Assembly (NCBI RefSeq): GCF_014194695.1
Contig: NZ_JACIAH010000013.1
Coordinates: forward strand, 1-64,000
From: Rhizobium sp. BK399
GTDB taxonomy: Bacteria; Pseudomonadota; Alphaproteobacteria; Rhizobiales; Rhizobiaceae
Reading direction: 5' to 3'
DNA: 64,000 bases
The stretch's first letter is position 1; each line of letters opens with the position of its first letter. Both the position numbers and the translations under genes were made by a program. Under the pieces are notes generated by a model. That model ran no database searches, was not told the DNA's origin, and saw only the letters and a program-made list of their open reading frames with translations. Below are positions 1 to 64,000 of this stretch, one piece after another.

Positions 1-116
1 AGTTTATCTTCTTCCGCCCATATCGCGACCGTTTTTATCCCGAGCTCGTTGGCCGCGCGAAACACGCGGATGGCAATTTCCGAACGGTTGGCAACAAGTA
101 TCTTGGAAATGGGCAA
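1..116 (-). CDS. pyc: Pyruvate carboxylase, N-terminal fragment
   Basis: Only the first 38 codons lie in the window; the gene continues beyond base 1. The visible protein has the typical biotin-carboxylase start with the motif [17 protein letters not shown], followed by a Rossmann-like strand ([11 protein letters not shown]). The wording matches rhizobial pyruvate carboxylase, which makes oxaloacetate from pyruvate for anaplerosis, better than acetyl-CoA carboxylase subunit AccC, which usually reads LIANRGEIA. The start is taken as TTG because a GAGGAG ribosome-binding site lies about 7 bases upstream and no in-frame ATG is nearer. In S. meliloti pyc lies close to ndvA, as here. Confidence is limited by the short fragment. 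Confidence 0.85.
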
Positions 117-230
117 TGCTGTCTCCTCACGGCATCGAAACGGGCAATTGCTGCACCCGCGAAGAGAAGTCTTAACGTGCTGTCACGGAAAGTTCAATTT
201 CCAGAAACGACTCAGATAGAATTTCTCAGA

Positions 231-971
231 TTAGGTGAGGAGTCCGTGACGGAAGGCGACAGCAACGGCGTGCTGTCTGTTTCTTGCCTGCAGCTTGTCT
301 TGCAGGCCGTTCATGTACCAGTCGACGGTGTGATTGGAAATCTTGAGGCGTTTTCCGATCTCAACGGAGGTCATGCCCTCTGCAAGATATTGCAGTATCT
401 CCATCTCGCGGCGCGTCAACCGCGTGTCGATGCCGGAAACTTCTTCGAGCGTGTGCATCTCACCCTTGAGCTCGAGCAGTCGCCAGAACGCTTTTCGCGC
501 TATGGCATCAAACAGTGAGATTTCGACAGGAGACAGATCGACCTGCGTTCCGCCGACGCTCATGGTACCGAGGATCCCGTTTCGACCGTGGATAGGAAAA
601 ATGTAGCCGTCCCTAAGCCCATGGCTATGTGCGTCGGCCATCATCTGTTCCATCCGGCGATAGTGCGGATCCTTGCGGAAGGCGGCCAGGCTGTCTCTCC
701 AACGGAACGGTCTTTGCGCATATGCGAGATAGCGAACCGTCGGGTCAGTCAGAACGTATTTCTTCGAAATATAGATCTGCGGCCATTTCTCCGGCCAATG
801 ACCAGCAAACATCAGACTGATTGGATCTTCCGTCGCTTTCAGATGTCGCAAAAGGCCGTAGTACTGGAACCCGTAGGCATGGATGACATGCTCCAGTTCG
901 GCGACAACTCCTTCAGGTCTGCGACACTCTTCCAAAACGACAAGCAATTGAATTAAAGAATGAATACTCAC
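231..971 (-). CDS. LuxR-family regulator with autoinducer-binding domain (LuxR solo)
   Basis: The 246-residue protein has two parts: an N-terminal autoinducer-binding domain (about residues 10-155) and a C-terminal GerE-type helix-turn-helix (about 180-240, LTRREMEILQYLAEGMTSVE then ISNHTVDWYMNGL). Residues that contact the acyl-homoserine lactone in TraR-type receptors appear to be kept: the Trp and Tyr of WPQIY, the DP pair of VLTDPTV and the Trp of FRWRD. No luxI synthase is in the window, so this is probably a LuxR solo sensing its own or foreign signals, or something else. The start GTG at 971 follows a G-rich stretch; an upstream in-frame ATG at 1058 would add 29 unrelated residues and seems less likely. 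It is transcribed divergently from ndvA. Confidence 0.8.
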   Translation of the reverse strand: MSIHSLIQLLVVLEECRRPEGVVAELEHVIHAYGFQYYGLLRHLKATEDPISLMFAGHWPEKWPQIYISKKYVLTDPTVRYLAYAQRPFRWRDSLAAFRKDPHYRRMEQMMADAHSHGLRDGYIFPIHGRNGILGTMSVGGTQVDLSPVEISLFDAIARKAFWRLLELKGEMHTLEEVSGIDTRLTRREMEILQYLAEGMTSVEIGKRLKISNHTVDWYMNGLQDKLQARNRQHAVAVAFRHGLLT

Positions 972-1294
972 GGAAATGCCCCTACCCCAATTGGGCTCCG
1001 CGCCGAATGTCACGAACCAGTGGGACGTGCTTGCCTGGGGCCCTTCGACGCAAAACAAGCGTCAATCTATGGTGTGCCAGCCCGACCCCGGGGCGCAAGC
1101 GAAAATTGCGAAAATTGCGATGTGCCCCAAAAAATTTCAGAAGCCCAGTGGAAATAACCGACTGTGAGATCGCCGCTCATGCAAAAGAATCTGGCCATTG
1201 CCGCCTGCCTGAACGCTCTGTTAATCGCTGGTTCAGGTATCTTTTTGTAGCGTTGCAGCGTCCCTTATTTCGCACATGCACAAGAGGTATCGCC
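972..1294. other. Intergenic region between luxR-type gene and ndvA
   Basis: This 323-base divergent intergenic region holds no convincing gene. It contains a perfect 10-base palindrome CCCAATTGGG (986-995), just upstream of the luxR-type start, and two back-to-back copies of the 9-mer GCGAAAATT (1099-1116). It also holds a small stem GACGC/GCGTC around 1048-1064. Promoters of both flanking genes must lie here, but I cannot place -35/-10 boxes with confidence. Confidence 0.5.
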
Positions 1295-3058
1295 GTGTCG
1301 CTATTCAAGGTCTATGCTCGAGCTTTGCGCTATCTTGGCGCTTACAAGCTCCGCGTATCCCTAGTCGTTATTGCGAACATCGTGCTTGCCGCGATCACGA
1401 TCGCTGAACCGATTTTGTTCGGTCGCATCATCGACGCGATTTCAGGCAAGGGTGAAGTCAAACCCATTCTTTTCATGTGGGCCGGCTTTGCCGTCTTCAA
1501 CACCATAGCGTTCGTTCTTGTCGCTCGTGAGGCCGACCGGCTGGCTCATGGCCGTCGCGCCACGCTGCTGACGGAAGCGTTCGGCCGCATTATCTCCATG
1601 CCGCTCTCCTGGCATCACCAGCGCGGCACGTCGAATGCGCTGCATACGCTGCTTCGCGCCTGTGAAACGCTTTTCGGCCTGTGGCTGGAGTTCATGCGCA
1701 ATCACCTGGCGACGGTCGTAGCCATCGCGCTTCTGGTGCCGACTGCGATGTCCATGGACCTGCGTCTTTCGGGCGTGCTGGTTGTGCTCGGCATTGCCTA
1801 CTGGCTTATCGGTCGTCTCGTCATGAGCCGCACCAAGGACGGACAGGCTTCGGTCGAAAACCACTACCACACGGTTTTCTCGCACGTCAGCGATTCGATC
1901 AGCAACGTATCGGTCCTGCACAGCTACAACCGCATCGAGGCGGAAACCAAGGCGCTGAGGTCCTTTGCCGACCGTCTGCTGCAGGCTCAGTATCCGGTTC
2001 TCGACTGGTGGGCTCTGGCCGGCGCCATGAACCGCATGGCATCGACCATCGCCATGATGATCATCCTGGTGATCGGTACGCTGATGGTTCAGTCCGGCGA
2101 ACTGCGCATCGGTGACGTCATTGCCTTCATCGGTTTTGCGAACCTGCTGATCTCGCGCCTCGACCAGATGCGCCAGTTCGCGACGCAGATCTTCGAAGCC
2201 CGTTCGAAGCTCGAAGACTTCTATTCGCTGGAAGACTCCGTCCGCGACCGCGAAGAGCCGGCCGGCAATGCCGATATCACCGACGTCAAGGGCGAGGTCG
2301 AGTTCCGCAACGTGTCGTTCCGCTTCGGCAACACGGCTCAGGGTCTGCACAACGTCTCGTTCACCGCCAAGGCTGGCCAGACGGTTGCGATCGTCGGCCC
2401 GACCGGCTCCGGCAAGACGACGATGATCAACCTTCTGCAGCGCGTCTACGATCCGGACAGCGGCCACATCTTGGTCGATGGTCATGATACGACGAAGATC
2501 ACCCGCAAGTCGCTTCGCCGCTACATCGCAACCGTGTTCCAGGATGCCGGCTTGCTCAACCGTTCGATCAGCGACAACATTCGCCTCGGCCGGGAAGGAG
2601 CTTCGGATGAAGACATGCGCCGTGCAGCCGAAGCTGCCGCAGCAGCCGACTTCATCGAGACACGTGAGGACCAGTACAACACCCACGTCGGTGAGCGCGG
2701 CAACAAGCTCTCGGGCGGTGAACGTCAGCGTGTGGCAATCGCCCGCGCCATCCTCAAGGATGCGCCGATCCTGGTGCTCGACGAGGCAACAAGCGCACTT
2801 GATGTCGAAACGGAAAACCGCGTGAAGGCCGCAATCGACAACCTGCGCCAGAACCGCACGACCTTCATCATCGCGCACCGTCTTTCCACGGTTCGTGAAG
2901 CTGACAAGGTGCTGTTCCTGGACGGCGGCCGTGTCGTTGAAGAAGGTAGCTTCGATGAGCTCAGCCAGAGCAACGGTCGCTTTGCGGCACTGTTGCGCGC
3001 TAGCGGCATCCTGACGGATGAAGAAGTTCGCAAGGCACACACGACCGAAGCCGCGTAA
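1295..3058 (+). CDS. ndvA: Cyclic beta-1,2-glucan exporter, ABC transporter (NdvA/ChvA)
   Basis: A 587-residue fused ABC exporter: six transmembrane segments in the first ~320 residues, then a nucleotide-binding domain with Walker A GPTGSGKTT (about 368), signature LSGGERQ (about 473), Walker B ILVLDEATSALD (about 491) and H-loop IIAHRLSTV. NdvA/ChvA exports cyclic beta-1,2-glucan to the periplasm, which is needed for hypo-osmotic adaptation, nodule invasion or crown-gall attachment. Nearly every stretch resembles S. meliloti NdvA as I remember it. The start is set at GTG 1295 (SLFKVYARAL) because it matches the family N-terminus and follows an AAGAGG ribosome site; the reading frame remains open upstream to 1007 but encodes unrelated residues. 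The glucan synthase ndvB is not in the window. A strong terminator follows. Confidence 0.95.
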   Translation: MSLFKVYARALRYLGAYKLRVSLVVIANIVLAAITIAEPILFGRIIDAISGKGEVKPILFMWAGFAVFNTIAFVLVAREADRLAHGRRATLLTEAFGRIISMPLSWHHQRGTSNALHTLLRACETLFGLWLEFMRNHLATVVAIALLVPTAMSMDLRLSGVLVVLGIAYWLIGRLVMSRTKDGQASVENHYHTVFSHVSDSISNVSVLHSYNRIEAETKALRSFADRLLQAQYPVLDWWALAGAMNRMASTIAMMIILVIGTLMVQSGELRIGDVIAFIGFANLLISRLDQMRQFATQIFEARSKLEDFYSLEDSVRDREEPAGNADITDVKGEVEFRNVSFRFGNTAQGLHNVSFTAKAGQTVAIVGPTGSGKTTMINLLQRVYDPDSGHILVDGHDTTKITRKSLRRYIATVFQDAGLLNRSISDNIRLGREGASDEDMRRAAEAAAAADFIETREDQYNTHVGERGNKLSGGERQRVAIARAILKDAPILVLDEATSALDVETENRVKAAIDNLRQNRTTFIIAHRLSTVREADKVLFLDGGRVVEEGSFDELSQSNGRFAALLRASGILTDEEVRKAHTTEAA

Positions 3059-3082
3059 GGCTGAGCAGATCGTACCAACAAC

Positions 3083-3114
3083 AGCCGGACGGCACTTCGC
3101 CGCCCGGCTTTTTT
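3083..3114 (+). terminator. Rho-independent terminator of ndvA
   Basis: An AGCCGG-aCGGC stem pairs with GCCG-cCCGGCT across the loop acttc and is followed directly by a run of T. It lies 25 bases after the ndvA stop codon. Confidence 0.85.
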
Positions 3115-3173
3115 CTTGCCGCTTGAGAGTTCACGCATAATTTAGGCAAAACTGGCGTGGCTGAGGAGGCGAC

Positions 3174-3527
3174 ATGAAGGTCCTGCGAATCGTAGCAAAC
3201 ATCGAGACCGCCGACCCTCTCGCCGCGAAGGTCTTCTATCAGGACATCCTTGGCCTAGACATCCTCATGGATCACGGCTGGATCGCCACCTTTGGCTCAA
3301 ACCAGTCAATGCCGGTCCAGGTAAGCTTCGCGAGCGAGGGCGGCTCCGGGACGCCCGTCCCGGGTCTTTCGATCGAGGTCGACGATGTCGACGAAGTCTT
3401 CGCGGCCATGAGCTCTTCAGCTTTCGAGGTCATTTACGGCCCGGCCGACGAGGCTTGGGGGGGTCGTCGCTTCTATGTGCGCGATCCCTTCGGGACAGTC
3501 GTAAATATCCTTTCGCACAGGCCATGA
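3174..3527 (+). CDS. VOC-family (glyoxalase/bleomycin-resistance-like) protein
   Basis: A 117-residue single-domain protein of the vicinal-oxygen-chelate fold. It has two beta-alpha-beta-beta-beta modules, opening with VLRIVANIETADPLAAKVFYQDILGLD and closing with the common FYVRDPFGTVVNIL ending. Such proteins bind a metal and act on glyoxal adducts, aromatic diols or antibiotics; the substrate cannot be read from the sequence. The ATG is preceded by GGAGG at a good distance. It stands alone between the ndvA terminator and the MFS gene. Confidence 0.75.
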   Translation: MKVLRIVANIETADPLAAKVFYQDILGLDILMDHGWIATFGSNQSMPVQVSFASEGGSGTPVPGLSIEVDDVDEVFAAMSSSAFEVIYGPADEAWGGRRFYVRDPFGTVVNILSHRP

Positions 3528-3733
3528 GACCAAAAGTCGAGCCGATCCGGCGCCGTCGCACGGCGTCGGCCGTCCCTGCAAAGGCGTTAGACTAAAGTCA
3601 TAATCCCAAAGCCGCTCTCTGTATGGATGAGCTTTTCTGTCACACTCTCATCAGGCGAACCGCGACCCGGGGTATGCTTTGAGGAGAGCAAGGTCGCGCG
3701 CCGCGTTTCACATCGTTCTGTGGAGGACAGAAA

Positions 3734-5620
3734 ATGGCAAATATCGCAAGCGTCGACGGCACAAAAGCCGGTCCGATGACGGGCGAGGAGAAGAAGGTTA
3801 TCTTCGCCTCGTCGCTCGGCACGGTTTTCGAATGGTACGACTTCTATCTATATGGTTCGCTCGCCACCTATATCGGCGCGACCTACTTCACCCAGTATCC
3901 GGAAGCGACGCGCAACATCTTCACGCTTCTGGCCTTCGCCGCCGGCTTCTTGGTGCGCCCGTTTGGCGCGCTGGTTTTCGGGCGCCTCGGCGATCTCGTC
4001 GGCCGCAAGTATACGTTCTTGGTCACGATCCTCATCATGGGTCTCTCGACGTTCCTCGTCGGTATTCTTCCCGGTGCTGCATCGATCGGCATCGCAGCAC
4101 CCATCATTTTGATCGGCCTTCGCCTCCTGCAGGGCCTGGCGCTCGGTGGTGAGTATGGCGGCGCGGCAACCTATGTGGCCGAACACGCGCCAAATGGGCG
4201 CCGCGGATACTTCACCTCGTGGATCCAAACCACTGCAACGCTCGGCCTCTTCCTTTCTCTGATCGTCATCGTCGGCGTTCAGTTCCTAATGGGCAAGGAA
4301 GCTTTTGCAGCATGGGGCTGGCGTATCCCGTTCCTGCTCTCGGTCGTGCTTCTCGGCGTCTCCGTCTGGATCCGCCTGAAGATGAACGAGTCGCCGGCAT
4401 TCCAGCGCATGAAGGCGGAAGGCAAGGGGTCCAAGGCGCCACTGACCGAAGCCTTCGGCCAATGGAAAAATGCAAAGATCGCCCTGATCGCGCTTCTCGG
4501 CGCAACGATGGGTCAGGCAGTCGTGTGGTACGGCGGTCAGTTCTATGCGCTGTTTTTCCTGCAGAACGTCCTCAAGGTCGATTTGCAATCGGCAAACATC
4601 ATGGTGGCGATTGCCCTCATCCTCGGCACACCCTTCTTCGTCGTCTTTGGCGGCCTGTCCGACAGGATCGGCCGCAAGCCGATCATCATGGCCGGCCTGT
4701 TGATCGCAGCAGTGACCTATAATCCGCTGTTCAAGGCCATGACCTGGACGGCCAATCCGGCGCTTGCCGAAGCACAGGCTTCCATACGGGCCACGGTCAC
4801 GGCCGACCCGGCGGATTGCAAATTCCAGTTCAATCCGACCGGAACCGCGAAGTTTACGAGTTCCTGCGATGTGGCAACGGCTTTCCTGACCAAGAACTCG
4901 GTGCCTTATGACGTCGTGCCTGGCCCGGCGGGGCAGCCCGCAACCGTAAAAATCGGTGACGAAACTATCGCCAGCTTCGATGCCGTCGCCGCCGGCGACA
5001 AGGCAAAGGCAATGACCGGCGCCTTTGAAAAAGGCGTCAACATCGCCCTTCATGATGCCGGATATCCGCTGAAGCGCGGTGCCATCAAGGTTCCAGATGC
5101 AAAACTGGACGCCTTCATTGCAGCCAACCCGGAGCTTGCTCTCAACGCCGATGCAGTCCGCGCCGGTGAAAAGCAGACCGTGCCGGCAGACAAGCTCGTC
5201 GCCGACAAGCTCCTAACGGCTGATGAAGCGAAGGGCGCCACCGATATGGCGGTCTATAGCATCGCCAATGGCGGCAGCTTTGCCATGACGGCCGACCCGG
5301 CCCGCGTCAACTGGATCGGTACGATTGCCATTCTCTTCGTGCTCGTGATCTACGTTACGATGGTCTATGGCCCGATCGCGGCGCTTCTGGTCGAACTCTT
5401 CCCGACCCGAATCCGTTACACCGGCATGTCCCTGCCCTACCATATCGGCAATGGTTGGTTCGGTGGCCTCTTGCCAGCAACGGCCTTCGCAATGAGCGCG
5501 GCAACCGGCGACATCTACTACGGTCTCTGGTATCCGATCGTGTTCGCTACAATCACACTGGTCATCGGTCTCATCTTCCTGCCGGAAACGAAGGATCGCG
5601 ACATCCACGCGATGGATTGA
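3734..5620 (+). CDS. MFS transporter of the metabolite:H+ symporter type with large periplasmic insert
   Basis: A 628-residue membrane protein with the features of the MHS family (ProP/ShiA/KgtP-like). The N-terminus has FASSLGTVFEWYDFYLYG, motif A is in the 2-3 loop (GRLGDLVGRK) and its repeat in the 8-9 loop (GGLSDRIGRKP), and the LPETK-type end is present. Normal members have about 430-550 residues. The extra length is a hydrophilic segment of roughly 190 residues (about 340-525) between TM9 and TM10, containing two cysteines. By topology it should face the periplasm. The substrate is unknown, probably an organic acid or osmolyte. GGAGG precedes the ATG and a strong terminator follows. Confidence 0.85.
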   Translation: MANIASVDGTKAGPMTGEEKKVIFASSLGTVFEWYDFYLYGSLATYIGATYFTQYPEATRNIFTLLAFAAGFLVRPFGALVFGRLGDLVGRKYTFLVTILIMGLSTFLVGILPGAASIGIAAPIILIGLRLLQGLALGGEYGGAATYVAEHAPNGRRGYFTSWIQTTATLGLFLSLIVIVGVQFLMGKEAFAAWGWRIPFLLSVVLLGVSVWIRLKMNESPAFQRMKAEGKGSKAPLTEAFGQWKNAKIALIALLGATMGQAVVWYGGQFYALFFLQNVLKVDLQSANIMVAIALILGTPFFVVFGGLSDRIGRKPIIMAGLLIAAVTYNPLFKAMTWTANPALAEAQASIRATVTADPADCKFQFNPTGTAKFTSSCDVATAFLTKNSVPYDVVPGPAGQPATVKIGDETIASFDAVAAGDKAKAMTGAFEKGVNIALHDAGYPLKRGAIKVPDAKLDAFIAANPELALNADAVRAGEKQTVPADKLVADKLLTADEAKGATDMAVYSIANGGSFAMTADPARVNWIGTIAILFVLVIYVTMVYGPIAALLVELFPTRIRYTGMSLPYHIGNGWFGGLLPATAFAMSAATGDIYYGLWYPIVFATITLVIGLIFLPETKDRDIHAMD

Positions 5621-5641
5621 TCCAGGTAACCGAAATCTAAG

Positions 5642-5676
5642 AAAGCCCGGCGCTCGCAAGACGCCGGGCTTTTTCG
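5642..5676. terminator. Bidirectional terminator between MFS gene and PAP2 gene
   Basis: An 11-base perfect stem AAAGCCCGGCG/CGCCGGGCTTT is followed by further T on the plus strand. The flanking A residues give a T run on the minus strand, so it can serve both convergent genes. Confidence 0.85.
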
Positions 5677-5689
5677 TGTCTGGCCAACC

Positions 5690-6448
5690 CTAGAGAAGGC
5701 GGCTGAGCCTCGGCGTCGGCCAACCATCACGACCGATCGAGAAGACCAGTCCGAAGCGTGCAAACAAAATGGATGTCGCAAAAGCCAACCACGCGCCCAA
5801 TGCGAGGCCGGCCGCCACATCGCTGGGATAGTGCACGCCAATGATGACGCGCGTGGCTCCAAGCCAAAGACCGATGCCGATGAAGCCTAGGCGGAACCGT
5901 GGAAAGAGAAGCGCCAGCGCCATGAACAGAGCGCCGACGTTGGAGGAGTGGCCCGACGGAAAGCTCTGATGAAGAAAATCGGTACTGAAAGGGACGAAGC
6001 TGAAAATGCCTTCCTGATCATAAAGCAGCGGTCGAGCACGCCCGATTGCGAACTTCAGCAGATTGGAAACGATGCTGGCGAACAGAACCGAGAACCCGAC
6101 ATATGCGGTCATCTGCCCAAAATAGGCGAGCCGGAAACGGCCGCGTACCTTCCATAGTCGTCGACGAACGAAATAGCCGGTCGCCAGGATTGTCAAAAGA
6201 CCGACGAGGATCCAGACAAGCCTGCCGACGTCAGTGACATCCCCGGCGATCGACACCAGCGGAGGCGAAAGGCTTTTGACTGCCTGCCCCAACGGGCGGT
6301 CGAAGACGAAGAAGGCAATGGCAACAGCGTTGATGGCAAAAAGCGCGAAGCCTTTCCAGGGAACCCGACGGTGGATTGAGCGCCGCGCAGCGTAGCGCTT
6401 TCGCAAATAGCTCCAGCAGTTCGGCTTGCGATCGATGGCTTCGTTCAT
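5690..6448 (-). CDS. PAP2-family lipid phosphatase
   Basis: A 252-residue inner-membrane protein with about six transmembrane helices and the three phosphatase motifs of the PAP2 superfamily: K-X6-RP at 132-140 (KFAIGRARP), PSGH at 164-167, and R-X5-H-X3-D at 200-210 (RVIIGVHYPSD). Such enzymes remove phosphate from lipid phosphates (phosphatidic acid, phosphatidylglycerol phosphate, undecaprenyl pyrophosphate or lipid A) on the periplasmic face. Rhizobial LpxE/LpxF belong to this superfamily, but nothing here fixes the substrate. It is convergent with the MFS gene and lies downstream of leuB on the same strand, with a terminator between them. Confidence 0.85.
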   Translation of the reverse strand: MNEAIDRKPNCWSYLRKRYAARRSIHRRVPWKGFALFAINAVAIAFFVFDRPLGQAVKSLSPPLVSIAGDVTDVGRLVWILVGLLTILATGYFVRRRLWKVRGRFRLAYFGQMTAYVGFSVLFASIVSNLLKFAIGRARPLLYDQEGIFSFVPFSTDFLHQSFPSGHSSNVGALFMALALLFPRFRLGFIGIGLWLGATRVIIGVHYPSDVAAGLALGAWLAFATSILFARFGLVFSIGRDGWPTPRLSRLL

Positions 6449-6507
6449 TCTACTCCCGCTCTTTGCTCAGCGCAGAAGGGAAATAGGAACAGCATCGGCC
6501 GCCTTCA

Positions 6508-6543
6508 AGCAAAGGCCTTCCGCACCGGGCGATGCGGAAGGCC
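6508..6543 (-). terminator. Terminator of leuB
   Basis: An 11-base stem GGCCTTCCGCA (6514-6524) pairs with TGCGGAAGGCC (6533-6543). On the minus strand the stem is followed by TTTGCTT, directly after leuB. Confidence 0.75.
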
Positions 6544-6550
6544 AAAAGCG

Positions 6551-6566
6551 TGTTTCACGTGAAATA
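6551..6566. other. parS-like centromere site (ParB binding)
   Basis: The 16-mer TGTTTCACGTGAAATA matches the conserved chromosomal parS sequence TGTTTCACGTGAAACA at 15 of 16 positions. It contains the perfect 12-base palindrome TTTCACGTGAAA. It lies directly after the leuB stop codon and before the leuB terminator stem. No other CACGTG in the window has the flanking TTT/AAA. ParB-parS sites normally cluster near the origin of replication. Confidence 0.75.
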
Positions 6567-7679
6567 TCAGGCAGAAAGCGCCTTGAATTCGGCGAGGATC
6601 GCGTCGCCCATCTCAGCGGTTCCGACCTTCGTGCAGCCTTCGGCCATGATGTCGCCGGTGCGGATACCCTTATCGAGCACGTTGGCGATCGCCTTTTCGA
6701 GGTTGTCGGCTTCCTGCACGAGGTTGAAGGAATAGCGCAGGCACATGGCGAAGGACGCAATCATCGCGATCGGATTGGCAATGCCCTTGCCAGCGATGTC
6801 AGGAGCCGAACCGTGCACCGGCTCGTAGAGTGCCTTGCGCTTGCCGGTCTTGGCATCCGGCGCGCCGAGCGAAGCCGAAGGCAACATGCCGAGCGAGCCC
6901 GTCAGCATGGCGGCAACGTCGGAGAGCATATCCCCGAACAGGTTGTCGGTGACGATGACGTCGAACTGCTTCGGCGCACGCACCAGCTGCATGCCGCCGG
7001 CATCCGCCAGCATGTGCTCGAGCTTGACGTCCGAATACTTGTCCTTGTGCGTCGCGGTGACCACCTGGTTCCACAACACGCCCGACTTCATGACGTTGCG
7101 CTTTTCCATCGAGCAAACGCGATTCTGGCGCGTGCGGGCCATTTCGAAGGCCACGGCCGAGATGCGTTCGATCTCGTAGGTGTCATAGACCTGCGTGTCG
7201 ATCGCGCGCTTCTGGCCGTTGCCGAGATCGGTAATGGTCTTCGGTTCGCCAAAATAGACGCCGCCCGTCAGTTCGCGGATGATCAGGATATCGAGGCCTT
7301 CGACCAACTCCGGCTTCAGCGAGGAAGCGGAAGCGAGCGCCGGGTAGCAGATGGCCGGACGCAGGTTGGCGAACAGCTCCAGATCCTTGCGCAGGCGCAG
7401 TAGGCCGGCTTCGGGGCGCACTTCATAGGGAACATCATCCCACTTCGGGCCGCCGACGGCGCCGAAGAGAACGGCATCGGCGGCAAGCGCCTTCTGCATG
7501 TCGCCTTCGGAGATCGCGGCACCATGCGCGTCATAGGCGCTGCCACCGACGAGGCCTTCGTCGGTGACGAAGCCGGCATTCATCGCCTCGTTCATATAGG
7601 CAATGATCTTGCGGACCTCACCCATGGCCTCGGGGCCGATGCCGTCGCCCGGCAGCAGGAAAAGATTGCGCGCTGTCAT
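6567..7679 (-). CDS. leuB: 3-isopropylmalate dehydrogenase
   Basis: A 370-residue protein, the normal length for LeuB. It oxidises and decarboxylates 3-isopropylmalate with NAD, the third step of leucine synthesis, in the cytosol. Visible signatures include the opening [11 protein letters not shown], the substrate motif [25 protein letters not shown], and the isocitrate/isopropylmalate signature [20 protein letters not shown]. The NAD-binding loop reads [20 protein letters not shown]. leuD lies 1.2 kb upstream on the same strand, with a dehydratase gene on the opposite strand between them. A parS-like site touches its stop codon. Confidence 0.97.
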
Positions 7680-7856
7680 GAAACCCTCCGCGGAAAAACA
7701 AGTTGCGGTTTCTTAGACCTGCAAAATCGGCATTTCAAGCGAGTGCGAGGCCGATTCGGTACGGTTGCGGAATTACGGCCGAGATCCCTCGTTGACCGAC
7801 CCGCGCAAGCGGGTCCACAAGGAGAGCCTGTATCGCCAAGCTCATCGGGTACCACC

Positions 7857-8789
7857 ATGCCATCTGCACCGCTCCACCTCGACACACCGCTTTTCCGCAC
7901 CTCCGCCGATTACAGCGCAAGCAACAAGCCGCTCTGGCTGAAGCTTGATGCGCTGCAGCCATCCGGCAGTTTCAAGCTCCGCGGAGTCGGCAGGCTTTGT
8001 CAGCATGAAATCGAAAATGGCGCCCGTGAGATTTTCTGCGCCTCCGGTGGCAATGCGGGGATCGCCGCCGCCTATGCCGGACGAGCGCTCGGCATTCCGG
8101 TGACGATCGTCGTGCCCGAGACGACGTCGCCGGAAGTGCGCCAATCGATCGAGGCGACCGGCGCGACGGTTCTGGTGCACGGATCGGTGTTCGACGAAGC
8201 CAATGCCTACGCAATCGAACGTGCGAATGCCAGAAACGCAGCCTATGTGCACCCGTTCGACCATCCGCTTTTGTGGGAAGGGCACGGCACATTGATCGAC
8301 GAGGTTGTCGCAAAGGGCGCTCACTTTGATTGCGTCATCACGAGCGTCGGCGGCGGCGGCTTACTTGCGGGGATCGTTGCCGGACTTCAGCGAAACGGCT
8401 TGTCTGATGTGCCCGTCATTGCCGTTGAAACCGAAGGAGCCGCGTCCCTTCATGCCAGCCTTGCCGCAGGCGAATGCATCACCTTGCCGGCGATTACTTC
8501 CATCGCCAGCTCGCTCGGTGCGCGCCAGGTGGCCCGACACGTCTTCAACCTGCCGAAACACCACCCGATCGAGAGCGTGACGGTGACCGACGCACAGGCA
8601 GTCGCCGCCTGCATCAAGTTCGCCGATGCCTATCGCATCCTGGTCGAACCCGCTTGTGGCGCAGCGCTCGCGGTCGCCGACGTCCATGCCGATATCCTCG
8701 AGCGGTTCAAAAATCCGCTGATCGAGGTCTGCGGCGGCATCGGCGTTTCCATGGAGAAGCTTAAAACGTGGAAAGAGCTGTTGCTGTAA
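7857..8789 (+). CDS. Serine/threonine ammonia-lyase (PLP-dependent dehydratase)
   Basis: A 310-residue fold-type II PLP enzyme. The PLP lysine is K40 in SGSFKLRG, the SGGNAG loop lies near 64-69 and a tetraglycine loop (SVGGGGLLAG) near 165 holds the cofactor phosphate. It has no C-terminal ACT domain, so it is a catabolic-type L-serine or L-threonine dehydratase, giving pyruvate or 2-oxobutyrate plus ammonia, rather than the isoleucine-regulated IlvA. The ATG at 7857 matches the family N-terminus; the open frame extends upstream without similarity. It lies alone on the plus strand between leuB and leuD; the 177 bases before it hold no clear feature. Confidence 0.85.
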   Translation: MPSAPLHLDTPLFRTSADYSASNKPLWLKLDALQPSGSFKLRGVGRLCQHEIENGAREIFCASGGNAGIAAAYAGRALGIPVTIVVPETTSPEVRQSIEATGATVLVHGSVFDEANAYAIERANARNAAYVHPFDHPLLWEGHGTLIDEVVAKGAHFDCVITSVGGGGLLAGIVAGLQRNGLSDVPVIAVETEGAASLHASLAAGECITLPAITSIASSLGARQVARHVFNLPKHHPIESVTVTDAQAVAACIKFADAYRILVEPACGAALAVADVHADILERFKNPLIEVCGGIGVSMEKLKTWKELLL

Positions 8790-8800
8790 GCCGACCAAAG

Positions 8801-8827
8801 AAAAAGCCGGGCAAAAGGCCCGGCTTT
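8801..8827. terminator. Bidirectional terminator between dehydratase gene and leuD
   Basis: A 10-base stem AAAGCCGGGC pairs with GCCCGGCTTT (8803-8827). On the minus strand the stem is followed by TTTCTTT, suited to leuD; on the plus strand it lies 13 bases after the dehydratase stop. Confidence 0.8.
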
Positions 8828-8850
8828 GACGACTGGTATGTTTTCCAGGA

Positions 8851-9459
8851 CTACGCTGCCCAGGGGCGCGATGCCGTGTTCTTGGCTTCGAAGCTGTCGA
8901 TCGCCTCGCCCTTCTCGAGCGTCAGGCCGATATCGTCGAGGCCGTTCAGTAGGCAGTGACGCTTGAACTCGTCGAGATCGAACTTGATCGAGCCACCGTC
9001 CGGACCGGTGATCTCGAGGTTTTCCAGATCGACCGTCAGGATCGCGTTGGAGCCGCGCGAGGCGTCATCCATCAGCTTGTCGAGGTTTTCCTGGCTGACC
9101 TTGATCGGCAGAATGCCGTTCTTGAAACAGTTGTTGTAGAAGATGTCGGCAAAGCTGGTCGAGATGACGCAACGGATGCCGAAGTCGAGGAGCGCCCACG
9201 GCGCATGCTCGCGCGACGAGCCGCAACCGAAGTTGTCGCCGGCAACGAGGATCTTTGCATTCTGATAGGCGGGCTTGTTCAGCACGAAATCCTGGTTCAA
9301 GGAGCCGTCTTCATTGTAACGCGCTTCAGCGAAAAGACCCTTGCCAAGACCCGTGCGCTTGATCGTCTTCAGGTAGTCCTTCGGAATGATCATGTCGGTA
9401 TCGATGTTGACAACCGGCAGAGGGGCAGCAACGCCCGTCAGCTTTGCGAATTTGTCCAT
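8851..9459 (-). CDS. leuD: 3-isopropylmalate dehydratase, small subunit
   Basis: A 202-residue protein of normal LeuD length. With LeuC it isomerises 2-isopropylmalate to 3-isopropylmalate in leucine synthesis. Typical motifs are [16 protein letters not shown] near the N-terminus and the swivel-domain loop [17 protein letters not shown], then [17 protein letters not shown]. leuC is not in the window. It is on the same strand as leuB. Confidence 0.97.
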
Positions 9460-9596
9460 GGCCTGGCTCCAATGTCAGCAGACGTAGTTTTGTTAATCTG
9501 CGTTTAGTCCAGATTTCGACCGAAATGAAGGAAAATTTATATCGTCTATGCGGCTGCGCGCGGATTCGACGCACAGCCGCCATGGTCGTCATGAGA

Positions 9597-10025
9597 TCAG
9601 TTTGCGTTCGCTGGCGCATTCATCGCCCAGAGAACCCCGAAAGGGTCGCGGAGCTGACCGTATCGATCACCCCAGAACATCAGCTGGACGGGTAGGATCA
9701 CCTCGGCGCCGGCGGCAACGGCGCGGTCCCACCAGAAATCGATGTCGTCGATAACAAGCTGAAGCGTGAAGCCCTGATGCTTTTCAAAGGGATGACCATG
9801 CTCGGGATAGGCATCACAAAGCATCAACGAGCTTCCGTTGATGTAGAGGTGGACATGCATCGTCCGCCCGTTTTCGTCAGGCGGGACGACAAACGCCTCC
9901 TCAGCACCAAATGCACGCTTGTAGAATTCTGCGGCCTTCAGCGCGCCGTCGACCGTGACATAAGGCAGCAAGCCATTCTTGACCGGTGGCATCTTCATCG
10001 TGCCGGTTTCCGTTGCAGTATCCAT
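9597..10025 (-). CDS. PhnB-like VOC-family protein
   Basis: A 142-residue protein of the PhnB/YdhR-type glyoxalase superfamily: LLPYVTVDGALKAAEFYKRAFGAEE, then MHVHLYINGSSLMLCDAYPE, and the closing WGDRYGQLRDPFGVLWAMN. These are the usual landmarks of the family, often annotated as 3-demethylubiquinone-9 3-methyltransferase-like by old pipelines. The true function is unknown. The start was set at ATG 10025 because GGAGGA lies 5 bases upstream; longer open-frame starts add unrelated sequence. Confidence 0.8.
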   Translation of the reverse strand: MDTATETGTMKMPPVKNGLLPYVTVDGALKAAEFYKRAFGAEEAFVVPPDENGRTMHVHLYINGSSLMLCDAYPEHGHPFEKHQGFTLQLVIDDIDFWWDRAVAAGAEVILPVQLMFWGDRYGQLRDPFGVLWAMNAPANAN

Positions 10026-10134
10026 ACTGTCCTCCATGATTTGATTGGTTCGGGTAAAACCCTGACCTTTCAAAGACGCGGGAAGATCAGTCGAGCCGAC
10101 AGCGATGCAAAATTTTTCTGGAAGCGACCTGAGA

Positions 10135-10377
10135 TTAGAGGTCGATGATCGTGCCGCGCCCGTCATTCCAGATGCGCATGTTCTCGCCGGAATGTGGTTT
10201 TGCCTTGGCTGTGGCGCGGACCGGTGCCGGCTTCATCTTCAGCGAAAGCGCGCGGCCAACCATAAGCACCGTCAGGATACCACCGACTGCCAGCGTCACG
10301 GAAAATGTGACGAACGCCAGCGCAACGAAGGCGGTGATGCCTGCGAGCAGGAGGAAGACGGAACGAATGCTTTGCAT
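10135..10377 (-). CDS. Small hypothetical membrane protein
   Basis: An 80-residue protein starting MQSIRSVFLLLAGITAF. Two adjacent hydrophobic stretches (about residues 6-45) suggest two membrane helices, followed by a basic tail rich in Lys, Arg and Ala. The ATG has an AAAGG ribosome site 9 bases upstream. I do not recognise a family. A longer in-frame start at 10461 is possible but has a charged N-terminus and no clear ribosome site. Confidence 0.55.
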   Translation of the reverse strand: MQSIRSVFLLLAGITAFVALAFVTFSVTLAVGGILTVLMVGRALSLKMKPAPVRATAKAKPHSGENMRIWNDGRGTIIDL

Positions 10378-10489
10378 GGTTTTAGACCTTTCTTCGGAAA
10401 GGAATGTGGTCCTTCTTTTCTTTCTCTGCAAGGTGAGCATGGCTTTTTGTTGTCTTGCCACCTGTCATAAAGCTTGGCACACATTTGTG

Positions 10490-11398
10490 ATGACCCGCAA
10501 TTCTCCGACTCGTTCCTTGAACCTGCGCCGCTCGGTGCTGAGCGTCCCTGCCATCAATGCGCGCGCCCTGGAAAAGACTCATGCGCTCGATTGCGACGCC
10601 GTCATCTTCGATCTCGAGGACTCCGTGGCCCCGGAACGGAAGGAGGAAGCCCGCGAGAATCTAAAGGCCTTTTTTTCGGGCGCTCCTCTTGTGAACAAGG
10701 AGCGGATCATCCGCATCAATGCGCTGGATTCCACATTCGGAAATGCGGACATCGAACTGGTATTGGCACTGGAGCCGGATGCCGTACTCCTGCCGAAAGT
10801 GGACGAGCCTCAGGATGTGATGTCCATAAGCGACCGGCTTGCCGATGCCGACGCGCCGGAAAGCCTCCGCATCTGGGCGATGATCGAAACACCCCGTGGC
10901 ATTCTGAACGCGGCCGCGATTGCCGAAGCTGGGCGCACGCCTGGCTCACGGCTCGATTGTTTCGTCGTCGGCCTCAACGACCTGCGCAAGCAGACCGGCG
11001 TCCTGCCACAGCCGGGCCGTACCTATCTCGTGCCCTGGTTGATGCAGGTGGTACTTGCCGTGCGCGCCTATGGCCTCGACGCGATCGACAGCGTCTTCAA
11101 CGATTTCAAGGATGCCGATGCCTTCGATGCCGAATGCGCGCACGCCCGCGCCATGGGCTTCGACGGTAAGATGCTGATTCACCCGGCTCAGATCGAAGCC
11201 GCCAACCGGCATTTCGGCCCGGATGAGGCGGCAATTGCCGAGGCGGAGGCGATCATCGCCGCCTTTGCCGACCCCGCTGCAGATGGCCTGAATGTCATCA
11301 ATGCCAATGGTCGGATGATCGAGCGGCTACACCTTGTCCAGGCGGAAAGTCTGGTTCATAAAGCCCGCCTGATTGCAGAACGCCAAACGGCGAAGTGA
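10490..11398 (+). CDS. CitE-like HpcH/HpaI-family lyase
   Basis: A 302-residue TIM-barrel protein of the citrate lyase beta / malyl-CoA lyase group. Motifs in order are RSVLSVPAINARALEKT, the acidic metal-site loop VIFDLEDSVAPERKEEAR, the PKVDEP strand, IETPRGILN, and GLNDLRKQTG, then a C-terminal GFDGKMLIHPAQIE. No citrate lyase alpha or acyl-carrier genes are present, so true citrate lyase is unlikely. A stand-alone CitE-like enzyme, such as a (S)-citramalyl-CoA or malyl-CoA lyase, is more plausible. It is followed after 13 bases by the DUF1737 gene, probably co-transcribed. Confidence 0.8.
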   Translation: MTRNSPTRSLNLRRSVLSVPAINARALEKTHALDCDAVIFDLEDSVAPERKEEARENLKAFFSGAPLVNKERIIRINALDSTFGNADIELVLALEPDAVLLPKVDEPQDVMSISDRLADADAPESLRIWAMIETPRGILNAAAIAEAGRTPGSRLDCFVVGLNDLRKQTGVLPQPGRTYLVPWLMQVVLAVRAYGLDAIDSVFNDFKDADAFDAECAHARAMGFDGKMLIHPAQIEAANRHFGPDEAAIAEAEAIIAAFADPAADGLNVINANGRMIERLHLVQAESLVHKARLIAERQTAK

Positions 11399-11411
11399 AA
11401 GACGACTTTAG

Positions 11412-11618
11412 ATGAAGCTTTATCGCCTTCTGACCGGCCAGGATGATGCCGCTTTCTGTCACCGCGTAACCGACGCCCTCAACAAGGGCTGGTCGTTGAA
11501 CGGCTCGCCGTCGCTGACCTTCAACACCCAGACCGGCCAGGTGATTTGTGCTCAGGCGATCGTCAAGGAAGTCGAAGGCAAGGATTACCACCCGGACATG
11601 AAGCTGTCCGAACAGTAA
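11412..11618 (+). CDS. DUF1737-domain protein
   Basis: A 68-residue protein with the recognisable DUF1737 pattern: MKLYRLLTGQDDAAFC, then ALNKGWSLNGSPSLTFN and a closing VICAQAIVKEVEGKDY. Members are small proteins of unknown function, common in alphaproteobacteria. It lies close behind the CitE-like gene and converges with the metallopeptidase gene. Confidence 0.8.
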   Translation: MKLYRLLTGQDDAAFCHRVTDALNKGWSLNGSPSLTFNTQTGQVICAQAIVKEVEGKDYHPDMKLSEQ

Positions 11619-11626
11619 GCGAAGGC

Positions 11627-12064
11627 TTAGCGTTCGGCCGCCTCTTCGGCGCTCGCCTCGATCCGTTCCATGTCGTCGTCGCTAAGACCGAAATGGTGGC
11701 CGATCTCATGGATGAGGACGTGAGTAATGATGTCGCCCAGCGTCTCATCGTTCTCGGCCCAGTAGTCGAGGATCGGCCGCCGGTAGAGGCGGATACGGTT
11801 CGGCAATTCGCCGGTTTCCATTGTGAAACGCTCGGAGATGCCTCGGCCTTCAAAGAGGCCGAGAAGGTCGAACGGCGTTTCCAGCGCCATGTCCTCGAAC
11901 ACGTCGTCGTCAGGGAAGTCCTCGATCTCGATCGTCAGATTGGTGGTCAGTGAGCGAAACTCTTCCGGCAGGTGGCTGTACGCCTCCATTGCCAACGACT
12001 CGAAAGTACTGATCGTCGGAGCGTGGCGATCCTGCCAATTATCGCTCTGGTCTATGCGGGCCAT
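11627..12064 (-). CDS. Zincin-like metallopeptidase-fold protein (MetX/DUF1025 type)
   Basis: A 145-residue protein with a zinc-protease motif HEIGHHFG near residue 116 followed by an acidic cluster, the pattern of the small zincin-like family PF06262. The preceding region (IRLYRRPILDYWAENDETLGDIITHVLIHEIGHH) is typical of this family in alphaproteobacteria. Whether members are active peptidases is uncertain. It is divergent from the imuA promoter region. Confidence 0.8.
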   Translation of the reverse strand: MARIDQSDNWQDRHAPTISTFESLAMEAYSHLPEEFRSLTTNLTIEIEDFPDDDVFEDMALETPFDLLGLFEGRGISERFTMETGELPNRIRLYRRPILDYWAENDETLGDIITHVLIHEIGHHFGLSDDDMERIEASAEEAAER

Positions 12065-12190
12065 AAAAATTCCCTTCCTTTGCCGCCCATATAGAACCTT
12101 TGCGTACGATTTTCGAGAGCGGAATCAAAGGCAGGAATAAATTCACATCGAATGCCTGTTGACTCTTTCGCCCGCCTCTGGAATCCATAA

Positions 12191-12205
12191 GAACATAACA
12201 GGAAC
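12191..12205 (+). promoter_or_regulatory. LexA (SOS) box upstream of imuA
   Basis: GAAC-ATAACAG-GAAC matches the alphaproteobacterial LexA motif GAAC-N7-GAAC (equivalent to GTTC-N7-GTTC) exactly. It lies 21 bases before the imuA ATG, where bound repressor would block the promoter or early transcription of the imuA-imuB-dnaE2 cassette. Confidence 0.85.
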
Positions 12206-12226
12206 ATATGAGACTTGGAGAACGTC

Positions 12227-13174
12227 ATGGCACAGTCGGCCGTGACGCGCGAGCGGCTTTTTGCGCTCCGCGAAACCATTGCAAAGCTTGAAGGAAAGCC
12301 CGCGCCGGCCTTGGCTGCAGCGCAAGGCGAAGCCTTGGCCGAAAGGGACCTCTCCACCAACAACGACAGTGGCCTGCGTCTTCCTCTTGGAATCCCCGCG
12401 CTCGACGAGGCAGTTGATGGCGGCCTGCCGCTCGACGGGATCACCGAGGTTCGTTCCGACCTCTTACGCGAAGCCGGCGCTGGCAGTGGCTTCATGCTGG
12501 CGCTTGCCGCCATGCTGCAGCGCCAAGTGGAAGAGAGCCACAGTGCTTCGTTGCCGATCCTCTGGATCGCAGACATCGTTTCCACGATGGAAGCAGGCGT
12601 CCCCTACGCCGTGGGCCTGCGCGATTTCGGCCTGAAACCGGACCAGTTCTTCTATGCCAGCCCACGCAAGCTTGAAGATGCCCTTTGGCTTGCCGAGGCC
12701 GCAGTCGAAAGCGGCGTCTTTCCTGCGACGATTCTGGAGGTTCGCGGCAATCCGAAGCCCTTCGGCCTGACGGAAAGCCGTCGTTTGAGCTTGCGGGCGA
12801 AAGCATCTAAACGCCCGCTTTTCCTGTTGCGGCAAGCTGGAGAGGAAGAAGCCAGCAGCGCTTGCTTCCGCTTCCTTGTGGCACCCGCGCCGGCACAGGC
12901 GCGACCCTTGCCGGATGGCACGATGCTGGGCGGTAGCATCGGCAATCCGGTTTTTCATCTCACCCTGGAGAAGAGCCGCAACCCGGCTCCCCTCTCCTTT
13001 CTACTGGAGTGGAACCCTCATGACCGCCGTTTTTTCGCCGTCTCCCGATCAGTCGACCCTCGCCTTCCAGACGAACGCGCAACGCATTCTGGCACTCCAC
13101 TTTCCACATCTTCCAACCGACCGGATATCAAGAAAGAAATGGGGGCTCTCCTGGCGTTCGCGCGGACGTCCTGA
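12227..13174 (+). CDS. imuA: ImuA, SOS mutagenesis accessory protein
   Basis: A 315-residue RecA/SulA-like protein, first gene of the damage-inducible mutasome. Recognisable stretches are LPLGIPALDEAVDGGLPLDG, ALAAMLQRQ, ILWIADIVSTMEAGVPYAVGL and LEVRGNPKPFGLTESRRLSL. ImuA is thought to connect the mutasome with RecA during error-prone synthesis. The start ATG 12227 follows GGAG; a TTG 12 bases earlier is in frame. The last ~50 codons overlap the start of imuB in another frame, longer than usual. An SOS box stands just upstream. Confidence 0.9.
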   Translation: MAQSAVTRERLFALRETIAKLEGKPAPALAAAQGEALAERDLSTNNDSGLRLPLGIPALDEAVDGGLPLDGITEVRSDLLREAGAGSGFMLALAAMLQRQVEESHSASLPILWIADIVSTMEAGVPYAVGLRDFGLKPDQFFYASPRKLEDALWLAEAAVESGVFPATILEVRGNPKPFGLTESRRLSLRAKASKRPLFLLRQAGEEEASSACFRFLVAPAPAQARPLPDGTMLGGSIGNPVFHLTLEKSRNPAPLSFLLEWNPHDRRFFAVSRSVDPRLPDERATHSGTPLSTSSNRPDIKKEMGALLAFARTS

Positions 13175-14630
13175 GGCCGCACCGATCGTCTGTTCTAGCC
13201 GTCTCAACAATACCATGCGGCTCACAGCGCTGGACGAGGCAGCCGAAACCCTCAATCTCCGAAAGCACATGGGCGTCGCCGAAGCCCGCGCCATCCACCC
13301 CACGCTTGATGTGATCGAGGACGACCCGGCCGCCAACCGGCGCTTCCTGGAAGCGATTGCCGATTGGTGCGATCGCTACACTCCGCTTGTCGCTCTCGAT
13401 GGCGTGGATGGCCTGTTTCTGGACATAACCGGCTGCGCCCATCTGTTCGGTGGTGAGACGTCCCTTCTCAAGGATATTCTCGCAAGACTCTTCCAGATGG
13501 GAATTGACGCCCGCGGCGCGATCTCTTCCTCACCTGGATTGTCCTGGGCCATCAGCCGTTTCGGCCAAGGCGGCATCATCGAGTATGGAGAGGCCGAACA
13601 GGCGCTGGCCCCCTTGCCCGTCGCGGCCTTGCGTCTAGAGGAAGAAACGATAGGAGGCCTGAACAAGATGGGCCTTAAATATGTCGGCGATTTGCTGACC
13701 GCGCCGCGCGCCCCGCTCACCCGCCGCTTTGGCGGAACGGTGCTCTTGAGACTCGATCAGGCGCTTGGAACCGATGAGGAACCGGTTTCTCCACGCCTGC
13801 CCGTCGCAAGCCTCTCGGTCGAACGTCGCCTGATTGAGCCGATCGCGGCCGAAGACGATATCCTTGCGCTCACCGACCAGATTGCCGTCTCCCTGAAGCC
13901 CTTGCTCGAAGCGCGTGGCGCCGGCGGCCGCATCTTCGAACTGGTGCTGTTCCGTGTCGACGGCAAGGTGTTTCGGATTTCTGCCGGAACCGCGCAGCCC
14001 TTGCGGGAGCCCAACCGCATCGCCGCCCTCTTTGCCGAACGCCTGCAGGCAATTCACGACGATTTCGATGCCGGTTACGGATTCGAGATCCTTCGTCTCA
14101 ACGTACTCCTGCACGAGGACTTCGTGACCTCGCAGGGGGATTTCGAACACCGCCAGCAGAAGGATGCCTCTCTTGCTGCCTTCGTGGATCGGGTTTCCGC
14201 CCGCCTTGGAGAAGACTGCCTGCAAACCTTCCAATTGCGGGAGAGCCACATACCGGAAAGAGCCTCCGTTACAGTGCCAGCGATCGATCATCTGTCCGCC
14301 CCGAAAACCCGGGAGGGACATCCACCGCCGGCCAGGAGCGAGCGGCCCATCCGGCTATTGCGGAAAGCGGAGCCGATGGAGGCCTTTGCCATCGAAATTC
14401 CCGATGGCGCACCAGCGAGCTTTCATTGGCGACGCATGCAGCACCGTGTCTTGAAGAGCGAGGGACCGGAGCGACTGGCAACGGAATGGTGGCTAGATGG
14501 TGCGGAAGCTGCGGATCGAGACTATTTCCGGATCGAGGACGATAAGGGACGTCGCTTCTGGATCTATCGCCAGGGCCATTATGAGCGGGACACCGCACAG
14601 AGCTGGTTCATGCATGGGATCATTGCCTGA
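13020..14630 (+). CDS. imuB: ImuB, inactive Y-family polymerase-like protein
   Basis: A 536-residue member of the DinB/UmuC-like family. The N-terminal strand reads [15 protein letters not shown] where active Y-family polymerases carry the first catalytic Asp, which fits ImuB being catalytically dead and acting as the clamp-binding hub between ImuA and DnaE2. The palm, thumb ([16 protein letters not shown]-like region near 210-230) and little-finger regions are all present. A hexamer QSTLAF (residues 11-16) resembles a beta-clamp motif but is not where that motif usually lies. It overlaps imuA by 155 bases and its TGA overlaps the dnaE2 ATG (TGATG), so translation is probably coupled. Confidence 0.9.
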
Positions 14631-17600
14631 TGTCCGCCTTCTTCGAAATCGGCGCAAGGAGCAATTTCTCCTTTCTGGAGGGCGCCTCCAAGCCCGAGGA
14701 GATGATCGTTCAGGCTGCCGTTCTGAAGCTTGGAGGCCTTGGCATTGCCGACCGAAATTCAGTTGCGGGTGTCGTCCGGGCCCATGCCCAGGCAGAGGCG
14801 ATCCGGAAAAAGTTCGAACGAATGAGAGCCGGGCTTCTGGAGGAGCGCGAGAAGAAGGACATCATTCCCGATCCGATCCGTTTCCAGCCGGGAGCCCGTC
14901 TGGTTTTTACAGACGGAACGCCTGACATTCTTGCCTACCCCCGAAATCGTCGAGGCTGGGCGCATCTTTGCCGGTTGCTGAGCAACGGAAACCTGAGAGC
15001 CGAGAAGGGTAAGTGCATTCTGTCGGAAGAGGATCTGATGGAATGGGGCGACGGCATGATGCTTGCAATCATTCCGCATCCATCCATTGCCGATGATAAC
15101 AATCACGCCGCTTTCGAAGCCTGTCTGGAGCGGTTCAGAAGACGCTTCCGGAAAAACATCCACATGGCGCTCGCTCCCGCCTATGACGGCCGCGATAAGC
15201 GCATGTTTGCGACCATCGCCATGCTGGCGGACCGCAACCGCATCCCGCTGATCGCAACCAACCAGCCGCTCTACCACGATACCGCCCGCCGCCCTCTCGC
15301 CGATATCGTGACATCAATCCGGGAGCACGTTTCCATTCCCGTGGCTGGCTTTCTCCTGGCTCCAAATGCCGAACGCTATCTCAAGAGTGGCAGCGAAATT
15401 CTGCGCCTCTTCAGAGACTATCCGCAGGCAGTCACGAACACAGCGAAGTTCTTTGGCAGCCTTTCCTTTTCGCTCGACGAACTGGAACACAATTACCCCT
15501 CCGAGAATGACGAGGGGGAAACGCCTTATGAAACACTGGAACGCCTGACCAATTCAGGTGCAGCAAAGCGCTTCCCCGACGGCGTACCTGAGAAAGTTCA
15601 GAAGAACATTGAGTACGAGTTGGATCTCGTTCGCCGGAAGCAATATGAATCATACTTCCTGACGGTCCATCGGATCATCCAGTATGCCCGGCACGAGAGG
15701 AGGATCCTCTGCCAGGGGCGCGGCTCCGCTGCAAACTCGGTGATTTGCTATTGCCTGGAGATAACCGAGGTCAATCCGGAGAAGAGCACCCTGCTTTTCG
15801 ACCGCTTCCTCTCGATGGACCGCGACGAGCCGCCTGATATCGATGTCGATTTCGAGCACGAGAGGCGCGAGGAGGTCATCCAGTATATCTATCAGACGTA
15901 CGGCAAGGAACATGCCGGCTTGACGGCAGGGGTAACGACCTACCGTACCCGGTTCGCCGGGCGCGAGGTCTCTAAGGCTTTCGGCCTCTCGGAGGACGTC
16001 CAGTCGGCAATCGGCAGCCTGGTCTGGGGCTGGTCGGAAGAGAAGTTGTCCGAGCGCGAAGCAAGGGCCGCCGGGCTCGAAACCTCCGATCCCATGACAA
16101 AGAACGTGCTGAAATATGCATCCGAGCTTCTCAGTTTTCCCCGGCACCTCACCCAGCATGTCGGAGGTTTCGTCATCACAAGGGACAGGCTGGATGAAGT
16201 CGTTCCGATCATGAAGACGGCAATGCCCGGGCGCTATATGGTCGAATGGGATAAGGATGATCTCGACAATCTGAAAATCCTCAAGGTCGACATTCTGGCG
16301 CTCGGAATGCTGACCGCATTGAAGCGGGCATTCGATCTGCTTCTCCTGCACTACGACGTCAAAAAGACGCTTGCCGATCTCGGCAACGCTACGCATGAAG
16401 ACGAGAAGCCTGTCTATGCGATGATGTGTCGAGCCGACACGCTTGGCGTCTTCCAGATCGAGAGTCGGGCGCAGATGAGCATGTTGCCACGTCTGAAACC
16501 GAAGGAGTTCTACGACCTTGTCATCGAGGTCGCCATCGTCAGACCCGGCCCCATCCAGGGTGACATGGTTCACCCATACCTGAAGCGCAGAGAAGCCGAG
16601 GCACGTGGCATCCCAGCGACTTACCCGAGCGAGGAACTGAAGGGGGTTTTGGAGCGAACACTTGGCGTGCCACTCTTTCAGGAGCAAGCCATGCAGATCG
16701 CCATCACGGCAGCGGGTTTTCGGCCAGCCGAAGCGGATCAACTGAGGCGAGCCATGGCGACCTTCAAGCGGACAGGCACCATCGGCAATTTCGAAACGCG
16801 GTTCATGGAAGGCATGGTCGCGAAGGGTTACGCTCGTGATTTTGCCCAGCAATGTTTCAACCAGATCAAGGGATTTGGCGAATATGGTTTCCCGGAAAGC
16901 CACGCCGCCTCTTTCGCTTTGCTGGTCTATGCCTCGTCCTGGGTAAAGGCTTATTACCCCGACGTCTTCTGTGCAGCGATGCTGAATTCACAGCCCATGG
17001 GCTTCTATGCCCCAGCTCAACTCGTCCGGGACGCCCGGGAGCATGGCGTTGAGATTCGGCCGGTCGACATCAATGAATCGAATTGGGATTGCTTGCTTGA
17101 GGAGGCCGAATTCAACAGACGGACCGTTGATTTCCGGCATGCCGCCATGCGGGAAATCATCCAGACGAAGCGAGCCGTTCGGCTTGGCTTCAGGCAGATA
17201 AAAGGCCTTTCGGAAGCGAGCATGCAGCAACTCGTCGCAAATAGAGGCAAGGGCTATTCCTCGATTCGCGATCTCTGGCTGCGCTCAGGCCTGCATAAAG
17301 CGGATATAGAACGGCTCGCCGATGCGGATACCTTTCATTCCATAAGACTATCACGACGCGAAGCGCTCTGGGCCGTGCGGGCGCTCGATGCGAAAAGCGC
17401 CGCTGAAAAACTCCCTCTGTTCGACCAAGTGAGTCACATCGATCTACAGCTCGAGCCTGAGACGCGTCTGCCGGAAATGCTGGCTGGTGAACAGGTGGTT
17501 GAAGACTATCGCTACCTTTCGCTATCTTTGAAAGGCCACCCCGTCTCATTCCTTCGTAACGAGTTCCGCAAGGCCGGGGTGGTGCGGAATGTCGATCTTC

Positions 17601-18061
17601 TGACCGTCCCGAACGGAAGAAGAGTAACGATCGCTGGCCTGGTTTTGGTGCGTCAGCGTCCCGGCTCAGCCAAGGGCGTCATCTTCATGACACTCGAGGA
17701 CGAGACGGGCGTTGCCAATGCGATTGTCTGGAAGAAGGTCTTCGAGAAGTATCGCCCGATCGTCATGGGTGCGCGGCTCGTGAAAATATATGGCAAGCTT
17801 CAGAGCCAGAGCGGCGTGATCCACACTGTCGTCGACCATATCGAGGATATGACCCCTGCGCTTGGCATCCTCCAGAAGGAAGCCCGTCGCTTCGGCGTGA
17901 GCGATCGTTCGGACGAAGCGCTCAATCCGACGATGGACCCGCGACAAAGGAAACTCGCAAACTCACTTGAAAAGGCTGCCATGGAGAAGAGGCTGACTTC
18001 AAGCCATTCCGAAGCGAGAGAAACAGCTAACATTATGCCAAGGGGCCGCAATTTTCATTGA
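14630..18061 (+). CDS. dnaE2: Error-prone DNA polymerase DnaE2 (ImuC)
   Basis: An 1143-residue C-family DNA polymerase alpha subunit. It has an N-terminal PHP domain (from [17 protein letters not shown]), the catalytic palm with [18 protein letters not shown] (two Asp near 402-404) and the third Asp in KVDILALGM near 554, a clamp-type [18 protein letters not shown] region, and an OB fold near 1000-1050 ([18 protein letters not shown]). It is distinct from replicative DnaE1 by its length and its cassette with imuA and imuB. It performs translesion synthesis and mutagenesis after DNA damage. Start ATG overlaps the imuB stop. The 160 bases after it hold the bfd promoter region. Confidence 0.95.
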
Positions 18062-18221
18062 GATCGCGATCTGGTGGATTCGCAATGCACCTGAAAGCTT
18101 GTTCCGAGCGCCACACGGTCTGCGACCAATGAACTACCCCCCGCGACTCGATTTTTTCTTGACACATATCATCTTCTTTTGCAGAAAAGGGGATAGTGAA
18201 TGTCATGTTTGGAATGATGCC

Positions 18222-18533
18222 GTGCTTGTCTGCAGCTGCAACTACATAACTGATCACGAAATCCGGGAAGTCATCAATGAGCTTCTCGATCAGGACTGTT
18301 GGCAGCTCATTGTTCCAGCAAAGGTCTACCACGCCATGGAAAAACGGGGCCGCTGCTGCGGCTGCTTCCCGAATGTGGTCGATATCATCATCCAGACAAC
18401 CGAAGAATATCACGCCCGTCACGACTCGACGGACGCCGAAATATTTGATTTCATGTCCCGCCTCAGAGAATTCCACGAAGAAAACAGGAGAGCGGACATT
18501 GAAAGGCGACAAAAAAGTCATCGAGCGGCTTAA
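18222..18533 (+). CDS. bfd: Bacterioferritin-associated ferredoxin-like [2Fe-2S] protein
   Basis: About 103 residues with the Bfd fold: [12 protein letters not shown] near the N-terminus and RCCGCFP about 36 residues later supply the four cysteines of a [2Fe-2S] cluster (C-x-C ... C-x-x-C). Bfd-type proteins reduce bacterioferritin to release iron. E. coli Bfd has 64 residues; here a charged tail of about 35-40 residues follows the cluster domain. The start is uncertain: GTG 18222 places the first cysteine where Bfd has it, and the open frame extends upstream to 18099. The next gene bfr starts inside its 3' end (35-base overlap). A TTGACA hexamer near 18160 may be part of the promoter. Confidence 0.85.
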
Positions 18534-18984
18534 CGAGGCCCTCTTTCTCGAACTCGGCGCCGTAAACCAGTACTGGGTCCACTACCGACTTCTTGAAGAT
18601 TGGGGCTACACCAAGCTAGCCAAGAAGGAGCGGGCGGAATCCATCGAGGAAATGCACCACGCCGATCGCCTGGTTGCACGTATCATCTTCCTCGAAGGCC
18701 ATCCCAATCTCCAGACCCTCGCTCCTCTTCGCATCGGCCAGAACGTCAAGGAAGTTCTGGAAGCCGACCTTGCCGGCGAATACGATGCGCGCACGGCCTA
18801 CAAGAAATCACGCGACATCTGTCATGAGGCCGGCGACTACGTCTCGATGAAGCTTTTCGAAGAGCTCCTCGCGGACGAGGAAGGCCACATCGACTTCCTC
18901 GAGACGCAGCTTGATCTGCTCGGCAAGATCGGCGAATCGAAATACGGCCAACTCAACGCCGACTCTGCCAACGAGGCCGAGTAA
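18499..18984 (+). CDS. bfr: Bacterioferritin
   Basis: A 161-residue protein, the exact usual length of bacterioferritin. It stores iron as a ferric mineral in a 24-subunit shell. Ferroxidase ligands are recognisable: the E of [20 protein letters not shown] (E-x-x-H), EYDARTAY and [15 protein letters not shown]. The start is TTG 18499, giving the family N-terminus [15 protein letters not shown]; an AGGAG lies 8 bases before it. An ATG start would have to be either too early or too late for the fold. Overlap with bfd suggests coupled expression. Confidence 0.95.
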
Positions 18985-18993
18985 TCCTCGTAG

Positions 18994-19019
18994 TGACCGG
19001 CAGCTCCGGCCGCCGGTCA
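18994..19019. terminator. Stem-loop between convergent bfr and rppH
   Basis: An 8-base perfect stem TGACCGGC/GCCGGTCA lies between the two stop codons. There is no T run on either side, so termination is only a guess. Confidence 0.4.
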
Positions 19020-19020
19020 T

Positions 19021-19554
19021 TCACTCTGCGGCGCTTAGACCAACCAAGTGCCTGAACTCGTCGACGACCTGCTCATAGACAGCCCGCTTGAAGGGTACGA
19101 TAAGACCGGGCAGGCTCTCCATCGGCTTCCACTCCCAGGCATCGAACTCAGGCGCATGCCCGCCTGGCGGCGGATTGATTGCGACCTCGCTCTCATCGCC
19201 ATCGAAGCGGAACGCGAACCAGCGCTGCGTCTGACCGCGGAACTTGCCTTTCAATCCGATGCCGATCAGCTGCGGCGGCAAGTCATAATTGATCCAGTTC
19301 CGCGCCTCCGCGAGCAGCGTCACGGTACGAATGCCTGTTTCCTCGTAAAGCTCGCGGTAGGCCGCCTCAAGCGGATCCTCGCCCTTGTCGATGCCGCCCT
19401 GCGGCATCTGCCAAAGCTGCGGCGATCCATCATACTCGGAATTCTCTTCCGGAATCCGTCGCCCCGCCCACACCAGGCCCTGACGGTTGAGGATCATGAC
19501 ACCGACACAGGGGCGGTACGGCAGGTCCTCGGCTTTGACGATCGGCTTGCTCAT
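19021..19554 (-). CDS. rppH: RNA pyrophosphohydrolase RppH (Nudix)
   Basis: A 177-residue Nudix hydrolase. The Nudix box starts at [22 protein letters not shown], preceded by [21 protein letters not shown] and followed by [13 protein letters not shown], all typical of RppH/IalA. It removes pyrophosphate from the 5' end of triphosphorylated mRNA and so starts RNase E-dependent decay. It is followed 13 bases downstream on the opposite direction of reading by bfr, and preceded by the YibQ-type gene with a 13-base gap, suggesting co-transcription with that gene. Confidence 0.95.
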
Positions 19555-19567
19555 CGGCTCTCTCTAT

Positions 19568-20770
19568 TCAAGGTCTTTTGAGATCATTGGTCAGTGCTGC
19601 GACACCCACGACTTCAATGCCTCGCATCGCCGCTTCCTGTGTCCATTGCGCGATCGCGTCAATGCTCTCATCGAAGGCGGCAGCGACGCCGATCGCCTGG
19701 CCGTTGCGCTTTGCAACGCGCTCCAGCTCGTCCAGTTTCTGGATGATGGCTTTCACGTCAAGCTGCTTGTCCAACTGCACATCTGCGAAGGCGTAGGGCG
19801 TTTCTGTTCCTTTGGCGATCGCGGCGGTCTTGGACTGCGCTGACGTTCCGTCATCAAGGAACAACAGCCCGCGCTTTTCGATGTCCCGCAAAACCGGCTC
19901 CATGGCATTGGGGTCGGAAAGGAAGCGCCCGCCCTGATAGTTCATGACGCCGGTATAGTTGGTGATCTCGCCCATCGCCCGGTGCAGGTTTTCAATATTT
20001 TTCGCAGCCGATGTCGAGGTCAGGAGCGTATCCGGTCCAGGATCGTTTGCCGGATAATCAAAAGGCTCGAACGGAACCTGCAACAGGATTTCGTGGCCAC
20101 CACGGCGCGCCTCCTGCATCCAGCGCTGCAAGCTGTTGCCGCTGGCGGCAAAGGCGAGCGTGACCTCCTCAGGCAACTGTTGAATGGCCCGCTGCGTGCC
20201 CGTCTGGCTAAGCCCGAGACCGCTGACAACGATCGCGATGCGTGTTCCGTGAGCGCCCGACCATGGCCGTGCATACTGGTCCATCGGGCGCCGTCCGTCC
20301 GGCCCAACGATCGGCAGTCGCCCAAATGGCGTCTCCTCCAGAAGCGCGTCGTTCGGCAAGGCCGCCACCCGTGGATCCTGTCCGATCTGCGAGGCATCGA
20401 CCAGCACTGGACCATTTCCATCGCGTTGTCTTGGGGAGTATTTCGTGACCACCGATCCGTCGCCGGTGACCATCTGCTCCACATTCGCGCCCGACCTAGG
20501 GCCGGATGGCGCCATGCCAGGAGCGGCTGCGGATGGGGGCTGCGGCGGCACCTGATTTTGAACTGTGTCAGAAGGTGGGGCAGTCGTCTGGTTTTGCGCC
20601 GGCGGCTTTTCTCGTTTCAATCCGTCACCGCGAAACGCAGTGTAGAGCGATGAAGCCCCGATCAGCACGAGACAAATCCCGGCGACAACGCGCCCGGTGC
20701 GCAGAATACCCGGCCGCTGGCGCTTGGCCTTTCGGTTCTGTCCCAGAGGGGCGTGCAGATCGGTATTCAA
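19568..20770 (-). CDS. Divergent polysaccharide deacetylase family protein (YibQ/DUF610)
   Basis: A 400-residue protein with one N-terminal membrane anchor (about residues 25-46), a Pro/Gln-rich linker, and a C-terminal divergent polysaccharide deacetylase domain from RIAIVVSGLGLSQTGTQRAI onward. It includes EILLQVPFEPFDYPANDPGPDTLL, GVMNYQGGRFLSD and GLLFLDDGTS. The domain should face the periplasm. Activity of this divergent family is not established; the link with ctpA and the EnvC-like gene suggests a role in envelope or peptidoglycan maintenance. Confidence 0.85.
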   Translation of the reverse strand: MNTDLHAPLGQNRKAKRQRPGILRTGRVVAGICLVLIGASSLYTAFRGDGLKREKPPAQNQTTAPPSDTVQNQVPPQPPSAAAPGMAPSGPRSGANVEQMVTGDGSVVTKYSPRQRDGNGPVLVDASQIGQDPRVAALPNDALLEETPFGRLPIVGPDGRRPMDQYARPWSGAHGTRIAIVVSGLGLSQTGTQRAIQQLPEEVTLAFAASGNSLQRWMQEARRGGHEILLQVPFEPFDYPANDPGPDTLLTSTSAAKNIENLHRAMGEITNYTGVMNYQGGRFLSDPNAMEPVLRDIEKRGLLFLDDGTSAQSKTAAIAKGTETPYAFADVQLDKQLDVKAIIQKLDELERVAKRNGQAIGVAAAFDESIDAIAQWTQEAAMRGIEVVGVAALTNDLKRP

Positions 20771-20800
20771 ACTTCTTTTCCGCTTCAGAGTCAGGACAGC

Positions 20801-20840
20801 AAAAAGGCGTCAGGCCGGACACACCATCCAGCCTGACGCC
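20801..20840 (-). terminator. Terminator downstream of ctpA
   Basis: A 10-base stem GGCGTCAGGC (20806-20815) pairs with GCCTGACGCC (20831-20840). On the minus strand it is followed by TTTTT, so it can end or attenuate ctpA transcripts before the YibQ-type gene. Confidence 0.8.
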
Positions 20841-20851
20841 TCAAATTGCAA

Positions 20852-22174
20852 TCACTTGGCGCTGACGGCCTTGTCCGGATTCGGCGGGAAGGCCGGATCG
20901 GTCTTCTTGCCGCGAAGCAGGTCAAGCGCGTAGTTGAGCTGGACGTCGTCCTTCGGATCCGGCGGAATATAGGCAACCGAACCGGAGCCTTCGTCCGTCT
21001 CGCTCTGACCCTTGATGTGCCCGCGCAGGCTGGACTCGCCTTCGGTGACCATCTTGCCCTTCAGATCATCGGGCAGCGGCTCCTCGACCTTGATATCAGG
21101 CGTGATACCGGTGCCCTGGATGGAGCGGCCCGACGGCGTGTAGTAGAGCGCAGTCGTCAGGCGCAGCGCGCCGTTTTCACCGAGCGGGATGATCGTCTGG
21201 ACCGAGCCCTTTCCGAACGAACGCGTGCCGAGAACCGTCGCACGACGCAGGTCCTGCAGCGCACCCGCAACGATTTCCGAAGCAGACGCCGAACCACCGT
21301 TGATGAGCACGATCACCGGCTTGCCGTCCGTCAGATCGCCCGGGCCAGCGTTGAAGCGGCGGGTTTCGTCCGGATTGCGGCCGCGGGTCGACACCACCTC
21401 GCCACGCTGCAGCAGCGCATCCGATACCTGGATCGCCTGATCGAGCAGACCGCCGGGGTTCAGGCGAAGGTCGAGCACATAGCCCTTCAGCTTGTCGGCC
21501 GGGACCGTCTTCTTGATCTTCTCGATAGCCTTCTCGAGGTCGGGATAGGTCTTTTCCGTGAAGGAGATGACGCGCAGATAACCGACATCATCCTCGACGC
21601 GCGACTTGACGGCCTGAACCGCGACAACGTCTCGGACGATCGTCAGTTCAATCGGCTTGTCGGCACCCTTGCGGATCAACGTCAGCTTGATCGGCGTATT
21701 GACCGGACCGCGCATCTTTTCGACAGCGTCTTCCAGCTTCAGGCCACGAACCGACTGACCGTCGATCTCGGAGATGTAGTCTCCAGCAAGAACGCCGGCC
21801 TTTGCCGCAGGCGTGTCGTCGATCGGGGTGATGACCTTGACAAGCTCGTCTTCCATCGTGACCTCGATGCCGAGGCCGCCGAATTCACCCTTCGTCTGGG
21901 TCTGCATGTCGGCCGCATCCTTGGCATTCATGTAGCTCGAATGCGGATCCAGCGAGGAAAGCATGCCATTGATGGCATTTTCGATGAGTTTGTCCTCGGC
22001 CGGCGGCGTCACATACTGTGCGCGCACGCGCTCAAAGACGTCACCAAAAACGGAAAGCTCCTTATAGGTGGAGGCTCCAGCTGCTTCCGCAGGCACGCCC
22101 GCCGAATAGATGACGCTCATCGCGGTCGCACCCATCAATGCGCCGACCAGAACAAGAGAAGCCCTACGAATCAT
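20852..22174 (-). CDS. ctpA: Carboxyl-terminal processing protease CtpA (S41)
   Basis: A 440-residue periplasmic serine protease. It has a signal sequence (MIRRASLVLVGALMGATAM...), a PDZ domain around residues 95-180 (GLGIEVTMEDELVKVITPID, GVLAGDYISEIDGQSV), and the S41 catalytic core with Ser in GGSASASEIVAGAL and Lys in RSFGKGSVQT, a Ser-Lys dyad. Such proteases trim or degrade envelope proteins. The start ATG 22174 follows GGAAAGG; it overlaps the 3' end of the EnvC-like gene by 11 bases, indicating an operon. Confidence 0.95.
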   Translation of the reverse strand: MIRRASLVLVGALMGATAMSVIYSAGVPAEAAGASTYKELSVFGDVFERVRAQYVTPPAEDKLIENAINGMLSSLDPHSSYMNAKDAADMQTQTKGEFGGLGIEVTMEDELVKVITPIDDTPAAKAGVLAGDYISEIDGQSVRGLKLEDAVEKMRGPVNTPIKLTLIRKGADKPIELTIVRDVVAVQAVKSRVEDDVGYLRVISFTEKTYPDLEKAIEKIKKTVPADKLKGYVLDLRLNPGGLLDQAIQVSDALLQRGEVVSTRGRNPDETRRFNAGPGDLTDGKPVIVLINGGSASASEIVAGALQDLRRATVLGTRSFGKGSVQTIIPLGENGALRLTTALYYTPSGRSIQGTGITPDIKVEEPLPDDLKGKMVTEGESSLRGHIKGQSETDEGSGSVAYIPPDPKDDVQLNYALDLLRGKKTDPAFPPNPDKAVSAK

Positions 22175-23618
22175 TGCGTGCCTTTCCAGTGTCTTTAGCG
22201 GTCCACCAAGGCCGGGAATCGACCGGTTTTCCATCTTTTCGAAATTCAATGTAAAGCGTTGGACGGTTGGTTTCCAGCGCCAATGCAGTCGCGCTCGCCA
22301 CTCTTTTTGCACCCATTGCGGCAAGCGGTTCGCCAGCGAAGACGAATTTGCCCTGGCGCGTGCTGATCGTCTCCATGCCGGAGAGGACGAGATGGTAGCC
22401 GTCGCCGACGTCTAGGATGATCATTTGGCCGTAGCTGCGAAATGCGCCCGCATAGACAACAAGGCCATCTGCGGGAGCGGTAACCACCGTTTCCGGATTG
22501 GTGGCAAGCGTCACTCCCAATGCCTCATGGCCGGTTCCGTCGGCATCGCCGAACTGGCGGAGCGCATCGCCTGCCACAGGCAATTCCAGCTTCGCCTTCA
22601 ATTCTCCGAAGGGATATGCGGGCGCAATGCGGTTTTTATCAGGCACACCGCTCTCCGCGAGCGCCTTGGCTTGGGCACGCTGCTCCTCGGTCAAGAGCTT
22701 GCGGTTCTCCTCGGCCTGGCGAGCTGCAGCCGCCGCTTCCCGAACCGATGCAATCTCGGTTTCCATCGACGCCACCAGACCCTCCAAGCTTGTCGCCTTG
22801 CTGGCAAGATCTTCCGAGTGCTTCTTCTCCGCGTTCAGTTCTGCGGCGCTGCTGCGGCTCAGCTTCTCGTTTTCGGCAAGAAGCAGATCCATGCGGCGCT
22901 CTTCTTCGATGTTGTTCGTCATCGTCGTGGTGAGCGCTGACTTTTCCGCAGCACTTGCTGCTTGCAATGCAGAAAGGTTAGCAAGATCGCCAGCGAGCTT
23001 GTCTGTCTCCTTTCGAATTCCGGGAACCACGGCGCCGAGCAGGATCGCGCTGCGCACTGAGGCGAGCGCGTCGTCGGGTGTGACGAGCAGGGCAGGTGGC
23101 GGATTGCGACCCATCCGCTGCAAGGCCCCTAGCACCTCCGCCAGCAAGCCGCGTCGTTCATACAGGGAACGCCGAACCGTATCTTCCTTCAAGCCCAGAT
23201 CGGCAAGCTTCTTCTCACTCTCCAAAATCTGCTTCTCGAGCGCCTTGCGCCGCGTCGCTGAATCGATCAGCGCCTGACGAACACTGCCGCTGCTCTTGTC
23301 CAGATCCGCGATGCTCTTCTCCAACTCGGCAACCTTGCCGGATGAGAGGCCTATCGTCTTCGACAAGGCATCAAGCTCGGCTCGCGTCTCGTCTCGTTTC
23401 TTCGCGAGGTCGGCCGCCGGATCCGGTGGCGGCTGGGCAACGGCTGCACCTGCCACAGTAGGCGCCTCGCCCGGCGACATCCCTGCAACTTCCGGCGCAT
23501 CTTGTGCGAAGGCGCTGGCGGCGAAAGGGCGGCTTACAACTGCCGCCAGAGACATGCTCAAGCCTGCGGCCAGGGCCGACAAAATGACGTATTTTGGCTT
23601 GAACACACGCGTCGGCAT
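22164..23618 (-). CDS. EnvC-like murein hydrolase activator
   Basis: A 484-residue exported protein: signal peptide (residues 1-39, ending ASAFAQ), a long coiled coil (about 80-320, rich in Lys/Glu/Ala heptads such as KRDETRAELDALSKTI) and a C-terminal LytM/M23-type domain. The LytM domain seems to lack zinc ligands: the first motif reads HEALGVTLA instead of H-x3-D, and the HxH motif reads HLVLS. That fits EnvC proteins, which activate amidases rather than cutting murein themselves. It is upstream of and overlaps ctpA. The start was chosen for the signal peptide; an earlier ATG at 23729 is in frame. Confidence 0.85.
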   Translation of the reverse strand: MPTRVFKPKYVILSALAAGLSMSLAAVVSRPFAASAFAQDAPEVAGMSPGEAPTVAGAAVAQPPPDPAADLAKKRDETRAELDALSKTIGLSSGKVAELEKSIADLDKSSGSVRQALIDSATRRKALEKQILESEKKLADLGLKEDTVRRSLYERRGLLAEVLGALQRMGRNPPPALLVTPDDALASVRSAILLGAVVPGIRKETDKLAGDLANLSALQAASAAEKSALTTTMTNNIEEERRMDLLLAENEKLSRSSAAELNAEKKHSEDLASKATSLEGLVASMETEIASVREAAAAARQAEENRKLLTEEQRAQAKALAESGVPDKNRIAPAYPFGELKAKLELPVAGDALRQFGDADGTGHEALGVTLATNPETVVTAPADGLVVYAGAFRSYGQMIILDVGDGYHLVLSGMETISTRQGKFVFAGEPLAAMGAKRVASATALALETNRPTLYIEFRKDGKPVDSRPWWTAKDTGKARNDS

Positions 23619-23738
23619 ATGAACTTCGAGATCCCTTTCAAATCGCGCGGAGATTAAGCTGATTTGACATTCTTTGCCAGATCGATTGAGGGTTTGCGCG
23701 CCCCAGGATGGACACGCTCGCGTGAGCAACGGAACCCA

Positions 23739-24221
23739 TCAAACGCGATGATAGGGATGGCCGGAAAGGATCGTGACGGCTCGATATAACTGCTCAGCAA
23801 TCAGAGTACGAACCAGCTGATGCGGCCAGGTCATCTTGCCGAGGCAAAGCGTGGCATCGGCAAGATCATACAGCGACGGATCGAGACCGTCAGCACCGCC
23901 GATGGCGATCATCAGGTCACGTTTGCCCCGGTCGCGATAGTTTCCAAGGAGATTGGCAAAGCCTTCGCTGTCCAGCGCCTTGCCCCGCTCGTCCAACAGG
24001 ATGAGGATACTCCCATCCGCCAGCGACTTCTGCAGCATTGCCGCTTCGTCACGCTTGCGCGTATCGGCATTCGACGCGCGGCTTTCAGCAACTTCGGCGA
24101 CGCGGGAGAATTCGAGGCCGACAGCAGGACCGGCCTTGGCAAAACGATCGAAATAGCGGGCCGCAAGATCCTTCTCGGGGCCGGACTTCAGCCGCCCCAC
24201 TGCAAAAAGACCAACACGCAT
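23739..24221 (-). CDS. rlmH: 23S rRNA pseudouridine-1915 N3-methyltransferase
   Basis: A 160-residue SPOUT methyltransferase. It opens MRVGLFAVGRLKSGPEKDLA, has ILLDERGKALDSEGFA, the SAM-binding knot FVIGGADG-like stretch (MIAIGGADGLDPSL), and ends with the highly conserved EQLYRAVTILSGHPYHR. It methylates pseudouridine 1915 of 23S rRNA in the assembled ribosome. The ATG follows AGGAG at 7 bases. It follows rsfS on the same strand, a near-universal pairing. Confidence 0.97.
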   Translation of the reverse strand: MRVGLFAVGRLKSGPEKDLAARYFDRFAKAGPAVGLEFSRVAEVAESRASNADTRKRDEAAMLQKSLADGSILILLDERGKALDSEGFANLLGNYRDRGKRDLMIAIGGADGLDPSLYDLADATLCLGKMTWPHQLVRTLIAEQLYRAVTILSGHPYHRV

Positions 24222-24339
24222 TATCCGCTCCTGCAATTCGGCAAAGGGCGGCGCACATATGCCACCTGGCCGGATCCAATCATCCGGCCTAAATTGCTTG
24301 CCGTCTATCCGGCACCAGACGCAGCGTCCAGGCAGCCTG

Positions 24340-24789
24340 TTAGTGCACCGTTTCTTCGTCCATGTCGGGCGCGGCCCACATCTTTTCGATGTTGTAGAAC
24401 TCGCGTATCTCTGGACGGAAGACATGGACGATGACATCGCCGGTGTCGATCAGGATCCAATCACCGCCTTCCTGACCCTCGACGCGGGCGCTTCCAAGGC
24501 CCTCGTCTTTCAGATCGGTCAGCAAGTGGTCGGAGATCGCCATGACATGCCTGCTCGAGCGCCCGGAGACGACGACCATGAAGTCTCCCAGTGCCGATTT
24601 TCCAGCGATGTCGATGGTGACGATATCTTCAGCTTTAGAGTCCTCAAGGCTTGTGAGGACGGCGTGTAGGGCGCGGGCGGCAGCATCGGCGCCACGTTCC
24701 GGGCTCTTCGGGACAACGGCAAGCGTTTTTCCCTTGGCGTGTACTGTTGTCAGTGCTTTCCCTTTCTCGGAATGACAAAACATGCACAT
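24340..24789 (-). CDS. rsfS: Ribosomal silencing factor RsfS
   Basis: About 149 residues or fewer. The RsfS/Iojap core runs from LEDSKAEDIVTIDIAGKSALGDFMVVVSGRS through HLLTDLKDEGLGSARVEG to GDWILIDTGDVIVHVFRPEIREFYNIEKMW. It binds ribosomal protein L14 and blocks subunit joining in starvation. The start is uncertain. ATG at 24789 or 24783 lacks a good ribosome site. A CTG at about 24750 (TTVHAKGKTLAVVPKSPE) has a purine-rich GAAAGGGAAAG directly upstream and matches where related proteins begin. nadD, its usual upstream neighbour, lies 3.7 kb away behind the mod genes. Confidence 0.9.
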   Translation of the reverse strand: MCMFCHSEKGKALTTVHAKGKTLAVVPKSPERGADAAARALHAVLTSLEDSKAEDIVTIDIAGKSALGDFMVVVSGRSSRHVMAISDHLLTDLKDEGLGSARVEGQEGGDWILIDTGDVIVHVFRPEIREFYNIEKMWAAPDMDEETVH

Positions 24790-24905
24790 CACTGATTTGG
24801 ACAACCAAATCATAGTTAAGATAGGCACCAAACCATTAATGTTTCAAGACGCGCACAATCACAAAGCGTGAATATCCGCTTTGGCGCGACAACTCATCCT
24901 TGGAT

Positions 24906-24942
24906 GGAAGACTGTATATGGCCGGCTGTGTACAGTGCTTCC
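24906..24942. promoter_or_regulatory. Inverted repeat upstream of the ModE-like gene
   Basis: GGAAG-ACTGTATA and TGTACAGT-g-CTTCC form a two-part dyad (ACTGTATA 24911-24918, TGTACAGT 24929-24936, with outer GGAAG/CTTCC arms). It is about 50 bases before the regulator start and could be an operator or an RNA stem. Nothing fixes the binding protein. Confidence 0.45.
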
Positions 24943-24988
24943 GACCATACGTAAAGTAAGTCCGTTTCCGATCGCAAAGACCCTTGCC

Positions 24989-25360
24989 ATGAAAAGCTCC
25001 GCAATAAACACGCTTACTCCAGTCCTCCGTATCAGCTTTCCCCACGAAGACCGGCTCGGGCGCGGCAAAATGGAATTGCTCGAGCACATCAGGGAAACAG
25101 GATCGATTTCCGCAGCCGGCAGGGCGATGGACATGTCTTATCGTCGCGCCTGGCTATTGGTGAGCGACATGAACAGGATGTTCCTCGAGCCCGTGGTCGA
25201 ATCGCAAAGGGGAGGGCAAAAGGGAGGCGGGGCGGCGCTGACACCATTTGGCGATGAACTGCTTGCCCGCTTTCGAAAGATGGAACAAGTCATGAAGGCG
25301 ACCCTCGCGGATGACCTGGCATGGCTGGAGGCCAACCGATCCACCCAAAACAGCCGCTGA
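24989..25360 (+). CDS. ModE-like winged-helix regulator lacking molbindin domains
   Basis: A 123-residue protein matching the N-terminal DNA-binding domain of ModE: RLGRGKMELLEHIRETGSISAAGRAMDMSYRRAWLLV, with MNRMFLEPVVESQRGGQKGGGAALTPFG as the wing. E. coli ModE has about 260 residues with two molbindin repeats that bind molybdate; these are absent. Short, single-domain forms are known in alphaproteobacteria. Its stop codon touches the modC stop codon with no base between (convergent). ATG 24989 is used because the preceding 36 in-frame residues look unrelated. Confidence 0.8.
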   Translation: MKSSAINTLTPVLRISFPHEDRLGRGKMELLEHIRETGSISAAGRAMDMSYRRAWLLVSDMNRMFLEPVVESQRGGQKGGGAALTPFGDELLARFRKMEQVMKATLADDLAWLEANRSTQNSR

Positions 25361-26428
25361 TCACGGCTCTAGAGCAACCGTCTTTATGACAGCGAAAACC
25401 GGCGCCCCGACACGCAGGCCCAGCCGCTCTGCCGAAAAGCTGGTAATCCGGGAAAGGATGGGATCTCCGCCGCAATCAACGAGCACGTCGATTGTCGCGT
25501 CGTCGGCTTGGGTCATGGCCTGAACGTGACCTTCAAGCACGTTGAGCGCGCTCAAGGCTTCGGGCCTTTTCATTGCGAGCATCACATCGCGCGCGGGGAT
25601 TCGCACCCGAACGGTCTTGCCCGGCACCAGCATTGCTCCAGGGATGTGAAGTCTTGCCGATTTCAGGGCAATCGTCGCAATGCGATGCCGTTCGTCAACG
25701 CTCTCCACCTTTCCCTCAAGAAGCGCACCCGCCTCACGCCGCTCGAACGAGGCCGGCGGATGGCTAAGGACATCTGCCGCTGAGCCGACCGCCTCGACCT
25801 TGCCGTCCCGCATGACCACGACCTGGTTGGCGAGGCGTGCTACCTCGGCGATCGAATGGCTGACATAGACGATCGGAATGTCCATCTCGTCGCGCAACCG
25901 CTCGAGATAGGGCATCACCTCAGCCTTTCGGGCATCATCCAACGCCGCCAGCGGCTCGTCCATCAACAGCAAACGGGGAGCCGAGAGCAGAGCCCGGCCA
26001 ATCGCCACGCGCTGCTTTTCGCCACCTGAAAGCTTTTCGGGTCGGCGATCGAGCAGGCTTTCGATACCGAGCAACGCAACAATGCGGTCCAGGTCCTCCG
26101 GCGAGCCGGCAGCTTGGGCGAACCATTTGCCATAGGATAAATTGTGACGAACATTGAGATGCGGAAACAGTCGTGCTTCCTGAAAGACATACCCGAACCT
26201 TCGGCGGTGCTTCGCCACGAAGATCCGCCGGTCGGTGTCCGTCATCGTCTGCCCGTCGAGGATGACCTGTCCTCTGTCGGGCCGTGCCAACCCGGCGATG
26301 ATGCGGATCATCGACGTCTTGCCGGAACCGGACCGGCCGAACAGCGCGGTGATCCCGCGTTCCGAGGTAAAAGCGGCATCGAGCGAAAAGGTGCCAAGAC
26401 GCTGCTTTGCGTTGACAACGAGCGTCAT
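25361..26428 (-). CDS. modC: Molybdate ABC transporter ATP-binding protein
   Basis: A 355-residue ABC ATPase: Walker [10 protein letters not shown] (about 33-41), Q-loop region [13 protein letters not shown], signature [16 protein letters not shown], Walker [13 protein letters not shown], and a C-terminal TOBE/Mop domain (from about 285) that is typical for ModC and may bind molybdate. It powers uptake of molybdate for molybdoenzymes such as nitrate reductase or nitrogenase. Its ATG overlaps the modB stop by 4 bases. Confidence 0.95.
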
Positions 26429-27126
26429 TCCGGATCGATCCTCCGACCGGCGATACGCGATAGAAACTCCGACGCGAGCAAAGCGACCATGGAGATGGCG
26501 ACTGCGACAAGTGTCAGCCGTAGAGCACCGACATCACCGCCAGGAACCTGCGTGAAGGAATAGATCGCAGCTGAAAGCGTCTGTGTTTCCCCCGGGATAT
26601 TGGAAACGAAGGTGATTGTTGCCCCGAATTCCCCCATTGCCTTGGCAAAGGAAAGGATCATTCCGGCAATGATTCCGGGCAGCGTTAACGGCAACGTTAT
26701 GGTCAAAAAGACCCAGAACGGGCTGGCGCCCAGTGTGCCGGCCGCCTCCTCCAGCTTTCGATCCACCGCTTCGATAGAAAGCCGGATGCTGCGCACCATC
26801 AGGGGAAAGGCCATGACTGCGCAGGCAAGTGCCGCACCCGTCCAACGAAACGAAAAGACGATGCCGAAATATTGATCGAGGACGCTGCCAATCGGTCCGC
26901 GTCGCCCGAAGAGGATCAGCAGGATGAAACCCGTGACCACCGGCGGCAGGATCAGCGGCAGATGAACGACACCGTTGAGAACAGATTTGCCCCAGAACCG
27001 CCCGCGCGCGAGCAACAGGGCCACTCCGATGCCGAATGGCAGGCTCGCCAGCATCGCGACCACTGACACGCGCAGGCTGAGCAAGATTGCCGTCCATTCG
27101 TCGTCGCTCAGGCCGAGTGCGTTCAA
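26425..27126 (-). CDS. modB: Molybdate ABC transporter permease
   Basis: A 233-residue inner-membrane permease with about five to six helices. It has the EAA-type loop [30 protein letters not shown] and the typical [27 protein letters not shown] stretch of ModB. The start is TTG 27126 ([17 protein letters not shown]), preceded by GGAG at 8 bases. An upstream in-frame ATG at 27198 would add 24 unrelated residues and run through the modA-modB hairpin. Confidence 0.93.
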
Positions 27127-27143
27127 GCCATTTCTCCAAAAAC

Positions 27144-27168
27144 AGAAGGCCCGTTCGGCGGGCCTTCT
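27144..27168 (-). terminator. Hairpin between modA and modB (attenuator-like)
   Basis: A perfect 10-base stem AGAAGGCCCG/CGGGCCTTCT with a 5-base loop. On the minus strand it is followed by GTTTTTGG, a short T run. It lies between the modA stop and the modB ribosome site, so it may end part of the transcripts and lower modBC relative to modA, or protect the modA mRNA 3' end. Confidence 0.7.
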
Positions 27169-27198
27169 CACGCTAAGTCCTCGTGCGAAAATTCGCAA

Positions 27199-27984
27199 TC
27201 ATTTCAAGATGGTGAAACCTTGATCGGTAAAGAAATGAGCTGCCTTTTCCGACTTCAGGAATTCCAGGTAAGCAGCGGCATCCGGGTTCTTGCTCTCGGA
27301 GAGAACAGCAACCGGATAGATGATCGGCGGGTGCGAATCCGCCGGGAAGGTTCCAACAACCGCAACGCCCGGATCCGCAGATGCGTCGGTCTGATAGACA
27401 ATGCCGTACGGTGCCTCACCGCGCGAGACCAGAGCAAGTGCCGCCCGAACACTCTCGGCCCCGGCTACCTTGCCTTCAACGGAAGGCCACACGCCGAGCG
27501 CCTCAAGCGCCGCTTTGCCGTATTTGCCGGCAGGCACGGACTTGACCTCGCCCATCGCGAGCTTGCCATCACCGAGCAGAGCAGAAAGGTCGAAGCCCTT
27601 CTTGATGTCGACCGGTTTGGCATGGTCCTTGGGTGCGACGAGTACAATCTTGTTGCCGAGGAGATTTGACCGAGTGTCAGCCTTGATCAGGTTCTTCTTT
27701 GCGAGATAGTCCATCCAGTCCAGATCTGCCGACATGAAGATGTCGGCAGGCGCACCGCCTTCAATCTGCTTGGCAAGCGCCGAACTCGCAGCATAGGACG
27801 CAACCGCTTCCTTGCCGCCTTCCTTCGCCCAGGCGGCATTCGCCGCATCAAGGGCGTTCTTCAGGCTGGCTGCCGCGAAAACGGTAACCTTTTCCGCGGC
27901 GATTGCCGGCGTTGCTGCAACACCCAAAAGAACTGCCGAAATGGCAGCGGCGGCAACGTTGATCCATTGGCGGCGACTGTACAT
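27199..27984 (-). CDS. modA: Molybdate-binding periplasmic protein
   Basis: A 261-residue secreted binding protein. The signal peptide covers about residues 1-29 (ends ATPAIAAEK). The core shows KVTVFAAASLKNALDAANAAW, SSALAKQIEGGAPADIFMSADLDWMDYL, and ARSNLLGNKIVLVAP-like TRSNLLGNKIVLV, the standard ModA landmarks. It captures molybdate or tungstate and hands it to ModBC. It is first in the modABC operon; a dyad lies about 35-70 bases upstream. Confidence 0.96.
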   Translation of the reverse strand: MYSRRQWINVAAAAISAVLLGVAATPAIAAEKVTVFAAASLKNALDAANAAWAKEGGKEAVASYAASSALAKQIEGGAPADIFMSADLDWMDYLAKKNLIKADTRSNLLGNKIVLVAPKDHAKPVDIKKGFDLSALLGDGKLAMGEVKSVPAGKYGKAALEALGVWPSVEGKVAGAESVRAALALVSRGEAPYGIVYQTDASADPGVAVVGTFPADSHPPIIYPVAVLSESKNPDAAAYLEFLKSEKAAHFFTDQGFTILK

Positions 27985-28015
27985 GATCTCTCCCCGAGTT
28001 TCGCAATATCCGGAG

Positions 28016-28054
28016 AAATATAACGTCGCCCGCGCCTTGGCTACCGTTATATTT
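28016..28054 (-). promoter_or_regulatory. Inverted repeat upstream of modA (candidate ModE operator)
   Basis: AAATATAACG (28016-28025) and CGTTATATTT (28045-28054) form a perfect 10-base inverted repeat with a 19-base spacer. TATAACG/CGTTATA are the half-site words of the Mo-box, but here the halves face the opposite way from the E. coli arrangement. The second copy CGTTATAT, followed by TTTCCAGGGCATAACC, could also form an imperfect conventional Mo-box with the latter. Confidence 0.5.
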
Positions 28055-28280
28055 TCCAGGGCATAACCATTCTGCTTGATCGCAGCACTTCACACATTCG
28101 TGAAGTGCATGGCTGGGCACCACCGTCCACTAAAAGAGCTGGAATTCCGCATGAGGGCGCGCCAAAAACGCGGAGGCTTGGCCGAAATCCTTGAGAATGC
28201 AAAAGAAATGAGCATCACAGAAGCGGCTTCGATCGAGAGATATGCCTTCTACGCATTGCTGCAATGCAATACACTAGCTT

Positions 28281-28306
28281 TAAAAACACGGAAAATGTGG
28301 TACAAC
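28281..28306 (+). promoter_or_regulatory. Candidate promoter of the alpha-r14-like sRNA
   Basis: TTTAAA (-35 region) and TACAAC (-10 region), about 14 bases apart, precede the first sRNA stem by 7 bases. The match to the rhizobial sigma-70 consensus (CTTGAC-N17-CTATAT) is weak, so the boxes are tentative. Confidence 0.3.
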
Positions 28307-28312
28307 ACACTC

Positions 28313-28432
28313 ATCAAACGACGACCTCCTCCTCCCAAAGTCGTTTGATATGGATCGGCAACACTCCTCCTCCCAGTTGTCGATCAAGTTTACGAAGCCC
28401 GACGGATCTCCTCCCCCGTCGGGCTTTTCGTT
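28313..28432 (+). ncRNA. Alpha-r14-family (NfeR1/Smr14-like) small RNA with three anti-SD loops
   Basis: Three consecutive stem-loops occur within 120 bases. The first stem is TCAAACGAC/GTCGTTTGA, the second GATCGGCAAC/GTTGTCGATC (one G-U pair), and the third AAGCCCGACGG/CCGTCGGGCTT, followed by TTTTCGTTT as terminator. Each loop carries a CTCCTCC core; the first two contain CTCCTCCTCCC-like runs complementary to Shine-Dalgarno sequences. This is the architecture of the alphaproteobacterial alpha-r14 sRNA family (S. meliloti NfeR1 = Smr14C2), which pairs with ribosome-binding sites of transporter mRNAs and affects osmoadaptation and nodulation. The 5' end is estimated from family length. It lies between modA and nadD. 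Confidence 0.85.
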
Positions 28433-28454
28433 TGTTCGATCCCGAAAAAACCAA

Positions 28455-29075
28455 CTATTTCAAGGCGTCGCGGATAGCGGTCGAGCTGAGGCCCGAGCGC
28501 GGACCGTGTATGAAGGTCCAGGCAGGTGCGCGCCGTTTCCAGAGGGCTTGAGAATCGTCCTCGTCAATACGAGCGAAATCGAACGTCCGCGCCATCTTCG
28601 ACGAGAGGAACGACAGCGTGGAACCCGGCCGGTCGATGACGGCAATTGGAAACGTGTTGACGATGTCCTGCCAGCGCTGCCACAGATGGAACGTCTTCAG
28701 GCTATCAGCCCCCATGATCCAGATGAAATGGACATGCGGATTTCGCGCCTTGACGCGCGCCAACGTGTTGGCCGTGAAGCTCGTCGCGAAATCACGCTCG
28801 AATGCGGTGATCTTGATCGAAGGATGCCGAGCAAGCCGCTCACTCAAAGCAATCCGCTCGGAAAGCGGCAGCAACTGGCGCCGGTCCTTGAGGGGATTGC
28901 CCGGTGTAACGATCCACCACAACTGATCGAGGCCGAGCCGCTTGATCGCGATTTCGGCAACCAGCGCATGGCCGTCATGCGGCGGATTGAAGGAGCCGCC
29001 GAAAAGACCGACGACCATGCCGCGCTCCGTATGCGGCATGCGAAGATAAGGTCGGTCGATTTCGTCGTTGATCAC
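28455..29075 (-). CDS. nadD: Nicotinate-mononucleotide adenylyltransferase
   Basis: A 206-residue nucleotidyltransferase. GLFGGSFNPPHDGH near residue 23-36 carries the (H/T)xGH ATP site; later WIVTPGNPLKD, FIWIMGADSL and the C-terminal ISSTAIR-like SGLSSTAIRDALK complete the pattern. It adenylates nicotinate mononucleotide in NAD synthesis. Its start is either ATG 29075 or the internal ATG giving MPHTERGMVVGLFGG. It follows proA by one base on the same strand. Confidence 0.95.
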   Translation of the reverse strand: MINDEIDRPYLRMPHTERGMVVGLFGGSFNPPHDGHALVAEIAIKRLGLDQLWWIVTPGNPLKDRRQLLPLSERIALSERLARHPSIKITAFERDFATSFTANTLARVKARNPHVHFIWIMGADSLKTFHLWQRWQDIVNTFPIAVIDRPGSTLSFLSSKMARTFDFARIDEDDSQALWKRRAPAWTFIHGPRSGLSSTAIRDALK

Positions 29076-29076
29076 G

Positions 29077-30352
29077 TCAGCGCCGGGTTTGTCCGGTGCC
29101 GCGCACCCGATACTTGAAGGATGTCAATTGCTCGACGCCGACGGGGCCGCGGGCATGCATCTTGCCCGTGGCGATTCCGATCTCTGCCCCCATCCCGAAC
29201 TCGCCGCCATCGGCAAACTGGGTGGATGCATTGTGCAGCAGGATTGCGGAATCAACCTCGGTGAAGAATCGCTCAACCACATCCGGATCCTCGGCAATAA
29301 CAGCCTCGGTGTGATTGGAGGAGTAGGTCTGGATATGCTGGATCGCACCGGAGATGCCGTCGACAACGGCAACCGAAACGATGGCATCCAGATATTCCGT
29401 CGACCAATCTTCCTCGGTGGCGGCCCTCACACCGGGCATCGCTTGAACGACGGCAGTAGAACCGCGAATCTCGCAAGTGGCGCCTGCGAGGGCCTCCAAC
29501 AGCGGGCGGAGATGGGTACTGGCCGCAGCGCTGTCGACGAGGATCGTTTCCACCGCACCGCAAATACCCGTGCGCCGCATTTTTGCGTTGACGACGATCT
29601 CCTTCGCCATGCCGAGGTCGGCCGAGGCATCCACGTAGATATGGCAAAGCCCTTCAAGGTGCGCGAAGACCGGCACTCTCGCCTCGTTCTGAACGCGTGC
29701 AACAAGGCTCTTGCCGCCGCGCGGAACGATCACGTCGATCGCGCCACCCAGTCCGCGTAACATCGCGCCGACGGCAGCCCGGTCGCTTACCGGCACAAGC
29801 TGAATTGCATGCTCCGGAAGCCCTGCGACCTTCAGGCCTTGCACAAGGCAGCTATGGATTGCCTGCGAGGAACGCCGGGAATCAGAACCACACCGCAAAA
29901 TGACAGCGTTGCCGGCCTTCAGGCACAGGGCGCCAGCATCCGCAGTCACATTCGGGCGGCTCTCGAAAATCACGCCGATGACGCCGAGCGGCGTGCGGAC
30001 GCGCTCGATCTTCAGACCATTCGGCCGATCCCAGGCCGCGATCACTTCGCCGACCGGATCCTTGAGGGCCGCAATCGCGCGGATCCCGTCGGCCATTTCG
30101 GCAATGCGCTTGTCGGTCAACGTCAGGCGGTCAACGAATGAGGCCAGCATATCCGTACCGGCGACATCCTTCAGATCCTTGGCATTCTCGGCGAGGATAT
30201 GATCCTTGTTGGCGAGGATCGCATCCGCCATGGCGTTCAGCGCCTTGTTTTTGGCTTCAGTGGACGCAAAGCCCAACGGTCGCGCGGCGGCCTTGGCTTT
30301 GCGGCCGATGTCATTCATCAGCGCGTCAATGTCAGGGCTCTGCGCAACGGTA

Positions 30353-30360
<8 letters not shown>
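29077..30360 (-). CDS. proA: Gamma-glutamyl phosphate reductase
   Basis: A 427-residue member of the aldehyde dehydrogenase superfamily that reduces glutamyl 5-phosphate to the semialdehyde in proline synthesis. The catalytic cysteine lies in [14 protein letters not shown]. Other landmarks are [38 protein letters not shown], and [15 protein letters not shown]. Its ATG overlaps the proB stop by 8 bases; nadD begins just after its stop. Confidence 0.97.
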
Positions 30361-32615
<2,255 letters not shown>

Positions 32616-32674
32616 TCATCGCCCCTCTTGCCGCTTTCGATATAGGCGGTTCAATCGGAGGTCAAAGGATTATC

Positions 32675-33541
32675 GTGAAGTTTGCGAGCTATAACATACA
32701 GTACGGCTTCGGTCTTGATGGCATCTACGACCTCGACCGAATCGCCGCGAGCCTCGAGGGTGCTGACATCATCGCGCTCCAGGAGGTCACTCGCGGCTTC
32801 GCCAGGAACGACTATGCCGACATGGTTGCCGACCTTGCAGAGCTTTTTCCCAACCATTTCTGGGTCTATGGACCGGCTTGTGACCTGCATATCGAAGAGG
32901 GTTCCGATGGCTGGCCGCCACGCGGAACGCGCTTCCAATTCGGCAACATGGTACTCTCGCGCTGGCCGATCCTCGCGACCCGAACGCTGCTTCTGCCGCG
33001 CAGCCGAACGATCTCCAAGGTCAATCTCCAGCGCGGCGCAACTGAAGCCGTGATCGAAACGCCGGCGGGGGCGCTGCGTGTCTACTCCGTGCATCTCGAT
33101 CACGTCTCCATCGACGAGCGCAGTCGCCAGCTCGCCCACCTCAACGAACGCATCAACGCCTTCGTTTCCGAGGGCGGCTCCGTCACTGGCGCTGCAGAGG
33201 TCGACGTCGATGATCCGCCGTTGCCCGAGGACTACCTCATCATGGGCGACTTCAACATGACGCCGGAGTCGCCGGAATACTGCATTCTTGCCGGCGCCAA
33301 GGACGGCTACTACGGCCGCGTCCCGCGCATCGGCACGCCTGTCGACGCGCTTGCGACGTTGGAGGCTTACCCGCCCGGCAGCTATAGCTGGATGGATCCC
33401 AAGGATCATGGCAAACGCATGCATCTCGATTACATCTTTGTCAGCTGCGGCCTCGTGGGCCGCTTGAAATCGGCAAAGATCGATACCGACTCGGTCGGCT
33501 CCGACCACTTCCCCGTCTGGGTCGAGATCGACGGTGAATAG
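32675..33541 (+). CDS. Endonuclease/exonuclease/phosphatase-family protein
   Basis: A 288-residue EEP-fold protein. Metal and catalytic residues are visible: ASYNIQYG with Asn, the Glu of IIALQEV, the His of YSVHLDH, the DFN of IMGDFNMTPESPEY, and the closing GSDHFPV. Substrates in this superfamily range from DNA to phospholipids and inositol phosphates, and nothing here settles which. The start is GTG 32675, with AAGGA 7 bases upstream; the frame is open before it without similarity. A terminator follows. Confidence 0.85.
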   Translation: MKFASYNIQYGFGLDGIYDLDRIAASLEGADIIALQEVTRGFARNDYADMVADLAELFPNHFWVYGPACDLHIEEGSDGWPPRGTRFQFGNMVLSRWPILATRTLLLPRSRTISKVNLQRGATEAVIETPAGALRVYSVHLDHVSIDERSRQLAHLNERINAFVSEGGSVTGAAEVDVDDPPLPEDYLIMGDFNMTPESPEYCILAGAKDGYYGRVPRIGTPVDALATLEAYPPGSYSWMDPKDHGKRMHLDYIFVSCGLVGRLKSAKIDTDSVGSDHFPVWVEIDGE

Positions 33542-33543
33542 GC

Positions 33544-33570
33544 AGGCGTCCCGAACACCTCGGGACGCCT
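33544..33570. terminator. Terminator between convergent EEP gene and GNAT gene
   Basis: An 11-base perfect stem AGGCGTCCCGA/TCGGGACGCCT with a 5-base loop, followed by CTCCTTTCTT on the plus strand. Confidence 0.7.
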
Positions 33571-33579
33571 CTCCTTTCT

Positions 33580-34167
33580 TCAAGCAATCCTCGCCTGTTG
33601 CAACGCGCCCGGCTTCAGCATCGTCTCGACGTGCGTGACCATGGTGTTGCGTGCGAAGCTGTAGATCTCGCTGCAACCGGTCATGCGGAAGCCGAGCTTC
33701 TCCTGCAGCTTCAGCGAGGCCGGGTTGTCGGCGAACACGCCGGAATGAAGCGTGGTCTCGGGCATGCGGCGCGAAAAACGCTCCAACACAGCTGATACCG
33801 CCTCGCTCATGTAGCCGCGCCGCCAGTAGAAACGGTTCAGCCAGTAACCGAGGTGCCATAGACCATGGCGAAGCTCGATCGCGACGACGCCGATATGGGC
33901 GTCGTCGCCAGTCGTGATCGCAAACTGCCAGTCGGGCATACCGCCAGCCATCACCGGTACCAGCCAGTCGAGCGCGTCCTGCTTGTCGTAAGGAGCAGGA
34001 ACACGCGCGAGCATGCGGGTCACCGCGAAGTCGGACAACGTGTCCGCGATCGCATCGGCATCGCTCAGCCGGTGCGGCCGGAGAACCAGCCGGTCGGTCG
34101 CAATGACAGGCATCGAGCCGGGCGCCATCGACTGGCTCCTGGGCCTTTGAAGACTGATCGCGTTCAT
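33580..34167 (-). CDS. GNAT N-acetyltransferase (RimJ/RimL-like), second of a pair
   Basis: A 195-residue acetyltransferase. The pattern is ATDRLVLRPHRLSDADAIA, then IGVVAIELRHGLWHLGYWLNRFYWRRGYMSEAVSAVLE (acetyl-CoA site) and NPASLKLQEKLGFRMTG. RimJ/L-type enzymes modify N-termini of ribosomal proteins, but many relatives act on small molecules. Its ATG overlaps the stop of the other GNAT gene by 4 bases, so the two are co-transcribed and probably arose by duplication. Confidence 0.85.
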   Translation of the reverse strand: MNAISLQRPRSQSMAPGSMPVIATDRLVLRPHRLSDADAIADTLSDFAVTRMLARVPAPYDKQDALDWLVPVMAGGMPDWQFAITTGDDAHIGVVAIELRHGLWHLGYWLNRFYWRRGYMSEAVSAVLERFSRRMPETTLHSGVFADNPASLKLQEKLGFRMTGCSEIYSFARNTMVTHVETMLKPGALQQARIA

Positions 34168-34820
34168 AAGACGCTCCCCCAGCTTCTCAGCGACATCCAG
34201 GTCTTGCGGTCAAGCCTGTACCACTCGACCGGCACGTTACTGCCGAGCGCCAGCGATGCCGCAAGGCCCGATCCCTGGAACTGGAAGCCGCACTTCTGGA
34301 TGACCCGCCGCGAAGCGACGTTCATCACCCGGCAACGAGCATCGATCTGATCGACATCCTGCCTCGTACGAAAGACCATATCGACCAGGGCGTGGCACGC
34401 CTCAGTCATAAAGCCTTGATTCCAGTAAGGTTCTCCTAGCCAGTAACCGATCTCGACGGTCCGCCCGTCAAGATGCGGCTCAACTCCGCAGCACCCCATG
34501 AAGGCGCCATTTTCGGCTTTCGTGATCGCATAGACGCACTTGCCAATCTCGCCGTTTTTCGTGCGTCGCACGAAGTCGGCGGCATCATTGGCCGTATACG
34601 GGTGCGGCATACGCGACACCATGGTGGCGACTTTGGCGTTGTTGGCAAGATGGGCAAGGGCGTCGATGTCTTCTTCGTGCGGCGCGCGCATGACGAGCCG
34701 CTCCGACAGTAAGACAGGGCAATCGGTCCTTAACGGCTCCGGCCTCAGCCGTTCCTTGGGAGACCGCTGGCCTTCCCTGAAAGACCGCGATTGGCCTTCC
34801 CTCAACAATTCGCCTTGCAT
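34164..34820 (-). CDS. GNAT N-acetyltransferase, first of a pair
   Basis: A 218-residue acetyltransferase with an extra basic N-terminal stretch of about 40 residues (RSFREGQRSPKERLRPEP) before the domain begins at LLSERLVMRAPHEEDIDALA. The acetyl-CoA site reads VEIGYWLGEPYWNQGFMTEACHALVD and the end VASRRVIQKCGFQFQGSG. The start ATG 34820 is chosen because GGAGG stands 7 bases upstream. It is separated from rpmA by a terminator, so it likely has its own promoter or depends on readthrough. Confidence 0.85.
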   Translation of the reverse strand: MQGELLREGQSRSFREGQRSPKERLRPEPLRTDCPVLLSERLVMRAPHEEDIDALAHLANNAKVATMVSRMPHPYTANDAADFVRRTKNGEIGKCVYAITKAENGAFMGCCGVEPHLDGRTVEIGYWLGEPYWNQGFMTEACHALVDMVFRTRQDVDQIDARCRVMNVASRRVIQKCGFQFQGSGLAASLALGSNVPVEWYRLDRKTWMSLRSWGSVL

Positions 34821-34844
34821 GTTCAGTCCTCCTTCGTTGGACAA

Positions 34845-34876
34845 GAAAAAAGGGGAGATGGCGCCCCATCTCCCCT
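34845..34876 (-). terminator. Terminator of rplU-rpmA
   Basis: Stem AGGGGAGATGG (34851-34861) pairs with CCATCTCCCCT (34866-34876). On the minus strand the stem is followed by TTTTTTCTTG, a strong intrinsic terminator 70 bases after rpmA. Confidence 0.88.
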
Positions 34877-34946
34877 GTTTTCTGGACTGAACCTGATACG
34901 CTCAGCCGGGTCGATGAGACGCCGGCTGTTTTAGAGCGCTACCGGC

Positions 34947-35216
34947 TTATTCCGCTGCTTCCGCTTTCGGCATTACAGACACGTACACGCGGCCATTGGC
35001 CTTCGTACGGTAGTTCACATTGCCGGCCGTAAGCGCAAAAATGGTGTGGTCCTTGCCGAGGCCGACATTGGCGCCCGGATGCCACTGCGTACCGCGCTGA
35101 CGCACGATGATGTTGCCTGCGATGACGGTTTCGCCACCGAACTTCTTCACGCCAAGGCGCTTGGATTCGGAATCACGACCGTTGCGCGATGAACCGCCAG
35201 CTTTTTTGTGTGCCAT
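34947..35216 (-). CDS. rpmA: 50S ribosomal protein L27
   Basis: An 89-residue protein, standard for L27. It begins [20 protein letters not shown] and contains [17 protein letters not shown] and [12 protein letters not shown]27 contacts the peptidyl transferase centre. It lies 34 bases after rplU on the same strand. Confidence 0.99.
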
Positions 35217-35250
35217 TGGTGTTCTCCTTTAAACCTTAAGTCCCGTGATC

Positions 35251-35568
35251 TTACTTGGCAGCCACGATGTCCGTGATGCGGACAACGGTGTGATGCTGGC
35301 GATGGCCGCGCGAACGCTTCGAGTTCTGACGACGGCGCTTCTTGAAGGCGATGACCTTCTTGCCGCGGTTGTGCTCGACCACTTCGGCCTTGACGGAAGC
35401 GCCCTTAACGAAGGGAGCACCAATCGCAGCGTCGGCGCCTTCGCCGATTACGAGGACTTCGGTGAATTCAATTGCGTCGCCAGCGGTTGCTTCAAGCTTC
35501 TCGATGGTCAGCACGTCGTTTGCCGCCACACGGTACTGCTTACCGCCGGTCTTGATGACTGCGAACAT
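35251..35568 (-). CDS. rplU: 50S ribosomal protein L21
   Basis: A 105-residue protein of standard L21 length. It begins [15 protein letters not shown], with [22 protein letters not shown] and the [16 protein letters not shown] region that binds rRNA. It is first in the rplU-rpmA operon; a near-consensus promoter lies about 185 bases upstream. Confidence 0.99.
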
Positions 35569-35751
35569 TTTTTATCCTTTCATGTTCGTTCCGGCTCATA
35601 CCCGCCCAACAAGCAGGTGGCCGTCTTTTTATCAGTCGAGGTTAAGCAGGGATTTCAGAGGCCTTAGCCCAGAACTCTCGCTGCCGGTGATCCACCCCGC
35701 GCGAACGCGAGACTGGTAAGGCGCAGACTTATCCACACCTATTGCGAAGCC

Positions 35752-35780
35752 GAGATACGCGAGGCCAAAAACACTGTCAA
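35752..35780 (-). promoter_or_regulatory. Sigma-70 promoter of rplU-rpmA
   Basis: On the minus strand, TTGACA (35780-35775) is followed after exactly 17 bases by TATCTC (35757-35752). This fits the rhizobial vegetative consensus and would give a leader of about 175 bases. The 307-base gap between rplU and the tRNA holds this promoter and the tRNA promoter; I see no other gene there. Confidence 0.65.
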
Positions 35781-35812
35781 GGCAAAAGGATGAAAAGCTT
35801 TGAGATTTCGTC

Positions 35813-35841
35813 TTGCCAGCCCGTCATTCTCTCGCTATGTA
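35813..35841 (+). promoter_or_regulatory. Promoter of tRNA-Ser
   Basis: TTGCCA (35813-35818), a 17-base spacer and TATGTA (35836-35841) precede the tRNA 5' end by 34 bases. Confidence 0.55.
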
Positions 35842-35875
35842 GCCCACCGCGCCGAACGAGCGCCGACCAAACCGC

Positions 35876-35965
35876 GGAGAGGTGGCAGAGTGGTCGAATG
35901 CACCGCACTCGAAATGCGGCATACCTGCAAGGGTATCGTGGGTTCAAATCCCACCCTCTCCGCCA
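35876..35965 (+). tRNA. tRNA-Ser (anticodon CGA)
   Basis: A 90-base class II tRNA. The acceptor stem is GGAGAGG/CCTCTCC with discriminator G and an encoded CCA. The anticodon stem CCGCA/TGCGG encloses the loop CTCGAAA with anticodon CGA at 35910-35912. A long variable arm, TACCtgcaaGGGTA, and the T arm GTGGG-TTCAAAT-CCCAC complete it. It reads UCG codons. Confidence 0.97.
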
Positions 35966-36022
35966 TAAATCCCACACCCGGCTTGAGTCAGTCTTCCCCG
36001 GCAGTCGACGCCCGCTGGAATT

Positions 36023-36790
36023 CTATCGGCGTTTTTCGAAGAAGGCGGCAATGCCGGCTTGCGCCTCTTCTGTTTCCCACGTGTCGGCAAGTTGGGTAAT
36101 CACGTTGTCGATGATCTCGTCTGTGATTGGCGTGGCAAGCGAACGTGCAAGGGCCTTGGCGCGCGCTGCGGCCTGCGGCGAAGCTGCGAGGAATTCGACG
36201 ACTTCCTGATTGATGGCCCATTCGAGATCACCTGGCGGCACGACGGAGGCAACAAGACCGATCGATTTGGCATGGGACGCGTCGAACGTTCGGCCGGAAG
36301 CAAAGAGGGACCGCGCCGCAGAACTGCCAATTCGCGCCACGACATAGGGGCTGATCGTTGCTGGAATCAGGCCAAGCCGAACTTCCGTCAGGCCAAAACG
36401 AGCGGTTTCTGAAGCAACCACGGCATCGCAGACGCTGATCAATCCGATCCCGCCGCCAAAGGCACTCCCGTGGACGCAGCCAACGAGTGGCTTCGGAACC
36501 TCGTTCAGCACCTTGAACATCATCGCTAGCCGCCGGGCTTCGGCGATTCTCTCCGCCCGGCTTGCTTGGAACTGGGCACTCATCCACTCCAGATCACCGC
36601 CTGCACAGAAGCTCTTACCCGCCCCTGCAAGTACGATGACGCGTACATTCCTATCCGATCCGAGAGCGTTTGCCGCTTCCGTCAGTTCGTCGATCATTCC
36701 GGCGGACATGGCATTATGTTTGTCTTCGCGGGCCAGCGTAAGCCGAGCAACACCGTGTTCGTCGATCGAAATCATCAGCGTTTCCGGCAT
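36023..36790 (-). CDS. liuC: Enoyl-CoA hydratase family, probable methylglutaconyl-CoA hydratase
   Basis: A 255-residue crotonase-fold protein with ARLTLAREDKHNAMSAGMI, the oxyanion-hole loop AGAGKSFCAGGDLEWM, and KPLVGCVHGSAFGGGIGLISVCD. The catalytic Glu-type stretch is FGLTEVRLGLIPATISPYV. Being the last gene of the leucine-degradation operon, it most likely hydrates 3-methylglutaconyl-CoA to HMG-CoA, the step before HMG-CoA lyase. The ATG overlaps the hmgL stop (TAATG). A longer in-frame start at 36937 is rejected because it lies inside hmgL. Confidence 0.85.
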   Translation of the reverse strand: MPETLMISIDEHGVARLTLAREDKHNAMSAGMIDELTEAANALGSDRNVRVIVLAGAGKSFCAGGDLEWMSAQFQASRAERIAEARRLAMMFKVLNEVPKPLVGCVHGSAFGGGIGLISVCDAVVASETARFGLTEVRLGLIPATISPYVVARIGSSAARSLFASGRTFDASHAKSIGLVASVVPPGDLEWAINQEVVEFLAASPQAAARAKALARSLATPITDEIIDNVITQLADTWETEEAQAGIAAFFEKRR

Positions 36791-37677
36791 TACCCTGCAC
36801 TCCTGAGGCTCTGGGCAAAGCGCGCAGCCTCTTCCAGCTTTTGCGGCGAGAGCCCGGTTCGATAACCCTTGCGAGCAAGGAACTGGGCGACTTCCAATGT
36901 ATCGACATTGCCCTTTGCGCCCGGTGCGTAGGGGCAACCGCCCAAGCCGCCGACTGAGGCGTCGAAAACCCGCAGCCCGTGCTTCAACGAAACCTCGATA
37001 TTGTCGAGGGCCCAGCCATCGGTGTCGTGGAAATGACCGGCAAGCATCGTCGCCGGTGCAGACGAGAGGACCGTGACCAGCATCTGATCGACCTCTTCCG
37101 GCCGTCCTCTGCCGATCGTATCACCGAGGCTGATCTCGTAGCAGCCTAAAGAATGCAGGCTCTCGACGACGCGCGCCGCCGCATCGGGCGAAACCGTACC
37201 CTCATAGGGACACTCGACGACGCAGCTGACATAGCCGCGCATCGGGACGCCGCGCGCATGGCTTGCTTCGGCAACCGGCTTGAAGCGCTCGATGCTCTCG
37301 GCGATGGAACAGTTGATGTTCTTTTGCGAGAAGCTTTCCGAGGCGGACGCGAAGATCGCGACCTCGTCCGCGCCCGCCGCGATTGCCGCGTCGAACCCTT
37401 TCATATTCGGCGTCAGAACTGCGTAGCGAACACCTGGTCTCCGCTTAATGCCGGCCATGACTTCGGCCGCATCAGCAAGTTGCGGCACCCACTTCGGGCT
37501 GACGAAGCTTGTCGCCTCGATCCGCTCGAAACCACATTCCGAGATCATGTCGATCAGAGCAATTTTCGTGGCGGTCGGGATTAAATCCTTCTCGTTCTGC
37601 AACCCATCGCGTGGTGCCATCTCGACGATCGAGACATCCCGCGGCAGCAATGACGATTCTCCGGGCTGCACAATCAC
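36790..37677 (-). CDS. hmgL: Hydroxymethylglutaryl-CoA lyase
   Basis: A 295-residue TIM-barrel lyase that splits HMG-CoA to acetoacetate and acetyl-CoA, the last step of leucine breakdown. It shows VEMAPRDGLQNE, the metal ligands HFHDTDG, and the HMG-CoA lyase signature VGGLGGCPYAPGAKGN with the active-site cysteine. It overlaps mccA by 4 bases upstream and the hydratase gene downstream. Confidence 0.95.
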   Translation of the reverse strand: MIVQPGESSLLPRDVSIVEMAPRDGLQNEKDLIPTATKIALIDMISECGFERIEATSFVSPKWVPQLADAAEVMAGIKRRPGVRYAVLTPNMKGFDAAIAAGADEVAIFASASESFSQKNINCSIAESIERFKPVAEASHARGVPMRGYVSCVVECPYEGTVSPDAAARVVESLHSLGCYEISLGDTIGRGRPEEVDQMLVTVLSSAPATMLAGHFHDTDGWALDNIEVSLKHGLRVFDASVGGLGGCPYAPGAKGNVDTLEVAQFLARKGYRTGLSPQKLEEAARFAQSLRSAG

Positions 37678-39659
37678 GTCTCCTCTACCCGAAGCGTCAG
37701 AAGCACCGCGCCTTCATCGACCTGCTGGCCTTCACTCACCTCGACTGCTTCCACCGTTCCGTCGCGGGCCGCAACGAGTGTGAGTTCCATTTTCATCGCT
37801 TCCATGACGACAAGCGCATCGCCCTTGGAGACCGCGGCTCCCGAACTCGTGCGCACGATTTTCACAAAGCCCGGCATCGGGGCGATCAGCCTGTTGCCAT
37901 CCGCCACATCGCTCGCACTGAAATCGAGCGGGTTTCCGAGGTGGAACATATGGGTTCTGTGATCGACGCTGACCACCAAGTGATGCGCCGCCAGGCTCGC
38001 CTTGACCTGGACTTGCCGGCCGTCGATCTCAGCCCGGCATCCGTCCTCCTGCCGACTGACGATTTTCACCGGAATGACGCGCCGGCCGTCGTGTACCGCA
38101 AAGAAATCAAACCCCTTTGCGGCAACCCGTAGCGTTGAATGCCCCCCTTCGTAGGTCAGCGCGACGATGCGCTGCATTTCGCTCCAAAGCTGCCAGTGCC
38201 CAAGCGTCAGCCATGGATCGCCATCCGATGATTGCCTAAGCGCACCCAGCGACAGCACCGCTGCAAGAGCAACAACCGTGTCTGCAGGCGACTCGATTGC
38301 CGTCAGCAATTGAAGATCGCGATCGATCAGGCCGGTATCGGGATGGCCGGCGACGAATTCCGCCTGCGCACTCAACCTGGCCAGAAAGTCCAAATTGGTG
38401 GTGACGCCAACGACATGTGAACTCTGTAACGCATGGGTTAACCGCGACAGAGCGACATTGCGGTTTGGTCCATGCACAATCATCTTGGCGATCAGCGGAT
38501 CGTAATGGGCGGAGACCGTATCGCCCGGACGGACTCCGGCATCGATCCGCGCCGTAACATCCGGAAAGTCCAAATGCCTGATCGTTCCCGTCGCGGGCAG
38601 GAACCCCTTGGCGGCATCCTCTGCGTAGATCCGGGCCTCGAAGGCCCAACCGTAGATCTCAAGCTCCGACTGCTTCTTCGGTAGGGGCTCGCCGGCAGCG
38701 ACATGCAATTGCCACTCGACCAGGTCGACGCCGGTGATCGCTTCGGTGACAGCATGCTCGACCTGAAGGCGGGTATTCATCTCCATGAAGTAGAAGCGAT
38801 CCGGCCAGAGGCCGTTCGATACGTCCGCGATGAATTCCACGGTGCCGGCCCCACGGTAGGAAATGGCACGCGCCGCACGTACGGCGGCGTCGCCCATCGC
38901 GCGCCGCATCTCCGGCGTCATCCCCGGTGCCGGCGCTTCTTCGATCACCTTCTGGTGGCGACGCTGTAGCGAGCAATCGCGCTCGAAAAGATGCACGACG
39001 TTTCCATGACGATCGCCGAAGATCTGAACTTCGATGTGGCGTGGGCGAATGAGATACCGCTCGATCAATACGGCATCGTCGCCGAAGGCTGATTTCGCCT
39101 CCCGCCGTGCGGCCGCGAGTGCCTCGGGAAAATCCTCTTCACTATCGACGCGGCGCATGCCCTTGCCGCCACCGCCGGCCCGGGCCTTGATGAGCACGGG
39201 GTAACCGATCAGGGTCGCCTGATCGGCCAGAAAGCCGTCATTCTGCTCCTCGCCATGATAGCCGGGAACCACGGGCACGCCGGACTGGTCCATCAGCGCC
39301 TTTGCCGCGTCCTTCAGTCCCATGGCACGGATGGAGGACGGCTGCGGTCCAATGAAGACCATCCCCGCGGCCTCCACGGCTGCCGCAAAGTCGGCATTCT
39401 CGGACAGAAACCCATAACCGGGGTGAATGGCTTCGGCGCCGGTCCGCTCCGCTGCGGAAAGGATCCGTTCGATCGAGAGATAGCTTTCCTGTGCACTGGC
39501 CGGCCCAAGGCGAACCGCCTCGTCCGCCATCTCGACATGCAGTGCCCCAACATCGGCATCCGAATAGACCGCCACGGTGGCGATCCCCATGCGTCTGGCG
39601 GTCCGGATCACCCGGCAGGCAATCTCGCCACGGTTTGCGATGAGAATTTTCTGGAACAT
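37674..39659 (-). CDS. mccA: Methylcrotonyl-CoA carboxylase, biotin-containing alpha subunit
   Basis: A 661-residue biotin carboxylase plus biotin carrier. The carboxylase part runs from FQKILIANRGEIACRVIRTA to about 445 with GGGGKGMRRV and RDCSLQRRHQKVIEEAPAP. A BT-type linker follows, and the C-terminal biotinyl domain carries the biotinylated Lys in VVMEAMKMEL near residue 625. With MccB it carboxylates 3-methylcrotonyl-CoA. The gene context (ivd, mccB, hmgL) distinguishes it from propionyl-CoA carboxylase. The start ATG 39659 matches the family N-terminus. Confidence 0.95.
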   Translation of the reverse strand: MFQKILIANRGEIACRVIRTARRMGIATVAVYSDADVGALHVEMADEAVRLGPASAQESYLSIERILSAAERTGAEAIHPGYGFLSENADFAAAVEAAGMVFIGPQPSSIRAMGLKDAAKALMDQSGVPVVPGYHGEEQNDGFLADQATLIGYPVLIKARAGGGGKGMRRVDSEEDFPEALAAARREAKSAFGDDAVLIERYLIRPRHIEVQIFGDRHGNVVHLFERDCSLQRRHQKVIEEAPAPGMTPEMRRAMGDAAVRAARAISYRGAGTVEFIADVSNGLWPDRFYFMEMNTRLQVEHAVTEAITGVDLVEWQLHVAAGEPLPKKQSELEIYGWAFEARIYAEDAAKGFLPATGTIRHLDFPDVTARIDAGVRPGDTVSAHYDPLIAKMIVHGPNRNVALSRLTHALQSSHVVGVTTNLDFLARLSAQAEFVAGHPDTGLIDRDLQLLTAIESPADTVVALAAVLSLGALRQSSDGDPWLTLGHWQLWSEMQRIVALTYEGGHSTLRVAAKGFDFFAVHDGRRVIPVKIVSRQEDGCRAEIDGRQVQVKASLAAHHLVVSVDHRTHMFHLGNPLDFSASDVADGNRLIAPMPGFVKIVRTSSGAAVSKGDALVVMEAMKMELTLVAARDGTVEAVEVSEGQQVDEGAVLLTLRVEET

Positions 39660-39666
39660 CGCTACC

Positions 39667-41274
39667 TCACATCCGGAACAGGCCGAAGCGCGTCTCTTCA
39701 ATCGGCGCATTCAGCGCCGCAGACAGCGAGAGACCGAGCACATCGCGGCTCTTTGCCGGATCGATCACCCCGTCGTCCCAGAGCCGCGCCGACGCGTAGA
39801 GCGGATGGCTCTGCCGTTCGAAGAGATCGAGCACCGGCTGCTTGAAACTGCTCTCCTCCTCTGGCGACCAGGGCGTGCCGGCGCGGGAAAGCGCCTCTCC
39901 CCGCACAGTCGCGAGCACGCCTGCCGCCTGCTCTCCACCCATGACCGAGATGCGGCTGTTCGGCCATGTCCAGAGAAAGCGCGGCGAGAAGGCGCGACCC
40001 GCCATGCCGTAATTGCCCGCCCCAAAGGAACCGCCAACCAGCATCGTTACCTTCGGCACACCTGTTGTTGCGACGGCGGTAACGAGCTTCGCGCCATTCT
40101 TCGCAATGCCTTCGGTTTCGTATTTGCGGCCCACCATGAAGCCCGTGATGTTCTGCAGGAAGACCAGCGGTATCCTGCGCTGCGAGCAGAGTTCAACGAA
40201 ATGAGCGCCCTTCAGGGCCGATTCCGAAAACAGCACCCCGTTATTGGCGACAATGCCCACCGGGATACCGTGGACATGGGCGAAGCCGCAGACCAACGTC
40301 GTCCCATAACGTGCCTTGAATTCATCGAAGCGCGAGCCGTCGACGATACGGGCAATGACCTCGCGCACGTCATAGGGCACGCGCAAGTCGGCCGGAACGA
40401 TCCCTGCGATTTCCGCGGGATCGAACAATGGCGCCTCGACCGCTTGGCGCTCGACGCCACCCGCCTTGGATCGATTGAGGTTGGAGACAGCACGCCTCGC
40501 CAGCGCCAGCGCATGTCCGTCATCGCGCGCAAGATGGTCCGCTACACCGGAGAGCCTTGTGTGCACATCGCCGCCACCGAGATCCTCGGCCGAGACGACT
40601 TCACCGGTTGCTGCCTTGACCAGTGGCGGGCCGGCAAGAAAAATCGTTCCCTGCCCCTCGACGATGATCGCCTCGTCGGACATGGCCGGTACATAGGCAC
40701 CGCCTGCCGTACACGAGCCCATGACGACGGCAATCTGCGGAACTCCTGCCGCCGACATATTGGCCTGATTGTAGAATATCCGGCCGAAATGATCGCGATC
40801 AGGGAACACCTCGTCCTGGTTCGGCAGGTTCGCGCCGCCGGAATCCACCAGGTAGATGCAAGGCAGATTGTTCTGAGCTGCAACTTCCTGCGCACGCAGG
40901 TGCTTCTTCACCGTCATCGGAAAGTAGGTGCCGCCTTTGACCGTCGCATCGTTGCAGACGATCATGCAATCGCGCCCTGAAACCCGGCCGATGCCGGTAA
41001 TCAGGCCGGCACCGGGAGCCTCGTTGCCGTACATGCCGTGCGCTGCGGTCAACCCGATCTCGAGAAACGGTGTAGCCGGATCGAGCAGGGCTGCGATCCG
41101 ATCGCGCGGTAGCATCTTGCCGCGGGCGACATGGCGCTCGCGCGCTGCAGGTCCGCCGCCATTTGCGGCGCTCACGGCCGCCTCTTCGATAGCGCGGATC
41201 GCTTCGGCCATTGCCGCGCGATTTGTCCTGAAGCTCTCCGAATTCGTCGAAATCTGCGACTTCAAAACCGTCAT
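39667..41274 (-). CDS. mccB: Methylcrotonyl-CoA carboxylase, carboxyltransferase beta subunit
   Basis: A 535-residue carboxyltransferase with two crotonase-like halves. Motifs include [56 protein letters not shown] and [21 protein letters not shown] in the N half, and [19 protein letters not shown] and [20 protein letters not shown] in the C half, all MCC-specific. It ends 7 bases before mccA and begins 35 bases after ivd. Confidence 0.96.
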
Positions 41275-41309
41275 TGGTCACCAGCATGGTTGTCGGATGA
41301 ACGTTCGGA

Positions 41310-42473
41310 TCAGGCTGTTTCGGCAAAGAGCTCGCGGCCGATCAGCATGCGTCTGATTTCAGAGGTTCCGGCACCGATCTCATAGAGTTTGGCATCGCGA
41401 AGCAGGCGGGCGGCAGGATAGTCGTTCGTATAGCCATTGCCGCCAAGTGCCTGGATCGTTTCGAGGGCCAGAAGCGTTGCCTTCTCCGCGGCATAGAGGA
41501 TGCAGCCGGCAGCATCCTTGCGTGTCGTCTCGCCGCGATCGCAAGCGGACGCCACCGCATAGACATAGGCGCGTGCCGTGTTCATGGTGACGTACATGTC
41601 GGCGAGCTTGCCCTGCATCAGCTGGAATTCGCCGATCGCCTGGCCGAATTGCTTTCGCTCATGAAGATAGGGCACGACGACATCCATGCACGCCGCCATG
41701 ATGCCGATCGGCCCAGCGGAAAGGACGACGCGCTCATAGTCGAGCCCCGACATCAGAACGCGTGCCCCGCCACCGAGAGCACCAAGGACATTTGCCTCGG
41801 GAACCTCACACTCCTCGAAGATCAATTCGCAGGTATTGGAACCGCGCATGCCGAGCTTGTCGAGCTTCGGGCCGGTTGAAAAGCCCTTGAAGGCCTTCTC
41901 GACGAGGAAAGCGGTGATGCCGCGCGGTCCCGCATCGGGGTCTGTCTTCGCATAGACAACCAGCACATCCGCATCCGGGCCGTTGGTGATCCACATCTTG
42001 TTGCCATTGAGAACGTAGCTGTCGCCGCGCTTCTCCGCTCGAAGCTTCATCGAAACGACGTCCGACCCGGCACCCGGCTCCGACATGGCAAGCGCACCGA
42101 CATGCTCGCCGGAAATAAGCTTCGGCAGATAGTTTGACTTCTGCGCTTCCGTTCCATTGCGGCTGATCTGGTTAACGCAGAGATTGGAGTGCGCGCCGTA
42201 GCTGAGCCCAACCGAAGCTGAAGCGCGGCTGATTTCCTCCATCGCAACGCAATGGGCCAAGTATCCTAAGCCGGCGCCGCCATAAGCCTCTTCGGCCGTA
42301 ATCCCAAGCAGTCCCATGTTGCCCATCTCGCGCCAGAGCGGCGCTGGGAAACTGTTGCTGCTGTCAGTCTCGGCTGCCAGCGGCGCGATGCGCTCCGTCG
42401 CGAAACGCCGAACGCTGTCGCGGAGCGCCTCGATCTCGTCCGCCAGACCAAATCTCAAACCACCGGAATACAT
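41310..42473 (-). CDS. ivd: Isovaleryl-CoA dehydrogenase
   Basis: A 387-residue FAD acyl-CoA dehydrogenase, first in the leucine catabolic operon, turning isovaleryl-CoA into 3-methylcrotonyl-CoA. Signatures are [44 protein letters not shown] and the C-terminal [33 protein letters not shown]. The base Glu is in [13 protein letters not shown], at the position used by isovaleryl-CoA dehydrogenases instead of the more C-terminal Glu of short-chain enzymes. Electrons would pass to ETF. Confidence 0.95.
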
Positions 42474-42927
42474 GCCTTCCCTCCCAAGTCCGGCGCGCGG
42501 TTACCGCAGCGTCCGGCATGCGTGTGTCGTTATTTTCCCGTCATTGTTTTCACGCGCGTATCTGGTCGGCAGCTCCTCCACTGCCGGTCGGCCCTATAAA
42601 TTTCGTTGAAGAACGCAAAAATGGCAAGCATTTCCGATCGGCCAGACAATTCTGACCGCCAGCTTGCTCCCGCGAATATCCGATAGATCTGCCGCCGGCA
42701 TATGCCCTTCCTCCCGAGATAGGCAACGACCTGAATACGCGCAGGATCTGTACAGATTCGCGCGAGAACGAAGGGATGCTAGCACCGGGCGCGCGGAATT
42801 TCTGAACCAAGACGGTTCATCTCGCGCATAATTTGGAAAGATTTTGTCGTCGGGACGACGCGTTCAACCGCAAGGGTTGTCCGACAAAGCGGCAGCCCAA
42901 ATGCGGCTGGAACCGATCGTGATGCGG
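42474..42927. other. Intergenic region upstream of ivd
   Basis: 454 bases without a credible gene. It should hold the promoter of the leucine operon, but I cannot pick out boxes with confidence. Small dyads such as TCGTC-GG-GACGA near 42848 and CCGGCAGTGGAGGAGCTGCCG-like sequence near 42570-42590 are present. No MerR-type LiuR regulator gene is nearby. Confidence 0.5.
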
Positions 42928-43242
42928 TCAGCGCTTGATGGCGCGGCCACTGCGGCTTTCGGCAATTGCCCGCACTTGATGCCGGCGAACCAGCTCAGCC
43001 TGGACCTCGGCTTGGAATGTCATGACCTGGTTACGGACCTCGTCGTCGGAGCAGCCAAACGACGTCAGCTCAGCGGCGAGCCGGCGGCACTCGGTCTTCC
43101 AGAAGGTGACTGCTTCCTCGCCATGGCGGCGATCCAGTTCGGCCGCGCACCGTTCGATGTCACCGGCGCGCGAAGCGACCGGGAAAAGCACGATCTCGCT
43201 CGTCGTCATTGCTTGCAGAGTTTTGTTTGACTGTACTGTCAT
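42928..43242 (-). CDS. DUF6074-like small protein
   Basis: About 104 residues. The stretch SEIVLFPVASRAGDIERCAAEL, followed by WKTECRRLAAELTSFGCSDDEVRNQVMTFQAEVQAEL, resembles a small protein family widespread in Rhizobiales, often present in many copies, of unknown function. ATG 43242 has a weak GGA at 8 bases; ATG 43269 is the alternative. It is divergent from the lipid gene cluster. Confidence 0.6.
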   Translation of the reverse strand: MTVQSNKTLQAMTTSEIVLFPVASRAGDIERCAAELDRRHGEEAVTFWKTECRRLAAELTSFGCSDDEVRNQVMTFQAEVQAELVRRHQVRAIAESRSGRAIKR

Positions 43243-43425
43243 CGACTCATTCCGTTGCGTCCGACTCATTCCTAGCTGACCATGGTTAACGCTTTCCTTT
43301 TCATACTCGACAAAGTCACCCGTTCGGTTCGTCGCACATCATGCCAGCTCCAGTTGAAGGGTGGATATGGGAGTATTAAGCCCCCAATCACTTCCGCCAT
43401 AGGCAGGACTTCCGGATAGCCAAAA

Positions 43426-44124
43426 ATGTCGCTAGGTTTTGCAGACTGCTTTGTCGGTGCAGCGGGGGGCTGGAAATCGGTGAGGAGGATAATCGCGAAG
43501 CCTGTCGCGGCGGCCATCGTGGTATTCGCGCGTGCAATAACGGCCGTACGCGCCATCTGGTCGAATGACGGTATTCCCGACGGACAGTGTGTTTATTTCG
43601 CCAACCACTCCAGTCATGGCGATTTCATTCTTGTCTGGACCGTCCTGCCGCCAAGCTTGCGGCGGCGAACACGCCCCGTTGCCGGCGCGGAGTATTGGCT
43701 AAAGTCGTCGTTCAACCGCTTCATCGGCCGCGATGTCTTTGACGCTGTGCTTATCGAGCGGGATCGCGAGAGGCGCACACGTGATCCGATTGAAGTCATG
43801 GCGGAGGTCATTGATTCCGGCGCGTCGTTGATTCTCTTTCCCGAAGGCACACGCAACCAGACGGATGCGCAGCTATTGCCGTTCAAAAGCGGTCTTTTCC
43901 ATCTTGCCTCGGCCCGACCGGACATTCAGCTCGTGCCGGTCTGGATCAACAATCTCAATCGCGTCATGCCCAAGGGTGAGATTGTCCCGATCCCCTTGAT
44001 CTGCACGGTGACCTTCGGCAACGCCATACAACTTGAAGCCGGCGAGAATAAAGAGACCTTCCTGGGCAGGGCGCGTACGGCACTGCTCGATCTGTCACCA
44101 ACGCACCCAGGCGGCAAAGAATGA
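43426..44124 (+). CDS. PlsC-like lysophospholipid acyltransferase
   Basis: A 232-residue acyltransferase. The catalytic H-x4-D motif is NHSSHGDF near residue 60, and the second motif is FPEGTRNQ near 138; VPVWINNL follows. One N-terminal membrane segment (AAAIVVFARAITAV) is likely. It should acylate a lysophospholipid or a related acceptor. The start is uncertain: no good ribosome site precedes ATG 43426, while GAGGAGG lies inside the frame near 43480 without a clear start behind it. It is the first of four genes overlapping by 4 bases each. Confidence 0.8.
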   Translation: MSLGFADCFVGAAGGWKSVRRIIAKPVAAAIVVFARAITAVRAIWSNDGIPDGQCVYFANHSSHGDFILVWTVLPPSLRRRTRPVAGAEYWLKSSFNRFIGRDVFDAVLIERDRERRTRDPIEVMAEVIDSGASLILFPEGTRNQTDAQLLPFKSGLFHLASARPDIQLVPVWINNLNRVMPKGEIVPIPLICTVTFGNAIQLEAGENKETFLGRARTALLDLSPTHPGGKE

Positions 44125-45071
44125 ACGCAGCGAACTCCGATCTGTGGACGCTCGTCCTCGGCATTTTCACGCTCCTCATCGTTTCCTCGACCATCGGCTA
44201 CCTGTTGCAGCGGCGACTGCCGGCCGGTCAGTCGAATGCCGCGATCGAGAATCTGAATGCACGCATCAAGGCGTGGTGGATCATGGTCATCCTGATAGGC
44301 CTCGCCTTTCTTGCCGGTAGGATTGGCGTGCTGCTGCTGTTTGGCTTTTGCTCTTTCGCGGCGCTACGCGAGTTCATCACCCTGACCGACACCAAGCGCG
44401 CCGACCACTGGGCCCTCGCGGCCGCTTTCTTCATCGTCCTACCGCTTCAGTATTGGCTGTTGTGGGAGAGACAATACGGCATCTTCTCGATCTTCATCCC
44501 GGTCTACGCATTCCTTTTGATGCCGATCATCTCCGTCCTGCGTGGCGATACCGAACGCTTCCTCATCCGCATCGCCGAAGTTCAATGGGCGTTGATGATC
44601 TGCGTTTTCTGCGCCTCCCACGTTCCGGCGCTGCTGACCTTGACGATCCCGGGCTACGAAGGGCGCAACGTTCTTCTGATCGCCTTCCTGGTGATCATCG
44701 TGCAGCTCAGCGATGTCCTGCAATATGTCTGGGGCAAGCTGTTCGGCCGAACGAAGATCGCGCCAAGCCTGTCCCCTTCGAAGACCGTGGAAGGCTTTGT
44801 CGGCGGCGTGGCCAGCGCCACATTGATCGGTGCTGCCTTGTGGTGGATTACGCCATTTACGCCATTTCAAGCCGGGGTCATGGCTTTCGTTATCACGATG
44901 ATGGGGTTCTTCGGCGGCCTCGTCATGTCAGCCATCAAGCGAGATCGCGGCGTCAAGGATTGGGGCCACCTGATCGAAGGTCATGGCGGATTGATCGACC
45001 GGCTCGACTCCGTGGTCTTTTCCGCACCGATCTTCTTTCACATCGTTCGCTACTGGTGGTCGACCACATGA
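44121..45071 (+). CDS. CdsA-like phosphatidate cytidylyltransferase
   Basis: A 316-residue polytopic membrane protein. The CDP-diglyceride synthase signature is nearly complete near residue 270: SAIKRDRGVKDWGHLIEGHGG then LIDRLDS. The Pro normally before xHGG is Glu here. It would make a CDP-activated lipid for the CDP-alcohol phosphotransferase two genes downstream. It is longer than typical E. coli CdsA and resembles the YnbB-type paralogue. Start and stop both overlap neighbours by 4 bases. Confidence 0.85.
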   Translation: MNAANSDLWTLVLGIFTLLIVSSTIGYLLQRRLPAGQSNAAIENLNARIKAWWIMVILIGLAFLAGRIGVLLLFGFCSFAALREFITLTDTKRADHWALAAAFFIVLPLQYWLLWERQYGIFSIFIPVYAFLLMPIISVLRGDTERFLIRIAEVQWALMICVFCASHVPALLTLTIPGYEGRNVLLIAFLVIIVQLSDVLQYVWGKLFGRTKIAPSLSPSKTVEGFVGGVASATLIGAALWWITPFTPFQAGVMAFVITMMGFFGGLVMSAIKRDRGVKDWGHLIEGHGGLIDRLDSVVFSAPIFFHIVRYWWSTT

Positions 45072-45460
45072 TGGCGTTGGCACGTCGCCTGGCCCAAAGC
45101 AGTGTGACTCACGTACTCTTCGCATTCGTCGCCATGGGCGGCTGGGCGGTCCTCGCCAACGGTAACCATCCGCTGCAACAGGCCCTGCTGGCCGGCTTTG
45201 TACAAGGCGGACTCTCAGCCTGTCTTACCTTGTTTCTCAAGACCGTGATCGAGTGGCTCTCGAAGCAGTTTAAGGGGCGCGCCAGGCTCTGGGCGCCGCC
45301 ATTGATTGCATGCCTCGCCTCGACTGGCGTGCTGATCTCGATCCATGCCTTGAGCGGCACGCCGGAAATCCTGAAGACCATAGCGGTGCCACTGGCCGTT
45401 TCGACGAGCTATGCGGCCATCTACAACTACTTTCTCTACCAAAAGGGGATTGGGGCATGA
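45068..45460 (+). CDS. Unknown four-helix membrane protein of the lipid module
   Basis: A 130-residue protein with about four hydrophobic segments (roughly 14-32, 38-58, 73-94 and 99-122) and basic residues between helices 2 and 3 (KQFKGRAR). I do not recognise its family. Overlaps of 4 bases with the CdsA-like gene and the CDP-alcohol phosphotransferase gene point to translational coupling and a shared job, perhaps a lipid flippase or an assembly subunit, which is inference only. Confidence 0.75.
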   Translation: MMALARRLAQSSVTHVLFAFVAMGGWAVLANGNHPLQQALLAGFVQGGLSACLTLFLKTVIEWLSKQFKGRARLWAPPLIACLASTGVLISIHALSGTPEILKTIAVPLAVSTSYAAIYNYFLYQKGIGA

Positions 45461-46101
45461 CGGAAACGGGCGATCGGCGGCCGCTGGCAAGCAGAGACAC
45501 GCAATGGGCAAAGCGCATTGCGCAGTGGCTAGCGTCACGGTCGATCATGCCGAACCAGATTTCGCAGGCGAGCATGATCGCGGCGGCGCTGGCCGGCGGC
45601 TCCTTTTGCCTTGCCGGATTTGAGATCGGATGGATCCGGGTCGTCGTCCTCGTTCTCGCGGCCGCCTTCTGCCAATTACGGCTGCTGTGCAACCTCTTCG
45701 ATGGCATGGTTGCCGTCGAAGGCGGCAAAGGCGCTTCTGACGGACCATTCTGGAACGAATTCCCGGACCGCATCGCCGATATCATGATCCTGGTCGGCGT
45801 GGGGTATGGCGTTGGATCCCCTGGCCTCGGTTGGGCAGCAGCCGCCTTTGCGGTGTTGACCGCCTATGTTCGCGAGCTCGGACGAGCAACGGGGACGCCG
45901 AGCGACTTCTCAGGCCCGATGGCAAAGCAGCACCGAATGGCGACGATTACGGCCGCGGCGGTTCTCTCTATCCTCGAGCCGCTGTGGAACGGGCACAATC
46001 AAGTCTTGCAGGCAGGCCTCTGGCTGATCGCGATCGGCGCCGCCTTCACAGCATTGCGGCGAGGCAGAAATATCGTTCGAAGCCTGAAGGCTGGTCGCTG
46101 A
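45457..46101 (+). CDS. CDP-alcohol phosphatidyltransferase-family protein with altered active site
   Basis: A 214-residue membrane protein related to YnbA-type CDP-alcohol phosphotransferases. The family motif D-x2-D-G-x2-A-R-x8-G-x3-D-x3-D is present from residue 79 to 104 (NLFDGMVAVEGG to FWNEFPD) but with Asn79 for the first Asp, Val87 for Arg and Asn100 for the third Asp. Asp82 and Asp104 remain. In normal members the Asp residues hold metals and the last acts as base. So it is either a subfamily with other chemistry or a non-catalytic partner. The upstream CdsA-like enzyme would supply the CDP-lipid. Confidence 0.8.
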   Translation: MTETGDRRPLASRDTQWAKRIAQWLASRSIMPNQISQASMIAAALAGGSFCLAGFEIGWIRVVVLVLAAAFCQLRLLCNLFDGMVAVEGGKGASDGPFWNEFPDRIADIMILVGVGYGVGSPGLGWAAAAFAVLTAYVRELGRATGTPSDFSGPMAKQHRMATITAAAVLSILEPLWNGHNQVLQAGLWLIAIGAAFTALRRGRNIVRSLKAGR

Positions 46102-46222
46102 TGAGATCTGCTCATTCGTCTTCAAGCGTACCGAAAAGCCGGAAAGTGCGCTTTGCAGCCGTGCGGCCGGGCAATAGAACAACGGCGCCGCTTCTTCTTT
46201 TCCCCGAAGCGGCCTAGGACTA

Positions 46223-46247
46223 GCCTCGCTTCGGCGAGGCATTTTTC
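46223..46247 (+). terminator. Terminator after the lipid module
   Basis: A 7-base stem GCCTCGC/GCGAGGC with a TTCG tetraloop, followed by ATTTTTCTTT. It lies 121 bases after the last gene of the module and before the kdp region. Confidence 0.82.
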
Positions 46248-46256
46248 TTTCCCGTA

Positions 46257-46273
46257 TTTATAAGATTTTTATA
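46257..46273 (+). promoter_or_regulatory. Candidate KdpE binding site
   Basis: TTTATA-AGATT-TTTATA is a direct repeat with 11-base spacing, similar to the T-rich direct repeat bound by KdpE upstream of E. coli kdpFABC. It lies about 165 bases before the first small gene of the kdp operon. The rest of the 337-base gap before kdp shows an imperfect AAAGG...CCCTTT dyad (46371-46400) and no gene. Confidence 0.45.
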
Positions 46274-46438
46274 TCCGCGGCCCGCCGCCAATCTCGAACG
46301 CTTATGCGCTTCAGCCGCATATTAATGTCCGAGAGATCCAAGGGATCATCTCCACGCCAGAAAGCATGAAAGGTGCCATCCGGTGGGTGGCGCCCTTTGT
46401 CTTGTCTGACTCCAGAAGAACAACAGGAGTCAAGATCG

Positions 46439-46522
46439 ATGATGGACATAGTTCTACTCGCCACAGCAATCGTATTTTTCGCTCTGTGCTTTGCCTACAC
46501 CAAAGCCTGCGACCGGCTCTGA
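46439..46522 (+). CDS. 27-residue membrane peptide at the head of the kdp operon
   Basis: A tiny open frame, MMDIVLLATAIVFFALCFAY then TKACDRL and a stop. It encodes one hydrophobic helix with a short charged C-terminus. AGGAG lies 7-8 bases before the ATG. A similar short peptide ending in a C(D/E)RL-like tail occurs before kdpF in other bacteria as I recall, but is seldom annotated. It begins 14 bases before kdpF's start region, so it is surely co-transcribed. A regulatory or assembly role beside KdpF is a guess. Confidence 0.65.
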   Translation: MMDIVLLATAIVFFALCFAYTKACDRL

Positions 46523-46536
46523 CCGGAGGAAGCGCC

Positions 46537-46626
46537 ATGATCCTCGACTATATTCTCAGCGGTGCCGTCACCGTGTTCCTCACGGTATACCTCACCTACG
46601 CTCTCATTCGCCCCGAACGCTTCTAG
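46537..46626 (+). CDS. kdpF: KdpF, small subunit of the K+-transporting ATPase
   Basis: A 29-residue single-helix protein, MILDYILSGAVTVFLTVYLT then YALIRPERF, with the typical LxRPERF ending of KdpF. It stabilises the KdpFABC complex in the inner membrane. GGAGG precedes the ATG. Confidence 0.93.
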   Translation: MILDYILSGAVTVFLTVYLTYALIRPERF

Positions 46627-46688
46627 CATCGCGTGCCTCTCCCAGCGCGCAACAGGTGGAACCAATCGGGTATTGAAAGTTACCTCCC

Positions 46689-48392
46689 ATGACCCTCAAC
46701 GGATGGCTTCAGATTCTGCTGTTCTGCGGAATCCTCATCGTGCTCGTCAAACCGCTCGGCGGTTACATGACGCGCGTCTTCAATGGCGAACGCACGTTTC
46801 TCTCACCGGTCCTCGTTCCAATAGAGCGGGGACTTTACGCGCTGGCCGGCACCAGCGAACGCGAAGAACAGCATTGGACGTCGTACGCCTTCGCCATGCT
46901 GATGTTCAACCTGCTCGGCACGCTCGTCCTCTATGCGCTGCTGCGCATGCAGGACGTCTTGCCGCTGAATCCAGCTGGAATGGCTGCCGTCGGCCCCGAA
47001 CTCTCTTTCAACACTGCAACAAGCTTCGTCGCCAATACCAACTGGCAGAACTACGGCGGCGAAAGCACGATGTCCTATCTCACGCAAATGGCGGGCCTGA
47101 CCGTGCAGAACTTCGTATCTGCGGCCACCGGCATGGCGATCGCCATCGGCCTGATCCGCGCATTTTCGCGCGCATCCGGCAAGGTAATCGGCAATTTCTG
47201 GGTCGACATGGTACGTAGCACACTCTACGTCCTCCTGCCGATCTGCATCGTGCTGACGCTGGTCTATGTCTATCTTGGCGTGCCGCAAACCCTCGGTCCC
47301 TATGTCGACGCGATGACCCTCGAGGGCGCCAAGCAGACGATCGCTCTCGGCCCTGTCGCCTCGCAGCTTGCCATCAAGATGCTCGGCACCAACGGCGGCG
47401 GCTTCTTCAACGTCAACTCGGCGCATCCGTTCGAGAACCCCGACAACATCTCGAACATGATCCAGATGGTATCGATCTTCGCAATCGGCGCCGCCTTCAC
47501 CAACGTCTTCGGCCGCATGGTCGGCAACCAGCGCCAGGGCTGGGCGATCCTCGCCACCATGGGCATCCTGTTCATCGCCGGCGTGGCTGTTACCTACTGG
47601 GCAGAAGCCGCCGGCAATCCGCTGATGCATGCCTTTGGCCTGCAAGGCGGCAACATGGAAGGCAAGGAAGTTCGCTTCGGCGTCGCCATATCCTCGCTCT
47701 TCGCGGTCATAACGACGGCTGCCTCATGCGGTGCGGTTAACGCGATGCACGGCAGCTTCACTGCGCTCGGCGGCTTGATCCCGCTCATCAACATGCAGCT
47801 TGGCGAAGTCATCGTCGGCGGCGTTGGGGCTGGCTTCTACGGCATCCTGCTCTTCATCATCATCGCGATCTTCGTGGCTGGCCTGATGGTCGGCCGTACG
47901 CCGGAATATCTTGGCAAGAAGATCGAAGCCAAGGAGATGAAGATGGCGGTGCTTGCCATCCTTTGCCTGCCGCTCGCCATGCTTGTCTTCACCGCGATAT
48001 CGAGCGTTTTGCCGTCGGCCGTTGCCTCGATCGGCACGGCAGGTCCGCACGGCTTCTCGGAGATTCTGTATGCCTATACCTCGGCCGCCGCCAACAACGG
48101 CTCGGCCTTCGGCGGGCTGACCGGCAACACACCTTGGTACAACATCACGCTCGGCCTCGGCATGCTGATGGGCCGCTTCCTTGTAATCGTCCCGGCGCTC
48201 GCAATCGCCGGCTCCCTGGTCGCCAAGAAGACCGTCCCCGCCTCGGCAGGCACGTTTCCGACAGATGGCTTGCTCTTCGTGGGCCTTCTGACCGGCACGA
48301 TCCTGATCGTCGGCGGCCTGACCTTCTTCCCGGCGCTGGCGCTTGGCCCGGTCGTCGAGCACCTGGTCATGATCGCCGGCCAGACCTTCTGA
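46689..48392 (+). CDS. kdpA: K+-transporting ATPase subunit A
   Basis: A 567-residue polytopic channel-like subunit. Selectivity-filter-type stretches typical of KdpA are visible: [54 protein letters not shown] and [14 protein letters not shown]. It selects and conducts K+ in the high-affinity KdpFABC pump used when K+ is scarce. No ideal ribosome site is seen before the ATG, so coupling to kdpF is possible. It is followed after 10 bases by a 51-codon gene. Confidence 0.98.
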
Positions 48393-48402
48393 GGTGGACG
48401 CA

Positions 48403-48558
48403 ATGATCCTTCGTCACAAGCTTCGCAAATCCTTCAACGCACGTCCCGGTTCGCCGGGACGTGACAGCCAGCGCATGACCCGCGCCTCCGACATCATTCT
48501 GGTGATGCTCGCCGGGCTCCTCGTCATCGTCGCGGTTTTTCGGATCCTACACGGCTGA
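48403..48558 (+). CDS. 51-residue membrane protein between kdpA and kdpB
   Basis: An open frame encoding a basic N-terminus (MILRHKLRKSFNARPGSPGR) and one hydrophobic helix (IILVMLAGLLVIVAVFRIL) ending HG. GAGGTGG lies 6-7 bases before the ATG and the gene fills the 208-base gap between kdpA and kdpB. Classical kdp operons have kdpA and kdpB adjacent. I do not know a named family; its place suggests an accessory subunit of the pump. Confidence 0.65.
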   Translation: MILRHKLRKSFNARPGSPGRDSQRMTRASDIILVMLAGLLVIVAVFRILHG

Positions 48559-48600
48559 TCGCCACAACGGTCGCCTTACTCTTTCAAGCTGGAGTCTCTT

Positions 48601-50688
48601 ATGAGCCAGGCAAAATCAGCGAGCATCATGGATTCTCGCATTCTCATTCCGGCCGTGGGCGCCGCCTTCAAGAAGCTGAACCCACGCACCCTTGCCAAAA
48701 ATCCCGTGATGTTCGTCGTGGCGACGGTTTCGGCGCTAACGACGATCCTGTTCGTCCGCGATCTCGTCAGCGGCGGCGGAAATCTCGGCTTCTCGTTCCA
48801 GATCAACCTCTGGCTCTGGTTCACCGTGCTTTTTGCCAACTTCGCCGAAGCCGTCGCCGAGGGCCGCGGTAAGGCACAGGCGGACTCTCTGCGCAAGGCC
48901 CGCACCGAAACCCAGGCAAAGCTCCTGACGGCCAATAACGGCACCGGCTATCGCCTGGTCCCGGGCACGAGCCTGAAGGTGGGCGACCTCGTCCTCGTCG
49001 AGGCTGGCGATATCATTCCCTCTGATGGCGAAGTCATCGAGGGTGTCGCATCCGTCAACGAAGCTGCCATCACCGGCGAATCGGCTCCGGTCATTCGCGA
49101 GTCCGGCGGCGACCGTTCGGCCGTTACCGGTGGCACACAGGTGTTGTCGGATTGGATTCGTGTCCGTATCAGCGCTGCGGCGGGCCATACCTTCCTCGAT
49201 CGCATGATTTCGCTCGTCGAAGGCGCGGAACGTCAGAAAACCCCCAATGAGATCGCGCTCAACATTTTGCTCGCGGGCATGACGCTGATCTTCGTTCTGG
49301 CCACCGCCACGATCCCGAGCTTTGCAAGCTACGCTGGCGGCTCTATTCCGATCATCATCCTCGTCGCTCTCTTCGTGACCCTGATCCCGACCACAATCGG
49401 CGCCCTTCTCTCGGCGATCGGCATTGCCGGCATGGACCGTCTCGTGCGCTTCAACGTACTTGCCATGTCCGGCCGTGCCGTCGAAGCAGCCGGTGACGTC
49501 GACACACTGCTGCTTGACAAGACCGGAACGATCACTCTCGGCAACCGCCAGGCGACAACATTCCGCCCGGTCCGCGGCGTCACCGAACAGGACCTCGCCG
49601 ATGCGGCGCAGCTTGCTTCGCTGGCCGACGAAACACCGGAAGGCCGCTCGATCGTCGTGCTCGCCAAGGAAAAGTACGGTATCCGCGGTCGCGATATGAC
49701 GAGCCTGAAGGCGACCTTCGTGCCCTTTACTGCCCAGACGCGCATGAGCGGCGTCGATGTCGAGGGCTCGTCCATCCGCAAAGGCGCGGTGGATGCCGTG
49801 CTTGCCTACGTGGGCGCCGCACCAGCGCCGGTTTCCGGCAATGCGGCCGTCGCCATTCGCAGCAACCCCGAGGTCGTGCGGGAACTGCAGGCAATCGCCG
49901 ATGAGATCGCCAAGCAAGGCGGCACCCCGCTGGCTGTTGCTCGCGACGGACGCCTTCTCGGCATCGTCCAGCTGAAGGACATCGTCAAGGGCGGGATTCG
50001 CGAGCGCTTCACCGAATTGCGGCGGATGGGCATCCGCACGGTGATGATCACCGGTGACAATCCCATGACTGCTGCCGCTATTGCCGCGGAGGCAGGCGTC
50101 GACGACTTCCTTGCCCAAGCCACGCCTGAGAACAAGCTGTCGCTGATCCGCGAGGAGCAGGCCAAGGGCAAGCTGGTCGCAATGTGCGGCGATGGCACGA
50201 ACGATGCCCCTGCCCTTGCCCAGGCCGACGTCGGCGTTGCCATGAACACCGGCACGGTCGCGGCCCGCGAAGCCGGCAACATGGTCGACCTCGACAGCGA
50301 TCCGACCAAGCTCATCGAAATCGTCGAAATCGGCAAACAGCTGCTGATGACGCGCGGTGCGCTGACGACCTTCTCCATCGCCAACGACATCGCCAAGTAC
50401 TTCGCAATCATTCCGGCGATGTTCCTGGCCTTCTACCCGCAGCTTGGTGTGCTGAACATCATGGGCCTCGCCACGCCGCAAAGCGCCATCCTGTCGGCGA
50501 TCATCTTCAACGCGCTGATCATCGTCGCGCTGATCCCGCTCTCGCTCAAAGGCGTGAAATATCGCGCGATCGGCGCCGGCGCGCTGTTGTCCCGCAACCT
50601 GCTTATCTACGGTGTCGGCGGCATCATCGTCCCCTTCATCGGCATCAAGGCGATCGACATGGTCATTACGGCCATCGGTCTCGCCTAA
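48601..50688 (+). CDS. kdpB: K+-transporting ATPase subunit B (P-type ATPase)
   Basis: A 695-residue P-type ATPase. The phosphorylated Asp is D306 in [11 protein letters not shown]; the actuator motif is ITGESAPV, the nucleotide domain has KGAVDAV, and the hinge is [20 protein letters not shown] and [20 protein letters not shown]. It hydrolyses ATP to drive K+ through KdpA. A strong ribosome site is less obvious, but the ATG matches the family start. Confidence 0.98.
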
Positions 50689-50700
50689 GGAGTTGACATC

Positions 50701-51270
50701 ATGTTGAAAGAACTTCGTCCGGCAATCGTCATGATCATTGCCACCACAGCAATCACTGGCCTGCTTTACCCGCTCGCCATGACCGGCGCCGCGCAGGCAC
50801 TCTTCCCGGCGCAAGCAAATGGCAGCCTGATCGAAAAGGACGGCAAGGTGATCGGATCAACACTGATCGGCCAGGCGTTCACCAGCGACAAATATTTCCA
50901 CGGCCGTCCCTCGGCCGCAGGCGATGGATACAACGCCGCCGCGTCTTCGGGCTCGAACCTTGGCCCGACGAGCCAGAAGCTGCTTGATCGCGTAAAGACT
51001 GACTACGAGGCGGCAAAAGCGACCAACCCGAATGCGGAGGTTCCGATCGATCTCGTGACCGCCTCCGGCAGCGGCCTCGATCCGCACATCTCGCCGGAAG
51101 CCGCCTACTTCCAGATACCACGCGTCGCCAAGGCACGTGGGATCGATGAGAGCAAGCTCAAGACGATTGTCGATGCCGCCGTCGAGCACCCTGAACTAGG
51201 GATTCTCGGCGAAGCGACCGTCAATGTGCTGGCATTGAACCAGTCCCTTGATGCTTCTATGTCTGAGTAA
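50701..51270 (+). CDS. kdpC: K+-transporting ATPase subunit C
   Basis: A 189-residue protein with one N-terminal membrane helix ([24 protein letters not shown]) and a periplasmic domain containing [26 protein letters not shown] and [21 protein letters not shown], the KdpC hallmarks. It helps the complex bind ATP and K+. AAGGAG precedes the ATG, 12 bases after kdpB. Confidence 0.98.
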
Positions 51271-51276
51271 GGTCAA

Positions 51277-51308
51277 AAGCCCCGGGCGCCTATGTGCACC
51301 CGGGGCTT
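51277..51308 (+). terminator. GC-rich hairpin between kdpC and kdpD
   Basis: A 10-base stem AAGCCCCGGG/CCCGGGGCTT with a 12-base loop. No T run follows. It lies just before the kdpD ribosome site and could lower kdpDE expression relative to kdpFABC or protect the upstream mRNA. Confidence 0.5.
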
Positions 51309-51332
51309 GCTCGTCAAGGAAAGATAAAACGC

Positions 51333-54041
51333 ATGCCGGAAGACAACCGCGACACGGTTGGAAGGCCCTCGCCCGATGCGCTGCTCGAGAAAGCGCGTCA
51401 GGAGACCCGCGGCCGACTGAAGATCTTCCTCGGCGCCGCGCCCGGCGTAGGCAAGACTTATGAGATGCTGGAATCGGGCCGCGCCAAGATGTCCGATGGC
51501 GTCGACGTGGTCATCGGCATCGTCGAGACTCACGGACGCAAGGAAACGCAGGCGCTCGTCAACGGCTTCGAAGTCATTCCCCGCGTCAAGATTGACTACA
51601 AGGGGCGTCCTCTCGAGGAAATGGATATCGATGCTATTCTTGCGCGCAGACCCTCTCTTGTTCTGGTCGACGAACTCGCCCATACCAACGCCGAAGGCAG
51701 TCGGCATCCGAAACGCTATCTCGACGTCAAGGAGCTGCTCGATCGCGGCATCGACGTCTATACGACGCTGAACATCCAACACGTTGAAAGCCTGAATGAC
51801 GTCGTCTCGCAGATCACGCGCATCCGCGTACGCGAGACAGTGCCAGACTCTGTCATCGATATGGCCGATGACGTCGAGATCATCGATCTCACGCCGGAAG
51901 ACCTGATCAAGCGGCTGCACGACGGCAAGGTCTATGTCCCAAAGACCGCCGAAAAAGCCCTCACGAATTATTTCACCGCCGGAAACCTCACCGCGCTCCG
52001 CGAACTCGCGTTGCGCAAAACCGCACAGCGCGTGGACGACCAGCTTCTGACCCACATGCAGGCACACGCCATCGCTGGCCCTTGGGCCGCCGGCGAAAGG
52101 GTGCTTGTATCCATCGATCAGCATGCGCGCTCAGCTTCGCTGGTACGCTACGCGTCCCGAATGGCCTCCCGGCTGCGCGCACCGTGGGCGGCCGTCTATA
52201 TCGAGACCAATCAATCGATCAGCCTGACCGAGGCCGACCGCGACACGATTGCGGCAACGCTGCGCCTAGCCGAACAGCTCGGCGGCGAGGCCCTCACCAT
52301 TCCCGGTCGCGAGGTGTCGGAAGAGCTGGTCCGTCACGCCGCCGCCAACAATGTGACTCACATCGTCATCGGCGCTCCAAGCAAGCCGACCTGGCGGGAC
52401 TGGCTTCACCGCTCCATTGCCGACGATCTGATCCGAACATCGGGCAACATCAGCGTCCACGTCATTTCCGGCAGCGAGAAGGATGGAACGTCTGCACGCG
52501 GTGTGAAAGCCGCTCCGTCGTCCCCTGCCTTCAATATCCAGCCATACGTCTCCGCCACAGCCTATGTGGCGATCGCGCTCATCGCAGGCGTTGTGCTTGA
52601 TCAGGTTCTTGACGTCCGCAACCTTGCCCTCGTGTTCCTGATGGCAGTCCTCACCGCGGCCGTCATTCACGGGCTACGTCCGGCGCTCTACACCTGCGTC
52701 CTCAGCGCGCTATCCTTCAATTTCTTCTTCCTGCCGCCCCGTTATACGCTGACGATCAATGATCCGGAAAGCGTGCTGGCGTTGTTCTTCTTCCTGGGCG
52801 TTGCCGTTATCGCGAGCAATCTGACGGCAACGGTTCAACGCCAGGCCGCGGCTGCCCGACAGCGCGCCAGAACGACGGAAGACCTCTACCTCTTCTCGAA
52901 GAAGCTGGCCGGCACCGGCACACTGGACGACGTTCTCTGGGCCACGGCATTCCAGCTCGCCTCGATGCTCAAGGTCCGAGTCGTTCTGCTGCTGCCGGAA
53001 GGAGGCACCATTGCCGTCAAAGCCGGCTACCCGCCGGACGACACCCTCGATGAGGCAGATATTGCCGCCGCCCGGTGGGCGTGGGAGCACAACCACGCCG
53101 CCGGCCGCGGTGCAGACACTCTGCCCGGTGCCAAGCGTCTCTACGTGCCGCTGCGAACCGGACGCGCGGCCGTCGGCGTGATCGGCCTGGACAATGACCG
53201 GCGAGACGGGCCGTTGCTGACACCTGAGCAACAGCGTCTTCTCGACGCGCTGGCGGACCAGGCCGCTCTTGCGATTGAACGCATTCAACTCGTGGCAGAC
53301 GTTGATCGCGCAAAACTCGCCGCCGAAGCCGATCGCTTGCGCTCGGCCCTCCTGACGTCGATCTCACACGACCTGAAGACACCGCTGGCCGCGATCCTTG
53401 GCGCGGCAGGCACGTTGCGTGATTATCTCGATTCCATGCCTCCGGAAGATCGTGTCGATCTTCTGTCGACCGTCATCGATGAATCGGAACGGCTGAACCG
53501 CTTTATCGCCAACCTCCTCGACATGACGAAAATCGAATCCGGCGCAATGGAACCGAACTACGCGCTGCACTATCCCGGCGACATTGCCGGAAGCGCCCTG
53601 CGCCGTGCCGAGAAAATTCTCGCACACCACCAGACGGCGATAAGAATACCCGCCGACCTGCCTATGGTCCGCGTTGATCCCGTGCTGTTCGAGCAGGTAC
53701 TTTTCAACCTGTTCGACAATGCTGCCAAATATGCCCCGGAAGGGTCATCGATCCGCATTGAAGCCTGGGCCGACGCATACAGTGTCATGATTCAGGTCTT
53801 GGACGAGGGGCCGGGTATTCCGCCGGCAGACGTGGATCGGGTCTTCGATACTTTCTATCGCGTGCGCAAAGGCGACCAGGTTCGCGCCGGAACCGGCCTC
53901 GGCTTGTCCATCTGTCGAGGTTTTGTCGAGGCCATGGGCGGCACGATAACGGCCGGAAACCGGAACGATCGCTCTGGCGCCGTCTTCACAATCCGTCTTC
54001 CGAGACCAACTGAAATTCCGAAATTGGATGAGCTCAAATGA
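51333..54041 (+). CDS. kdpD: Sensor histidine kinase KdpD
   Basis: A 902-residue sensor. In order: the N-terminal KdpD domain with Walker A GAAPGVGKT (34-42), a universal-stress-like domain (about 250-370), four membrane helices (about 400-500), a GAF-like region, and the kinase core with phosphorylated His679 in SISHDLKTPLAAILG plus ATPase boxes DNAAKYAPEGS and GTGLGLSICRGFVEAMGG. It senses low K+ or ionic stress and phosphorylates KdpE. ATG 51333 follows AAGGAAAG. It overlaps kdpE by 4 bases. Confidence 0.97.
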   Translation: MPEDNRDTVGRPSPDALLEKARQETRGRLKIFLGAAPGVGKTYEMLESGRAKMSDGVDVVIGIVETHGRKETQALVNGFEVIPRVKIDYKGRPLEEMDIDAILARRPSLVLVDELAHTNAEGSRHPKRYLDVKELLDRGIDVYTTLNIQHVESLNDVVSQITRIRVRETVPDSVIDMADDVEIIDLTPEDLIKRLHDGKVYVPKTAEKALTNYFTAGNLTALRELALRKTAQRVDDQLLTHMQAHAIAGPWAAGERVLVSIDQHARSASLVRYASRMASRLRAPWAAVYIETNQSISLTEADRDTIAATLRLAEQLGGEALTIPGREVSEELVRHAAANNVTHIVIGAPSKPTWRDWLHRSIADDLIRTSGNISVHVISGSEKDGTSARGVKAAPSSPAFNIQPYVSATAYVAIALIAGVVLDQVLDVRNLALVFLMAVLTAAVIHGLRPALYTCVLSALSFNFFFLPPRYTLTINDPESVLALFFFLGVAVIASNLTATVQRQAAAARQRARTTEDLYLFSKKLAGTGTLDDVLWATAFQLASMLKVRVVLLLPEGGTIAVKAGYPPDDTLDEADIAAARWAWEHNHAAGRGADTLPGAKRLYVPLRTGRAAVGVIGLDNDRRDGPLLTPEQQRLLDALADQAALAIERIQLVADVDRAKLAAEADRLRSALLTSISHDLKTPLAAILGAAGTLRDYLDSMPPEDRVDLLSTVIDESERLNRFIANLLDMTKIESGAMEPNYALHYPGDIAGSALRRAEKILAHHQTAIRIPADLPMVRVDPVLFEQVLFNLFDNAAKYAPEGSSIRIEAWADAYSVMIQVLDEGPGIPPADVDRVFDTFYRVRKGDQVRAGTGLGLSICRGFVEAMGGTITAGNRNDRSGAVFTIRLPRPTEIPKLDELK

Positions 54042-54742
54042 CCGGTTCAGCCGTAAAAATTCTCGTCGTCGACGACGAACCCCCGATCCGCAAGCTGCTT
54101 CGCGTCGGTTTAACCGCACAGGGTTACGAAGTGAACGAGGCGCCGAACGGCGCGACGGCCCTGCAATCGGCAAAAGACGATCCGCCGGATCTGATTGTGC
54201 TCGACCTTGGTCTGCCAGACAAATCGGGCCACGAACTATTGCAGGAATGGCGAGACGCGGGCCTCACCCTGCCAATCGTCATCCTTTCCAGCCGCACAGA
54301 TGAAACCGGCATCGTCAATGCCCTCGAAGCGGGTGCAGATGATTATCTGACGAAGCCGTTTGGCATGAACGAACTCGGCGCCCGGCTACGCGTCGCCTTG
54401 CGCCACCGTCTACAACAGCAGGGTGAGCGGGCGATCTTCCAGGCCGGCGGCCTGTCCATCGATCTCGTCAAGCGCATCGTCAAGATCGACGGCCGGGAAA
54501 TCAAACTCTCGCCGAAGGAATACGACATCCTGAGGGTCCTTGCCCAGCATGCCGGAAAGGTCCTGACGCACCAGTTCCTGCTGAAGCAGATCTGGGGGCC
54601 CGCCGCCGATGTCCAGTATCTGCGCGTCTACGTTCGCCAGCTGCGCCAGAAGATCGAACAGAGCCCTGATCAGCCACAATACATCACGACGGAAACCGGT
54701 GTCGGATACAGGTTGAAAGAAGCCGATCCGCCGCCGGCCTAA
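54038..54742 (+). CDS. kdpE: Response regulator KdpE
   Basis: A 234-residue OmpR/PhoB-type regulator. The receiver domain has D12/D13, phosphoacceptor D56 in IVLDLGLPD, the Ser of ILSSRTDE and K in DYLTKPFG. The C-terminal winged helix ends with VQYLRVYVRQLRQKIE and the ETGVGYRL signature. It activates kdpFABC; a T-rich direct repeat upstream of the operon may be its site. Confidence 0.97.
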   Translation: MTGSAVKILVVDDEPPIRKLLRVGLTAQGYEVNEAPNGATALQSAKDDPPDLIVLDLGLPDKSGHELLQEWRDAGLTLPIVILSSRTDETGIVNALEAGADDYLTKPFGMNELGARLRVALRHRLQQQGERAIFQAGGLSIDLVKRIVKIDGREIKLSPKEYDILRVLAQHAGKVLTHQFLLKQIWGPAADVQYLRVYVRQLRQKIEQSPDQPQYITTETGVGYRLKEADPPPA

Positions 54743-54748
54743 GTCGGT

Positions 54749-55531
54749 TCATCGGTACGCGCGCTCAGACCACGCTCGCATACCGAGCCCCACCATCACT
54801 TCGTAGGCGATGCGGCGGCGCATCGGATTGTGCAGTCGGATTGCCGTAGAACCCAGAAACTCGGTTTCAATGTGATCGAACGTCTTTAGCTCGGGCGAAG
54901 TCTTGATCGTCTGCGCGTAAAATTCATGGAACGGCCGACGGCAAACGTAAGTCTTGTATTTCGTCAGGCAGAAGACGGAATAGCGACCGGCCTCTTCACG
55001 CAGGAAGTCGGTCACGCCAGCAGTAACCTCGGGCCAGGCCGGATTGAACGTGTCGTCGAAAACGATGATGCCATGCTCGGCAAGCGACGCGGCGGCCAGG
55101 CGGCTATCAGCCTCGACATGGGGCAGCATGTGGCCACCATCGATGCTGAAGAAGCGAATCAGGCCGGCCCGCTCGATCACGTCCGCAGGCCGAAGCAGCG
55201 TGCTATCGCTCTTGATGACACGCTCTTCATCTACGGAAAGCCCGAGTTGGCGGCCACCCGCCGCAAAACGTTCATACTGCGTAAGACTATGATCCGGTTT
55301 GACGATGTCGAACGGATCGATAGCCACGATCTTCTCTCTGTCTCCGCAGATCTTTCGCAGGAGGAAGTAGGATCGGCCGTAGTAAACACCTATCTCGGCC
55401 AAGCCGCCTTGCAGGGAAGCTGATTGCTGGGAGCGCAAAATAGCAAGAAAGACCAGCGCGTCCGGCGGATCAATGTATCCTTCAATCGCTTGAAGATCAT
55501 GGAATATGAATTTTCTGACCGATGAATTCAT
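54749..55531 (-). CDS. Class I SAM-dependent methyltransferase-like protein
   Basis: A 260-residue protein with a Rossmann-type methyltransferase pattern: GLAEIGVYYGRSYFLLRKI (motif I), EKIVAIDPFD (motif II), FFSIDGGHMLPHVEADSRLAA and HGIIVFDDTFNPAWPEVTAGV. This arrangement resembles the Methyltransf_24/TylF or cephalosporin-hydroxylase-like group, whose members often act on sugars or in polysaccharide and secondary metabolism. The substrate is unknown. It converges with kdpE with 6 bases between stops. Confidence 0.7.
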   Translation of the reverse strand: MNSSVRKFIFHDLQAIEGYIDPPDALVFLAILRSQQSASLQGGLAEIGVYYGRSYFLLRKICGDREKIVAIDPFDIVKPDHSLTQYERFAAGGRQLGLSVDEERVIKSDSTLLRPADVIERAGLIRFFSIDGGHMLPHVEADSRLAAASLAEHGIIVFDDTFNPAWPEVTAGVTDFLREEAGRYSVFCLTKYKTYVCRRPFHEFYAQTIKTSPELKTFDHIETEFLGSTAIRLHNPMRRRIAYEVMVGLGMRAWSERAYR

Positions 55532-55876
55532 GGCACCGCGCCTTCCGATGCATCAACAGCCCCCCCGAGAGAGACAATGTTTCGCAGAAGAAAGGAACAT
55601 AAGTCAATTCTATTTAAGCTGGAGCGGCATATGTCTTTAGAGATGCATCAGGTTGCTTAAGCATCTGAAGTTTTGATGCAGAGAACTATTGAGAAATCCG
55701 CGCCGCCACTAAGCCGGCGGACAGTCAATCCGGCCGAAAAGCTTCGATCAATCAATTTGCTAATGCCATCGCTGACAAAATGATGCCCTCGCCGCTCGCC
55801 GGTCGTTTCTTTCTTTTTCTTGCCATCGACCTGTCCTAAGTCTCCTCTCCATCGAAACGAGAATTAAAGGTGGTGC
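55532..55876. other. Intergenic region between methyltransferase gene and galE
   Basis: 345 bases, more AT-rich than its surroundings around 55590-55700. It must hold divergent promoters; I see no gene with convincing coding features and no strong repeat. Confidence 0.5.
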
Positions 55877-56860
55877 ATGGCAGGTGAAACGGTTCTGGTC
55901 GTGGGCGGCGCTGGGTATATTGGCTCGCACACGTGTCTCGATCTTGCGAACAAGGGCTTCAAACCGGTCGTTTTCGACAATTTCTCCAACGGTCATCGCG
56001 AATTTGTGAAATGGGGACCCGCAGAGGAAGGGGACATCCGGGATCGAGCCCGTCTCGACGAGGTCCTTGCCAAGCACAAACCAGCAGCCATCCTGCACTT
56101 TGCCGCCCTTATCGAGGTCGGTGAATCGGTCAAGGATCCGGTAGCCTTTTACGAAAACAACGTCATCGGCACATTGACCCTTTTGGCAGCCGCCCAGGCT
56201 GCTGGCGTGAAAGCGTTCGTGTTCTCGTCAACCTGCGCAACCTATGGCCTGCCGCAGAGTGTACCGCTGGACGAGACGCATCGCCAGGTGCCGATCAATC
56301 CCTACGGCCGCACGAAATACATCGTCGAGCAGGCGCTTGCCGACTATGACAAGTACACGGGCTTTCGATCGGTCGTGCTTCGCTACTTCAATGCAGCCGG
56401 CGCCGATTTCGAGGGTCGGATCGGCGAGTGGCACCAGCCTGAAACCCACGCCATACCGCTGGCGATCGACGCCGCACTGGGTCGCCGTGAAGGCTTCAAG
56501 GTCTTCGGCACCGATTACGAGACGCGTGACGGCACCTGCGTCCGCGACTACATCCACGTCCTCGATCTCGCCGACGCCCACGTTCGTGCCGTGGAACATC
56601 TGCTTCGGGGCGGGGAGTCGGTTGCCCTCAATCTCGGCACCGGCACGGGAACGACTGTTAAGGAGCTTCTTGGCACAATCGAGCGCGTCTCGGAGCGGCC
56701 GTTTCCGGTGGAATATGTCGGTCGTCGTGAAGGCGACTCGCACACGCTCGTTGCCAACAATGACAAGGCGCGGGAAATTCTCGGCTGGGCGCCGCAGTAC
56801 GATCTATCTCAGATCATTCGGTCGGCGTGGAACTGGCACGCGAAATCAAATCAGCACTGA
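55877..56860 (+). CDS. galE: UDP-glucose 4-epimerase
   Basis: A 327-residue extended short-chain dehydrogenase. The NAD motif is GGAGYIGS (10-17), the catalytic Ser/Thr region is FSSTCATYG and the Tyr-Lys pair YGRTKYIVEQ; LRYFNAAGAD and GTRDGTCVRDYIHVLDLADAH-like TRDGTCVRDYIHV follow. It interconverts UDP-glucose and UDP-galactose. In rhizobia this enzyme (often called ExoB) supplies galactose for succinoglycan and LPS. It is monocistronic here. Confidence 0.95.
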   Translation: MAGETVLVVGGAGYIGSHTCLDLANKGFKPVVFDNFSNGHREFVKWGPAEEGDIRDRARLDEVLAKHKPAAILHFAALIEVGESVKDPVAFYENNVIGTLTLLAAAQAAGVKAFVFSSTCATYGLPQSVPLDETHRQVPINPYGRTKYIVEQALADYDKYTGFRSVVLRYFNAAGADFEGRIGEWHQPETHAIPLAIDAALGRREGFKVFGTDYETRDGTCVRDYIHVLDLADAHVRAVEHLLRGGESVALNLGTGTGTTVKELLGTIERVSERPFPVEYVGRREGDSHTLVANNDKAREILGWAPQYDLSQIIRSAWNWHAKSNQH

Positions 56861-56888
56861 AATGCATCCATGATCGGTCGAAGACGTT

Positions 56889-56927
56889 ACGTCAATCACC
56901 GCGCTCAGTCGGCGCGATGATTGACGT
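56889..56927. repeat. Long hairpin downstream of galE
   Basis: A perfect 10-base inverted repeat ACGTCAATCA (56889-56898) / TGATTGACGT (56918-56927) with an inner CGCGC/GCGCG stem. No T run follows, so it is not a classic terminator. It lies between convergent galE and the DUF1993 gene. Confidence 0.6.
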
Positions 56928-57009
56928 GCGTGGCCGCTCCTGATGCACGGCAACGCTGAAGGCAAGGCCTAGTCGGCACGAAACGAGTTAGGCGCGATGG
57001 CCCTCCGAC

Positions 57010-57522
57010 CTATCCGCCGAGGCGTCCGAGGTAATCCATCTTGCCGACGGGTACGCCCTGGTTGCGCAGGATCGCGTGAGCCGTTGCAAGGTGGAAGAAG
57101 AAGTTCGGCAGTGCAAAGGTCAACACGTATTCGTCGCCGCGGAACGTGAGCTTATTGCCCCCTGGCGACAGAGTGACTTCCCGCGTTTCCGTCCCCTCGA
57201 GCGTGGCCGGCGCGACGGTAGCGAGATAGGCTTCCGTCTTGGCAACACGCTCACGCAACTCGGCGATCGTCGCCTCGTTGTCCTCAAATTTGGGCGCATC
57301 GCTGCCGGTCAGCCGCGCGATCGCCAGTTTGGCGCTATCGGTCGCGCGCTGATACTGACCCGAGAACGGCAACATGTCCGAAGTCAACCGCGCGGCAACG
57401 AGATCCGCGCCATCGATCCCTCTTTCTTTCGCGAAGTTCTCGGCTTTGTCGAGATAGGTCTTCAAGCTTTCAAGACCGTGCTGGAAGACGGGAACTGTCA
57501 ATCGGTACATCGAAATAGGCAT
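57010..57522 (-). CDS. DUF1993-family protein
   Basis: A 170-residue protein beginning MPISMYRLTVPVFQHGLESL, the typical opening of DUF1993. Later LTSDMLPFSGQYQRATDSAK, LTFRGDEYVLTFALPNFFFHLATAHAILRNQGVPVGKMDYLG match the family. It is related to the DinB-like four-helix bundle group, with no known activity. GGAG lies 7 bases before the chosen ATG; an in-frame ATG 12 bases upstream is the alternative. Confidence 0.8.
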   Translation of the reverse strand: MPISMYRLTVPVFQHGLESLKTYLDKAENFAKERGIDGADLVAARLTSDMLPFSGQYQRATDSAKLAIARLTGSDAPKFEDNEATIAELRERVAKTEAYLATVAPATLEGTETREVTLSPGGNKLTFRGDEYVLTFALPNFFFHLATAHAILRNQGVPVGKMDYLGRLGG

Positions 57523-57675
57523 CGGTTTCTCCATGGTAGGCAGCGACCTGCTGCCGCTGGCGCATATAGTTCGCGCGGGAACGCTTTTCAGCGCCAGCCA
57601 AGGTGTCTTCGCGCGATTTTCGCGGTCGGTCCGGGACCCATCATTGAAATGGACTTGACGCCTTTATCAGAAAAT

Positions 57676-57689
57676 GGAATGAATATTCC
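57676..57689 (+). promoter_or_regulatory. IolR-type operator (GGAA-N6-TTCC) upstream of ibpA
   Basis: GGAA-TGAATA-TTCC matches exactly the motif I recall being reported for the S. meliloti inositol repressor IolR. It lies 150 bases before ibpA in the 316-base gap after the DUF1993 gene. No -35/-10 pair could be placed with certainty in that gap. Confidence 0.55.
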
Positions 57690-57838
57690 GTGATACACAT
57701 TTTACGGTTCGTTTGTTCCGTTTCTTGACGGACTGCCAACGGGAGATGGCCCAACGAACATATACTGGCTTTCGGGCATGGCCCGGAGCTCCGGCGTGAG
57801 GAGGGTGCAGCCGGACACCGCTTTGTGGAGGAAAGAAA

Positions 57839-58768
57839 ATGAAGAAATTTATCCTGGGCACTGCCATGGCGCTCGTCCTGTCGACGGCCGCTCACGCTGA
57901 AACGGTCGGCGTCTCTATGGCGCTCTTCGACGACAACTTCCTGACCGTTCTACGCAACGGCATGCAGGACTACGCCAAGACCATGAACGGCGTGACACTG
58001 CAGGTTGAAGACGCGCAGAACGACGTGGCCAAGCAGCAGAGCCAGATCCAGAACTTCATTGCGTCCAAGGTCGACGCGATCGTCGTCAACCCGGTTGATA
58101 CCGACGCTACGGCGGCGATGTCGAAGATCGCAGCCGAAGCCGGCATTCCACTCGTCTACGTAAACCGCGAGCCGGTCAACGTTGACGCTCTTCCGGACAA
58201 GCAGGCTTTCGTTGCTTCGAATGAGCAGGAGTCCGGCACCCTCGAAGCCAAGGAAGTTTGCCGGCTGCTCGGTGGCAAGGGCAAGGCCGTTGTAATGATG
58301 GGTGAACTCTCCAACCAGGCTGCGCGCATGCGTACCAAGGACGTCCACGATGTCGTGGCGACCGATGAGTGCAAGGGCATCCAGATCATTGAAGAGCAGA
58401 CGGCTAACTGGTCCCGTACCCAAGGTTCCGACCTTATGACCAACTGGCTTTCCAGCGGTCTCGAGTTCGATGCTGTCATCTCGAACAATGACGAAATGGC
58501 AATCGGCGCCATCCAGGCACTCAAGGCAGCCGGTAAGGATCTCAGCAAGATCGTCATCGGCGGTGTTGACGCCACCCAGGACGCACTCGCCGCCATGCAG
58601 GCAGGCGACCTCGACGTGACGGTCTTCCAGGATGCAGCAGGTCAGGGCAAGGGTGCGCTCGATGCAGCTCTGAAGCTGGCTAAGGGCGAAAAGGTGGAAA
58701 AGAAGGTCTATATTCCTTTCCAACTCGTCACGCCTGAGAACGTCAAGGACTTCGTCGCGAAGAACTAA
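57839..58768 (+). CDS. ibpA: Sugar-type ABC transporter binding protein, probably myo-inositol/rhizopine
   Basis: A 309-residue periplasmic binding protein with a signal peptide (MKKFILGTAMALVLSTAAHA). The type I binding fold shows GVSMALFDDNFLTVLRNGM, VDAIVVNPVDTDAT, VYVNREPV, and GGVDATQDALAAMQAGDLDVTVFQDA. These features resemble rhizobial IbpA and the related rhizopine-binding MocB more than ribose RbsB. Ligand is inferred from resemblance, from the IolR-type site upstream and from the CUT2 ABC neighbours. GGAGG precedes the ATG. Confidence 0.8.
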   Translation: MKKFILGTAMALVLSTAAHAETVGVSMALFDDNFLTVLRNGMQDYAKTMNGVTLQVEDAQNDVAKQQSQIQNFIASKVDAIVVNPVDTDATAAMSKIAAEAGIPLVYVNREPVNVDALPDKQAFVASNEQESGTLEAKEVCRLLGGKGKAVVMMGELSNQAARMRTKDVHDVVATDECKGIQIIEEQTANWSRTQGSDLMTNWLSSGLEFDAVISNNDEMAIGAIQALKAAGKDLSKIVIGGVDATQDALAAMQAGDLDVTVFQDAAGQGKGALDAALKLAKGEKVEKKVYIPFQLVTPENVKDFVAKN

Positions 58769-58837
58769 CGTTCAGAGAATCGGGATGCGGGCATGGTCCG
58801 CATCCCTTCCTTCAGTCCGTGTCCGGGAGGAAATGAG

Positions 58838-60379
58838 ATGGTTGTCAGCCCGTCTACCATGGCCGCAGTGCGTCAAAGCGGCGTTGTTCCGAATGCGGAA
58901 TACCTGCTGAGCGCCGAAGGCGTACGCAAGGAATTCCCCGGCGTCATCGCGCTTGATGACGTTCAGTTCCGGCTGAAGCGCGGTACCGTGCACGCCTTGA
59001 TGGGCGAGAATGGCGCGGGCAAGTCGACCCTGATGAAAATCCTCGCTGGCATATACATCCCAGACAAGGGCGAAGTACGCCTCAAAGGCGTCGAGATTCA
59101 GCTGAAATCACCGCTCGATGCGCTGGAAAATGGCATCGCGATGATCCATCAGGAGCTGAACCTGATGCCCTTCATGACCGTTGCCGAGAACATCTGGATC
59201 CGGCGCGAGCCGAAGAACAAGTTCGGCTTTGTTGATCACGCAGCAATGTTCCGCCAGACGGACGAGCTGTTTCGACGGCTGAATATCGATATCGACCCGG
59301 AGATCCAGGTTCGCGATCTTTCGGTTGCCAACAGGCAGATGGTCGAAATTGCCAAGGCGGTTTCCTACAATTCCGACGTTCTGATTATGGACGAGCCGAC
59401 ATCGGCACTGACCGAGCGTGAGGTCGAGCATCTTTTCAGGATCATTCGCGACCTTCGCGCTCAAGGCATCGGCATCGTCTACATCACGCACAAGATGAAC
59501 GAGCTGTTCGAGATTGCCGACGAGTTTTCGGTGTTCCGCGACGGGCGCTACATCGGCACCCATGCGTCGACAGACGTCACCCGCGACGACATCATCCGCA
59601 TGATGGTCGGTCGCGAGATCACACAAATGTTCCCGAAGGAGGAGGTGCCGATCGGCGACGTCGTCCTTTCGGTCAAGAACCTCTCGCTGAACGATGTTTT
59701 CCGCGACGTCTCCTTTGACGTACGATCCGGCGAGATCCTCGGCGTTGCCGGACTTGTGGGATCCGGTCGATCGAATGTCGCCGAGACCTTGTTCGGCGTA
59801 ACGCCGGCGACATCGGGCACCATCGAACTCTTCGGCAAGAAGACAGATATCGCATCGCCAACCGTCGCAATCCAGAACCGCATGGCGTTCCTGACCGAGG
59901 ACCGCAAGGAAACGGGCTGTCTGCTGATCCTCAGCGTTCTCGAGAACATGCAGATCGCCGTTCTCCAGGACAAGTTCGTCAAGGGTGGCTTCGTGCAGGA
60001 GGGCTCGATCGAGGCAACCTGTGAAGACATGGCCAAGAAGCTTCGCGTCAAGACGCCAAACCTCGATGAGCGGGTGGAGAATCTGTCCGGTGGCAACCAG
60101 CAGAAGGTTCTGATCGGTCGCTGGCTGCTTACCAATCCGAAGATCCTCATTCTCGACGAGCCGACACGTGGCATCGATGTCGGCGCCAAGGCCGAGATCC
60201 ATCGTCTTGTGTCGGAGATGGCGAGGAATGGAGTGGCAGTAATCATGATCTCGTCGGAAATGCCAGAAGTGCTCGGCATGAGCGACCGCATCATGGTGAT
60301 GCATGAAGGACGCGTAACCGGTTTTCTCAATCGCGACGAAGCAACGCAGATCAAGGTGATGGAGCTTGCCGCGCAATGA
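58838..60379 (+). CDS. iatA: Sugar ABC transporter ATP-binding protein (CUT2), probably inositol
   Basis: A 513-residue double ABC ATPase. The first half has Walker [10 protein letters not shown] and Walker [12 protein letters not shown]. The second half has the degenerate Walker [10 protein letters not shown] usual for the CUT2 family, the signature [10 protein letters not shown] and Walker [20 protein letters not shown]. It powers uptake through the permease that follows. ATG 58838 has GGGAGG upstream; earlier in-frame starts are inside the leader after ibpA. Confidence 0.88.
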
Positions 60380-60412
60380 CGCGCGGGCTCCGGGAACCGA
60401 AGGGAGGATATC

Positions 60413-61438
60413 ATGAATACCAACGCAGCTGAGGCGGCAGCCCCACTCGCAACGCGGGCGCGCAGACGACGCGTTCCGCCGGAGCTCAGTATTTTCCTCG
60501 TTCTGATTGGGATTGCGCTTGTCTACGAAGTTCTTGGCTGGATCTTTATCGGCCAGAGCTTCCTGTTCAATTCGCAGCGCCTGACGATCATGATCCTCCA
60601 GGTCTCCGTCATTGGCATCATCGCGGTGGGCGTGACGCAGGTCATCATCACCGGAGGCATCGACCTGTCGTCCGGCTCCGTCGTTGGCATGACGGCGATG
60701 ATCGCGGCGAGCTTCGCGCAGGCGTCGACGTGGCCTCGGGCACTTTATCCGTCGTTGACCGACCTACCATTCTTCATTCCGATCGGCGTAGGTCTCCTGA
60801 TTGGCCTGGCGGCCGGTTTCATCAACGGACAGCTGATCGCAAGAACCAAGATCCCACCGTTCATCGCGACGCTCGGCATGATGGTCTCTGCACGCGGCAT
60901 TTCGAAGTGGTACACCAAAGGCCAGCCGGTTTCGGGGCTCACCGATCAATTCAATTTCATCGGCACCGGCATTTGGCCTGTGATCGTCTTCCTCGTCGTC
61001 GCGCTGATCTTCCATATCGCCCTGCGCTATACCCGCTACGGCAAATTCACCTATGCAATCGGCGCCAATCTTCAGGCAGCGCGCGTTTCCGGTATCAATA
61101 TCGAGGCGCACCTCATCAAGGTTTACGCCATCGCTGGTCTCTTGGCAGGTCTTGCCGGCGTGGTCACCGCAGCCCGCGCTCAAACCGCGCAAGCAGGCAT
61201 GGGTGTCATGTACGAATTGGACGCGATTGCTGCGACGGTCATCGGGGGCACGTCTCTGACAGGTGGCGTCGGTCGGATCACCGGCACGGTTATCGGCACG
61301 ATCATCCTCGGCGTGATGACCTCAGGCTTTACCTTCCTCAGGGTTGATGCGTATTACCAGGAGATCGTCAAAGGGCTGATCATCGTGGCCGCTGTCGTGA
61401 TCGACGTTTACCGGCAAAAGAAACGCGCGAAGCACTGA
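60413..61438 (+). CDS. iatP: Sugar ABC transporter permease (CUT2), probably inositol
   Basis: A 341-residue membrane permease of the RbsC/AraH type with about eight to ten helices. It contains GVTQVIITGGIDLSSGSVVG, KIPPFIATLGMMVSARG, AIGANLQAARVSGINIEAH and YELDAIAATVIGGTSLTGGVG, all standard family marks. Probably a homodimer with IatA. GGAGG lies before the ATG; a strong terminator follows, closing the three-gene operon. Confidence 0.88.
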   Translation: MNTNAAEAAAPLATRARRRRVPPELSIFLVLIGIALVYEVLGWIFIGQSFLFNSQRLTIMILQVSVIGIIAVGVTQVIITGGIDLSSGSVVGMTAMIAASFAQASTWPRALYPSLTDLPFFIPIGVGLLIGLAAGFINGQLIARTKIPPFIATLGMMVSARGISKWYTKGQPVSGLTDQFNFIGTGIWPVIVFLVVALIFHIALRYTRYGKFTYAIGANLQAARVSGINIEAHLIKVYAIAGLLAGLAGVVTAARAQTAQAGMGVMYELDAIAATVIGGTSLTGGVGRITGTVIGTIILGVMTSGFTFLRVDAYYQEIVKGLIIVAAVVIDVYRQKKRAKH

Positions 61439-61454
61439 CGAAAAGGACTCTGGA

Positions 61455-61478
61455 ACGGGAGCCTCGGCTCCCGTTTTT
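61455..61478 (+). terminator. Terminator of the ibpA-iatA-iatP operon
   Basis: A 9-base stem ACGGGAGCC/GGCTCCCGT with a 2-base loop, followed by TTTT. Confidence 0.88.
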
Positions 61479-61596
61479 CGTTTCCGCTAACCATTGCTAC
61501 CGAACCGCAAAAATTCTGAAAAAAGGGGTAGCGTATTCCGCCAGCTTTTCTATTCTGCGCTCTTCATATCGCCCGCTCGGGCACACAGGAACGCAG

Positions 61597-62655
61597 ATGC
61601 AATTCGTATTCGACGGCCATAACGACGTCCTTCTCCGGCTTTGGACACATGAACGGGATGGCGGCGATCCAATCGCTGAATTTTCAAACGGAACTGATCT
61701 AGGCCACATCGATGCTCCACGCGCCAAGGCTGGCGGTCTGGCCGGTGGCCTTTGTGCAATCTACGTTCCTTCCGGCGATCTCGTCTTCGCCGATCCCGAC
61801 AAGAACGGTCATTACGTGACTCCCCTTGCCGCGCCGCTCGAGCCGCTTTCGTCGCTGAATATCGCGACGGAGATGGCCGCAATCGCGCTTCGCCTCGACC
61901 GCGCCGGCGCCTGGCGTCTTTGCCGCACGGTAAAGGACATCCGCAAAGCCATGGCCGACGGCGTCTTCGCCGCGGTGATGCACATGGAAGGCTGCGAGGC
62001 AATAGGCCCCGACCTGGCAGCGCTCGAAGTGTTCCATGCCGCCGGCCTGCGATCACTCGGCCCAGTATGGAGCCGCCACAATATCTTCGGCCACGGTGTG
62101 CCTTTCGCTTTCCCGATGTCGCCGGACACGGCCCCCGGCCTGACCGAAGCGGGCTTTGCCCTCGTGCGCGAATGCAACAGGCTTGGGATCATGATCGATC
62201 TGGCGCACATCACCGAGAAAGGCTTTTGGGATGTCGCAAAGACGACCGATCAGCCGCTCGTTGCTAGCCATTCGAACGCCCATGCACTGACACCGGTTGC
62301 CCGCAATCTCACCGACAAACAACTCGACGCCATCAGAGAAAGCCGCGGTCTCGTCGGCGTAAACTACGCGACTGCGATGCTGCGCAGCGACGGACGCTCC
62401 GACGGTGACACGCCACTGAGGGATATGGTGCGCCATATCGACTATCTGGTCGAGCGCGTCGGCATCGACTGCGTGGCGCTCGGTTCGGACTTTGACGGCG
62501 CGACAATTCCTGAAGAAATAGGGGATGCCGCAGGCAATCAGAAGCTCATTGCTGCCCTCCAGCGCGTTGGCTATGGTGCCCGAGATCTTGAAAAATTGGC
62601 CAGCGGGAACTGGCTGAGAATTCTGGCTTCGGCGTGGGGAGAACAGGACGCCTAA
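61597..62655 (+). CDS. Membrane dipeptidase (peptidase M19)
   Basis: A 352-residue zinc dipeptidase of the renal dipeptidase family. Metal ligands are visible: FDGHNDVLLRL (H-x-D), MEGCEAIG (Glu), IDLAHITEKGFWDV (His) and VASHSNAHAL (His), with LGSDFDGA near the C-terminus. It hydrolyses dipeptides, including D-amino-acid ones in some relatives. AGGAA precedes the ATG. It is followed 47 bases later by a peptide-type ABC binding protein, so the two likely act together in peptide use. Confidence 0.9.
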   Translation: MQFVFDGHNDVLLRLWTHERDGGDPIAEFSNGTDLGHIDAPRAKAGGLAGGLCAIYVPSGDLVFADPDKNGHYVTPLAAPLEPLSSLNIATEMAAIALRLDRAGAWRLCRTVKDIRKAMADGVFAAVMHMEGCEAIGPDLAALEVFHAAGLRSLGPVWSRHNIFGHGVPFAFPMSPDTAPGLTEAGFALVRECNRLGIMIDLAHITEKGFWDVAKTTDQPLVASHSNAHALTPVARNLTDKQLDAIRESRGLVGVNYATAMLRSDGRSDGDTPLRDMVRHIDYLVERVGIDCVALGSDFDGATIPEEIGDAAGNQKLIAALQRVGYGARDLEKLASGNWLRILASAWGEQDA

Positions 62656-62702
62656 GCCTGCCGATTGCTTTGTGTTGAAATGGAAAACAGGGGAACAAAA
62701 CC

Positions 62703-64000
62703 ATGATAGTCAGCAAATTCAACCGCACCTTCCGCGCACTCTCTGCGGGGGCAGCGCTCTCGATCATGATGGCAGCCGCGCCGGTCGCCTTCGCAGAAAC
62801 GCCGAAGGACACGCTGGTCGAAGGCTTCGCCATCGATGACATCATCACCATGGATCCGGGCGAAGCATTCGAGCTGTCGACGGCTGAGGTCACGAGCAAC
62901 ACCTACAGCCTGCTCGTCCGTCTCGATATGAGCGACACTTCGAAGGTAAAGGGTGACCTTGCTGAGAGCTGGACGGTTTCCGACGATGGCCTGACCTATA
63001 CCTTCAAGCTGAAGCCCGGCATGAAATTCGCGTCCGGCAACCCGATCACGGCTGAAGACGTCGCGTGGTCGTTCGAACGGGCCGTCAAACTCGACAAGAG
63101 CCCGGCCTTCATCATCACCCAATTCGGCATCAACGGCGACAACGTCACCGAGAAGGCGAAGGCAACGGATGAAAGCACGTTCGTCTTCACCGTCGACAAG
63201 CCCTATGCGCCGAGCTTCGTGCTGAACTGCTTGACGGCAACTGTGGCATCCGTCGTCGACAAGAAGCTGGTCGTGGATCACGTCAAGTCCGTGACGCCGA
63301 GCGCCGACTACAAGTACGACAACGATTTCGGCAACGAGTGGCTGAAGACCGGCTATGCCGGCTCCGGCGCCTTCAAGCTCCGCGAATGGCGCGCCAATGA
63401 AGTCGTCGTGATGGAGCGCAACGACAACTATTACGGCGACAAGGCGAAACTCAACCGGGTTATCTATCGCTTCATGAAGGAAAGTTCGGCGCAGCGCCTG
63501 GCGCTCGAAGCCGGTGATATCGATATCGCGCGCAACCTAGAGCCCGGTGACCTCGATGCAGTCGTCAAGAATGCCGACCTGACGACTGTCAGCGCGCCGA
63601 AGGGCACTGTCTACTACGTCAGCCTCAATTCCAAGAACGAGAACCTGAAGAAGCCTGAGGTCCAGGAAGCCTTTAAGTATCTCGTCGACTACGATGCGAT
63701 CGGCTCGACGCTCATCAAGGGCATCGGCGAAATCCACCAGACCTTCCTGCCGAAGGGCCAGCTCGGCGCGCTCGATGAAAACCCGTACAAGCTCGACGTC
63801 GCCAAGGCCAAGGAACTGCTTGCGAAGGCCGGCCTGAAGGACGGCTTCTCGGTAACGATGGACGTCCGCAATACGCAGCCGGTAACCGGTATTGCTGAAT
63901 CCATGCAGCAGTCGCTCGCCCAGGCCGGCGTCAAGATGGAGATCATCCCCGGCGACGGCAAGCAGACCCTGACGAAGTTCCGCGCGCGCACCCACGACAT
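62703..64000 (+). CDS. Peptide-type ABC transporter substrate-binding protein (partial)
   Basis: About 432 codons are visible; the gene runs off the window. It has a signal peptide (to about residue 32, AAAPVAFAETP) and then an SBP family 5 fold: DTLVEGFAIDDIITMDPGEA, DLAESWTVSDDGLTYTFKLKPGMKF, ITAEDVAWSFERAV, GSGAFKLREWRANEVVVMERNDNYYG and AYKYLVDYD-like FKYLVDYDAIG. Family members bind di- or oligopeptides, or other solutes. A dipeptidase gene just upstream supports a dipeptide ligand. Permease genes would be expected beyond the window. Confidence 0.88.
   Translation, partial: MIVSKFNRTFRALSAGAALSIMMAAAPVAFAETPKDTLVEGFAIDDIITMDPGEAFELSTAEVTSNTYSLLVRLDMSDTSKVKGDLAESWTVSDDGLTYTFKLKPGMKFASGNPITAEDVAWSFERAVKLDKSPAFIITQFGINGDNVTEKAKATDESTFVFTVDKPYAPSFVLNCLTATVASVVDKKLVVDHVKSVTPSADYKYDNDFGNEWLKTGYAGSGAFKLREWRANEVVVMERNDNYYGDKAKLNRVIYRFMKESSAQRLALEAGDIDIARNLEPGDLDAVVKNADLTTVSAPKGTVYYVSLNSKNENLKKPEVQEAFKYLVDYDAIGSTLIKGIGEIHQTFLPKGQLGALDENPYKLDVAKAKELLAKAGLKDGFSVTMDVRNTQPVTGIAESMQQSLAQAGVKMEIIPGDGKQTLTKFRARTHD

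Follow-up and report, generated by a model that had tools for sequence, protein, structure and literature searches.

The sequence analysed here, referred to as the window, is a stretch of 64,000 nucleotides from Rhizobium sp. BK399. A small RNA (sRNA) gene of the alpha-r14 family (RF02344) occupies positions 28309..28431 on the forward strand of the window, where it is flanked by two genes on the reverse strand, the divergent neighbour modA (27199..27984; TIGR01256, 193 bits, cut-off 62.5) and the convergent neighbour nadD (28455..29075; NF000845, 355.9 bits, cut-off 210), the latter lying 23 bases past the end of the sRNA model. These curated models bear out the location between modA and nadD that an earlier note had proposed from the sequence alone. 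The alpha-r14 match extends over positions 1-123 of the 123 model positions, scores 103.3 bits against a gathering score of 58.8, and begins at 28309, 4 bases to the left of the start at 28313 given in that note. A search of both strands of the window against Rfam yielded the full-length ar14 match and one tRNA as the sole matches.

The forward strand folds into three consecutive hairpins, each carrying an anti-Shine-Dalgarno loop: hairpin 1 at 28313..28349 (loop 28325-28336), hairpin 2 at 28353..28385 (loop 28364-28374) and hairpin 3 at 28392..28431 (loop 28408-28415). The loop sequences CCTCCTCCTCCC, CTCCTCCTCCC and CTCCTCCC, respectively, have an unpaired probability of at least 0.97 in the predicted ensemble, and a CCUCCUCCC-type (CTCCTCC-type) motif is open in all three; in loop 3, CUCCUCCC is unpaired. 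The predicted fold has an energy of -48.6 kcal/mol, whereas shuffled sequences average -25.9 (z -6.75) and 0 of 200 equal it; the single hairpins, folded separately, reach z values of -4.3 to -5.0 each. The succession of three hairpins with CTCCTCC-type loops, which had previously been read from the letters, is thus confirmed.

Hairpin 3 is followed directly on its 3' side by TTTTCGTTTG, an imperfect U-tract. A simple scan of the sRNA locus for a terminator or a sigma-70 consensus promoter reported neither; from its strong stem and TTTTCGTTT tail, hairpin 3 is a putative rho-independent terminator. Since the gap at 28432-28454 measures just 23 bases, hairpin 3 may terminate both nadD and the sRNA. 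On the nadD strand, the corresponding version of hairpin 3 carries GGGAGGAG in its loop, which is complementary to the alpha-r14 loops.

Two other readings of the same stretch were rejected. An sRNA gene on the reverse strand was considered, as the reverse complement also folds, if less exceptionally (z -2.80), but the search of both strands gave no family match there. Likewise, a protein-coding frame of 90 codons at 28076-28348, which spans the promoter and hairpin 1, is not supported: protein matches occur in 18 of 80 nadD loci, the 12 of them listed being 34-60% identical and many covering just a short part, and conservation upstream of the sRNA resides mostly in the promoter boxes and the -10 region. 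Elsewhere in the window, a second match to a home-made alpha-r14 model at 42458-42596 on the forward strand (20.4 bits, E 0.0084) was taken as chance.

Comparison with relatives reveals a fixed set of loops on changing stems. Across 20 aligned copies, the cores of the loops are invariant, with CCTCCTCCC in loops 1 and 2 and TCCTCCC in loop 3, and the stems vary. In the covariation alignment of 61 distinct rows, which was fitted to the model and includes the chance-match row at 42458-42596, 99.0% of cells are paired and changes on both sides are found at 16 of 29 pairs, namely at 6 of the 8 counted pairs in hairpin 1, 4 of 10 in hairpin 2 and 6 of 11 in hairpin 3. Sliding the partners by 1 to 3 columns leaves 21-50% paired and just 2 to 5 pairs with changes on both sides.

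The genomic seat is also constant among close relatives. A NadD scan, from which the best 80 of 211 relatives were kept (63 Rhizobium, 16 unclassified Rhizobiales and 1 Ciceribacter), places alpha-r14 directly beyond nadD and on the opposite strand in 79 of these best 80 loci, and modA beyond the sRNA in the same 79. The 79 hits to the home-made model R1 arise partly by construction, because 16 of the 20 sequences in R1 are nadD-linked; Rfam, applied to a subset of 32 loci out of the 80, found the family in 31 (27 of the 28 without the exact triple motif, as well as L005, L023, L061 and L084). At the nadD locus of Ciceribacter sp. L1K22 (L082), neither alpha-r14 nor modA occurs within 3 kb, and this joint absence may mean that the mod genes and the sRNA were acquired at the same time. 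In a family-wide draw, in which 118 genomes gave a match and the best 30 were examined with a flank of ~1.5 kb, alpha-r14 accompanies nadD only in the 2 of 30 loci from Rhizobium and in 0 of 28 from other genera within that flank. With 79 of 80 loci on the one side and only the genus's own 2 of 30 on the other, the nadD-modA seat is old among the relatives and is not found outside them in the sample.

The family itself is far more widespread than this seat. The genome (6.43 Mb) holds four alpha-r14 copies, one of which is the window copy; the family is present in 60 of 60 genomes sampled from the genus, at 3 to 9 copies each, and in 116 of 121 genomes sampled from the family. Another of the four copies, on contig C11, lies 2.4 kb from tig and adjoins a DUF2157 gene. 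This copy shows an identity of 0.77-0.88 to the first alpha-r14 copies beside DUF2157 genes in the same genus (L099) and in other genera (L204, L205, L207, L211, L214, L215), and at several of these DUF2157-linked loci a second alpha-r14 copy then follows.

The region upstream of the window copy contains a set of candidate promoter elements on the forward strand. Conserved columns point to a putative -10 element TACAAC at 28301..28306 (TGgTAaAAC in relatives), with a predicted start near 28313, and to a candidate -35 region at 28278..28283, of which only TT at 28279-28280 is strongly conserved. By consensus this core promoter is weak, and it is unlike the CTTAGAC-N17-CTATAT published for NfeR1 of Sinorhizobium meliloti in the excerpted text of PMC10746234. 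Further upstream, an LsrB-type box TGC-N7-GCAT at 28243..28256 is one base off the TGCA-N6-GCAT of NfeR1, and an NtrC-type box TGC-N11-GCA at 28198..28214 starts 45 bases upstream of the LsrB-type box (motifs from excerpts of PMC10746234). Relative to the predicted start, the NtrC-type box begins at about -115 and the LsrB-type box at about -70. The corresponding NfeR1 sites, as given in the same excerpts, are an LsrB site TGCA-N6-GCAT at -72 to -60, backed by gel shift, together with an NtrC site, TGC-N11-GCA, that spans -116 to -101 and is backed by gel shift and footprint (PMC10746234).

Both boxes recur in the 80 nadD-linked promoters (the window and 79 others), which are related sequences and not independent draws: TGC-N7-GCA stands in register in 69 of 80, TGC-N11-GCA in 59 and both in 54. 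With any of 15 other gap lengths tried at the NtrC position the count is 0 to 6 of 80, and after shuffling of the letters it does not exceed 3 of 80. In all but one of the 54 promoters with both, the distance between the box starts is 43-45 bases, which matches the spacing of 44 derived from the NfeR1 sites at -116 and -72 (PMC10746234). Among the 59 NtrC-type boxes there are 39 distinct sequences, whose middles are mostly rich in A/T, a diversity that argues against shared ancestry alone. The exact LsrB-type pattern is absent from 11 of the 80 promoters and the exact NtrC-type pattern from 21, and 16 of these 21 share another element, GAAGCGTTTTTTGGGCA or a sequence close to it. The 16 loci with this element are L060, L061, L068, L070-L072, L074-L081 (L073 thus excepted), L083 and L084; we know of no regulator for it.

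The NtrC-type box is largely a property of the nadD-linked copies within the genus. Among 33 genus loci (the four own copies, the window's locus included, and 29 others, taken as the best-scoring copies per genome and thus not a random sample), it occurs in 3 of 6 nadD-linked copies versus 1 of the remaining 27, while the LsrB-type box occurs in 5 of 6 versus 24 of 27. Since both boxes are found in 54 of 80 nadD-linked loci and the other genus copies mostly have the LsrB-type box only, the window copy is, by promoter comparison, the strongest candidate in Rhizobium for an NfeR1-like copy under nitrogen control.

This likeness does not amount to identity with NfeR1. The earlier note had assigned the sRNA to the alpha-r14 family and to NfeR1/Smr14; the family assignment holds by model match, fold and fixed loop cores, but the identification with NfeR1 fails on location. 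NfeR1 (SmrC14) of S. meliloti sits between SMc02051 and tig (PMC2780559, Table 1), the window copy between modA and nadD, and it is another of the genome's own copies that lies on the tig side. In S. meliloti a further predicted RNA, SmelC398, has been placed ~150 bases upstream of NfeR1 (PMC2873474). Where copies stand in tandem in other genera, the second ones show about equal likeness to three of the four own copies, and RNA identity does not appear to single out the window copy as a direct NfeR1 descendant. Nor is the double box a firm mark of such descent. Among ten loci of other genera with second or later copies (L204, L205, L207, L208, L209, L211, L214, L215, L216, L227), only L215 shows the NfeR1 spacing between the two boxes, its second copy bearing TGC-N11-GCA and TGC-N7-GCA 44 bases apart; L209 has both 36 bases apart, and four of the ten have the LsrB-type box alone or another layout. 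That L215 alone has both boxes at 44 weakens the argument from promoter layout to descent.

Potential targets of the CCUCCUCCC-type loops were sought at gene starts. As the copies share their loop cores, this comparison concerns the family in this genome and not any single copy. Throughout the genome, 41 starts have GGGAGGAG before ATG, some of which are expected by chance because the reversed pattern gave 11 matches. Once frames of fewer than 80 codons were dropped (13 of 41 among the GGGAGGAG starts, 11 of 49 among the controls), 9 of the 28 remaining genes code for ABC-transporter parts by Pfam (7 binding proteins and 2 permeases), compared with 1 of 38 control starts with AAAGGAGA (Fisher p 0.0013; a further control match in the window, ribosomal protein L27, would give 1/39). 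Binding proteins alone account for 7 of 28 versus 0 of 38 (p 0.0015). The earlier suggestion that the sRNA silences many ABC-transporter mRNAs is supported as a genome-wide tendency.

Individual candidates fare differently. NfeR1 of S. meliloti silences ntrB and two transporter mRNAs, as stated in excerpts of PMC10746234. In the present genome, the gene just upstream of ntrC has NR(II), that is NtrB, as its best NCBIfam match, with a score below that model's cut-off, and carries CCCGGGAGGCUGCAUG with GGGAGG before the likely ATG; the predicted duplex with loops 1 and 2 amounts to -12.3 kcal/mol, and the 5% tail of random 25-mers lies at -11.6, so that the pairing lends ntrB modest support as a target. 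Three targets had been named beforehand for the window. For ibpA the expectation fails, as no HSP20 (ibpA-type) match exists on the contig, compared with 11 in the genome; the sugar-binding-protein gene at 57839 (Peripla_BP_4) pairs moderately at -12.9, and modA, discussed below, pairs strongly in the window, a strength not conserved across the relatives.

Taken together, we consider it probable that the window encodes a trans-acting alpha-r14 sRNA, which silences mRNAs with strong Shine-Dalgarno sequences under NtrC/LsrB-type control. Family membership, fold, loop conservation, synteny, the boxes as motifs and the target enrichment are observed. The sRNA would be transcribed from its own promoter on the forward strand, from about 28313 to about 28431, and each open CCUCCUCCC-type loop could pair with a strong Shine-Dalgarno sequence (GGGAGGAG) at mRNA starts. 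Pairing is predicted to block ribosome binding and to lower translation, an effect that others have shown for NfeR1 only; the main targets would be solute-binding proteins of ABC transporters, and probably ntrB too. Given that the boxes are laid out as in S. meliloti nfeR1, a putative LsrB-like regulator likely activates the sRNA under stress, and NtrC likely represses it when nitrogen is plentiful.

An unlikely alternative is that the window copy is a genuine alpha-r14 gene that is barely transcribed, and that another of the three other copies does the work. The genome's four copies, the 3 to 9 per genome in 60 genus genomes and the consensus promoter that the scan did not report all accord with redundancy. 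NfeR1 is described as present in S. meliloti in six copies, of which only one was reliably detected by Northern blot (PMC7143759, excerpts), so any given alpha-r14 copy may be silent. A fixed seat in 79 of 80 loci, compensatory stem changes and two boxes in register would, on the other hand, be unexpected for a dead copy.

It is rather improbable that the sRNA instead works locally, chiefly silencing modA, with which loop 3 has an extended match, and so tying molybdate uptake to nitrogen status. The modA start gives the best predicted pairing of 54 window frames, -19.7 kcal/mol with loop 3 as compared with a frame median of -9.6, and values of -16.1 to -17.4 are predicted in L008, L009 and L010, which are close relatives. 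Four other window frames, however, reach -17 or stronger, the frames were defined mechanically so that some are surely not genes, and the energies ignore the cost of opening the stems. Over the 80 loci, the pairing with modA has a median of -11.8 kcal/mol, set against a random 25-mer 5% tail of -11.6, and is weaker than -10 in at least 10 loci. Strong pairing is therefore not kept in relatives, and modA was rejected as a conserved special target.

The convergence with nadD raises the very doubtful scenario that the nadD message reads into the reverse strand of the sRNA, and that its 3' end exposes GGGAGGAG loops, which soak up alpha-r14 RNAs like a sponge. The nadD frame indeed ends 23 bases from the end of the sRNA model, an arrangement kept in 79 of 80 loci, and hairpin 3, when folded as its reverse complement, displays a GGGAGGAG-type loop; yet this is to be expected from any convergent overlap, and the weaker reverse-strand fold (z -2.80) bears no sign of selection. 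The notion that the hairpins merely end converging transcription without any RNA gene is practically negligible. In its favour, hairpin 3 could plausibly terminate both of the convergent units; against it stand the end-to-end match to the family, the conservation of the upstream region and the presence of three hairpins whose loop cores are fixed and nearly identical.

The window copy is, on well-supported grounds, an ordinary member of the published alpha-r14 family (RF02344; RFM SmelA075), two designations that, judging from their descriptions, refer to the same family. It shares with this family the full-length match, the three hairpins, the CCUCCUCCC-type loops, the co-varying stems and the several copies per genome, and no tested feature sets it outside. 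With NfeR1 (SmrC14, SmelC397) of S. meliloti it has in common its size, three loops, and LsrB- and NtrC-type boxes in the same order and spacing, but it differs in seat (modA/nadD instead of SMc02051/tig) and core promoter, and sequence identity does not mark descent. AbcR1 and AbcR2 adopt a fold that differs from the alpha-r14 fold. Their loop motifs are similar, not identical, and aimed at transporter and metabolic mRNAs, and AbcR1 is also activated by LsrB in S. meliloti; AbcR1 and AbcR2 are Hfq-dependent (PMC10746234, in excerpts). An alpha-r14 RNA that resembles NfeR1 would be expected to form a discrete transcript of about 123 nucleotides and to act independently of Hfq. The same anti-Shine-Dalgarno hairpin module is used four times in SmelA099 and twice in RS0680a of Rhodobacter, according to the excerpted text of PMC3927594, as compared with three times in the window sRNA.

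The three-loop design of alpha-r14 RNAs, their multiple copies, targets and promoter logic have already been published (PMC3927594, PMC7143759, PMC10746234, each in part). The nadD-modA seat in Rhizobium together with the NfeR1-type double promoter was not found in the portions of the literature searched; the promoter alignment in Fig. S1 of PMC10746234 may already show the window copy. The added value is modest and consists in indicating which copy is likeliest to fill the role of NfeR1 in Rhizobium, and in correcting the identification with NfeR1 itself. Because the loop cores are shared, the copies likely differ in when each is made, and a conserved nitrogen-type box at a fixed seat singles out one of the four copies of this genome for functional study. 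The window copy also bears on whether the Sinorhizobium NtrBC-NfeR1 feedback loop extends to another legume-symbiont genus.

A further-reaching, and speculative, interpretation is that the NfeR1 role changed its seat in Rhizobium and that the match between loop 3 and modA was gained, such that one RNA would link nitrogen status, ntrBC, nutrient uptake and molybdate uptake; we regard this as unlikely. In such a scheme, the tig side of this genome would keep only another copy, with its boxes further upstream, and the NtrC/LsrB double switch would reside at modA-nadD, a place found only in Rhizobium within the sample, with the extended modA match in this species.

Two peculiarities of other copies may be added. 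In other genera (L204, L205, L207, L209, L211, L214, L215), alpha-r14 copies form pairs or triples ~270-320 bases apart beside a DUF2157 gene or tig, and the first copy of such groups has promoter-like boxes much further upstream of the loops, which suggests a long leader. The own copy on contig C12 (L004:1460-1635) is preceded at once by an extra CCTCCTCCC hairpin, and its predicted fold has four loops, as described for SmelA099.
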